Notes under the pieces: generated by a model
Seen by the model: the letters and a program-made list of their open reading frames with translations, nothing else
What the model was told of the DNA's origin: nothing
Databases searched by the model: none
Translations under genes and position numbers: made by a program
DNA from: Desulfobulbaceae bacterium
GTDB taxonomy: Bacteria > Desulfobacterota > Desulfobulbia > Desulfobulbales > Desulfobulbaceae
Assembly: GCA_011391865.1 (NCBI GenBank)
Contig: JAABPV010000014.1
Location: 11,155 to 48,641, forward strand
DNA length: 37,487 bases
Direction: 5' to 3'
Shown here: positions 1-37,487 of the stretch, in pieces
How the letters are laid out: each line of letters opens with the position of its first letter
How positions within the stretch are numbered: the stretch's first letter is position 1

Positions 1-624
1 AGATATATCGGAGCTTCCTGCAGAATGTGCAGGCGTGAGAATCTGAAACTGCACCTGAAGGGCGAGCGCTGCCATTCTGACAAATGCTCCTTTGAGCGCC
101 GGGCGTTCGCGCCGGGCCAGCACGGGCAGAATCAGTTCCGCAAGTCCTCCAACTACGCCGAGCAGCTGCGCGAGAAGCAGAAGGTCAAGCGCATGTACGG
201 CATGCTGGAAGACCAGTTCCGCAGATATTTTCATGAGGCTGACCGGGCCAAAGGTGTCACCGGCCACAATCTGCTGTCCATGCTTGAGCGCCGTTTAGAC
301 AATGTGGTGCACCGCCTCGGCTTCGCCAGCTCCAGAGATCAGGCCCGCCAGCTCATCCGTCATAATCATTTCCAAGTCGGCGGCAAGAAAGTTGACATTC
401 CTTCGTTCCAAGTGAAAGCCGGCGATGTGGTCTCCCTCAAGGAGAAGAGCCGCAAGAACGCCATGATTCAGGAGAATCTGGAAGGCGCGGCCCGCCGGGG
501 CGTTCCGGCTTGGCTGGAGCTGGACAAGGCGAACTTTCAAGGCAAGGTCATGAGGGCGCCTGTTCGGGATGAGATCACCATGCCGATCAACGAGCATCTC
601 ATCGTCGAGCTGTATTCCAAGTAA
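1..624 (+). CDS. rpsD: 30S ribosomal protein S4 (5' end outside the window)
   Basis: Small-subunit assembly protein that binds 16S rRNA and nucleates the 5' domain. The frame is open from base 1 and reads RYIGASCRMCRRE before the first in-window ATG at 25. That matches the S4 N-terminus, so the ATG at 25 is internal and only about the first two codons are missing. Family marks are the zinc-type cysteines near the N-terminus (C..C and C..DKC), the APGQHGQ stretch, and the S4 RNA-binding domain with RLDNVVHRLGFA followed by ARQLIRHNHF. The C-terminus ends LIVELYSK, as in other S4 proteins. It is followed after 20 bases by rpoA, the usual alpha-operon order (rpsD-rpoA-rplQ). S4 is the classic autogenous repressor of this operon in enterics; no leader is visible here because the upstream genes lie outside the window. 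Confidence 0.97.
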   Translation, partial: RYIGASCRMCRRENLKLHLKGERCHSDKCSFERRAFAPGQHGQNQFRKSSNYAEQLREKQKVKRMYGMLEDQFRRYFHEADRAKGVTGHNLLSMLERRLDNVVHRLGFASSRDQARQLIRHNHFQVGGKKVDIPSFQVKAGDVVSLKEKSRKNAMIQENLEGAARRGVPAWLELDKANFQGKVMRAPVRDEITMPINEHLIVELYSK

Positions 625-644
625 ACCAAGGGCAGGTGGGTTGG

Positions 645-1700
645 ATGACACAGGAACTCCGGGATGACAATCCCTTTTACAAGAACTGGCATAACTTGGT
701 TATGCCGGAACGGCTGGAAGTCGCCAAAAGCACCCACTCCTCCAGATACGGCAAATTCGTCTGCCAGCCGCTGGAGCGGGGCTTCGCGGCGACCATCGGC
801 AATTCCCTACGCAGAATCCTGCTGTCCTCGATCCGGGGCGCGGCCATCACCTCGGTCAAAATCGAAGGGGCGCAGCACGAGTTCACCACCATCAACGGCG
901 TGCATGAGGATGTGGCCGACATCATCCTGAATCTCAAGCTGGTGCGGCCCAAGCTGAACTCCGCTGAAACCCGGACGGTCTTCATTAAGAAGAACGGCCC
1001 CGGCGCAGTGACGGCAAGGGACATTGACGGTGGCCCTGGCGTGGAGATCATGAACCCGGATCAGCACATCTGCACAGTGACCGGCGAGAACGCTTCGTTC
1101 CTCGCCGAGCTGGAAATCCAGTGGGGCAAGGGCTATGTCCCGGCGGACTGGAACAAAAAGGAAGATCAGTCCATCGGCGTGATCTCCCTTGACGCGGCCT
1201 TTTCGCCGGTGCGCCGGATGCAGTACGTGGTCAGCCAGGCCCGCGTCGGCCAGCACACCGACTACGACCGCCTGACCATGGAGATCGAGACGGACGGCTC
1301 GGTGATGCCGGAGAACGCGCTCGCCTACGCGGCCAAAATTCTCAAAGAGCAGATGACGGTCTTCATCAACTTCAACGAGCAGGAAGCCGATCTGCCGGAG
1401 CGGATGAAGGGCGACGGCGACGGCATCGGCGGCTTCCCGGCCTTCTTGGATAAGAATGTCGAGGATTTGGAGCTGTCGGTTCGTTCGGCCAACTGCCTGA
1501 AGAATGCCGATATTCAGTACATCGGCCAGCTAGTGCAGAAGACCGATGCCGAGATGCTCAAGACCAAGAACTTTGGCCGCAAGTCGCTCAATGAGATCAA
1601 GGCACTGCTCTCGCAGCACAACCTGACGCTCAACATGAACCTTGAGGGCTGGATTCCGCCTGACCAGCGCGAGCGCGACCGCAGCTACGACGAAGAGTGA
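645..1700 (+). CDS. rpoA: DNA-directed RNA polymerase subunit alpha
   Basis: Dimerising scaffold subunit of RNA polymerase. The N-terminal domain has the expected [19 protein letters not shown] motif near residue 45. The C-terminal domain carries [16 protein letters not shown] and [11 protein letters not shown], the helix-hairpin-helix region that contacts UP elements and activators. The total is 351 aa, close to the family's usual 330-350. A GTG at 636 is also in frame, but the ATG at 645 is preferred because a GGTGGG-like ribosome site precedes it by a normal distance. The extreme N-terminus ([18 protein letters not shown]) is longer than in E. coli, as seen in some other lineages. The C-terminal tail is highly charged ([10 protein letters not shown]). 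It sits between rpsD and rplQ on the same strand. Confidence 0.97.
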
Positions 1701-1748
1701 GCCGACCGCTCTTGACCCTTTGCTTTTCCGACAGATAAGGACAGAAGA

Positions 1749-2159
1749 ATGAGACATAGAACCGCAGGCCGCAAACTGAACAAAACCAGCTCCCACCGGC
1801 TGGCCATGCTCCGCAACATGGTGACTTCCCTTTTGGAGCACGAGCGCATCGTCACCACCCTGCCCAAGGCCAAAGAGCTGCGCAAGGCCGCTGAGAAGAT
1901 GATCACCCTCGGCAAGCGCGGCGACCTCCATGCTCGCCGTCAGGCAGCCTCCTACGTGCGCTCCAAGGCCCTTGTGACCAAGCTCTTCAACGATCTGGCA
2001 CCGCAGTACGCCGACCGTCAGGGCGGCTACACCCGCATCATCCGCACCGGTGTCCGGCCCGGCGACACCGCGCCTATGGCGTTGATCGAGCTGGTGAATT
2101 ACGAAGCTCCCACGCCTGCCGCTCCGAAGGCCGAAGAGCAGAGCGGAGCCGAAGCATAA
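1749..2159 (+). CDS. rplQ: 50S ribosomal protein L17
   Basis: Large-subunit protein located near the polypeptide exit tunnel. The family start [17 protein letters not shown] is intact, followed by [27 protein letters not shown] and the mid-domain [17 protein letters not shown]. The length of 136 aa includes an alanine/proline/glutamate tail that is usual in longer L17 versions. AAGGA lies upstream of the ATG at a suitable spacing. It is the last ribosomal gene of the series and is followed within 30 bases by an intrinsic terminator. Confidence 0.97.
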
Positions 2160-2187
2160 GCTGATTTTTTTCCGCTGAACAAATTCA

Positions 2188-2222
2188 GGCCGGTTCGATG
2201 AGTTCATCTGACCGGCCTTTTT
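2188..2222 (+). terminator. Intrinsic terminator after rplQ
   Basis: Seven-base arms GGCCGGT (2188-2194) and ACCGGCC (2211-2217) flank a loop that can itself form a small GATGA/TCATC helix. Five T residues follow directly. It sits just after rplQ and ends the ribosomal operon on the plus strand. Confidence 0.85.
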
Positions 2223-2229
2223 AATTGCC

Positions 2230-2994
2230 ATGTCCGCAGAATCTGTCCTTCCTCAGTCCGCATGGCCGGAGCTGGGCACGGAGCCGTTCCGCTTCCGCTG
2301 TCATTCCGGAGCGAGCTGCTTTCTCTCCTGCTGCCGCCACGTTGAGCTGCGGCTTTTCCCCTACGATATTCTCCGGCTGAAGGAACGCCTCGCGCTGAGT
2401 TCAGCGGAATTTCTTGAACAGCACACCCGGTTGGGCGCAGGAGCGCATCCCTTCTTTCCGGCGGTCTTCCTCAACATGCAGGCGGACAGCGACCACGCCT
2501 GTCCTTTCCTGACTGAGCAGGGCTGCTCGGTGTACAAAGAACGGCCCTCGGCCTGCCGCACCTATCCGCTTGAACGGGCCGTGGAAAAAGCGGCGGACGG
2601 CAGTCTGCGCAGCCGCTGGTTTCTCACCGGGCACCCGTACTGCAAAGGGCATTTCGAGGAGCATTTCTACACCGCCAAGCAGTGGGAGCGCGAGCAGCGG
2701 CTGATCGAGCACAACCTGTTCAACGACCTCTGGGCCGAGGTGGACATGCTCTTTGCCGCCAATCCGTGGCAGGGCGAAGGACAGGCCGGGCCGCTCCAGC
2801 AGCTCGCCTTCATGGTCTGCTACAACCTTGATGCCTTCCGCGACTACGTCCGCCAGCACAATCTGCTGGCCGCCTTCCGCCTGGAGCGCGACCGCCGCCG
2901 CCGGATTGAGCAGGACGACAGCGAGCTGCTCAAGTTCGGCTTTGACTGGCTGCTGCATGTGCTGGGCGGCCAGCGCACCTTGCTCCCGCGCTGA
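2230..2994 (+). CDS. YkgJ-family cysteine-cluster protein
   Basis: A 254-aa protein with the cysteine layout of the YkgJ (zinc/iron-chelating) family: CHSGASCFLSCCRH near residue 20, then CPFLTEQGCSVYKERPSACR at about residues 94-113. In this family the clustered cysteines probably bind a metal or Fe-S centre; no substrate is known, so the biochemical role is open. No signal peptide or membrane segment is visible, so it is probably cytoplasmic. It starts 7 bases after the rplQ terminator T-tract without a strong ribosome site, so expression may depend on terminator read-through or a promoter hidden in the terminator region. It is convergent with the TPR gene downstream, with a perfect palindrome between them. 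Confidence 0.85.
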   Translation: MSAESVLPQSAWPELGTEPFRFRCHSGASCFLSCCRHVELRLFPYDILRLKERLALSSAEFLEQHTRLGAGAHPFFPAVFLNMQADSDHACPFLTEQGCSVYKERPSACRTYPLERAVEKAADGSLRSRWFLTGHPYCKGHFEEHFYTAKQWEREQRLIEHNLFNDLWAEVDMLFAANPWQGEGQAGPLQQLAFMVCYNLDAFRDYVRQHNLLAAFRLERDRRRRIEQDDSELLKFGFDWLLHVLGGQRTLLPR

Positions 2995-3036
2995 TTTGGC
3001 TGGCAGGCTGAACTCAACGCCGTGCTTCAGCAGTAT

Positions 3037-3064
3037 GTAAGGGCGTTTCGCGAAACGCCCTTAC
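3037..3064. terminator. 28-base perfect palindrome between convergent genes (possible two-way terminator)
   Basis: Two 14-base arms, GTAAGGGCGTTTCG and its exact complement, meet with no spacer. The site lies between the stop of the YkgJ gene and the minus-strand TPR gene, and its right arm contains the TPR stop codon. Position suggests a bidirectional terminator, but neither side has a T-tract, so termination would have to be factor-assisted. A protein-binding site is the alternative. Confidence 0.5.
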
Positions 3065-4413
3065 TCCCCCGCCAGCTTCTGCTTCAGGTCGTCGTAGTTT
3101 TCCTGAGTCGTCTTGATGTGCGGATGATCGGCAGGGAGCTTGGCCTTGAGGATGGACAGGCTGCGCTGACACAGCGGCTTGGCTTCGGCGTATTTCCCCT
3201 GCGCTTTATACAGCTCTGCCAAATTGTTCAGGCTTTGTGCCACGTCAGGATGGTCTTTACCGAACTTCTGTTCTCTGATCTCCAGCGCACGCTTGTAGAG
3301 CGGCTCCGCTTCCGAGTAGCGGCTCTGCGCTTGATATAATCCGGCAAGATTTTTTAGGTTAATTGCTACAGCGGGATGATCTTTACCCAGCTTTTGTTCC
3401 CTGATCTCCAGCGCACGCTTGTAGAGCGGCTCTGCTTCCGAGTAGCGGCCTTGCACTCTATACAACATGGCTATACTGTTCATGGTGACTGACACACTGG
3501 GATGATTTTTGCCGAGCTTTTGTTCATAGATCGTCAGCGAACGCTTGTACAACGACTCCGCTTCCGCATAGCGGCCCTGAAAATAATATAGCCCTGCCAA
3601 TTCATCCAGAGAGCTGGCAAACTCTGTGCTGTTTTCCCCCTTCGCCTCCCTCATCTTCAGCAGCTTTTCCAGCCATGCTTGCGCATCGTTGTAAGCACCC
3701 GTCTTCCATGCCATTTCTCCAGCCGAAAGCAGGTAATCGGGGTTGTCCTCTTCCAGCGTCACCGCCTTCTTGTATTGGCGCATCGCCTTTTCATAATCCA
3801 AGCGGCCTTTAGCAAGCTCGCCGCTTTGGTAGGCGGCAAGGGCGACGGCTTTGCCCTCCTTGTCCGCTACCTCGTCAAAAATCTGCTCCGCTGCCTTGGT
3901 GTCGCCTTTCGCCAGCCGCCGCTTGGCCTCGGCAATCCGCGCATCAGGGAGCTGTCCCTTCAGCTCGTCCAAAGCCTTCTCCGCAGTCTTGAGCAGGGCC
4001 AGCTTCTCCTCGTAGCTCTTCTGTATATCGGCCCGCTTTGCCTCAACCGCCTGCAACTGCGCCTCCAGCAGGCGGAGCTTTTGTTCATCTCCGCCCGCCG
4101 CCCGGATTTCCTGGATGACGCGCTCCTGCTGCGCCTTTAGCATGGCTGCGAACTGCTCCTTGCTCAGGCTGATGCCGCTGCCCGCCGCTGGCGTGGCCTT
4201 CCAGCTCAGGGCAAGGCCGCCCGCCACCGCCATCGCCGCGAGGATGAAGAGCAGAATCATCGCCTTGTGCAGCAGCCGCTCGACCGCTGTGCCGTTCAGC
4301 TGCTTGCTGCTCAGAAACAACGGCTTGATGATCAGGGCGAAAACAAACAGCCCGAAGCCCGCCAAGACCAGCGGGTGCCGCAGATGCTCAATCCAGACGC
4401 TTGCCTCATTCAT
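3061..4413 (-). CDS. Membrane-anchored coiled-coil and TPR (kinesin-light-chain type) protein
   Basis: A 450-aa protein. Two hydrophobic segments lie near the N-terminus (LVLAGFGLFVFALIIKPL and MILLFILAAMAVAGGLAL). A charged coiled coil follows (about residues 95-170), then TPR helices. The C-terminus has four 42-residue kinesin-light-chain-like repeats with the signature LAGLYxxQGRYSEAEPLYKRALEIREQKLGKDHP. The repeats are also nearly identical as DNA: the bases around 3277 and 3403 match over about 45 bases, 126 bp apart. The start at 4413 (MNEASVWIEHLRHP) is chosen because GAGGAG precedes it. The frame stays open to 4785, but that extension runs into the repeat array and looks non-coding. 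The likely role is scaffolding protein contacts at the inner membrane; the partner is unknown. Confidence 0.85.
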   Translation of the reverse strand: MNEASVWIEHLRHPLVLAGFGLFVFALIIKPLFLSSKQLNGTAVERLLHKAMILLFILAAMAVAGGLALSWKATPAAGSGISLSKEQFAAMLKAQQERVIQEIRAAGGDEQKLRLLEAQLQAVEAKRADIQKSYEEKLALLKTAEKALDELKGQLPDARIAEAKRRLAKGDTKAAEQIFDEVADKEGKAVALAAYQSGELAKGRLDYEKAMRQYKKAVTLEEDNPDYLLSAGEMAWKTGAYNDAQAWLEKLLKMREAKGENSTEFASSLDELAGLYYFQGRYAEAESLYKRSLTIYEQKLGKNHPSVSVTMNSIAMLYRVQGRYSEAEPLYKRALEIREQKLGKDHPAVAINLKNLAGLYQAQSRYSEAEPLYKRALEIREQKFGKDHPDVAQSLNNLAELYKAQGKYAEAKPLCQRSLSILKAKLPADHPHIKTTQENYDDLKQKLAGE

Positions 4414-4539
4414 TGCCAGCTCCTCCTCGTCTTCCGCGCAGGCCGATTCCCGCCGCATCGGCCCATTATTCTCCAGATGCGGCGGAACTGCAAAGAAAAT
4501 GTCCCGCCGTACCAGCGCGGCCTCCCTGCGCTCCTTGCG

Positions 4540-4959
4540 CAGGAGCTTTTCAACGTGCAAAAGCAGCATACGCATGTTCACAAGGAGCTTGCGGACGTGC
4601 GTATGCTGCGTTCGGATGTCCAAAAGCTCCTTGCGGACATCCGTCAGGAGCTTTTCAACGTGCAAAAGCAGCTTCCGTATGTTCACAAGGAGCTTGCGGA
4701 CGTGCGGATGCTCTATTCGGATATCCAAAAGCTCCTTGCGGACATCCGTCAGGAGCTTTTCAACGTGCAAAAGCAGCTTCCGCATGTTTAAATAGAGCTT
4801 GCGGACATCCGAATGCTCCGTTCACATGTCGCGCAGCTCCGTGCGGACATCCGTCAGGAGCTTTGCGACGTGCAAATGCTGCATTCACATGTCCGCAGAC
4901 TGCATCCGAACGTCCGCAGGCTCTTTTGCGGCGGACGCAAACTCATCCATCAGGGAGGA
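4540..4959. repeat. 21-bp tandem array 1 (20 units, 105-bp higher-order period)
   Basis: Twenty consecutive 21-base units with no length change. They group into four rows of five: the row-start motif CAGGAGCTTTTCAACGTGC appears at 4540, 4645 and 4750 and in diverged form at 4855. The last two units are degenerate, and the final one contains the GGGAGG ribosome site of the gene at 4966. Because 21 bases equal seven codons, reading frames on both strands give heptads. On the plus strand they look like LADIRQE, LFNVQKQ, LPYVHKE and LADVRML, with hydrophobic residues at positions 1 and 4, a coiled-coil pattern. That frame is continuous with the gene at 4966 except for one TAA at 4789-4791. The array fills most of the 552-base gap between divergent genes, where promoters would be expected. 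Confidence 0.9.
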
Positions 4960-4965
4960 AGCATC

Positions 4966-5322
4966 ATGGCATTCAAACGGAGAAGCTCGCAGGTCCTCAG
5001 CGACGCGCAGACGCGGGCCGCCAACCTCAAGGCGATTGATCCAAACTTGGATTTGGGCAATGAACTGACTGTCGCCGACTATGAAAGCCGGATCGCGGCG
5101 GCGCAAAATATCTTGGACAGCTACAACATTCAGCTCGCCAAGGCGGATGCGCTCGGCAACGACTTCAAAGCAATTGAAAAGGAAGTGCGCGGCTCCTCGG
5201 CGCGGATGCTGGCCGGGGTCGGTGTGAAGTACGGCAAGGACAGCAACGAGTACGAGATGGCGGGCGGCACCCGCAGCAGCGAAATCAAGCGGAAAAAGAA
5301 GCCGGAGGAGCCTCCGGCCTAA
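4966..5322 (+). CDS. Small conserved-looking basic-tailed protein of unknown function
   Basis: A 118-aa soluble protein, MAFKRRSSQVLSDAQ..., with a strong ribosome site (GGGAGG) before the ATG. It has an N-terminal basic patch, a helical middle (DYESRIAAAQNILDSYNIQLAKAD) and a block AGVGVKYGKDSNEYEMAGG followed by TRSSEIKRKKKPEEPPA. The GKDSNEYEMAGGTR-SE-K style ending resembles a group of small uncharacterised bacterial proteins I have seen before, but I cannot name a family. No signal peptide or membrane segment is present. The upstream repeat array is in the same frame, so the gene might once have had, or in relatives may still have, an N-terminal heptad-repeat domain. The function is unknown. 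Confidence 0.75.
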   Translation: MAFKRRSSQVLSDAQTRAANLKAIDPNLDLGNELTVADYESRIAAAQNILDSYNIQLAKADALGNDFKAIEKEVRGSSARMLAGVGVKYGKDSNEYEMAGGTRSSEIKRKKKPEEPPA

Positions 5323-5336
5323 GCGGCGCATTTTTT
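5301..5336 (+). terminator. Possible terminator at the 3' end of the small protein gene
   Basis: Stem GCCGGAG/CTCCGGC (5301-5307, 5312-5318) lies within the last codons and stop, with six T residues at 5331-5336. About 12 bases separate stem and T-tract, which is longer than in a standard intrinsic terminator, so this is a weak call. The remaining roughly 185 bases before rpsB hold no gene that I can see. Confidence 0.35.
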
Positions 5337-5521
5337 CCTTGCCGCATCGCAACAGGATGTTCTTGCTGTTCTTCAGTCGTTATGGTAAGAAAGCAGGGCA
5401 GCATTGCCGCCGCATCGGCGCGGCGGCTCATCACGCACACTCCGTCAGTGTCCCTTGGTGTTCCATGACTGGAATCGGACGTGGAGTGGAGGAACAACCA
5501 TAAAGCAGAATAGGAGCAATA

Positions 5522-6286
5522 ATGGCAGTAACAGTCACCATGCGGCAGATGCTTGAGGCCGGTCTGCATTTCGGACATCAGACCAGACGTTGGAACCCGA
5601 AGATGAAGCCGTTTATCTACGGCCCGCGCAACGGCATCTACATCATCAACCTTGATGCGACCATGCGGATGTTCCGCAAGGCCTGCGCCTATTTGACCGA
5701 TGTGGCGGCCAACGGCGGCACGATCCTTTTTGTCGGCACCAAGCGTCAGTCGCAGGCGGTGATCAAAGAAGAGGCCGCGCGTTGCGGCATGCCCTATGTC
5801 AATCACCGCTGGCTCGGCGGCATGATGACCAACTTCCAGACCATCAAGAATTCGGTTGACCGGCTGAAGAAGATCGAGGCCATGCAGAAGGACGGCAGCA
5901 TCAATCGCTTCCCCAAGCATGAGATCCTGCTGATGGAGAAGGAGCGGATCAAGCTGGAGCGCAACGTCGGCGGCATCAAAGACATGCGCAAGCTGCCGGA
6001 CGTGCTCTTCATCATCGATCCCCGCAAGGAGGAGATCGCGGTGGACGAGGCGCGGAAGCTGGGCATTCCTGTAGTCGCCCTGACCGACACCAACTGCAAC
6101 CCGGACGGCGTTGACTACCTGATTCCCGGCAACGACGACGCGATCCGGGCCGTGCGGCTGATCGCCGGACAGGCTGCGGAGGCCATCATTGAGGGCAGAG
6201 GCGTTGCCGGCGAGGCGATTCCAAGCAACATCGACGAGCTGGAAGCGGCCATGACCGCAACCGCCTTCGCCGAGCCTGCTGTCTGA
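5522..6286 (+). CDS. rpsB: 30S ribosomal protein S2
   Basis: Small-subunit protein that joins late in assembly and helps hold S1. The start [20 protein letters not shown] and the stretches [36 protein letters not shown] and [14 protein letters not shown] are typical of the family. The length of 254 aa is normal. AGGAG precedes the ATG at 5522. It opens the rpsB-tsf-pyrH series. A hairpin with four T residues follows the stop, which may tune the ratio of S2 to EF-Ts. Confidence 0.97.
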
Positions 6287-6299
6287 TTGCAGCGCAGAG

Positions 6300-6324
6300 G
6301 GGCGGCTCTTGCAGCCGCCCTTTT
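6300..6324 (+). terminator. Hairpin between rpsB and tsf (attenuating terminator)
   Basis: Eight-base arms GGGCGGCT (6300-6307) and AGCCGCCC (6313-6320) with a five-base loop are followed by TTTT. The short T-tract and the fact that tsf continues on the same strand suggest partial termination rather than a full stop. Confidence 0.7.
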
Positions 6325-6382
6325 CATATAACGACTGAGCCGGGCGCACTGTCCCGGATGATTTATTTTTGAGGAGACAACA

Positions 6383-6994
6383 ATGGAAATCACCAGCCAG
6401 ATGGTCAAAGAGCTGCGCGAGAAGACCAACGCGGGCATGATGGACTGCAAAAAGGCTCTGGCCGAGACCGGCGGCGACATGGAGAAGGCGGTTGACTTTC
6501 TCCGCCAGAAGGGTCTGGCCGTGGCCGCCAAGCGTTCAGGCCGCGCCACCTCTGAAGGCGTGATCGAGTGCTACATCCACGGTGTCGGCAAATTAGGCGT
6601 GATGGTCGAAGTCGGCTGCGAGACGGATTTCGTCGCCAAGACCGACCAGTTCAAAGCCTTTGCCAAAGACGTGGCCATGCACATCGCCGCCGCCAATCCG
6701 GTATCTATCCGCCGCGAGGACATGCCGCAGGAGATGATCGCCCGCGAGCGCGATGTGTACATCAGCCAGATCAAAGAGGAAGAGGCTAAGACCGGCAAGG
6801 CCAAGCCGGAGAACATCGTCGCCAAAATCGTTGACGGCAAGATCGACAAGTTTGTCGCCGAAAACTGCCTGATGGAGCAGAAGTTCATCAAGAATCCCGA
6901 TGTTTCGATTCAAGACCTGCTCAACGAGCTGGTTGCCAAGATGGGAGAAAACATCTCCGTCAAACGCTTCGCCCGCTACCAGCTCGGCGCGTAA
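6383..6994 (+). CDS. tsf: Translation elongation factor Ts
   Basis: Nucleotide-exchange factor for EF-Tu. The N-terminal UBA-like domain reads MVKELREKTNAGMMDCKKAL, followed by KGLAVAAKRSGRATSEG and the core VEVGCETDFVAKTDQF with the TDFV motif that contacts EF-Tu. At 203 aa it is the short form, lacking much of the second core subdomain and coiled coil present in the 283-aa E. coli protein. Short forms are common in several lineages, so this is not a truncation; the C-terminus ENISVKRFARYQLG is intact. A good GAGGAG ribosome site lies upstream. Confidence 0.96.
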   Translation: MEITSQMVKELREKTNAGMMDCKKALAETGGDMEKAVDFLRQKGLAVAAKRSGRATSEGVIECYIHGVGKLGVMVEVGCETDFVAKTDQFKAFAKDVAMHIAAANPVSIRREDMPQEMIARERDVYISQIKEEEAKTGKAKPENIVAKIVDGKIDKFVAENCLMEQKFIKNPDVSIQDLLNELVAKMGENISVKRFARYQLGA

Positions 6995-7087
6995 GAAGAC
7001 CAAGTCCCCGGCCTGCGGCAGCCGGGGCGGACGCACTGCGGCCCGCGCCCCTTTCCAGTTCCCACATCCGACGGAGATTTCAAGACC

Positions 7088-7795
7088 ATGCAATATCAGC
7101 GCATCCTCCTCAAACTCAGCGGCGAAGCCCTGATGGGCGACGGTGCCTACGGCATCAGCCCGGCCATGATTCAGTTTGTCGCGCAGGAAATCAAAACGGT
7201 GCATCAGCAGGGCGTGCAGCTGGGGCTGGTCATCGGCGCGGGCAATATTTTCCGGGGTGTGGCCGGAGCCGCAGGCGGCATGAACCGCGCTGTCGCCGAC
7301 AACATGGGAATGCTGGCCACGGTGCTGAACGCCTTGGCCATGCAGGACGGGCTGGAGCGGAGCGGCGTGCCCTGCCGGGTGCTGTCGGCCATCGCCATGC
7401 AGAATGTCTGCGAATCGTACACCCGTGCCGCCGCGCTGGAGCATTTGGAGCAGGGCAGGGTGGTGATTTTTGCCGCTGGCACGGGCAATCCCTATTTCAC
7501 CACCGACACCGGCGGCGTGCTGCGGGCTTTAGAAATCGGCGCGGATGTGATGATGAAGGCCACGCGGGTGGACGGCGTGTATGACCGCGACCCAGAAAAG
7601 GATAAAAATGCGGTGCGCTTTGACCGCCTGACCTACACCAAAGTTTTGCAGGATCAGCTCCGGGTTATGGATGCGGCTGGCATTTCTCTTGCCCGTGACA
7701 ACAATCTGCCGGTGCTGGTTTTCAATATGAAAAAAGAAGGCAACATCGCCCGCGCTGCGGCTGGGGAGCAGGTGGGGACGTTGATTATGGCGTAA
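7088..7795 (+). CDS. pyrH: UMP kinase
   Basis: Hexameric bacterial enzyme that phosphorylates UMP to UDP in pyrimidine synthesis. The amino-acid-kinase fold shows the N-terminal [13 protein letters not shown], the glycine-rich [12 protein letters not shown], and the ATP-side [13 protein letters not shown] and [16 protein letters not shown]. The length of 235 aa is standard. It is placed after tsf as in most bacteria. Normally frr would follow at once; here frr is displaced by about 2.2 kb of accessory genes that begin 6 bases after the pyrH stop. Confidence 0.97.
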
Positions 7796-7801
7796 AATAA
7801 A

Positions 7802-8689
7802 ATGGCAAGAAAAGAAATATCAGCAAGTAAGGCTCTTGCTATCAAACTCATCCATGCCGCATTATCCGTTCTTCAGGAGAACGACGGTGAAATGCCAGCA
7901 CGAGAGTTGATTGACGCGGTTGGACAAAGAGTCGAATTAGACGACTGGGCCAAAGGACATTACGAGAAGACAGGTGCCATTCGTTGGAAAAGCACGCTCA
8001 ATTTTTATAGCATAGACTGTGTAAGAGCTGGTTATTTAGTTAAGAAAAAAGGGAGTTGGTACCTGACCGCTGAAGGAAAAGAAGCTCTCAAGCTGGGGCC
8101 GACCGAACTGCTGGAGTCTGCGCAGCAGGGTTATCTGCAATGGAAATTTCAGCAGCAGGCACATAAGGGAGAAGAAATAATAAACGATGCCGCTGAACAA
8201 GAAGAAATGACGCTTGACCCTGAACAGATTGCTCGTGAAGGTCTGGAAAGGCAGCTTGGAAAGTTTAATCCCTACGAATTTCAAGATTTGGTTGGTGCGC
8301 TGCTGCGTGGAATGGGTTACTACACACCTTTTATCGCTCCAAAAGGAAAAGATGGCGGCATTGACATCATGGCTTATCGAGATCCTTTAGGCACTGAATC
8401 CCCCCGCATACAAGTTCAAATCAAGCACAGAGAAGCTGGTGCCAGTGTTCAGGAAGTGCGTCAGCTCATGGGGCTGCTTCAAAAGGAAGGCGATGTCGGA
8501 TTATTCGTCTCCACTGGTGGATTCACTGCGGATGCGAAGAATACTGCCAGGAGTTCTCACATTCATGTCGAACTTGTTGACCTGTCGCGTTTTATCAGTC
8601 TTTGGCAAGAATTTTATGAAAAGCTGCCGGACGCAGATAAAGCTCTTCTTCCTATGACACCTATTTATTTTTTAGCAAAGACAGAATAA
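7802..8689 (+). CDS. mrr: Mrr-type restriction endonuclease (type IV, modified-DNA directed)
   Basis: A 295-aa protein with the Mrr layout. The N-terminal winged-helix region (about residues 10-110) includes AIRWKSTLNFYSIDCVRAGYLVKK-like sequence. The C-terminal PD-(D/E)xK-type nuclease has PYEFQDLVGALLRGMGY, D188 in GKDGGIDIMAY and the QIK motif (Q206, K208). Known Mrr proteins cut methylated foreign DNA. The catalytic residues are all present, so the enzyme is probably active. It starts 6 bases after pyrH with no clear ribosome site and is visibly more AT-rich than its neighbours, a sign of transfer. It is followed 6 bases later by hicB. A stress-responsive nuclease role, as seen for E. coli Mrr under pressure, is possible but unproven here. 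Confidence 0.88.
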   Translation: MARKEISASKALAIKLIHAALSVLQENDGEMPARELIDAVGQRVELDDWAKGHYEKTGAIRWKSTLNFYSIDCVRAGYLVKKKGSWYLTAEGKEALKLGPTELLESAQQGYLQWKFQQQAHKGEEIINDAAEQEEMTLDPEQIAREGLERQLGKFNPYEFQDLVGALLRGMGYYTPFIAPKGKDGGIDIMAYRDPLGTESPRIQVQIKHREAGASVQEVRQLMGLLQKEGDVGLFVSTGGFTADAKNTARSSHIHVELVDLSRFISLWQEFYEKLPDADKALLPMTPIYFLAKTE

Positions 8690-8695
8690 AACGAA

Positions 8696-8899
8696 ATGAA
8701 ACTGAAAATAATTATTCATCAAGCTGAGGAAGGTGGTTATTGGGCGGAAGTCCCAGCGATTCCAGGATGCGCCACGCAGGGGGAAACAATTCAAGAATTG
8801 ATTCAGAACATTTATGATGCGGTGGAAGGATGTTTGAGTGTCGACATGGACACCATTCCCATAAGCAGCACTGACCAAGTCATGGAGCTTGCAGTCTGA
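8696..8899 (+). CDS. hicB: HicB-like antitoxin
   Basis: A 67-aa protein with the HicB partial RNase-H-like fold: KIIIHQAEEGGYWAEVPAIPGCATQGETIQELIQNI, then a short helical end. The motif YWAEVPAIPGC is the hallmark of the group. It would bind and neutralise HicA. There is no separate DNA-binding domain, so it is the short form. The order hicB-hicA is reversed from the E. coli locus but is common elsewhere. It begins 6 bases after mrr and ends 1 base before hicA. Confidence 0.88.
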   Translation: MKLKIIIHQAEEGGYWAEVPAIPGCATQGETIQELIQNIYDAVEGCLSVDMDTIPISSTDQVMELAV

Positions 8900-8900
8900 C

Positions 8901-9107
8901 ATGAAGGCTGTCAGCGGCAAGACGATGAGTTCTTTGCTGGAGAAAAAAGGCTGGACGCTTGCCCGTGTCACGGGCAGTCACCATATTTTTGTCCGTGACG
9001 GAAGCAATCTGCGGATAACAGTGCCAGTTCATGGCAACCACGATTTGAAGACAGGTCTTCAACGCGCCATCATGAAGCAGGCTGGAATTGCTGAGGAGGA
9101 GTTGTGA
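8901..9107 (+). CDS. hicA: HicA-like mRNA interferase toxin
   Basis: A 68-aa protein with a double-stranded-RNA-binding-like fold. The motif GSHHIFVRDG contains the catalytic histidine of HicA toxins, followed by ITVPVHGNHDLKTGLQRAIMKQAG, the typical second half. The toxin cleaves mRNA when freed from HicB. The ATG at 8901 is preferred over a TTG at 8889 because GGAG lies at the right distance inside the end of hicB. Both partners look intact, so the pair is likely functional. Confidence 0.9.
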   Translation: MKAVSGKTMSSLLEKKGWTLARVTGSHHIFVRDGSNLRITVPVHGNHDLKTGLQRAIMKQAGIAEEEL

Positions 9108-9192
9108 GAGCTTGAATCTGCAATCCATCGAAGTTTCTTGGAGAGGATGAAGGTGATGTAAAAAAATCCAGTTTTAATGAGATTCATGCCGT

Positions 9193-9342
9193 GTGCCAAC
9201 AACTCTTGCTGAATCTGGCGGCACGCTGTCTGGGTTTGGTCGCCTGCATTCAAGCGGACTTAAAATGCTCAGAGGTATTGCCACATCAAAAATGACCACA
9301 GATGAAATCATGAATTTCACGAGAAGGGACGACAACATATGA
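9193..9342 (+). CDS. Short ORF, possible antitoxin remnant
   Basis: A 49-codon frame with a GTG start, VPTTLAESGGTLSGFGRLHSSG at first and ending KMTTDEIMNFTRRDDNI. The MTTDEIM-x-x-TR ending resembles the C-terminal tail seen on some VapB-type antitoxins (from memory, unchecked). Its stop overlaps the ATG of the next gene as ATGA, the same coupling seen between the next two genes, which favours a once-real gene. An in-frame stop lies just upstream of 9193, so the N-terminal DNA-binding part may have been lost. It could also be chance coding. Confidence 0.35.
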   Translation: MPTTLAESGGTLSGFGRLHSSGLKMLRGIATSKMTTDEIMNFTRRDDNI

Positions 9343-9575
9343 ATACTGACAGCCTTACTGTAAATTTGCCCGTGAATGAAATAGAGTTCATTAAAAAATA
9401 TGCGGAAAGACACAAGGTTACAATTTCCGAGCTTATTGATCGATATGTTAAACATTTGCAATTTCTCCAAAAAAGTGAAATACATCCTGACCTTGCACGG
9501 ATAAGCGGGATACTACCGGATAAGCTTGATGTCATGGATGCCTACTGCCAACACGTGATGGAAAAGCATTCATGA
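9339..9575 (+). CDS. Ribbon-helix-helix antitoxin (DUF6364-like)
   Basis: A 78-aa protein starting NTDSLTVNLPVNEIEFIKKYAERHKVTISELIDRYV. This is a beta strand followed by two helices, the pattern of RHH antitoxins. The C-terminal half (PDLARISGILPDKLDVMDAY) would wrap the toxin. It overlaps the following PIN-domain gene by ATGA, standard for antitoxin-toxin pairs. It probably represses its own operon, although promoters inside this packed region are not clear. Confidence 0.8.
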   Translation: MNTDSLTVNLPVNEIEFIKKYAERHKVTISELIDRYVKHLQFLQKSEIHPDLARISGILPDKLDVMDAYCQHVMEKHS

Positions 9576-9991
9576 AGGTTATGCTGGATTTAAATGTGGT
9601 GCTGGATGTGCTGCAATCGCGTCATCCTTATTACCACGCATCAGCATCGGTGATCAGTAAAGTGTGCAATAAAGAAATATTTGGCCTGCTGCCGTCACAT
9701 GCCATAACCACCATTCATTATGTTATCTCGAAATATTCTGGAAAACAAAAAGCTGACGAATCGATAGATTGGATGCTTGCTCATTTTGATGTTGCAGCAG
9801 CGGACAAGGCGGCGTTTGTCAGGGCAAGAAGTTTGCGTTTCAGCGATTTTGAAGACAGCGTAGTGGCAAGTCTGGCTGAATCGGCTCAATGTGATCTGAT
9901 TATCACCCGTAATATTGCCGATTTTAAGCAGTCGCCAATCAGCGCACTGACTCCGGAAGAATTTCTGAATCAATGTGATCGTGTTATCTAA
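9572..9991 (+). CDS. PIN-domain toxin (VapC-like ribonuclease)
   Basis: A 139-aa PIN domain. The N-terminal MLDLNVVLDVLQSRHPYY supplies the first acidic residues. The middle has FSDFEDSVVASLAESAQCDLIITRN, with the FEDSVVA aspartate and glutamate and the ITRN turn, and it ends DFKQSPISALTPEEFL. This is the PIN_3-type arrangement. It is expected to be a metal-dependent RNase held in check by the preceding RHH protein. All key acidic residues seem present. It ends 11 bases before frr, so the toxin pair is embedded in the essential operon. Confidence 0.85.
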   Translation: MKVMLDLNVVLDVLQSRHPYYHASASVISKVCNKEIFGLLPSHAITTIHYVISKYSGKQKADESIDWMLAHFDVAAADKAAFVRARSLRFSDFEDSVVASLAESAQCDLIITRNIADFKQSPISALTPEEFLNQCDRVI

Positions 9992-10002
9992 GGAGAAACA
10001 TC

Positions 10003-10560
10003 ATGGAAAATCCTGTCGTTGACGAAGCCAAATCAAAAATGGTCGCCCGGATTGATGCGCTGAAGCGTGATTTGACCAAAATCCGCACAGGCCGCGCTTC
10101 AATCGCCCTGCTCGACGGCATCCGGGTGGATGCTTATGGCTCAAAAATGCCGCTCAATCAGGTTGCGGCTCTGACCGTGCCCGAAAGCCGGATGATCGTC
10201 GTGCAGCCGTGGGATCCGCAGATGCTGCCGATGATCGAGAAGGCTATTCTCGCGTCCGACATCGGCCTGACACCTTCCAGCGACGGCAAGGTGATTCGCC
10301 TGCCCATCCCGCAGCTCACTGAGGAGCGGCGCAAGGATTTGGTCAAGCAGGTGAAGAAAATCGCCGAGGAATTCAAGGTCGGAGTGCGCAACGACCGCCG
10401 CGATGCCAATGATGTCTTCAAAAAGCAGAAAAACGACAAAGAAATCTCTGAGGACGAGATGACCCGTCATCAGGACGAAGTGCAGAAGCTGACTGATGAT
10501 TACATCAAGCAGATTGACGCGATAGCTGCTGGCAAAGAAAAAGAGGTCATGGAAGTATGA
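10003..10560 (+). CDS. frr: Ribosome recycling factor
   Basis: Splits post-termination ribosomes together with EF-G. Typical sequences are DLTKIRTGRASIALLDGIRVDAYGS, PLNQVAALTVPESRMIVVQPWD and the C-terminal helix RDANDVFKKQKNDKEISEDE. The length of 185 aa is exact for the family. AGGAG precedes the ATG. Its last four bases overlap uppS (ATGA), so the two are translationally coupled. It is normally next to pyrH; here it is separated by the restriction/toxin island. Confidence 0.97.
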   Translation: MENPVVDEAKSKMVARIDALKRDLTKIRTGRASIALLDGIRVDAYGSKMPLNQVAALTVPESRMIVVQPWDPQMLPMIEKAILASDIGLTPSSDGKVIRLPIPQLTEERRKDLVKQVKKIAEEFKVGVRNDRRDANDVFKKQKNDKEISEDEMTRHQDEVQKLTDDYIKQIDAIAAGKEKEVMEV

Positions 10561-11297
10561 CCGATCTGCCGGTCATACAGCCGCTGCCCATCCATGTCGC
10601 TGTCATCATGGACGGCAATGGCCGCTGGGCCAAAGAGCGGCATCAGCCCCGGCTTTTCGGCCACAAGGCGGGGGTGGAATCGGTGCGGGTGATTGTCGAG
10701 ACCGCCCGTAAAATCGGCATCCGCCACCTGACCCTGTACGCCTTCTCCACCGAGAACTGGCAGCGGCCCGGTCTTGAGGTCAACGGCTTGATGATGCTGC
10801 TCAAGACGTTTTTGCAGGCCGAGCTGGATGCCATGAAAAAAAACGGCATCCGGCTGGACTGCTTCGGCCAGAAAGAGCGGCTGCCGGACGATGCGCGGGC
10901 GGTGCTGGAGCGGGTGATCGCTGAGACTGCGGATTGTCCGGGCCTGCGGCTGAATCTGGCCCTCAGCTACGGCTCGCGCGCCGAGATGCTGCGGGCGGTG
11001 CGCGAGGTCGGCAGCCGCTGCGCCGCAGGCCAGCTCAGGCCGGAGGAGATTGACGAGCAGCTCTTCAGCGGCTGCCTCTATTCCGCCGGGCAGCCCGACC
11101 CCGACTTGCTCATCCGCACCAGCGGCGAACAGCGCCTCTCCAATTTCCTCCTCTGGCAGCTTTCCTACGCCGAATTGTATTTCACCGAAACACGCTGGCC
11201 GGATTTCCGCCGCGAGCAGTTCTTTGAGGCATTGCAAATTTACGCCAGTAGGCAGCGGCGTTTTGGCAAGACCGGGGAGCAGATGGAGGTCAAATGA
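10557..11297 (+). CDS. uppS: Isoprenyl transferase (undecaprenyl diphosphate synthase)
   Basis: Cis-prenyltransferase that makes the C55 carrier lipid for peptidoglycan and surface polysaccharides. The motif HVAVIMDGNGRWAK holds the catalytic aspartate. LYAFSTENWQRP and the C-terminal RTSGEQRLSNFLLWQ with AELYF are also family signatures. The length of 246 aa is normal. It overlaps frr by ATGA and also overlaps the next, unrelated small gene by ATGA. Confidence 0.96.
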   Translation: MTDLPVIQPLPIHVAVIMDGNGRWAKERHQPRLFGHKAGVESVRVIVETARKIGIRHLTLYAFSTENWQRPGLEVNGLMMLLKTFLQAELDAMKKNGIRLDCFGQKERLPDDARAVLERVIAETADCPGLRLNLALSYGSRAEMLRAVREVGSRCAAGQLRPEEIDEQLFSGCLYSAGQPDPDLLIRTSGEQRLSNFLLWQLSYAELYFTETRWPDFRREQFFEALQIYASRQRRFGKTGEQMEVK

Positions 11298-11830
11298 CCA
11301 TGCTAAAAATCAAACGGATAACTATGAAACATCTAATTTCTGTTGCTGTCGCCTGTGGTTCCATTTGTATGTTTGCAGCGTGCGACAGCCAAACCTCGCA
11401 ACAGCCTGTTTTATCAACATCTCCTGTAAAGGAAGAACCTGCAAAACCGAAAGCTCCGACATATCCAGAAGAACTAGTATCACGTGGTGCAGCTATTCAT
11501 AAAGCAGCTCTCGCTCAAACAGAGGATGCCAGACTTGATGTCTGGGGAATCGGATTTCCTTCTGTTCAGGCATGTATCTGGATTCCAGAAGATCAATGGA
11601 AAGATCTGTCTATCGAGGACAGAGAAGCGTTTATTACATATTTAAAGGCGCAAGTTCCAGCTATACGGAGCAATCCAGATCGTTACACAGGAATACCAGA
11701 AGATGCACCGGCCTACAAGAGGATTCGAGATAATATTGCAAACATGAAAGACGGAGCTTTTATCATATTTACAATGGTACAAGATGATGGTCGCTGGATA
11801 CAGAGTGGAACTGTAGCTGAATCAAAATAA
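11294..11830 (+). CDS. Small putative lipoprotein of unknown function
   Basis: If it starts at 11294 (overlapping uppS by ATGA) it is 178 aa. A second start at 11324 gives MKHLISVAVACGSICMFAACDS, a clean lipoprotein signal with the cysteine at FAAC, and may be the true one. The mature part begins with a proline/lysine-rich linker (PVKEEPAKPKAPTYPEE). A compact domain of about 120 residues follows, with VQACIWIPEDQWKDLSIEDREAF and later KDGAFIIFTMVQDDGRW. I do not recognise the domain. The gene is AT-rich compared with uppS and cdsA, which normally adjoin, so it looks like an insertion into the operon. Confidence 0.75.
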   Translation: MTMLKIKRITMKHLISVAVACGSICMFAACDSQTSQQPVLSTSPVKEEPAKPKAPTYPEELVSRGAAIHKAALAQTEDARLDVWGIGFPSVQACIWIPEDQWKDLSIEDREAFITYLKAQVPAIRSNPDRYTGIPEDAPAYKRIRDNIANMKDGAFIIFTMVQDDGRWIQSGTVAESK

Positions 11831-11831
11831 A

Positions 11832-12629
11832 ATGAACCGCTTCATTCCCGGTCTGCTCATGGCCGCGCTGTGGGTGCTGCTGCTGTACATCGCCCCACCG
11901 CTGATTTTCTGGTTTGTCATGACAGTCGGCGCAGCGGCGGCCCTGCACGAGTTCTTCCGCATGGCGGTGAAAACACCCGGCTCCGGCACACGGACGCTGG
12001 CCATCGCTTCCAGCCTCAGCCCGGTGCTGGCCGCTTACGCAGGCAGTCCGGCGGCGGTTCTGACCGGCAGCTATCTCGCCTTGCTCGGCCTCGCCCTCTT
12101 GGTCATCTTCTTCTACACCGCCTTTGCCGACCCGCTCGCCTTTCTGCTCAACGCCGGCTTTTCCGTCTTCTACGTCTCGCTCTGCTGCGCCTTCATCATC
12201 CTGCTGCGCGGTTTGCCCGACGGCAGCCACTGGCTGCTGATTCTCACCGCCATCACCGCCGGTTCCGACACCGGGGCCTATTACGCAGGCCGGGCCTTTG
12301 GTAAACGCAAGCTCTGCCCGCCGGTCAGTCCGAAAAAGACCGTGAACGGGGCGATTGGCGGAATGCTGGCGGCGGTTGCGGCGGCAGTGCTGCTTGGCTG
12401 CATCCTACTGCCGGAGGTGAGCTGCTTGAAAATGGCCGTTGCGGCACTCCTGCTCGCAGCAGTCGGCATTGTCGGTGATTTGTTGGAATCAGTGATAAAA
12501 CGCGGCACCGGCTGCAAGGATTCCGGCACCATGCTCAAAGGCCACGGCGGCCTGCTCGACCGCGCCGACAGCCTGCTTTTCGCCGCTCCGCTGCTCCACA
12601 CCCTGCTTGCGTGGGGATTCTTCGCATGA
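11832..12629 (+). CDS. cdsA: Phosphatidate cytidylyltransferase
   Basis: Integral membrane enzyme that makes CDP-diacylglycerol from phosphatidate and CTP. A 265-aa protein with several hydrophobic segments. The C-terminal signature reads [21 protein letters not shown] followed by [13 protein letters not shown], matching the CdsA pattern with the catalytic aspartates. [12 protein letters not shown] is also typical. Its stop overlaps the dxr start by ATGA. It begins 1 base after the inserted lipoprotein gene. Confidence 0.95.
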
Positions 12630-13795
12630 AAACGCTCGCCTTGCTCGGCTCCACTGGTTCCATCGGCAAAAATGTGCTGAACGTGGTGCGGGCTTTTCCT
12701 GACCGCTTCTGCATTGCTGGACTGGCCGCCGGGAAAAACATCGCCGAGCTGGCCGCGCAGGTGCTGGAGTTTCAACCGGAGCGCATCTCCGTTGCCGATA
12801 AAGAGACAGCGGCGCGATTGGCCGAGCTGCTGCCTGCCGAATATCGGCAGAAAATTTTCTGGGGCGAAGAGGGCAATCTTCAGGTTGCCACAGTGCCTGC
12901 CGCGCAGATGGTCATCACCGCTGTGGTCGGGGCTGCTGGCCTGCTGCCGACTTTGGCCGCGATCAAAGCGGGCAAGAACATCGGCTTGGCAAACAAGGAA
13001 ACCTTGGTCATGGCCGGGCGGATTGTCATGCAAGCGGTGCGCGAGCACAAGGTTTCACTGCTGCCGATTGACTCCGAGCATTCCGCGATTTTCCAAGCCC
13101 TTGAAGCAGGCCGCCGCGACGACGTAGCCATGCTCATTCTCACCGCGTCCGGCGGGCCGTTCCGCACGCTTTCGCCGGAGCAGCTTGCTCATGTCACGCC
13201 CACCCAAGCTCTGGCGCATCCCAACTGGTCAATGGGCCGCAAGATTTCCATTGATTCTGCCACGATGATGAATAAAGGGCTGGAGGTGATCGAGGCCCGC
13301 TGGCTCTTTGACATCCCGGCAGAGAAAATCCGGGTGGTGGTGCATCCTGAGTCCATTGTGCATTCCTTGGTCGAGTACATTGACGGCTCGGTGATGGCCC
13401 AGCTCGGCATTCCCGACATGCGCATTCCCATCGCCTACGCCCTGTCCTATCCTGAGCGCCTCAATCTTGGCCTGTCGCGGCTCAGTCTCTCCGCCTGCGG
13501 CAGCCTTAATTTCGAGAAGCCGGACTACGAGCGTTTTCCCGCGCTGAGTCTCGCCTTTGCCGCGCTGCAAGAAGGCGGGATGAAGCCTGCGGTACTCAAT
13601 GCTGCCAACGAGATCGCTGTGGCCGCCTTCCTTGAACAGAAAATCAGCTTCACCGACATTGCAAAAATAGTCGAGGCGGTGCTGGCGCGGTTTGCGGCGG
13701 GTGATGATCTTGATTTAGGCGCAATCTTGGCTGCGGACAACGTGGCGCGGCGGCTGGCGGGCGAAGAGATTGAGGCGATGCGGCGGAGTGCGTGA
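12626..13795 (+). CDS. dxr: 1-deoxy-D-xylulose 5-phosphate reductoisomerase
   Basis: Second enzyme of the MEP isoprenoid pathway (NADPH-dependent, target of fosmidomycin). The N-terminal [11 protein letters not shown] is the NADPH-binding motif. [16 protein letters not shown] and [22 protein letters not shown] hold the metal and substrate residues. The protein has 389 aa from the ATG at 12626, which overlaps the cdsA stop as ATGA; the ATG 15 bases upstream is less likely. With ispG 3.4 kb downstream, two MEP-pathway steps are in this series. The 390 bases after its stop hold array 2 instead of a direct join to rseP. Confidence 0.96.
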
Positions 13796-13873
13796 AGATA
13801 GGGGAAAACACGGTTTCGTCCGTCACAGGCGGGCCTTGAAGTGCCGCAGAGCTGCGCAAAAATGCCACGTTTC

Positions 13874-14104
13874 ACGCTTCGAATGAGACCTTCGACGCTT
13901 CAAGAGTGACGCTTGACGCTTCGAATGAGGCATTTGATGCGTGAAGTGAGCCGTTCAACTCTTCAAACGTGACGGTCGATGCTTCAAGCGTGGCATTTGA
14001 AGCGTGCAATGCGATGTTTCACGCTTCGAACGAAGCATTTGAAGCGTGAAGTAAGTCGTTCGAAGCTTCAAACGTGACCTCCGATGTGTGAAACGAGGCG
14101 TTCG
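13874..14104. repeat. 21-bp tandem array 2 (11 exact-length units, inside an operon)
   Basis: Eleven units of exactly 21 bases start at 13874, 13895 and so on to 14084, with partial units on both sides. The consensus resembles A-N-GCTTCAAA-N-GTG followed by CnTTCG, and the individual units vary. Read on the minus strand it gives heptads such as FEASNAS and FHASNAS, with two in-frame stops, so it is not an intact gene. It lies in the 391-base gap between dxr and rseP, two genes transcribed in the same direction, and is therefore probably present in the operon transcript. I see nothing else in this gap. Confidence 0.9.
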
Positions 14105-14186
14105 CAGCGTGATGATGGGTTGAGCGAGCCGCCTCTGCTGGCCAGCCTGCAATGGCAAATCTTTGTATAAGGATACTCTTTGTATT

Positions 14187-15266
14187 ATGAACGCTGTCCT
14201 CTCCTTTCTTCTCGTCCTCGGCATCCTCATTTTTGTGCATGAGCTGGGCCATTTTCTCTTTGCCAAGCTCTTCAAAGTGCGGGTGCTGACCTTCTCGCTC
14301 GGCTTTGGCAACAAGCTGATCGGCAAAAAGTGGGGCGAGACCGAATATCTGATTTCGGCTTTTCCGCTCGGCGGCTATGTGAAAATGTACGGCGAGCAGC
14401 CGGGCGAGGAAGTCACTGAAGCGGACAAGGAGGTTTCTTTTTCGCACAAAACAGTCGGCCAGCGTTTCTGGATCGTCTTTGGCGGCCCGCTCTTCAATCT
14501 GCTCTTCGCCGTGCTGGTCTTCTGGCTGATGTTCGTTTTCGCCGGGCGGCCTGATTTGGCGGAGACCACAAAAATAGGTACGATTTCAGCCGGTTCAGCA
14601 GCGGAAAAAGCCGGGCTGAAGAAAGACGACATCGTGCTGTCCATTGACGGCAATAAAGTGACAGCCTGGGAGCAGGTGTCTGAAACCATCCGCAATTCCG
14701 GCGGCAAAGAGCTGGAGCTGCGCGTCCGGCGCGGCAGCGAGGAATTGACCATCGCCGCGACCCCGGTGCGCGACAAGGTGAAAAACATCTTCGGCGAGCC
14801 GACCGAGGAACGCTATCTGCTCGGCATGAGCCGCGCTGAGGATGTGGTGTACAGCAAAGTTTCCCTGCCCGAATCGGTTATGCTGGCCTTGGAGCACACG
14901 TGGAGCATGATCGTGCTCACGGTCATGGGTTTGGTCAAAATGATCCAGCGGATCATTCCCGCCTCCGAGCTGGGCGGGCCGATCCGCATCGCTGAAATCG
15001 CCGGGCAACAGTTAGAGGCGGGCTGGATCAACCTGATTCATTTCACCGGTCTGCTTTCGGTTAACCTCGGCATCTTGAACCTGCTGCCGATTCCGATTCT
15101 CGACGGCGGCCATCTTGTTTTCCTCAGCATCGAGGCTGTGCGCCGCAAGCCGATGGGCGAAATAGCCCTGATGCGGGCGCAGCAGGTCGGCATGGCCCTG
15201 CTCGGCACGCTGATGCTGTTCGTCTTTTATAACGACATCGCCCGGATAGTGCAGCGTTTCCTGTGA
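14187..15266 (+). CDS. rseP: RIP metalloprotease RseP (site-2 protease)
   Basis: Inner-membrane zinc protease that cuts anti-sigma factors and signal-peptide remnants within the membrane. HELGHF near residue 20 is the HExxH zinc motif, and [14 protein letters not shown] near the C-terminus supplies the third ligand. One PDZ domain is visible ([20 protein letters not shown], about residues 135-155); E. coli has two. The length of 359 aa fits single-PDZ forms. The ATG at 14187 is chosen because the protein then begins at the first membrane helix; AAGGA lies upstream at a rather long spacing of 13 bases. Confidence 0.93.
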
Positions 15267-15976
15267 GCAAACTTCCTCTCATCCTTTCCATAGAAACCGC
15301 CGCAGGCTGCGGCAGTGTTGCCCTGACTCGCGGCGGCATGCAAGATGGCCGCTTGGTCGCCGAGGCCGCTGTTCATGCCGAAACCAGCCATTCCCGCCAG
15401 CTGCTCGGTTCCGTCGAATGGGTGATGCAGGCTGCCGGAATAAGCTGGAGCGATCTGGATGCAATCGCGGTCAGCATCGGCCCCGGTTCCTTCACCGGCC
15501 TGCGCATCGGCTTGGCGGCGGCGAAAGGCATCGTCTTCGCTGCTGGCAAGCCGCTCATCTGCGTGCCGACTTTAGATGCGGTCGCCTTTTCCTGCCCGCT
15601 TGTGGACGGCCCACTCTGGTGCGTTATGGATGCCCGCAAGCATGAGGTGTATGCCGCCTGTTACGGCGCGGACGGGCAGCAGACGAGCCAAGCTGAGGCT
15701 GTCCGCCCGGAATTGCTGGCGGAGAAAATTGCGTCGCCTGCTGTCATCGCTGGGCCGGGTTTGGCCGAATATCAGCACATCTTTTCGCGCATTGCCGGGC
15801 TGCGCTTCATTCCGCCCGCTTTAAGCAGTCCAAGCGCGGCGAAAATAGGCTTCCTTGCCGCAGACAAGCTGGCGCGGGGCGAAATCAGCGATCCGGCTGC
15901 GGCTGCGCCGCTCTATGTCCGGGCTTCGGAAGCGGAGGTCAATTTGCGGAACAAAATCAACAGAGTTATGGTTTGA
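15263..15976 (+). CDS. tsaB: tRNA threonylcarbamoyladenosine biosynthesis protein TsaB
   Basis: Partner of TsaD in forming the t6A modification at tRNA position 37. A 237-aa ASKHA-fold protein with [15 protein letters not shown], the HSRQLLG stretch and the hallmark [17 protein letters not shown]. The start is a GTG that overlaps the rseP stop as GTGA. The C-terminal part ([17 protein letters not shown]) is typical. It is the last core gene before the AT-rich insertion at 16060. Confidence 0.92.
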
Positions 15977-16059
15977 CACAGGAACCTTGCAGTGGTATGC
16001 TTTTTATGAAGTGGATGAATGCCCATTCATCAAGTTAAAAATATTACAGTGTGCAACAG

Positions 16060-16674
16060 ATGGAATTTAAAAAAGTAATAAATGTTTCAGCCGCGATTTT
16101 TACTGTTCTTGCTGTTATTTTTCTCCTTCTTCTGATAGAAGAATATTTTTTCAGTAAAAGTGATTTTGAATTACAGGCTAACGATCATAGCATTGAAACG
16201 TATCAACTTGAAACCAGCAAAGCTATAGAATTGTATAATCAATGGGTTGTCAACAATAACAGGCGAATATTTGAGTGGCAGGCAAGAAGCACTAAAATTA
16301 TTTTTTATGTTTCTATTCTTATGACAATAACCGGGATGTCTTTTGCTTTTTGGCAATTTATAGAGGCATCTCACAGTGAAAAGATTGCAACAGAAGAAGA
16401 TCAACTCGAAGTAAAGACACAGCTTGTTTCTCTTGCCTTTAAATCGCGCTCATTAGCCACGTTCATGATGTTTATTTCGTTAGCATATATGCTGATTTAT
16501 GTTACTGTGATTTATCCGGTGAAACCAGTGAGTGGAGAAGAGTTTAAAATTGGCATAGTAGCAACGAAAGCTGAGAAAGATGTTCAAGGTGTATTAGAAA
16601 ATAAAAAAATAGGACAAAATACACAAGAGTTGCAAACAGGTCATGATTCATTTCAGGATAATGTGGAACCATGA
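16060..16674 (+). CDS. Membrane protein of unknown function (AT-rich)
   Basis: A 204-aa protein with three hydrophobic segments: near residues 7-27 (VINVSAAIFTVLAVIFLLLL), 80-100 (IIFYVSILMTITGMSFAFW) and 133-155 (ATFMMFISLAYMLIYVTVIY). A long polar loop of about 50 residues separates the first two segments, and there is a polar C-terminal tail. No family is recognised. Base composition is strikingly AT-rich compared with tsaB and ispG. A GTG at 16051 is an alternative start. Its stop overlaps the next gene by ATGA, so the two form a unit. Confidence 0.75.
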   Translation: MEFKKVINVSAAIFTVLAVIFLLLLIEEYFFSKSDFELQANDHSIETYQLETSKAIELYNQWVVNNNRRIFEWQARSTKIIFYVSILMTITGMSFAFWQFIEASHSEKIATEEDQLEVKTQLVSLAFKSRSLATFMMFISLAYMLIYVTVIYPVKPVSGEEFKIGIVATKAEKDVQGVLENKKIGQNTQELQTGHDSFQDNVEP

Positions 16675-17114
16675 AAATTTCTAACCATTGCAAAATTCTA
16701 TTTTTTAGTTGCGCTATCTTCGCATCAGTGAATCAAGCTGTGGCAGATATTTGGGGGGATATGGCAGGATTAGTGCGGCAGCATAGACCCCAACCGATAA
16801 AACAAAATATTTTGATAACGTTCCATAATCAAAATAATAAATCATTACAAGCTGCACTTCGATACCAAACTGAAGATGGGAATTGGATTACGGGAGGATG
16901 GTACAAGATAAATCCAAACGAGAAAAAGAATATTGCCAAGACGAATAATGCCATTATCTACGTGTATGCAGAGAGCATTGCACCAAAAGATTCACGCATG
17001 TATTGGAATGGAACAGATCGTTATTACCCTATTAAGGGTAGCGATGAGCCGTACGGATTCAAAGAATACAATGCCACAAAAAATGAACTAATTGTCCAGT
17101 TTCCGTCTAAATAA
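16671..17114 (+). CDS. Secreted DUF1036-like protein
   Basis: A 147-aa protein with an N-terminal signal (KILFFSCAIFASVNQAVADI). The mature part has the DUF1036 pattern: ITFHNQNNKSLQAALRYQ, GNWITGGWYKINPNEKKNI and IIYVYAESI, then YPIKGSDEPYGFKEY. The family is a small beta-rich domain of unknown function found in secreted proteins. It is coupled to the upstream membrane protein by an ATGA overlap. Both are AT-rich and look horizontally acquired. The two may work together at the envelope, but nothing in the sequence says how. Confidence 0.75.
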   Translation: MKISNHCKILFFSCAIFASVNQAVADIWGDMAGLVRQHRPQPIKQNILITFHNQNNKSLQAALRYQTEDGNWITGGWYKINPNEKKNIAKTNNAIIYVYAESIAPKDSRMYWNGTDRYYPIKGSDEPYGFKEYNATKNELIVQFPSK

Positions 17115-17165
17115 GTTGGCAAGAGATTTTGTAGAATCTACAGATGTTCTCCATCCTTGTCCGTG

Positions 17166-17188
17166 ACAGATTAAGATTATCAATCTGT
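17166..17188. other. Stem-loop upstream of ispG
   Basis: Arms ACAGATT and AATCTGT with a nine-base loop lie between the DUF1036-like gene and ispG. A pyrimidine-rich stretch follows, but there is no clean T-tract. It may act as a weak terminator of the inserted pair. Confidence 0.35.
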
Positions 17189-17220
17189 TCCATTCTTTGT
17201 GTTCGCTTTAATCATTTTCA

Positions 17221-18297
17221 ATGATCCAGCGCAAACAGACCAAACAGATTTTCATCGGCCAAACTCCGGTTGGCGGCGGTGCACCGATCACGGTGCAGTC
17301 CATGACCAACACCGACACCCGCGACGCAGCGGCCACAGTCCGCCAGATCAAGGGGTTGGAGGAGGCGGGCTGCGAGATCATCCGGGTGGCGGTGCCGGAC
17401 ATGGAAGCGGCAATCGCCCTCCGTTCCATCCGCGAGCAGATCACGATTCCGCTAATTGCCGACATTCATTTTGATTCCCGGCTGGCCGTCGCGTCCTTGG
17501 AAAACGGAGCGCAGGCAATCCGCATCAATCCCGGCAATCTCGGCGGGCCGGACAAGCTGGCACGGGTGGTGGACGCGGCCAAGCTGCACAAGGCATCCAT
17601 CCGCGTTGGCGTGAATTCTGGCTCGATTGAGAAAGAGCTGCTGGAACAATACGGTTATCCCAGCCCGGAGAACTGCCGCGCCCTGATCGAAAGTGCGCTG
17701 AACAAGACAGCGGCCATTGAGCGACTGGGCTTCAGCGAGATCAAGATTTCCGTCAAGTCCTCTGACACGCTGACCACCATCGCCGCCTACCGCGAGCTGT
17801 CGCGGCGCACCGACTATCCGCTGCATCTCGGCGTGACCGAAGCGGGCGGCCTGATTCCCGGCACGGTCAAGTCCAGCGTCGCCCTTGGTATTCTGCTCTC
17901 AGAGGGCATTGGTGACACTTTCCGCATTTCGTTAACCCGCGATCCGCTGGAGGAAGTGCGGGTCGGCTTCGAGCTGCTCCGTTCTCTGCGCATCCGTGAG
18001 CGCGGGCCAGAGCTGATCTCCTGCCCAACCTGCGGACGCACCCGGATTGATCTCTTCTCGCTGGCTGAAGAGGTGGAGCGGGTCTTGCAGACCATGAAAT
18101 CCAACCTCAAGGTGGCGGTGATGGGCTGCGTGGTCAATGGCCCCGGCGAGGCGCGGGAAGCGGACATCGGTATTGCGGGTGGTCATGGCCTGGGCATCAT
18201 CTTCAAGAAGGGCGAAGTATTCAAGAAGCTACCAGAAGCCGAGCTACTGCCTGCGTTTTTGGAAGAATTGCGGAAGATGGATGCGGAGGCGAGGTGA
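17221..18297 (+). CDS. ispG: 4-hydroxy-3-methylbut-2-enyl diphosphate synthase (flavodoxin/ferredoxin)
   Basis: Penultimate enzyme of the MEP pathway; it converts MEcPP to HMBPP with a [4Fe-4S] cluster. The N-terminal TIM barrel shows VQSMTNTDTRDAAATVRQI and PLIADIHFDSRLA. The C-terminal cluster ligands are in SCPTCGRTRIDLF and MGCVVNGPGEA. The length of 358 aa matches the bacterial short form. It may be expressed from a promoter within the roughly 106-base gap after the AT-rich insert. Confidence 0.96.
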   Translation: MIQRKQTKQIFIGQTPVGGGAPITVQSMTNTDTRDAAATVRQIKGLEEAGCEIIRVAVPDMEAAIALRSIREQITIPLIADIHFDSRLAVASLENGAQAIRINPGNLGGPDKLARVVDAAKLHKASIRVGVNSGSIEKELLEQYGYPSPENCRALIESALNKTAAIERLGFSEIKISVKSSDTLTTIAAYRELSRRTDYPLHLGVTEAGGLIPGTVKSSVALGILLSEGIGDTFRISLTRDPLEEVRVGFELLRSLRIRERGPELISCPTCGRTRIDLFSLAEEVERVLQTMKSNLKVAVMGCVVNGPGEAREADIGIAGGHGLGIIFKKGEVFKKLPEAELLPAFLEELRKMDAEAR

Positions 18298-18338
18298 TGC
18301 CCGCCTCTAATCTCTATGAATAGAACAGGAGAACCGTA

Positions 18339-19088
18339 ATGGAAGAAATGCTTCACGTTCCTCATCCACCGTCCATCACCAGAAATGAGTTTAATTGCCC
18401 CCACTGTGGCGCACACTCCAGTCAAACATGGTTTGACTTGGCAGCAGAACCAATTAAGGAATGTGGCACCCCACAGCCATGCCATATCTTTGGGGGCACC
18501 CCTGTTATAAGTTTATCCCAAGTGCCGCCACCATTAAACTTATATTCTACTTCAAAGCAGACAGTCTATCGCTATACCACAGTTCTCAATCTTCACTTAA
18601 GCAAGTGCTTTACTTGCGAAAAGTTCTCGATCTGGGTTCACGATTCTTTAGTCTTCCCCAATAAGATTTACGTAGTCCCGCCAAACCCTGATCTTCCTGA
18701 TGACGTTAGACAAGACTATGAGGAAGCGAGCAAAATACTGGATATGTCTCCTCGTGGATCCGCTGCACTGCTTCGTCTTGCAATCCAGAAACTCTGCATT
18801 CATTTGGGAGAATCTGGCGAAAATATTAACAAAGACATTGCCTCTTTGGTAAAGAAAGGACTCGACCAGAGGGTGCAACAAGCTCTGGATATAGTACGAG
18901 TGGTAGGAAATAATGCTGTGCACCCTGGCAAGATGGATATAAACGATGATAAAGACACAGCAAGAACCCTGTTTAGACTCGTCAATCTCATTGCGGAGAA
19001 GATGATCAGCGAACCGAAGCACGTTCAGAGTCTTTTTGACTCGCTGCCCGAAGGTACTCGAAAACAAATAGAGAAGAGAGATAAATAG
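18339..19088 (+). CDS. DUF4145-like protein with zinc ribbon
   Basis: A 249-aa soluble protein. The N-terminus has two CxxC pairs (FNCPHCGAHS near residue 15 and KCFTCEKF near 90), suggesting a zinc ribbon. The C-terminal half carries the DUF4145 core: DMSPRGSAALLRLAIQKLC, then ALDIVRVVGNNAVHPGKMD. DUF4145 is common in restriction and anti-phage loci as well as alone; its activity is unknown. GGAG precedes the ATG. It is more AT-rich than ispG and is followed by a toxin-antitoxin remnant, so this is probably another acquired patch. Confidence 0.78.
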   Translation: MEEMLHVPHPPSITRNEFNCPHCGAHSSQTWFDLAAEPIKECGTPQPCHIFGGTPVISLSQVPPPLNLYSTSKQTVYRYTTVLNLHLSKCFTCEKFSIWVHDSLVFPNKIYVVPPNPDLPDDVRQDYEEASKILDMSPRGSAALLRLAIQKLCIHLGESGENINKDIASLVKKGLDQRVQQALDIVRVVGNNAVHPGKMDINDDKDTARTLFRLVNLIAEKMISEPKHVQSLFDSLPEGTRKQIEKRDK

Positions 19089-19177
19089 TTGCGAGTTACG
19101 CAGGGCAGCTCGCTCGGAAAAAAATCCCATTGACTTTTGCCGCAGCAGCAAGAAGAATGCAGGAAAGAAGGTGGTCT

Positions 19178-19369
19178 GTGAGAACGACCTTGAATCTGCC
19201 GGAAGAGCTGTTGCGTGAAGTAATGCGGACGACACGCAGCAAAACAAAAACAAGCGTCGTCACGCTCGCTTTAGAAGAGCTGGTGAAGAAGACAAAAAGT
19301 TCTGAGTTGAAAAAACACAAAGGAACAATTGACTTGGGGATCAATTTGGACGAACTCAGGGGCCGCTGA
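19178..19369 (+). CDS. vapB: VapB-type antitoxin (orphaned)
   Basis: From a GTG at 19178 the product is a 63-aa RHH antitoxin beginning RTTLNLPEELLREVMRTTRSK. It ends with a tail (IDLGINLDELRGR) that would bind the toxin. An ATG at 19130 gives a longer, less typical N-terminus; AAGG before 19178 supports the shorter form. The next gene, overlapping by TGATG, is the beginning of a VapC toxin that stops after 20 codons. The antitoxin therefore has no local partner and may act only as a regulator, or protect against a VapC elsewhere. Confidence 0.75.
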   Translation: MRTTLNLPEELLREVMRTTRSKTKTSVVTLALEELVKKTKSSELKKHKGTIDLGINLDELRGR

Positions 19370-19431
19370 TGCAGGTTCTCGTGGACACGTCGGTCTGGAT
19401 TGATTATTTCAGAACTGGAATTTCAAACTAA
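19369..19431 (+). pseudogene. vapC: VapC toxin fragment (first 20 codons)
   Basis: The ATG overlaps the vapB stop. The peptide reads MQVLVDTSVWIDYFRTGISN and ends at TAA. VDTSVWIDYFR is the classic VapC/PIN N-terminus with the first catalytic aspartate. The other acidic residues (normally over the next 110 or so codons) are absent: the following bases run into the leader of a membrane-protein gene. I read this as a deletion that disarmed the toxin. Confidence 0.75.
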
Positions 19432-19499
19432 TGCTCAGCATTCTTGATTTTGAGAGACATATCCCTGAATCAGTCTCTCACCCGCCACAGGAGCGCAGC

Positions 19500-20375
19500 A
19501 TGAAACCACTGATGCGGAAAGCATTGCTGTCTGCCGCCGGAATCCTCACTGCTGTCCTGCTTTTTCTGTCCCCCGGCCTGCGCCTGCCGGTGCTGGACGA
19601 CCAAGCCGATGCCTATTTCCGCGCCGCGATCACTAAGGGCGGGCTTTCTTACGCCACCTGCCGAGTGATCAACGCCTCGGTTTCCATCATTGAGGAGTCC
19701 AGCCTGCATTTGCAGCCCGGCGGGGTCGGCGTGTCTCTGGCGGTCGGCCAAGCCCTTGATCCGATTGACGACCTCACGGAGCGGGTTTCTGATGTCTTGG
19801 TGACAGCGGTCATCTCGCTGGGTGTGCAGAAATTGGCCTATGAAATCGGCATCTCGCTTGCGCCGCCCGCGCTGGCTGTTCTGCTGCTGCTCCTTTCGCT
19901 GCTGGTCTGGTTCGGCGGCGAAAGGGCGGCCTTTGCGCAGAAAACGCTGCTCCGCTTTTCGCTGCTCCTCTTTGCGGCCCGCTTCTGCCTGCCGGTCTCC
20001 TCGCTGATCAACGACGCAGTCAACGAGACTTTCTTCAATGACCGGATCGAGGAGGTGCGCGGCAATCTGGCCGCCGGTTCCGCCGGGTTCGACAAGCTGA
20101 AGGATTTCCACCTGCCGGATGGCGGCATCTTTGGAACAGCCGCCTTTCTCAAGCAGAAATCAGCGGAACTGCGCGAGGCGTTGACCGAGGTCAGCAAAAA
20201 CATCGGCAGCCTGACTGAGAATCTCCTCCAGCTCGCCTTCCTCTATCTCGGCATTTTCCTGATTCAGGTCATCATTCTGCCGCTGGCGGCCTTCTTCGTG
20301 CTGGCCAAGACCGCCAACGCCCTGTTCGGCACCAATATTCCGCTGCTGGCCGCTTCGTCCTCAGTTCAAGACTGA
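19500..20375 (+). CDS. Inner-membrane protein of unknown function
   Basis: A 291-aa protein with an N-terminal hydrophobic segment (ALLSAAGILTAVLLFLSP), two further segments near residues 140-180 (LAVLLLLLSLLVWFGG and LRFSLLLFAARFCLPVSSL) and a C-terminal one (LLQLAFLYLGIFLIQVIILP). The region in between may be periplasmic and helical. No family is recognised. The start at 19500 is chosen because AGGAG precedes MKPLMRKALL; upstream codons to 19431 are open but lack a ribosome site. Its last 15 bases overlap the minus-strand gene's end. Confidence 0.78.
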   Translation: MKPLMRKALLSAAGILTAVLLFLSPGLRLPVLDDQADAYFRAAITKGGLSYATCRVINASVSIIEESSLHLQPGGVGVSLAVGQALDPIDDLTERVSDVLVTAVISLGVQKLAYEIGISLAPPALAVLLLLLSLLVWFGGERAAFAQKTLLRFSLLLFAARFCLPVSSLINDAVNETFFNDRIEEVRGNLAAGSAGFDKLKDFHLPDGGIFGTAAFLKQKSAELREALTEVSKNIGSLTENLLQLAFLYLGIFLIQVIILPLAAFFVLAKTANALFGTNIPLLAASSSVQD

Positions 20376-20801
20376 GCGGCGGAGCGCGGCGAGCATGTCC
20401 TCGCGCCGCAAAAGGCTCAACGCGCCGCCGGAATGCGGAACACCCTCCGCTGTCCGGCGGGTGTAGGCCCACGCCGGAAGTTTGCCGCCGTCTTCCAGTC
20501 TGACCATAACTTTTTCCCGCTGATACAGCGTCGGTGTCTCCTCCCATAAATCCGCCGCCCGCAAAGCCTCTGCGTCTAACTCCAACAAGCTGCCGGAGAC
20601 GCTGCCCGCCGGATCGGGCTTGATAAACAGCCAGCCTTCGGGCGCAACATGCAGCGTCCAGCCCAGCAGCGCGGCCTTGCGCATCCGGCATGGCGCACCA
20701 AAAAGAATCCGCTGAAGTTCCGCATCCTGCAAGGTGCCGTAGGCGAAGAGCAGTTCAAGCTGCGCTGTCTCTTGTTCAGCCTTTTGTGTCTTCTCGCTCA
20801 T
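20361..20801 (-). CDS. Gamma-glutamylcyclotransferase-like (AIG2-type) protein
   Basis: A 146-aa protein with LLFAYGTLQDAELQRILFG near the N-terminus, the YGTL motif of the GGCT fold. WLFIKPDPAGSVSGSLLEL follows, then the acidic ALRAADLWEETPTLYQREKV region that supplies the catalytic glutamate in this fold. Family members remove gamma-glutamyl groups as 5-oxoproline or cleave related amide bonds; the substrate here is unknown. The ATG at 20801 (MSEKTQKAEQE) is preferred over an upstream TTG. It is divergent from the TPR lipoprotein, with array 3 in the gap. Confidence 0.82.
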   Translation of the reverse strand: MSEKTQKAEQETAQLELLFAYGTLQDAELQRILFGAPCRMRKAALLGWTLHVAPEGWLFIKPDPAGSVSGSLLELDAEALRAADLWEETPTLYQREKVMVRLEDGGKLPAWAYTRRTAEGVPHSGGALSLLRREDMLAALRRSVLN

Positions 20802-20843
20802 GGTTGCCAAATGGAATCAACCTCTTCATCCTCAGCCGCATTT

Positions 20844-21116
20844 CTTTGCTGCTGAGATACGTCCCTTTGCTGCCGAACAGAAACCTTCTGCTGCCGAGCC
20901 GCGCAAGGTTTCAGCTCGGCAGCAAAGATCGCGTGCTTGGCCGCCGCCGGCAATTGCCAAGCAACAGAAGGTTGTTGCTTGGCCCGCAAAAGCTCTTGCT
21001 TGACAGAAGCCTCTTGCTGCCCGGCAGCAGCCTTCTTTTGCCTGGCCGCATTTCCTTGCTGCCGACCTGACGGCGGACGCTGCCCGCCTGCCGCCTTTTC
21101 TCAGCAGGCGGCGGAA
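20844..21116. repeat. 21-bp tandem array 3 (13 exact-length units)
   Basis: Units start every 21 bases from 20844 to 21096 without a single length change. Most contain a core like CTTGCTGCC, then CG and CAGAAGC-like bases; two or three units carry an inverted-looking version (CTCGGCAGCAAAG). In one plus frame the heptads read LLLPSRA, RLLLGPQ, LLLPGSS and LLLPGRI; other frames are open too. The sequence is unrelated to arrays 1 and 2, but the period is identical. It fills the 390-base gap between two divergent genes. Confidence 0.88.
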
Positions 21117-21194
21117 CTGCCTTGTTAATCTGCGGCAGCCATGTTATATCATGCAAGAAAGATATTCACCATTCTTCAAGCCTGTTGCAACGCC

Positions 21195-23066
21195 ATGCTT
21201 TCTTTTTTTTCCGTCCGACGGACGCATGTCCCGCTGGCTGCCCTTCTGCTCTGGCTGGCTGCCAGCAGCTGCGCAACCAAAACCCAGCCCGATCCGCCGC
21301 CTGCCCAGCCGCAGAGCGCGGCATCAGATGCCGCGCCCGTTGCATCCGCGCCGGAGCCTGTTGCCGCGTCTGAACAGCCCGCAGCAGCCTTGAGCCGTCC
21401 CAAGGACGGCAGCGATTACGGGTGCAGCTCGTTTTATTTCCTCTGGGGCCGTCATGCCGAGCTGGAGGGAAAACACGAGGCCGCGCTCGATGCGTATGAG
21501 AAGGCCTTGATCTGCGATCCGAAGGCGGATTTTGTCATCAGCAAAATGCCGGACATCCTGCTGCGTCTCAACCGCAGCGACGATGCGGCAGCGCGGCTGA
21601 ACGAGTATCTGGCGCACAAGCCTGACGACGCGGCCGCCAGAATGCAGCTGGCTAAAATTTTTGTCAGCAGCGGCAAATTAGAAGAAGCAGCGGAGCAGTA
21701 CCGGAAGGCGAACGAACTCAATCCAAAGGACAGCTCCGCGCTGCTGCTGCTCAGCGAGCTGCATCTGGCGCAGAACCGGCACGATCTGGCCAAGACCGCC
21801 CTGCGCGAGGTGTTGGCGGCGGACAGCGATTCTTCCGCCGCCCACATACTCCTTGCCCGCCTGCTGGCCGAGGAGAAAAATTATGCGCAGGCGGCGGAGC
21901 ACTACCGCAAAGCCCTTGCTCTCAGCCCTTCTGACGACCTGTGGCTGGAGCTGGCCGACACGCTGATGCAGCAGCGGCAGCCTAGCCAGGCGGTCAAAAT
22001 CTATCAGGAGCTGCTGGAAAAGGACGAGCTGAACGAGGAGGCGAGGATCTCGCTCATCCACGCCTGGCTGCTCATGAACAATGAGAAGAAAGCAATGGTC
22101 GAGCTGGACCAGCTCAAGGAACTGGTCGGTAGCGCGGAGCGGGCCGAGCTGACCGTGGCCAAGCTCTACATCCGCTGGGAAGAGCTTGGCAAAGCGGCGA
22201 CCATGCTGAAAAAGCTGCTGGCCAAAGAGAACATCTCCGAAGCCCGCCACCTGCTCGGCGCACTTCAGTTTCAGAGGAAAAAATATAAAGACGCGCTGAA
22301 GACGCTGAAGAAGATCAGCCCGGAGGATGAGGAGTACGAAGACGCGCTGATTCTTCAGGTGCGCGCCTTGCGCGAGCTGAAGCGGCAGGACGAGGCCATG
22401 CGGATGCTGGAAACCGTGCTGGCTGACAGCGAGCAGCAGTTCAGCCCCGAACTCTGGGCCTTGCTCGCCAGCCTTCAGCAGGCGGCAGAGCTGGATGAAG
22501 CCTGCGGCAAAACCCTTGCCCGCGCCTTGAAGGCCCATCCTGACGACGAGCTGCTGCTTTATGATTACGGACTTTCCTTAGACAGGGTCGGGCAGAAAAA
22601 GCAGGCTCTGAAAGTGATGCGGAAGCTGATCAAGATCAATCCCAATCACGCGGGCGCATTAAATTATGTCGGCTACATTTGGGCGGAGAACAAGGTCAAT
22701 TTGAGCAAAGCCTTTCTCTACCTCACCAAGGCCAAGGAGCTGCTGCCGGACAACATCCACATCCAGGACAGCCTCGGCTGGCTGCACCGGCAAATGGGCA
22801 ATCTGGAGGAGGCGCGGAAAATACTGGAGCAGGCTGCCGCAATGCCCCAAGCTGACCCGCTGGTGCTGGATCATCTTGCTGAGACGTATTCAGCTGCGGG
22901 ATGCAAAGAAAAAGCCCTCACGACATGGAAAAAGACTCTGAAGCTGCACAGCGGCAAAAAGAGGGCAGGCGAGGGGAAAAAGGCGCAGCTGCGGCGCGAG
23001 CGCGAACAGAAGCGCATTCAGGAAAAAATTGACCGGCTGGAAAATAAGAAGGAGAAGAAAAAATGA
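21195..23066 (+). CDS. TPR-repeat lipoprotein
   Basis: About 623 aa from the ATG at 21195, which gives a lipoprotein signal (PLAALLLWLAASSC, with the lipid cysteine). An in-frame ATG at 21141 would add 18 residues; neither has a clear ribosome site. The mature chain has an alanine/proline linker and then about 14 TPR helical pairs (e.g. HYRKALALSPSDDLWLELAD and GALNYVGYIWAENKVNLSKA), ending in a basic coiled tail. The last part (NYVGYIWAE, IQDSLGWLHRQMGNLEEA) resembles TPR proteins encoded next to LolB/DUF4292 proteins. The next gene overlaps by ATGA and is LolB-like, so the two probably act together in outer-membrane lipoprotein handling or envelope assembly (inference). Confidence 0.85.
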   Translation: MLSFFSVRRTHVPLAALLLWLAASSCATKTQPDPPPAQPQSAASDAAPVASAPEPVAASEQPAAALSRPKDGSDYGCSSFYFLWGRHAELEGKHEAALDAYEKALICDPKADFVISKMPDILLRLNRSDDAAARLNEYLAHKPDDAAARMQLAKIFVSSGKLEEAAEQYRKANELNPKDSSALLLLSELHLAQNRHDLAKTALREVLAADSDSSAAHILLARLLAEEKNYAQAAEHYRKALALSPSDDLWLELADTLMQQRQPSQAVKIYQELLEKDELNEEARISLIHAWLLMNNEKKAMVELDQLKELVGSAERAELTVAKLYIRWEELGKAATMLKKLLAKENISEARHLLGALQFQRKKYKDALKTLKKISPEDEEYEDALILQVRALRELKRQDEAMRMLETVLADSEQQFSPELWALLASLQQAAELDEACGKTLARALKAHPDDELLLYDYGLSLDRVGQKKQALKVMRKLIKINPNHAGALNYVGYIWAENKVNLSKAFLYLTKAKELLPDNIHIQDSLGWLHRQMGNLEEARKILEQAAAMPQADPLVLDHLAETYSAAGCKEKALTTWKKTLKLHSGKKRAGEGKKAQLRREREQKRIQEKIDRLENKKEKKK

Positions 23067-23875
23067 GAGCTGTTCGTTCTGAATTCGCCTGCATCTGTCT
23101 TGCCGCTCTGCTGCTCGGCGGCTGCGCGGCGCGGCTGCCGCAGCAGACCACACAGCTTGACGGCGCAGAGCTGAAGCGGGCTGAGGAGCGGCTGAGCCGT
23201 TTTCTCAGCCAGACCTGCGTGGAGGCGGTGGACAGCGAGGCGAGGCTGACGTGGAAAGCCTATGCCCAGCAGGAAACCTATCCTGCTTCCGTGCAAGCGG
23301 CGGCTCCGGCCTTGCTCCGGCTCGCGCTGAACGACCCGCTGGGCAGGCCGCTGCTCCTGCTGGCGGCGGATGAAAAGAGCTTCACTTTGGCGGACAACCG
23401 AAAGGCGCAGGGTTACACCGGCAGCACTGAGCTGCGCTTTGTCCGCCGCTTTCTACCCGCGTTCATCCCGATCAATGACCTCTTTTTCTGGTTGAGCGGT
23501 CGGGTGCGGCCAGAGCGGATGCAGGCTGCTGCTGTCCGTGTTGACCGTGACGGCGGTCTTTGGTGGCATGGCGGCTCGTCAGACGGCAAAACCGTCCACA
23601 TCCTCGCCTTGGACGCAAAGAACCGCCTCAGCCGTCACATGGTCGCGGACAAGAAGACGGACGAAATTCTTTTCGAGGCCCGCTACAGCGACCACTTGGC
23701 AACAACCAGCAACTGCGCTTGGCCGGGCCGGATCGAGCTGTCTGGTAAGAGCTTGGAGGCGGAGTATGCCATTGAGTTCAGCGAAATCTTTAGCTTCGCC
23801 CCAATTGACCGGCAGCGTTTTCAGATTAAGCTGCCTCCGCATTTCAAGGTCAAGGAGATGACCAACAAGGATTAG
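23063..23875 (+). CDS. LolB/DUF4292-like outer-membrane lipoprotein
   Basis: A 270-aa protein with a lipoprotein signal (CICLAALLLGGCAARLP). The mature part begins with a charged helix and then beta-rich sequence: LLRLALNDPLGRPLLLLAADEKSFTL resembles the region of LolB/DUF4292 where beta strands form the lipid-binding cavity, followed by FLPAFIPINDLFFWLSGRV. The closing stretch RQRFQIKLPPHFKVKEM also fits. LolB receives lipoproteins from LolA and inserts them in the outer membrane; whether this one does so cannot be told from sequence. It is coupled to the TPR gene by ATGA. Its stop overlaps the minus-strand AMIN gene's stop by 4 bases. Confidence 0.72.
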   Translation: MRAVRSEFACICLAALLLGGCAARLPQQTTQLDGAELKRAEERLSRFLSQTCVEAVDSEARLTWKAYAQQETYPASVQAAAPALLRLALNDPLGRPLLLLAADEKSFTLADNRKAQGYTGSTELRFVRRFLPAFIPINDLFFWLSGRVRPERMQAAAVRVDRDGGLWWHGGSSDGKTVHILALDAKNRLSRHMVADKKTDEILFEARYSDHLATTSNCAWPGRIELSGKSLEAEYAIEFSEIFSFAPIDRQRFQIKLPPHFKVKEMTNKD

Positions 23876-24822
23876 TTCAGCCTTTTGGCCGGACCGGCTA
23901 AGGGGTTGATGATCAGGACAAAGAGGTTGTCGTTTTTGAAAAAGACCTGCTGGAGGTCGTAGCTGTTGTCCGGGGCCAGATCGAGCACCACCCGGATTTT
24001 CCGCCCGGCCTCGTCCCGCTCGATGCGGATGCCCCGGACATGCTTTCCGTCCGCAGGGATGCTCTCCGGCAGACGCTCTCCGGCGGCGGTGTCTTGGAAG
24101 TCGCAGACCACCCTCGGCTTTTTCTCCTCCAGCCCGAAGACAACCGGCGGATGGAATTTGTTCAGCCGGAACATGATCATCTCGCCCCGGTTAGAATTTT
24201 TCTCAAAAAGCACGGAAGACAGCACCGTCATCCCTGCGGACGGCTTGGGGTTGGACGGCGGAGCGGCAGGTTTCGGCGGCTCTTGGGCGGCGGCAGGAGG
24301 GCGGGGCTTTTCTTCCGCACGGGGACGGGGCGGCGGCGGGGTCTTTTCGGCTGTCGGCGACCAGATCATCGAGGCGGGCGTGGACGGACGGACAGGAGCC
24401 GCAGCGGCGGCCTTGCCCGGCTCAGGCCGCACACGGGCATCATGCACCACCACGGTCAGGATCTTGCCGCCTTCTTTGAAACTCTTCACCTGCCTGCCCG
24501 GCACGAGATCAAAAACGACCCGCGTTTTGTTCTCATGTAGGCCGATTCGGATGCGCTGAATCAGCGCGCCCTTGGTTTCGATGTTGTTCTTGATCCGCTT
24601 GGAAACGCTGGCACCGCTGAAATCAAAGACCATGCGCGGGCTGCCGTCCTTCATCGGAAACGAATGCGGATCAACCGGCTGGCTGAGGCGGAAATGGACC
24701 CGCTCCTCGTTCGCGGACACCGCCTCAAAGCGGATATCCTCTATCTGCGCCGCCAGCGCAGGCAGGCAGCGGAATAGTACAGTCAGCAGCGCGAGGGCCG
24801 CCGCAGAAATGATTCTCGACAT
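23872..24822 (-). CDS. Periplasmic protein with two AMIN domains
   Basis: A 316-aa protein with a signal peptide (ALALLTVLFRCLPALAAQI). The first AMIN-type domain covers about residues 27-128 (VHFRLSQPVDPHSFPM, PRMVFDFSGA, TRVVFDLVPG). A proline/alanine-rich linker follows (about 130-195), then a second AMIN-type domain (IMFRLNKFHPPVVFGLEEKK, PRVVCDFQD, IRVVLDLAPD). AMIN domains bind peptidoglycan or direct proteins to septum or pole, and usually precede amidases or secretins. No catalytic domain is present here, so it may be an adaptor. A sigma-70-like promoter lies upstream. Confidence 0.82.
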   Translation of the reverse strand: MSRIISAAALALLTVLFRCLPALAAQIEDIRFEAVSANEERVHFRLSQPVDPHSFPMKDGSPRMVFDFSGASVSKRIKNNIETKGALIQRIRIGLHENKTRVVFDLVPGRQVKSFKEGGKILTVVVHDARVRPEPGKAAAAAPVRPSTPASMIWSPTAEKTPPPPRPRAEEKPRPPAAAQEPPKPAAPPSNPKPSAGMTVLSSVLFEKNSNRGEMIMFRLNKFHPPVVFGLEEKKPRVVCDFQDTAAGERLPESIPADGKHVRGIRIERDEAGRKIRVVLDLAPDNSYDLQQVFFKNDNLFVLIINPLAGPAKRLN

Positions 24823-24879
24823 TGGTTTGTCCGGGGTTGCCGCTGAGGGGGAAATAGTTTTGACAGAGAACCTACTTTG

Positions 24880-24907
24880 AATATAACCTCCACCATTCCT
24901 GTGTCAA
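24880..24907 (-). promoter_or_regulatory. Sigma-70-like promoter for the AMIN gene
   Basis: On the minus strand TTGACA (24902-24907) and TATATT (24880-24885) are separated by 16 bases, about 60 bases upstream of the AMIN gene start. The 340-base gap between this gene and nusB otherwise shows no gene that I can support. Confidence 0.6.
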
Positions 24908-25162
24908 CTGATTTCGCCGCTGCGACCCGCAACCACCATGAACCGCCAGCAAATCCTGCCTGAACTTTTGCAAGATTTGCACAAATTCATCATGAGTCTA
25001 CGTCCTATCAGCCACTCCGGCTGTGCCCGGATAGAGTCCGGTTGACATAGCGGTTTTGGATTGGGCGGTGCTCAAAACATCCTTTCCAGAAAACGGTTAG
25101 TTGCGCAACTTTGCACAACCTCTGGAAATATGGTTGGAGGCTGCTTCCAGAATCCGCCTGTC

Positions 25163-25579
25163 TCAACCATTCCCTTGCAGGTTGTCCAAGATGCCGTTGA
25201 TGAAGCCGACTGAATCCGGCTCGGCGTAGCGTTTGGCGATTTCCAATGCCTCGTTGATGGCGACAGTCGCCGGGACATCCTCGCCGTGCTTGATCTCGTA
25301 GGCGGCGATGCGGAGGATGTTGCGGTCAACAGCGGCCATGCGCTCCACCCGCCAGTTGTGGGAGGAACTGGAAAGTAGGTTGTCAATTTCTTTCCGATAC
25401 TGGCAAATACCGACAATGAGTTGTTCAGCATACGGAATGGACTTGGCATCCGCCTGAAAAGAGATGCAAAATGCATTCACGCGGTCCAGCAGCTCTTCTT
25501 CGCCGCAGGAGCCTTCCTGCACGTCGTGGCCGTAGAGGAACTGGAGGGCCAGTTCCCGTGATTTTCGTCGCAATCCCAT
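25163..25579 (-). CDS. nusB: Transcription antitermination protein NusB
   Basis: RNA-binding partner of S10 (NusE) that recognises boxA in rRNA operons. A 138-aa all-helical protein: RRKSRELALQFLYGHDVQ at the N-terminus, MAAVDRNILRIAAYEIKH in the middle and PATVAINEALEIAKRYAEPD then GFINGILDNL at the end, all typical. It overlaps the ribH stop by one base and closes the riboflavin cluster, the usual ribH-nusB arrangement. Confidence 0.95.
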   Translation of the reverse strand: MGLRRKSRELALQFLYGHDVQEGSCGEEELLDRVNAFCISFQADAKSIPYAEQLIVGICQYRKEIDNLLSSSSHNWRVERMAAVDRNILRIAAYEIKHGEDVPATVAINEALEIAKRYAEPDSVGFINGILDNLQGNG

Positions 25580-26043
25580 TAGAGCTGATTGATCAGGCTG
25601 ATCATTTCCAAAGCCGCCACTGCCACGTCCGCGCCCTTGTTGCCCGCCTTGGTTCCGGCCCGCTCAATCGCCTGCTCAATGGATTCGGTGGTCAACACCC
25701 CGAAAAGCACCGGAATGCCCGTGTCCAGCATGACCTGCGCACTGCCTTTGGCGACCTCGTTGGCGACAAAATCAAAATGCGGCGTTGCGCCCCGGATGAC
25801 CACGCCAAGACAGATGACCGCGTCATATTTGCCGGAGCGGGCCATTTTTTGTGTGGCAAGTGGAATCTCAAATGCGCCAGGCACCCGCGCCACGTCAATG
25901 TCATCGCCCTTCACGCCGGAGCGCGTCAGGATGTCCAATGCGCCCTCAAGCAGCTTTTCCGAGATGAAGGAATTGAAGCGGGAAACCACAATCCCGATCT
26001 TGCGCCCGTTGCCTTGCAGACTGCCTTCGATGAAGTTTGCCAT
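25579..26043 (-). CDS. ribH: 6,7-dimethyl-8-ribityllumazine synthase
   Basis: Condenses the ribitylamino-pyrimidine with dihydroxybutanone phosphate to form lumazine, the substrate of riboflavin synthase. A 154-aa protein with [61 protein letters not shown] and the loop [20 protein letters not shown]. All active-site stretches are conserved. It sits upstream of nusB and is separated from ribBA by the ATPase/TOPRIM pair. Confidence 0.96.
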
Positions 26044-26070
26044 TATACGTAATCCCTATCCTGTGCTTGT

Positions 26071-26667
26071 TTAAAAAAAGATTTCAATTTTTTTGAGGGC
26101 GCGGGCAAGACTTGGAGCTGATGCCGCCGCTGCCTGCGGATTCCAACAGTCACGCACATACCTTGTCAGCTCGGTGTTGTAACCAAGGCCAATCGGTCTG
26201 CTGGATGTTTTTTCAGGCAGAATCATCGCCTTCAATTCTCGTTTTTTGCTCCGGTCAACTAAACGAAGCAGCTCCCTTTTTGGATCGTCAAGCCTTTCCG
26301 GCTCCGCAGGAACAAGGTCCGCAGATATGCCAAGCCAGTTCGCAAATGTCCGCCTGTCGGCCATCAGCCACGCTTCAACTTCGCGCACAGCCACTCGGAA
26401 CAGCAGCCGTTCTGATAAATCCAAGCCTTTCCGCCAATCACGTATGAAATCTACAACGCATTGTGCCGCATCCAAGTCTGTAAGCAGAAAAACGGGCATG
26501 ACATTGGCGGCAACTTGATTAAACTTGGGCAAGTTTGTCTTCAGATAACCGTATCCGTCCCTTCTCAGTCGTTGAGCGATTTGCACTGTTTTACCCGAAG
26601 CCGTCAGCAGTTTCTCTGCCGCCGCTTCAGACAAAACATCTTCTGTCGCCAAGCAAATGCGGATCAT
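26071..26667 (-). CDS. TOPRIM-like partner protein (DUF4276-type)
   Basis: A 198-aa protein. The N-terminus has a short strand followed by E9 in CLATEDVLSEAAAEKLL, and a DxD pair lies in VFLLTDLDAAQC (D64, D66). An acidic motif follows in VREVEAWLMAD (E96, E98). Glu followed by DxD is the TOPRIM order, and VRE-x-EAWL-x-AD is typical of DUF4276-like proteins found beside AAA ATPases. It lacks the classic VEGxTE start of DUF4276, so family membership is tentative. Its ATG overlaps the ATPase stop as TGATG, so the two are translated together. A metal-dependent nuclease controlled by the ATPase is the likely role (inference). Confidence 0.65.
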   Translation of the reverse strand: MIRICLATEDVLSEAAAEKLLTASGKTVQIAQRLRRDGYGYLKTNLPKFNQVAANVMPVFLLTDLDAAQCVVDFIRDWRKGLDLSERLLFRVAVREVEAWLMADRRTFANWLGISADLVPAEPERLDDPKRELLRLVDRSKKRELKAMILPEKTSSRPIGLGYNTELTRYVRDCWNPQAAAASAPSLARALKKIEIFF

Positions 26668-27821
26668 CAGAACAGACTCAACTGCTCAATGCCCTGCGGC
26701 CTGACTTTGGGCAGCAGTACTTCCGCCGCAGAGAAACCAGCATCCACAACAGCAAGCTCCTCCTTGTCCGGCGGACGGATGCGGGTTCCTTCCGCTCCGG
26801 GTTCAAGCAGCAGAATTGCGCGACTGTCAATGCCATGATTGTTCAGCAGCGCATCGCTGTGGGTGCTGATCAGCACTTGCCGTTTATATTTGCTTATCCG
26901 CTGGATGCGCTGGATCAGCTCAGGAATGCGCTCGACAATCGCATTGTTGAGCGACAGCTCCGGCTCTTCCAGCAGCAGCAGCGAATCCCCTTCAAAAAGC
27001 ATCCACAGCAAGGCCAGCAGCCGCAGGGTGCCGTCAGAAAATTGATCTTCCCGCTGCCATGCGCCGCGTGGCCGGTGATGCTCATACAAAGCCTCTAGAT
27101 GCGGGTGGCCTTTAAACTCATCTTTTTTAAAACGCAGCTCATCGAAACGCGGCACAGCAACTTTTAAAGCCGCTTGAATATGTTTCAAGCGAGAGTTGCG
27201 AGTTCTTTCATTGACACTGGCAATGCGTTCTAAAAACTTTTGGCCGAAGGGATCATTCTCCAGCATGTTTCCGCCGATTCTGCCGCTATGCTTCAGTAGC
27301 TGCGGAACAAGGTGCAAATACGTGGTAGCGGAAAAAAATTCACTGACTTTTCGGAACCCTTTGTTAGAGCTGATCTGCTCTAAATACGTCTGCGTCAGGC
27401 GTTCAGGGTCGAGTTCATCTTCTTTATCCGGTCGACTGAGGATAACCGCACCGTTTTTGCTGACGATTTCCTTTGTCAGCTTGATGCGCTGACGGCCTTT
27501 GCCTTCCGCTTTGAAGCCAAGTGCGTATTGCCAAGCCGGCTCCGCATCAGCTACTTCGGCCAAATCCACCTCAATCATAACCTCGGTGTCATTGCGGGCG
27601 TGCAGACAGCGCAGCTTGCTGATGCCGCCCCGGTCGTCCGTCACCGCCTTTTGCAGCCCCCCGCCGGAAGGCTTGGCCACATCCCGCAAAAAGCGAAACA
27701 CATCAAGGAAGTTAGATTTGCCGGAAGCATTCGGGCCGATCAGATAGGTCTGCGGATAAAGCGGAATATCCGCATCACGGAAGTTTTTCCAGTTCTTGAG
27801 CTTGACACGGGTTATGAACAT
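26667..27821 (-). CDS. AAA_21-type ABC-like ATPase
   Basis: A 384-aa SMC/OLD-style ATPase. The N-terminus reads MFITRVKLKNWKNFRDADIP, and the Walker A motif is GPNASGKSN (residues 29-37). An ABC-like signature FSDGTLRLLAL lies near 265, Walker B LLLLEEPELSL near 285, and the switch histidine in STHSDALL near 321. The insert between the Walker motifs is short and helical, not a long coiled coil. No nuclease domain is fused; the small TOPRIM-like protein is encoded directly downstream with a 1-base overlap. This two-gene form recalls anti-phage ATPase/TOPRIM pairs such as PARIS, but the partner differs. It begins 25 bases after the ribBA stop, inside the rib operon. GAGG lies before the ATG. 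Confidence 0.88.
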   Translation of the reverse strand: MFITRVKLKNWKNFRDADIPLYPQTYLIGPNASGKSNFLDVFRFLRDVAKPSGGGLQKAVTDDRGGISKLRCLHARNDTEVMIEVDLAEVADAEPAWQYALGFKAEGKGRQRIKLTKEIVSKNGAVILSRPDKEDELDPERLTQTYLEQISSNKGFRKVSEFFSATTYLHLVPQLLKHSGRIGGNMLENDPFGQKFLERIASVNERTRNSRLKHIQAALKVAVPRFDELRFKKDEFKGHPHLEALYEHHRPRGAWQREDQFSDGTLRLLALLWMLFEGDSLLLLEEPELSLNNAIVERIPELIQRIQRISKYKRQVLISTHSDALLNNHGIDSRAILLLEPGAEGTRIRPPDKEELAVVDAGFSAAEVLLPKVRPQGIEQLSLF

Positions 27822-27846
27822 AGCGCAGCCTCTGCCCGCACGTTTC

Positions 27847-29091
27847 TCACGGCTCCCCAGCCACCGGATCTTGCGGCTCGTCGCCGTACAGCTCCAGCAG
27901 GTGGCCCATTTTGTCGCGCTTACAGCGGAGATATTCCCTTGTCTCGCATTCGCAGACCATCTCTATCGGCAGGCGAGCGACCGCCTCCAAGCCGTAGCCT
28001 TCCAAACCGATGAGCTTTTTCGGGTTATTGGTCAGCAGACGCATCTTGCGCACGCCAAGATCACGGAGAATCTGCGCTCCGAGGCCGTAATCGCGCAAAT
28101 CAGGCTTAAAGCCAAGATGAACATTGGCCTCAACCGTATCCATTCCTTCTTCATCCTGAAGCTGATAGGCCCGCAGTTTGTTGACTAGGCCAATTCCCCG
28201 GCCTTCCTGCCGCATGTAGAGAATCACGCCCTTGCCTTCCTGATCCACCATTTTCATAGCAGCCTGAAGCTGCGAGCCACAATCACAGCGGGCGGAACCG
28301 AACACGTCACCGGTCAGGCACTCGGAATGCACCCGCACCATCACCGGCTCGTCCGGGCTGATTTCACCCTTGACCAAGGCGATGTGTTCAAAATCATCCA
28401 CCTCGTTTTTGTAGGCGATGATTTTAAATTCGCCCGCATGGGAGGTTGGCAGCCGCGCCTCCGCCACCCGATGCACCAGCACGTCCTCGCGCAGGCGGTA
28501 GGCAACCAGATCAGCGACCGTGGCAATCTTCAGGCCGTGTTTTTCGGCGAAACTCTCCAAATCCGGCATCCGGGCCATTGTGCCGTCATCCTTCATGATC
28601 TCGCAGATAACACCGGCTGTCCGCAGCCCGGCAAGGCGGGCCAAATCAACCGAGCCTTCAGTCTGACCAGTGCGCACCAGCACCCCGCCTTTGCGCGCCC
28701 GCAGCGGGAAAATGTGACCGGGGCTGATGATGTCGCGGGGAGTCGCGTCCGGGGCTGCGGCGGCCAAGATGGTTCGGGCGCGGTCGGCGGCGGAAATGCC
28801 GGTGGTCACGCCGGTGCGGGCCTCAATGCTGATGGTGAAGCCGGTGCCGTAGGGCGACTGATTGTTCTGCACCATCATCGGCAGACCAAGCTGGTCAATG
28901 ATATCAGGACTCAAGGTCAGGCAGATCAGACCGCGTCCGTGGGTGGCCATGAAATTGATCGCCTCTGGCGTGACCGCTGTGGCGGCCATGCAAAGATCGC
29001 CCTCGTTCTCCCGGTCCTCATCATCCACGAGGATAATCATTTTCCCGGCCCTGATGTCTTGTATCGCCTCTTCGATGGAACAGACCGCCAT
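27847..29091 (-). CDS. ribBA: Bifunctional 3,4-dihydroxy-2-butanone-4-phosphate synthase / GTP cyclohydrolase II
   Basis: Makes both precursors of lumazine. The N-terminal domain (about residues 1-200) shows VDDEDRENEGDLCMAA, THGRGLICLTL and SPGHIFPLRARKGGVL. The C-terminal GTP cyclohydrolase II domain shows VRVHSECLTGDVFGSARCDCG (zinc cysteines), YMRQEGRGIGLVNKLRAYQLQ and KMRLLTNNPKKLIGLEGYG. Both domains look complete, 414 aa in total. It lies between ribE and the ATPase gene on the minus strand. Confidence 0.96.
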   Translation of the reverse strand: MAVCSIEEAIQDIRAGKMIILVDDEDRENEGDLCMAATAVTPEAINFMATHGRGLICLTLSPDIIDQLGLPMMVQNNQSPYGTGFTISIEARTGVTTGISAADRARTILAAAAPDATPRDIISPGHIFPLRARKGGVLVRTGQTEGSVDLARLAGLRTAGVICEIMKDDGTMARMPDLESFAEKHGLKIATVADLVAYRLREDVLVHRVAEARLPTSHAGEFKIIAYKNEVDDFEHIALVKGEISPDEPVMVRVHSECLTGDVFGSARCDCGSQLQAAMKMVDQEGKGVILYMRQEGRGIGLVNKLRAYQLQDEEGMDTVEANVHLGFKPDLRDYGLGAQILRDLGVRKMRLLTNNPKKLIGLEGYGLEAVARLPIEMVCECETREYLRCKRDKMGHLLELYGDEPQDPVAGEP

Positions 29092-29115
29092 GATGCGCTC
29101 CCGCTCAAAATTTGT

Positions 29116-29769
29116 TCAGCGCAGAAATCCGTGCTCGGCCAGAAAAGCCGGGTTGATCCTGCTTTCAGCCGCTCCGGCATCCTTGGCCGTGAGCAGCTTT
29201 TCCACGTATTTGCCGATCAGGTCAACCTCCAGATTCACCCGGTCGCCCGCTTTCAGGCCGCCGAGCGTCGTCACCGCCAGCGTGTGCGGGATGATCGAAA
29301 CTGAAAAGCGGCTGCCCGCGCAGGAGTTGACCGTCAGGCTGACCCCGTCAATGGTGATTGACCCCTTCTCAATAACATATTTGGCCAGCTTTTGCTCAAG
29401 AGAAAAGGTGAAGAGGGTAAAATCGCCCGCCGCCCTGCGCTCCTCAACCCGGCCTTGGGTGTCCACATGGCCGCTGACGAGATGGCCGCCGAGCCGGTCG
29501 GCCAAGCGCAAGGCGCGCTCCAGATTGACCTTGCTGCCGATTGCCAATCCGCCCAAATTGGTGCGGGCAAGGCTTTCCGGCGAGACATCAGCAAGAAAAC
29601 TGCGGCCTTGAATGTCGCGGGCGGTCAGACAGACCCCGTTGACCGCAATGGACTCGCCGTCCTGCGGCTCAGTCAGGTCAAAGCCCGCCTCAATGCGGAA
29701 GACCATGCCGCCGCCCGCAGGCCGCTTTTCCAGCACTGCGCCCAAGCTTTGAATGATGCCGGTGAACAT
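29116..29769 (-). CDS. ribE: Riboflavin synthase, alpha subunit
   Basis: Dismutates two lumazines to riboflavin. A 217-aa protein with the two lumazine-binding repeats: MFTGIIQSLGAVLEK, VNGVCLTA and GHLVSGHVDTQG in the first; SITIDGVSLTVNSC and NLEVDLIGKYVEKLL in the second. It is the first rib gene of the cluster (ribE-ribBA-ribH); ribD is not present in this window. It begins 3 bases after the stop of a TPR gene. Confidence 0.95.
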   Translation of the reverse strand: MFTGIIQSLGAVLEKRPAGGGMVFRIEAGFDLTEPQDGESIAVNGVCLTARDIQGRSFLADVSPESLARTNLGGLAIGSKVNLERALRLADRLGGHLVSGHVDTQGRVEERRAAGDFTLFTFSLEQKLAKYVIEKGSITIDGVSLTVNSCAGSRFSVSIIPHTLAVTTLGGLKAGDRVNLEVDLIGKYVEKLLTAKDAGAAESRINPAFLAEHGFLR

Positions 29770-29772
29770 CGC

Positions 29773-30363
29773 TTAGGCCCGCTCCAGCTCGTCAGCGCGG
29801 GTGGCAAATTCCTCAGCCATGCGCTGGTGCTTGAAATTTCTGTGAATCGCGGCAATAGTGCGATAGGTTTCCGCCGCCTTGAGCTTGTCGCCCTTTTCTT
29901 GGTACAGTTCGGCGATCATAGTCATTGTCTCCACCATGCCTTTCGGGTCTTTGGTGAGCTGATAATGCTCAACCATGTCAAAAGTGTATTCCAAGGCTTG
30001 GTCGAATTCGCCCAGCTTGCGGTGCGCCGCTGCCATCTTTTTGTTCAGAGCAAGGACGGAGAAGGAATCCTCCTCCTTTTCGCAGATGGCGTAGGCGCGG
30101 CGGTAATGCGCCAAGGCGGCGGCATAATCCTGCCGCTCCAAGCAGACATCGCCGAGCCGGTCTGCGGCGTTGGCAACGCCCGCCTCGTCGCCCTGCTCTT
30201 CGAAGCCTTTCAAAGCGTTGTGAAAGGCCATTGCCGCCATTGCGTATTCGCCTTTTTTGAACTGCTCGCGGCCTTCGAGATAATCGCGCTTGGCCGGGTC
30301 ATTTTCCGCTGCGGCCTTGGCTGGGCCAAGAGAATCAAGTGGCTGGGTGAATGTGGATGACAT
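29773..30363 (-). CDS. TPR-repeat protein upstream of ribE
   Basis: A 196-aa soluble protein with about four TPR helical pairs: YLEGREQFKKGEYAMAAMAFHNAL, ANAADRLGDVCLERQDYAAALAHYRR, NKKMAAAHRKLGEFDQALEY and MIAELYQEKGDKLKAAETYR. No signal peptide is seen. CGGAG precedes the ATG. It is only 3 bases before ribE, so it probably leads the rib transcript. The partner proteins are unknown. Confidence 0.8.
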   Translation of the reverse strand: MSSTFTQPLDSLGPAKAAAENDPAKRDYLEGREQFKKGEYAMAAMAFHNALKGFEEQGDEAGVANAADRLGDVCLERQDYAAALAHYRRAYAICEKEEDSFSVLALNKKMAAAHRKLGEFDQALEYTFDMVEHYQLTKDPKGMVETMTMIAELYQEKGDKLKAAETYRTIAAIHRNFKHQRMAEEFATRADELERA

Positions 30364-30420
30364 TGTTTTTTCTCCGTGTCAATTTGGTGTCTGGCGAAAT
30401 AAACGCAGAATATACTGGGG

Positions 30421-30446
30421 GCATCCTTTGATTGAACAAAGGATGC
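30421..30446. terminator. 10-base perfect stem between ThiF-like and TPR genes
   Basis: Arms GCATCCTTTG (30421-30430) and CAAAGGATGC (30437-30446) enclose a six-base loop, 36 bases after the stop of the ThiF-like gene on the minus strand. No T-tract follows on either strand, so it may be a factor-dependent terminator or an RNA-stability hairpin. Confidence 0.5.
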
Positions 30447-30482
30447 AGGCGGCTGGAACAAATGCGGCGCGGAACAGCCTGT

Positions 30483-31292
30483 CTATTTCAGCCCGCAGGC
30501 TTCGCGCTCAGAATCGCTCAATTCGATGATGGACGGATTTTCTCCGCAAACAGGACAATCAGGACGCTTCCGCAGCTTCACCCGGCGGAAGTTCATCGTC
30601 TTGGCATCAAAACTGAGAAGACTGTCTGTCAGCAGCGAGCCTGCGCCGGTGATGAATTTGAGGGCCTCGGCGGCTTGGATGGTGCCGAGCATTCCGGCCA
30701 CCGCGCCGAGTATGCCGGCCTGCGAGCAGCTCGGTACCGATTTGGCGGGCGGCGGCTCATGGAAGCAGCAGCGGTAGCAGGCTGATTTTCTTGGCAGCAC
30801 GGTCATGGTTTGGCCGTCAAAACGAAGTATGCCGCCGTGCGAGTAGGGAACACCAGCCAGCACGCAGGCATCGTTGATGAGAAATTTGGTGGCGAAATTG
30901 TCCGTGCCGTCAATGACGAAATCATATTGGCGGATGATGTCAAGACTGTTCGACGCGTCAAGATAGAGGAGCCACGGCTCGATCTTGATTTCCGGGTTGA
31001 TGGCCTTCAGCTTGACCGCCGCTGATTCCACCTTAGGCCGGTCAATGTCGGCTGTGGTGTGGATGATCTGCCGCTGCAAGTTGGAGATGTCGACCGTGTC
31101 GGCATCCACCAGACCGATTGTGCCGACACCGGCAGCGGCCAGATAGAGCGAGACCGGCGAGCCAAGGCCGCCTGTGCCCACCACCAGCACTCTGGATTGC
31201 AGCAGCTTGATCTGCCCTTCCGGCCCCACCTCTTTCAGAATCAGGTGGCGGCTGTAGCGGTCCATCTGCTCGTCAGTCAGGTTCATCAGCAT
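30483..31292 (-). CDS. ThiF/MoeB-family adenylyltransferase
   Basis: E1-like enzyme that adenylates the C-terminal Gly-Gly of a sulfur-carrier protein. A 269-aa protein with RYSRHLILKEVGPEGQ, the nucleotide-binding GTGGLGSPVSLYLAAAGVG, DADTVDISNLQRQI, the aspartate in DGTDNFATKFLIND, and two zinc pairs (CYRCC and CPVCG). No rhodanese domain is fused at the C-terminus. ThiF and MoeB cannot be told apart by these motifs; the ThiS-like gene just upstream suggests the carrier it serves. Thiamine, molybdopterin or another thio-transfer route are all possible, as thiG is absent here. Confidence 0.88.
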   Translation of the reverse strand: MLMNLTDEQMDRYSRHLILKEVGPEGQIKLLQSRVLVVGTGGLGSPVSLYLAAAGVGTIGLVDADTVDISNLQRQIIHTTADIDRPKVESAAVKLKAINPEIKIEPWLLYLDASNSLDIIRQYDFVIDGTDNFATKFLINDACVLAGVPYSHGGILRFDGQTMTVLPRKSACYRCCFHEPPPAKSVPSCSQAGILGAVAGMLGTIQAAEALKFITGAGSLLTDSLLSFDAKTMNFRRVKLRKRPDCPVCGENPSIIELSDSEREACGLK

Positions 31293-31354
31293 GTGGACCT
31301 CATGGCAATGCTGCTCTGCGTCATGATGCGTCTGTTGGCGGTGGATGAGAGGTT

Positions 31355-31384
31355 AAAAACTGCCCCGCTGTCAGGCAGCGGGGC
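31355..31384 (-). terminator. Intrinsic terminator between thiS-like and ThiF-like genes
   Basis: On the minus strand, nine-base arms GCCCCGCTG and CAGCGGGGC with a five-base loop are followed by AGTTTTT. It lies after the ThiS-like gene, so carrier and activating enzyme would be made in unequal amounts if read-through is partial. Confidence 0.8.
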
Positions 31385-31422
31385 GTTGGAACAAGAAGGC
31401 GAAGGCGAAAGCCGGAAAGGGA

Positions 31423-31629
31423 TCAGCCTCCGGCCATGAAATACAGCAGATCCACTTGATTTCTGTCGCCGACCATGGTGTCGTTGTAGGCGCAGCGGTG
31501 GACAATCTCCCCGTCAATCTGCACCGCCACCATTTCCGGCGACGGCACCTGCTCCATTTCCAGCAGACCGGCGACGGTCAGGTGCGCCGCGTTGATGCAG
31601 CGCGACTCTCCATTCAGCCTGATTTCCAT
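31423..31629 (-). CDS. ThiS/MoaD-like sulfur-carrier protein
   Basis: A 68-aa ubiquitin-fold protein: MEIRLNGESRCINAAHLTVAGLLEME, then VAVQIDGEIVHR, and an end in DLLYFMAGG. The C-terminal Gly-Gly is the site of adenylation and thiocarboxylate formation. The start at 31629 is chosen because GGAGG lies upstream; the longer open frame to 31674 is not typical. IDGEIVHR resembles the V-N-GE-V-R stretch of ThiS. It is followed by a terminator and then a ThiF/MoeB-type gene, its expected activator. Confidence 0.85.
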   Translation of the reverse strand: MEIRLNGESRCINAAHLTVAGLLEMEQVPSPEMVAVQIDGEIVHRCAYNDTMVGDRNQVDLLYFMAGG

Positions 31630-31708
31630 AATTTTTCTCCTCCAGAAAATAATGGCACTTGCGCATTGCTCCACAGAATCACTTAGATTACGCAGAGATA
31701 TATATTAG

Positions 31709-31737
31709 CTACTACAATGCGCCAAGACTGAAGTCAA
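31709..31737 (-). promoter_or_regulatory. Possible promoter for the thiS-like gene
   Basis: On the minus strand TTGACT (31732-31737) and TAGTAG (31709-31714) are 17 bases apart, followed by an AT-rich stretch with TAATAT. The -10 match is only moderate. The rest of 31738-31884 shows no gene; it contains an 18-base stretch (CCCGCGCTTATCC near 31757) that recurs with one change near 31939. Confidence 0.4.
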
Positions 31738-31884
31738 GGGGAAAAACGCAGCCCCGCGCTTATCCCGCCGACTTCGATAAAAATACAATTTATAATACTC
31801 TGTAGCGGAGAGGATTGCAATATCTTGAACAACTGCCAAACTGCTCCGTCCAGCCTCTGCCGCTATGCGAAGAAAAAACATTGT

Positions 31885-32241
31885 TAGATCTCTTGCATAA
31901 GCCGCAAATGAAGCGATGCCGGGCCGGTGGAGGGGCTTGCCCGCGCTTATCCTGCCGAAGCTGGAGGAGTGTTCCCGCTCTGGACGCGGGGACGAGACGC
32001 AACTCCCCTTCCGTCCGCCCCCAAAACATACTGGATAGTATCCCCAATACTATATAGTATGTACCAGTAATACCATATAGTATGTTTCGGAAAACATACT
32101 GGTATGTACCGGCAGTACATACTATATGGTTTCTATAATACATACTGGATGGTTTCCGAAAAACATACCAGATGGGTAAAAATCTTTCGTCCCCATGCCA
32201 GACCGGCATTGCTCGATTCGCGGTTTATGCAAGGAGGTCTA
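31885..32241. mobile_element. MITE-like element with terminal inverted repeats and TA ends
   Basis: About 357 bp bounded by imperfect inverted repeats of about 37 bases: left 31886-31922 and right 32203-32240 (inverted). The shared core is AGAYCTC, then TTGCATAARCCGC, RAAT and finally RATGCCGG; roughly 30 of 37 positions agree. Both ends are flanked by TA, compatible with a TA target duplication as made by IS630/Tc1-type transposases. There is no transposase gene; inside are a GC-rich left part and a 23-bp array. The right TA plus the first base of the repeat form the TAG stop of the carbonic anhydrase gene. I infer a non-autonomous element; no second copy is in this window. Confidence 0.65.
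32027..32177. repeat. 23-bp degenerate array 4 inside the MITE-like element
   Basis: Seven units starting with CATAC-type motifs at 32027, 32046, 32069, 32095, 32118, 32141 and 32164: mostly 23 bases apart, with one short (19) and one long (26) step. Units contain palindromic cores, for example the perfect 14-base ATACTATATAGTAT at 32047. The array is very AT-rich within GC-rich surroundings. A period that is not a multiple of three argues against coding use. Confidence 0.75.
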
Positions 32242-32976
32242 TTGCAGCACAGCGCGGGACTTAAGCGGCTGAACCGGACGATTGTTCGGATGGCCAATGA
32301 CTTCGCTGAACTGCCTGACCTGCGCTTCAGAAACCGCGCTCTGATTCTTCAGAATCAGCCAAAGCACACCTTCAGTGCAGGGTGGCGTGGTCAGCGAGCC
32401 GGAAAGCCGGTAATAATCGCGATTCTCCGGCAGCAGCTTCTCCGCCCGCACCTGCGCGGCCATGCCGACTTCCTGGCCAACGTCCGCTGGCATCTGCTGC
32501 CAGAGTTTCTTCAGCTCAGGATTCTCATCACCCAAATTGTACAGCACCGCGACCACCGCCAGCTGTCCATCCGCAGCGGCATGAACAAAATGGGCCTCCA
32601 ATGGCAATTGCTTGCCCTCAAGCAGATGCTCGCTCGGCGCATGGAAGTGAATTTGCTTCAGCTCGTAGGTTCTGCCGCCCGCCGTGAGGAAGGAGCCTGC
32701 GGTATAGCTTGCCTGCACCGAAGAGCCGTTGTTCTGCATCTTGGTGACAAGGCCCGTGTAGTCGAATTTGAGCGGCTCCAGTTCAGCCTCAATCATGCCG
32801 GTCAGATTCACCGGCGACTGGCTGCCTCCCTGTGCGCAGGGAGCATAGGCCGGATCAAGCTGGCCCCAATGCTCAGGGCCGGTTTCGCCCGCATAGCTCC
32901 ATTTCTCTTCCGCAGCCCCGGCGGCTCCCGCCAGCAGCGTCAGCACCGCCGCAAAGGCGGGCAGCATTCTCTTCAT
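32239..32976 (-). CDS. Alpha-type carbonic anhydrase, periplasmic
   Basis: Zinc enzyme for CO2/bicarbonate interconversion. A 245-aa protein with signal peptide (AFAAVLTLLAGAAGAAEE), then WSYAGETGPEHWGQLDPAYAPC, GGSQSPVNL, the zinc histidines in QIHFHAPSEH and EAHFVHAA, SGSLTTPPCTEGV, and the closing NNRPVQPLKSRAV. One cysteine in YAPCAQG and one in PPCTEG probably form the usual disulfide. AGGAG precedes the ATG. It starts 11 bases after the gapA stop, so it shares that transcript. Its TAG stop sits exactly at the edge of the repeat-bounded element. Confidence 0.93.
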   Translation of the reverse strand: MKRMLPAFAAVLTLLAGAAGAAEEKWSYAGETGPEHWGQLDPAYAPCAQGGSQSPVNLTGMIEAELEPLKFDYTGLVTKMQNNGSSVQASYTAGSFLTAGGRTYELKQIHFHAPSEHLLEGKQLPLEAHFVHAAADGQLAVVAVLYNLGDENPELKKLWQQMPADVGQEVGMAAQVRAEKLLPENRDYYRLSGSLTTPPCTEGVLWLILKNQSAVSEAQVRQFSEVIGHPNNRPVQPLKSRAVLQ

Positions 32977-32987
32977 GGCGTTATCTC

Positions 32988-33995
32988 CTACAGGGCCTTG
33001 TTGGCTTCCATGTGCAGGACAAGGTCCAGCATCCGGTTGGAATAGCCCCATTCGTTGTCGTACCAGCTCATCACTTTGACCGATGTGCCCATGACGCGGG
33101 TGCAGAGGCTGTCCACAATGGAAGAATGCGGATCGCCCTGAAAATCAATCGAAACTAACGGCTCGTCGCAGTAGCGCAGATAGCGGTTGGCGGCATCCTG
33201 CAAGGCTTTGTTGACTTCGGCGGCGGTGGTTTCCTTCTCCACCTCCATCACCACATCCACCAAAGAGACGTTGGGTGTGGGCACCCGCACCGCAAGGCCG
33301 TCAAACTTGTTCTTCAGCTCCGGGATGACCAAGGCAACCGCTTGGGCTGCACCAGTCTTGGTTGGCACCATTGACAGCCCGGCAGCCCGCGCCCGGCGCA
33401 GGTCGGAATGCGGGAAATCAAGCAGCCGCTGGTCGCCAGTGTAGGCGTGGACAGTGGTCATCAGGCCGCGCTTGATGCCGAAATGATCCAAGATCACCCG
33501 CGCCACCGGGGCGAGGCAGTTAGTGGTGCAGGAGGCGTTGGAGACCACGTGGTGTGCGGTGGGGTCGTACTCATCCTCATTCACGCCCATGACAATGGTC
33601 TTCATATCCGCGCCCTTGGCCGGAGCGGAGATGATCACCTTGGCCGCGCCCGCGTCAATGTGGGCCTTGGCCGCTTCGCTGCTGCAAAAGAGGCCGGTGC
33701 ATTCGAGCACATATTCCACGCCCAGCGAGGCCCAAGGAATGTCTGCCGGATTGCGGTGGTTGCTGACAGGAATTTCTCTGCCGTTGTAGATGATGCAGCC
33801 TTCCCCAGCCTTGACCTCCGCGTCAAACACGCCCATGATCGAGTCGTATTTGAGCAGATGGGCGATGGTTTTAACATCGGTGAGGTCGTTGATGCCCGCG
33901 ACCTCGATCTCTGCGAATTCCTTGCTTTTGCTGATGGCCCGGAAGATGTTCCGCCCGATTCTGCCCAGTCCGTTGATGCCGATCTTGATGCTCAT
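32988..33995 (-). CDS. gapA: Glyceraldehyde-3-phosphate dehydrogenase, type I
   Basis: Oxidises GAP to 1,3-bisphosphoglycerate with NAD. A 335-aa protein with the dinucleotide motif GINGLGRIGRN at the N-terminus, the catalytic cysteine in SNASCTTNCLAP, TVHAYTGDQRLLD and WYDNEWGYSNRM near the C-terminus. It starts after AGGAG. A TTGACT promoter lies about 75-80 bases upstream. The carbonic anhydrase gene follows 11 bases after the stop. Confidence 0.96.
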   Translation of the reverse strand: MSIKIGINGLGRIGRNIFRAISKSKEFAEIEVAGINDLTDVKTIAHLLKYDSIMGVFDAEVKAGEGCIIYNGREIPVSNHRNPADIPWASLGVEYVLECTGLFCSSEAAKAHIDAGAAKVIISAPAKGADMKTIVMGVNEDEYDPTAHHVVSNASCTTNCLAPVARVILDHFGIKRGLMTTVHAYTGDQRLLDFPHSDLRRARAAGLSMVPTKTGAAQAVALVIPELKNKFDGLAVRVPTPNVSLVDVVMEVEKETTAAEVNKALQDAANRYLRYCDEPLVSIDFQGDPHSSIVDSLCTRVMGTSVKVMSWYDNEWGYSNRMLDLVLHMEANKAL

Positions 33996-34051
33996 GACAC
34001 TGCTCCTTTTTTTGTGGTTGTGCGTCTGTTCCGCGTCCGACCGGGAAAATC

Positions 34052-34078
34052 ATTACAGAACTGCCGCCCGGAAGTCAA
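34052..34078 (-). promoter_or_regulatory. Possible promoter for gapA
   Basis: On the minus strand TTGACT (34073-34078) and TGTAAT (34052-34057) are separated by 15 bases, in the 105-base gap before gapA. Both boxes match five of six consensus bases, but the spacer is short. Confidence 0.45.
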
Positions 34079-34100
34079 CACTTTTATGCCGCAGGGCGAA

Positions 34101-35954
34101 TCAGTTCAGGGCGCGGCTGACCGCCTCGCGCAGCTCATCCGCCGTGTAGAAGTCGCTTTTGTAGATCAGCTCGCCGCTGCGGGCGTAGATGACCAAGAGG
34201 GGAATGCTCAGGCTGCCGACCTGCCGGAGCAGCTCCCGGCCCGGCGGGTTGCTGCCGGTGATGTCCACCTTCATCGGCACGAGGCCTTCTTGGCCGAGCA
34301 GCTTGACGATCTGCGGATTGTCTAAAATTGTCTGCTCAAGCACCTTGCAGTTCAGGCACCATTCCGCCGTGAAGACCAGCAGCACCGCCTTGCCGTCCGT
34401 CCGTGCCTGCGCAAAGGCCGCCGGGCTGTAGTGCCGCCAGTTGGTCGGGCCGCGCTCGGTCAAATGAACCGCGCTATAGATAGAAGCCGTCATTATCAAC
34501 CCGCCGATGCCCATGAAAACAGCCTTCAAAAAGTAGCTGGAGGCGATACGCCACGTCCGCCAAGCCAGCCAGCCGCCTGCGGCCAAGGAACAGCCCATCA
34601 CCGGCCACCAGTAGAGTTTGCTCGGCGGCTGCTCGACTGTGGCGAGCAGCGTCGCCGCGCCCACGCCGATGAAATAAACGGCGGCAGCAAGCATGAGCAG
34701 GCCCATCACCTGCTTGATCAACATGCTGGCTGGGCCGGTGCGTGGCATTTTTCGCACCAAATGCGGCGCGGCGGACAGGGCGAGGTAAGGGAAGGCCATG
34801 CCGCTGCCGATGGCGGCAAAGACAGTCAATGTAGCTATCGGCGGCTGGGTTGCGGCCCAAGCCGCCGCCGCGCCCATGAACGGCGCGGTGCAGGGCGTGG
34901 ACAGCACAGCGGCCAAGATGCCCAAGCCGAAGGAACCGTGCAGGCTGTCCTGCTCCGGGTGGATCAAATAAAGCCATTCCGGCAGGGGCAGAGAGAAAAA
35001 GTCGAACATCCCCAAGGCCATGATGCCGATGATCAGGCCCACACCGACCGTGAAGGCCGGGTATTGAAAGAGCTGGTTGGTCGCGCTGAAGCCGCTGACC
35101 AAGGCGATCATTCCGCCGAGAGCCAGCCAAAAGGCGAGCACGCCCAGCGACATGGCCGCGCCGAGGAGGAAACACTGCCACCGGTTTTTCGCCGCATAGG
35201 AAAGGCTGATGATCTTTATCGGAATCAGGGGCAGGACGCAGGGGGTGAAGTTGAGCAGCATTCCGCCGAAGGCCGCTGTGGCCAGCAGGAGCAGCATTCC
35301 CGCCCACGAGGCCCCGTTGACCGTGAATTTCCAGCCGAAGAGGGCGAAATTGACCCCGCCGCCCGCCGCCGCCCCCTGCCGCCGGGTTTGATAGTCGGCA
35401 AACAGCTCCTGATGCGTCAGAGCGGCAGCTTCTCCGGCAGCGGCGACCGGCAGCGACGTGTCTATGGTGATTTTCTGCGGCAGCAGGCACTGGCTCTCGG
35501 TGCAGGCCTGATAGTCCAGCTCCAGCCGCAGGCCCGCCTTCGCGCCCGGTGCCAGCTCCGCCGCGAATTTGACCGGCACATAGATGATCGTCCTGCCGCT
35601 GAAGGACATCAGCCCGCCTGCGGCGTAGTCGGCCTTGAACAGCTCGGCAGCCGGATAGAGCGGGGCCTCGCTGTGCAGCCCCTCGTCCGCCTCAGCCACA
35701 GACAGCTTGGTCGGATACGGGCTGAATGTGCCGGAGGGCCTGATCTGCCTCGCGTCGGCGTTGATATGAAAGCCCTCGCGGATCTCCACGACAACGACCA
35801 GCGGCAGGGCCTCGCCGGGCCGGGCGCGGTCTGCGGGCCAGAACACCGCTGCGCTGACCGGCGGCGTGGTGTTTTTCGGTTCAGCCCAAGCCGCCGACGG
35901 CAGAACGGCGGCAAGAAGGCAGGCCAGCAGGAGCTGGCGGAAGAGCTGTTTCAT
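34101..35954 (-). CDS. dsbD: Thiol:disulfide interchange protein DsbD
   Basis: Carries electrons from cytoplasmic thioredoxin across the inner membrane to periplasmic thiol proteins. A 617-aa protein from the ATG at 35954 (MKQLFRQLLLACLLAAVLP, signal peptide). The N-terminal alpha domain includes YQACTESQCLLPQK with its cysteine pair. The eight-helix beta domain includes LLNFTPCVLPLIPIKIISLSY and LSTPCTAPFMGAA, each with a redox cysteine. The C-terminal thioredoxin-like gamma domain has FTAEWCLNCKVLEQ. All three cysteine pairs are present, so full electron flow is expected. No strong ribosome site is seen. Confidence 0.93.
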   Translation of the reverse strand: MKQLFRQLLLACLLAAVLPSAAWAEPKNTTPPVSAAVFWPADRARPGEALPLVVVVEIREGFHINADARQIRPSGTFSPYPTKLSVAEADEGLHSEAPLYPAAELFKADYAAGGLMSFSGRTIIYVPVKFAAELAPGAKAGLRLELDYQACTESQCLLPQKITIDTSLPVAAAGEAAALTHQELFADYQTRRQGAAAGGGVNFALFGWKFTVNGASWAGMLLLLATAAFGGMLLNFTPCVLPLIPIKIISLSYAAKNRWQCFLLGAAMSLGVLAFWLALGGMIALVSGFSATNQLFQYPAFTVGVGLIIGIMALGMFDFFSLPLPEWLYLIHPEQDSLHGSFGLGILAAVLSTPCTAPFMGAAAAWAATQPPIATLTVFAAIGSGMAFPYLALSAAPHLVRKMPRTGPASMLIKQVMGLLMLAAAVYFIGVGAATLLATVEQPPSKLYWWPVMGCSLAAGGWLAWRTWRIASSYFLKAVFMGIGGLIMTASIYSAVHLTERGPTNWRHYSPAAFAQARTDGKAVLLVFTAEWCLNCKVLEQTILDNPQIVKLLGQEGLVPMKVDITGSNPPGRELLRQVGSLSIPLLVIYARSGELIYKSDFYTADELREAVSRALN

Positions 35955-36033
35955 GGTCGTTCGCGTCTGGAGAAAAGAGAAGACGGCTGCGCTGCCGGAA
36001 CAGCGCAGGAGAGGCTGGCCAGTAAAAACGGAG

Positions 36034-36360
36034 TCAGGGCGTTTTCCGCTTTTTGATCTCGTTGAGAATGGTGATGCCGACTTTGAAGCTGGGCATTTCC
36101 TCAGACCTGACCAATTCATAAAAATCGCAATGATGGCAGTCGCCGAACTTCTGCGCGTAGCTGCCCTGCTGCTGTCCCTTGCAGAGCGAGCCGGTCACCA
36201 CCCAGCAGCAGCGTCCTCCGTTCATGCCGCTATGGATGCCGTCCGCGCTCTGCTCCGTGGCCACGGGACACACGCCCAGCTCATGGACTTTCGCGCCGCC
36301 CGGCTCTCGACCGCATTTCTTATATTCCCAGCAGTTCAGCTTTTTTTTGTCATCTCCCAT
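36034..36360 (-). CDS. Two-CW-type cysteine-rich protein
   Basis: A 108-aa protein starting MGDDKKKLNCWEYKKCGREPGG, with LGVCPVAT, GGRCCWVVTGSLCKG and FGDCHHCDFYELV. The paired CW motifs and spaced cysteines match small proteins annotated as two-CW domain, common in anaerobic and sulfur-metabolising bacteria; the cysteines may hold metal or Fe-S. The activity is unknown. An ATG at 36405 would add 15 residues; neither start has a clear ribosome site. It lies just upstream of dsbD on the same strand. Confidence 0.78.
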   Translation of the reverse strand: MGDDKKKLNCWEYKKCGREPGGAKVHELGVCPVATEQSADGIHSGMNGGRCCWVVTGSLCKGQQQGSYAQKFGDCHHCDFYELVRSEEMPSFKVGITILNEIKKRKTP

Positions 36361-36450
36361 TCCGGCACCTTGGTCAGAGTTTGTTGCTCCCCCCGAAGGT
36401 TGCATTCTAAACAGAGTCGGGATAAAGATCAAGCACCACGCCGCCGGACG

Positions 36451-36483
36451 AAAAAAGGCCGCCGGGGAGGAGTTCCGGCGGCC
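36451..36483 (-). terminator. Intrinsic terminator after the OmpW-like gene
   Basis: On the minus strand, nine-base perfect arms GGCCGCCGG and CCGGCGGCC with a nine-base loop are followed by TTTTTT. It lies about 45 bases after the porin stop. Confidence 0.9.
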
Positions 36484-36529
36484 TGAGGAGGAGGCACTAC
36501 GGAGACCGTCTCCGCAGTTTCTTGGGGGA

Positions 36530-37246
36530 TCAAAACTTATAGGCCAGCGAGACATTGAAAACCCACGGATCCACTTCCACATCCACTTTGTGGGTGGTGC
36601 CAAGATCTGTTTTCAACTCCGCCTCAGTGTCAATGTCAACATACCACAACGCGGCGTTCAAATACCATCTGTCCTTCAGCTTCACGTCCACACCCGCCTG
36701 AGCGGCCAGACCGAGCGATCCGTCCAGCTCCAAGTCAGCCGACTTGACTCCGCCCAGACGGGCGACGGTGGGCAGTGTGTTGAGGGTGTTCAGCAGGCCG
36801 CCGTCAACTTTTTCCGAAAAGAAGAGCGTGTAGTTGAGGCCCACGCCGAGATAGGGCTTGAACTTGGCATCTTTTTCGCCAAAATAATATTGCAGGGAAA
36901 CTGTGGGCGGCAGATGGCGGGTTTCGCCCACGTCAACGCCCTCCAGATCGCCTTTACCGACGATGTCATGCTTGAACGGCGTGGCGGCCAGCACTTCCAA
37001 GCCAATTTTGTCTCGCAGAATATACACGCCGACCAGACTGAGCTGGCTGTTGTTCTCCACCTCAACTCTGGCGTTGTTCACGCCGTCCGGCAAGCCGGAG
37101 ACCGTACCGCTGTCGCCGGTGGGCATGACTGTGACCACGCCTCCCCGGACAAGAATATCGCCTTTTTCATGCGCCATGACCGGCGTGGCCGCACCCAAGG
37201 CAAGGCCGACCGCAGTGACGGTGCCAAATTTTATTGCTTTGTTCAT
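36530..37246 (-). CDS. OmpW-family outer-membrane protein
   Basis: A 238-aa protein with a signal peptide (GTVTAVGLALGAATPVMAHE), then the OmpW start EKGDILVRGGVVTVMP. Family stretches are LSLVGVYILRDKIGLEVLAATPFKHDI, LPPTVSLQYYFGEKDAKFKPYLGVGLNYTLFF and KLKDRWYLNAALWYVDID. It ends in AYKF with the terminal phenylalanine used by the barrel-assembly machinery. OmpW forms an eight-stranded barrel with a hydrophobic channel. TGGAGAG precedes the ATG. Confidence 0.92.
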   Translation of the reverse strand: MNKAIKFGTVTAVGLALGAATPVMAHEKGDILVRGGVVTVMPTGDSGTVSGLPDGVNNARVEVENNSQLSLVGVYILRDKIGLEVLAATPFKHDIVGKGDLEGVDVGETRHLPPTVSLQYYFGEKDAKFKPYLGVGLNYTLFFSEKVDGGLLNTLNTLPTVARLGGVKSADLELDGSLGLAAQAGVDVKLKDRWYLNAALWYVDIDTEAELKTDLGTTHKVDVEVDPWVFNVSLAYKF

Positions 37247-37358
37247 AATTGCTCTCCAAAATCAGATGAAATCTCCTTTACGAAGGAGTCCCCCGCCGTC
37301 CTGCTTGAAGATTCTTTTTGATCGCAAAGTCGGGAGCTTGCCTTCAACCCTTTCTTTG

Positions 37359-37387
37359 ATTTTCGCTGATGGGAAGCAGGAAGTCAA
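37359..37387 (-). promoter_or_regulatory. Possible promoter for the OmpW-like gene
   Basis: On the minus strand TTGACT (37382-37387) and GAAAAT (37359-37364) have a 17-base spacer, giving an untranslated leader of about 105 bases. That leader contains a CTCCTT/AAGGAG stem (37270-37285) near the ribosome site, which could affect translation. Confidence 0.35.
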
Positions 37388-37447
37388 GGCTTATTTAGGA
37401 ATGATATTTTGGTAGTGGCAAAACAGCAAGTGATGAGTTAGTATAGG

Positions 37448-37470
37448 GTGATGATACAAGAAATCATCAC
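37448..37470. other. Palindrome at the right edge
   Basis: Eight-base arms GTGATGAT and ATCATCAC with a seven-base spacer. It could be a regulator-binding site or an RNA hairpin of a gene outside the window; nothing more can be said from this end. Confidence 0.4.
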
Positions 37471-37487
37471 TCACCGATGCCGCTGCT

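Follow-up and report, generated by a model that had tools for sequence, protein, structure and literature searches.

A HEC-01 gene pair between the riboflavin genes of a Desulfobulbaceae bacterium, with a clamp-like peptide at the end of its ATPase

The DNA analysed here, referred to below as the window, is a stretch of 37,487 nt from a Desulfobulbaceae bacterium (contig JAABPV010000014.1, positions 11,155 to 48,641), which carries on its minus strand the genes ribE-ribBA-A-B-ribH-nusB, in this order. Gene A (26667..27821) encodes an ABC/AAA_21 ATPase of 384 aa, and gene B (26071..26667) a DUF4276-like protein of 198 aa with a predicted TOPRIM fold; both assignments rest on the open reading frames, Pfam, PADLOC and structure models, together with alignment for A and conservation for B. 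As a preliminary description of this stretch had reported, the pair sits between ribBA (27847..29091, minus strand), which ends 25 nt before A, and ribH (25579..26043, minus strand), which begins 27 nt after B and runs into nusB. It had also been described correctly that A and B share a single base (26667, minus strand), at which the stop codon of A (TGA) and the start codon of B (ATG) merge into TGATG, an arrangement that suggests translational coupling. Neither a terminator nor a promoter-like site was found on the strand of the pair between ribBA and B; with no room or signal for a promoter or terminator of its own, the A-B pair is most likely co-transcribed with the riboflavin genes. Control of this operon by an FMN riboswitch was rejected, as an Rfam scan returned zero RNA families at threshold anywhere in the window. 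Elsewhere in the window, at 31790-32209, lies an isolated ORF of 139 aa, whose start is repetitive and tyrosine-rich (YYRNHIVCTAGTYQYVFRNILYGITGTYYIV) and which may be a short repeat region rather than a gene.

Sequence and alignment place in protein A the Walker A motif GPNASGKS (residues 29-36; 27714..27737, minus strand), the signature FSDGT (residues 261-265), the Walker B motif LLLLEEP (residues 281-287, with E285/E286; 26961..26981, minus strand) and the switch histidine H321 (26859..26861, minus strand). Across 86 homologues, these core residues show little or no variation, and the protein matches Pfam AAA_21 (E = 9e-38), bearing out the complete ATPase that had been read from the letters alone. 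Among solved folds, its AlphaFold model (pLDDT 87.7) comes closest to PtuA from Septu/retron complexes, to the heads of SMC/Rad50 proteins and to AriA (Z about 19-21.5), and A is thus a Rad50/PtuA/AriA-like ABC ATPase.

In protein B, the glutamate and DxD in TOPRIM order that the preliminary description had pointed out are E9 (26641..26643, minus strand) and D64-L-D66 (26470..26478, minus strand). Conservation was examined in a set of 80 homologues, in which the others are 30-65% identical to the window protein; E9, D64 and D66 are invariant across this range of identity, and their presence is therefore not due to chance. The remaining positions that never vary are E98, W100, K130 (26278..26280, minus strand), G160, Y163, W175, S186 and L187. 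E98 belongs to an E96-x-E98 element (26374..26382, minus strand) in the first turns of the helix that follows strand 4 of the model. This model is of high confidence (pLDDT 96.8), and its order of elements (strand-helix-strand-helices-strand-helix-strand, then helices) fits TOPRIM. Its best solved neighbour is the C-terminal TOPRIM region of the Burkholderia OLD protein (6nk8; Z 9.0, 165 of 198 residues aligned), followed by that of Xanthomonas OLD (Z 8.1), the OLD alignments spanning 155-165 residues, and by AriB of PARIS (8v46_D; Z 7.3); the retron Eco2 effector ranks further down the fold table. Foldseek also points to OLD, but weakly (best E 3.5e-3), and a sequence search of the PDB with B found zero relatives at E up to 1. 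We therefore predict, as the earlier suggestion of a TOPRIM-like protein implied, that B folds as a TOPRIM protein whose nearest structural kin are the nuclease domains of OLD and AriB of PARIS.

The two-metal site of Burkholderia OLD is made up of E400, E404, D455, D457, T506 and E508 (PMC6755086). Residues E9, D64, D66 and E98 of B match E400, D455, D457 and E508 of that protein in order, a correspondence of order and not of coordinates; E98 starts the helix after strand 4, and E508 likewise lies within a helical domain, making E96-x-E98 a candidate counterpart of T506-x-E508. Lumazine synthases also appear in the fold table of B (Z 5-7). Descent of B from the neighbouring RibH was nevertheless rejected, since these matches are generic and rank below OLD, and the TOPRIM residues are kept in B.

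Both proteins belong to a catalogued family. A matches the PADLOC model HEC-01A (PDLC04180) over residues 1-383 of 384 (E = 1.2e-149), and B matches HEC-01B (PDLC04194) over residues 3-195 of 198 (E = 4.3e-60); the HEC-01B models (PDLC04194/04193/04197) are matched by all 80 of the B homologues. With A and its adjacent partner each matched over their length, as HEC-01 is defined, the pair is a member of this catalogued candidate system, and the proposal that it represents an undescribed module does not hold. The acronym is given as Hma-embedded candidate in passages of two papers that cite the 'guilt-by-embedding' work (PMC12988326, PMC11411939), and a strain of Desulfovibrio piger is listed with a HEC-01 (PMC12724379). 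A literature search, with the original HEC preprint outside its reach, found no described activity or mechanism for HEC-01. The preliminary description had further set B apart from DUF4276 for lack of the VEGxTE start. That motif is indeed missing in literal form, with ATEDVLSE in its place, and VEGPTDE occupies this position in one homologue (L008). The separation itself did not stand: B scores 27.6 bits against DUF4276 (PF14103; E = 4e-6, residues 15-126), below the gathering cut-off of 30.2, and 74 of the 80 homologues match the family at E < 0.01 (best 5.9e-9). Profile searches of B with E up to 1 gave matches limited to the HEC-01 models and DUF4276, and B is, by sequence, a divergent DUF4276 protein.

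The survey of genomic neighbourhoods that had been proposed revealed a conserved two-gene unit in many settings. In 85 of 91 loci B comes immediately after A, mostly with a spacing of -19 to +13 nt, and none of the 91 loci has a natural A-B fusion. In three loci (L114, L116 and L123), the B gene beside A looks broken or missing. The best 80 genomic relatives are mostly from Pseudomonadota, with further members in Thermodesulfobacteriota, Synergistota, Actinomycetota, Planctomycetota and Myxococcota. Most copies of the pair are solitary, with unrelated genes around them. Among proteins of up to 700 aa, defence families were no more frequent in the genes nearest the pair than at a distance of 5.5-10 kb (58 and 55 PADLOC families matched, respectively, with at most 2 of 137 proteins for any one family), indicating that most copies lie outside defence islands. 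Scanning large flanking proteins beyond this size limit made visible a second setting, in which the pair lies in or beside large restriction-type or Hma genes (about 12 of 84 loci). These include a locus with the order HmaA-[A-B]-HmaB and intergenic spacings of 1 and 13 nt (L073), another in which the pair occurs with HmaC (L041), about 8 loci with the order type III methylase-[A-B]-helicase-like gene, and one with a type III restriction enzyme (L047). The Hma embedding that gave HEC-01 its name is thus now seen for this clade, in relatives and not in the window itself. With a TOPRIM-like fold and with restriction and Hma settings among the relatives, the outcome that the preliminary description had set against its defence reading (a fold other than TOPRIM, or a pair confined to the neighbourhood of rib genes and unconnected to defence loci) was absent. 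In four loci (L042:11779-14586, L062, L074 and L080), the gene that comes after the pair and the accompanying type III methylase encodes a protein of 930-960 aa with a SLIINSPY-like start, which matched no PADLOC model at E 1e-20 and may be an uncatalogued restriction partner.

Compared with known systems, the window pair resembles HEC-01 in the end-to-end matches of both proteins, in gene order and, through its relative L073, in Hma embedding; it differs in lying within a riboflavin operon, with no defence cluster, and in the clamp-like tail that we record for its clade. PARIS (AriA and AriB, class 4 OLD) likewise encodes the ABC ATPase and the TOPRIM protein as separate genes, and both subunits are alike in fold to A and B (Z about 19-20 for AriA, 7.3 for AriB). 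However, B has no sequence match to the AriB (DUF4435) models, and A matches HEC-01A (E 1e-149) far better than AriA (E 1e-32). OLD proteins of classes 1-3 and GajA of Gabija share the ATPase superfamily and the order E, DxD, E of the TOPRIM active site, whereas here, in the window as in the relatives, the ATPase and the nuclease are two different polypeptides; the window pair also has no UvrD helicase or reverse transcriptase partner. PtuA chains of Septu and retrons are the nearest solved structures to A, but PtuB is an HNH nuclease and B is TOPRIM-like.

The space between ribBA and ribH (26044-27846 in the window) is a cargo site, occupied here by the HEC-01 pair and with counterparts in four other genomes of the genus (L029, L030, L031 and L032). 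The interval measures 666-2135 nt in all 5 genus genomes examined, and 23-501 nt, judged from coordinates, in the family's remaining 41 genomes with the two genes next to each other. The site edges are identical across the 5 genomes, and the cargo differs in each: besides the window pair, it consists of a MazE/PemK toxin-antitoxin (MazEF), of a small protein with a D12 adenine methylase and MazE/PemK, of HicAB with a 276-aa protein, or of a zinc-ribbon/DnaJ-domain protein. Short mazEF-like stretches persist beside otherwise different cargo in two of the genomes (G002 and G004). Replacement through recombination between the conserved rib flanks is a likely history for this site, which was perhaps founded by MazEF. 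The pair is absent from four sister species and present in 7 of 96 relatives, and in the tree the window A groups with a gammaproteobacterial homologue (77% identity, support 100/99), apart from those of its own order. This absence from the sister species, together with the gammaproteobacterial affinity, indicates horizontal acquisition of the window pair.

A ends in the pentapeptide QLSLF (residues 380-384; 26670..26684, minus strand). Peptides that bind the sliding clamp have the consensus QL(S/D)LF, with QLxLF as the high-affinity form, and the window tail satisfies the client consensus Q-phi-x-[LM]-[FL], of which QLxLF is the best version (PMC11139829); such peptides are often the last residues of a protein, transposases included (PMC4549789). 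The tail is conserved in the clade as QLxL[FW]. A strict form of the motif, Q[LM]x[LF][FW] within the last 14 residues, occurs in 59 of 90 A proteins and in 1 of 533 control proteins encoded at these loci, and a looser form in 67/90 and 2/533, respectively; because related sequences are not independent, these ratios reflect conservation rather than many origins. Clamp-like tails were found in 2 of 1102 proteins of a wider control set drawn from the loci, and the strict motif was not found in the bodies of the A proteins. Across the tree, the tail is kept in most of the clade, with 14 changes. Its commonest form is QLGLW; one clamp peptide became weaker when the phenylalanine at position 5 of the motif was changed to tryptophan (PMC11139829), and the QLPLWG of ImuB, a parallel for QLGLW, works (PMC10421592). 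The possibility that the tail is homologous to the common C-terminal 'SLGDLW' helix of AAA_21 ATPases was rejected, as the counterpart of that helix in the alignment is SVAEVVL, which precedes the tail. This clamp-like tail is a feature newly recorded here and, as far as our literature search shows, unreported; a search combining sliding clamp and anti-phage defence found no paper.

Two explanations of the tail compete. Tentatively, and with somewhat less than even confidence, we propose that a whole clade of HEC-01 systems rides the sliding clamp through QLxL[FW], so that an ATPase-gated TOPRIM nuclease would reach replicating phage DNA or be set off there. Peptides of this kind end the DnaN clients Pol II, Pol IV and transposases, which A resembles in having the consensus at its extreme C-terminus and from which it differs in that clamp binding by HEC-01A is deduced from its residues. 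To the alternative, in which QLxL[FW] is a structured part of the C-terminus, packed against A itself or serving as the docking surface for B, we would likewise give a chance just short of even. The tail appears in the AlphaFold model of A as a short helix (378-383) with a pLDDT of about 82-86, and may therefore be an ordered element and not a free peptide; the structural matches to PtuA reach the last residue of A; and several homologues carry near-motifs that lack the glutamine or a leucine (HLGLF, QWTLF and GLGLF). Against such an element, what is kept at the extreme C-terminus is Gln-Leu-x-Leu-Phe/Trp, which goes beyond mere hydrophobicity, and in the alignment it follows a variable linker, beyond the C-terminal helix shared by the family. 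The middle position is most commonly glycine, a poor helix former, and the strict motif is absent from the other AAA_21 ATPases of the relatives, most of which have small partner genes of their own.

Taken as a whole, the pair is in our reading (probability roughly 70%) a horizontally acquired HEC-01 system, an ATPase-gated TOPRIM nuclease that is probably anti-phage and possibly clamp-tethered. The reading is built on the gene pair, its motifs, the fold prediction, conservation, horizontal spread and embedding in restriction operons. In the mechanism that we infer, A most likely associates with B and keeps it in check or in position; infection would be sensed as a phage-induced change that shifts the nucleotide or conformational state of A; and B, as a two-metal TOPRIM nuclease, would be released or switched on and would cut DNA or RNA, stopping the infection. 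Analogues for B are OLD, which cuts DNA, and AriB, which cuts tRNA upon release by AriA (PMC12409363). The QLxL[FW] peptide of A may in addition dock on DnaN, placing the complex at replicating DNA or forks.

It is unlikely that the pair instead targets plasmids or other mobile DNA, or acts as a self-maintaining element of the toxin-antitoxin kind, in which B would be the toxin and A the antitoxin. The insertion site shared with MazEF and HicAB modules would agree with such a role, as would the solitary position of the pair among unrelated genes in most genomes and the PDB names that call AriA an antitoxin; yet placement between restriction and Hma genes points to immunity, and plasmid records gave zero matches to A at E 1e-30. 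Phage records gave zero matches to the pair at E 1e-20, and a few IMG/VR contigs carry it. Least probable is a housekeeping factor of DNA repair or replication quality that merely travels horizontally: a clamp-like tail and a Rad50/SMC-like head would suit repair, and Cran1, an OLD relative from archaea, has a cell-cycle function (PMC12796447), but the patchy distribution (7/96 relatives, 0/4 sister species), the variable site and the embedding among restriction genes speak against it.

The window thus holds a catalogued candidate system in an unusual place. The variable ribBA-ribH site indicates that immune and toxin-antitoxin cargo can inhabit a core biosynthetic operon, beyond defence islands. 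ATPase-nuclease pairs of the HEC-01/DUF4276 type are widespread and we found no described mechanism for them; the clamp-like tail offers a concrete, testable idea, which, if true, would amount to a clamp-docked immune complex.

Two further proteins of the relatives carry clamp-like peptides. The D12 adenine methylase at the ribBA-ribH site (L029:4143-5054) has EQLSLFE near its C-terminus, and a different AAA_21 ATPase (L149, genome G007), which is followed by another small partner gene, ends in QLSLLDLPEKK, a looser clamp-like tail.
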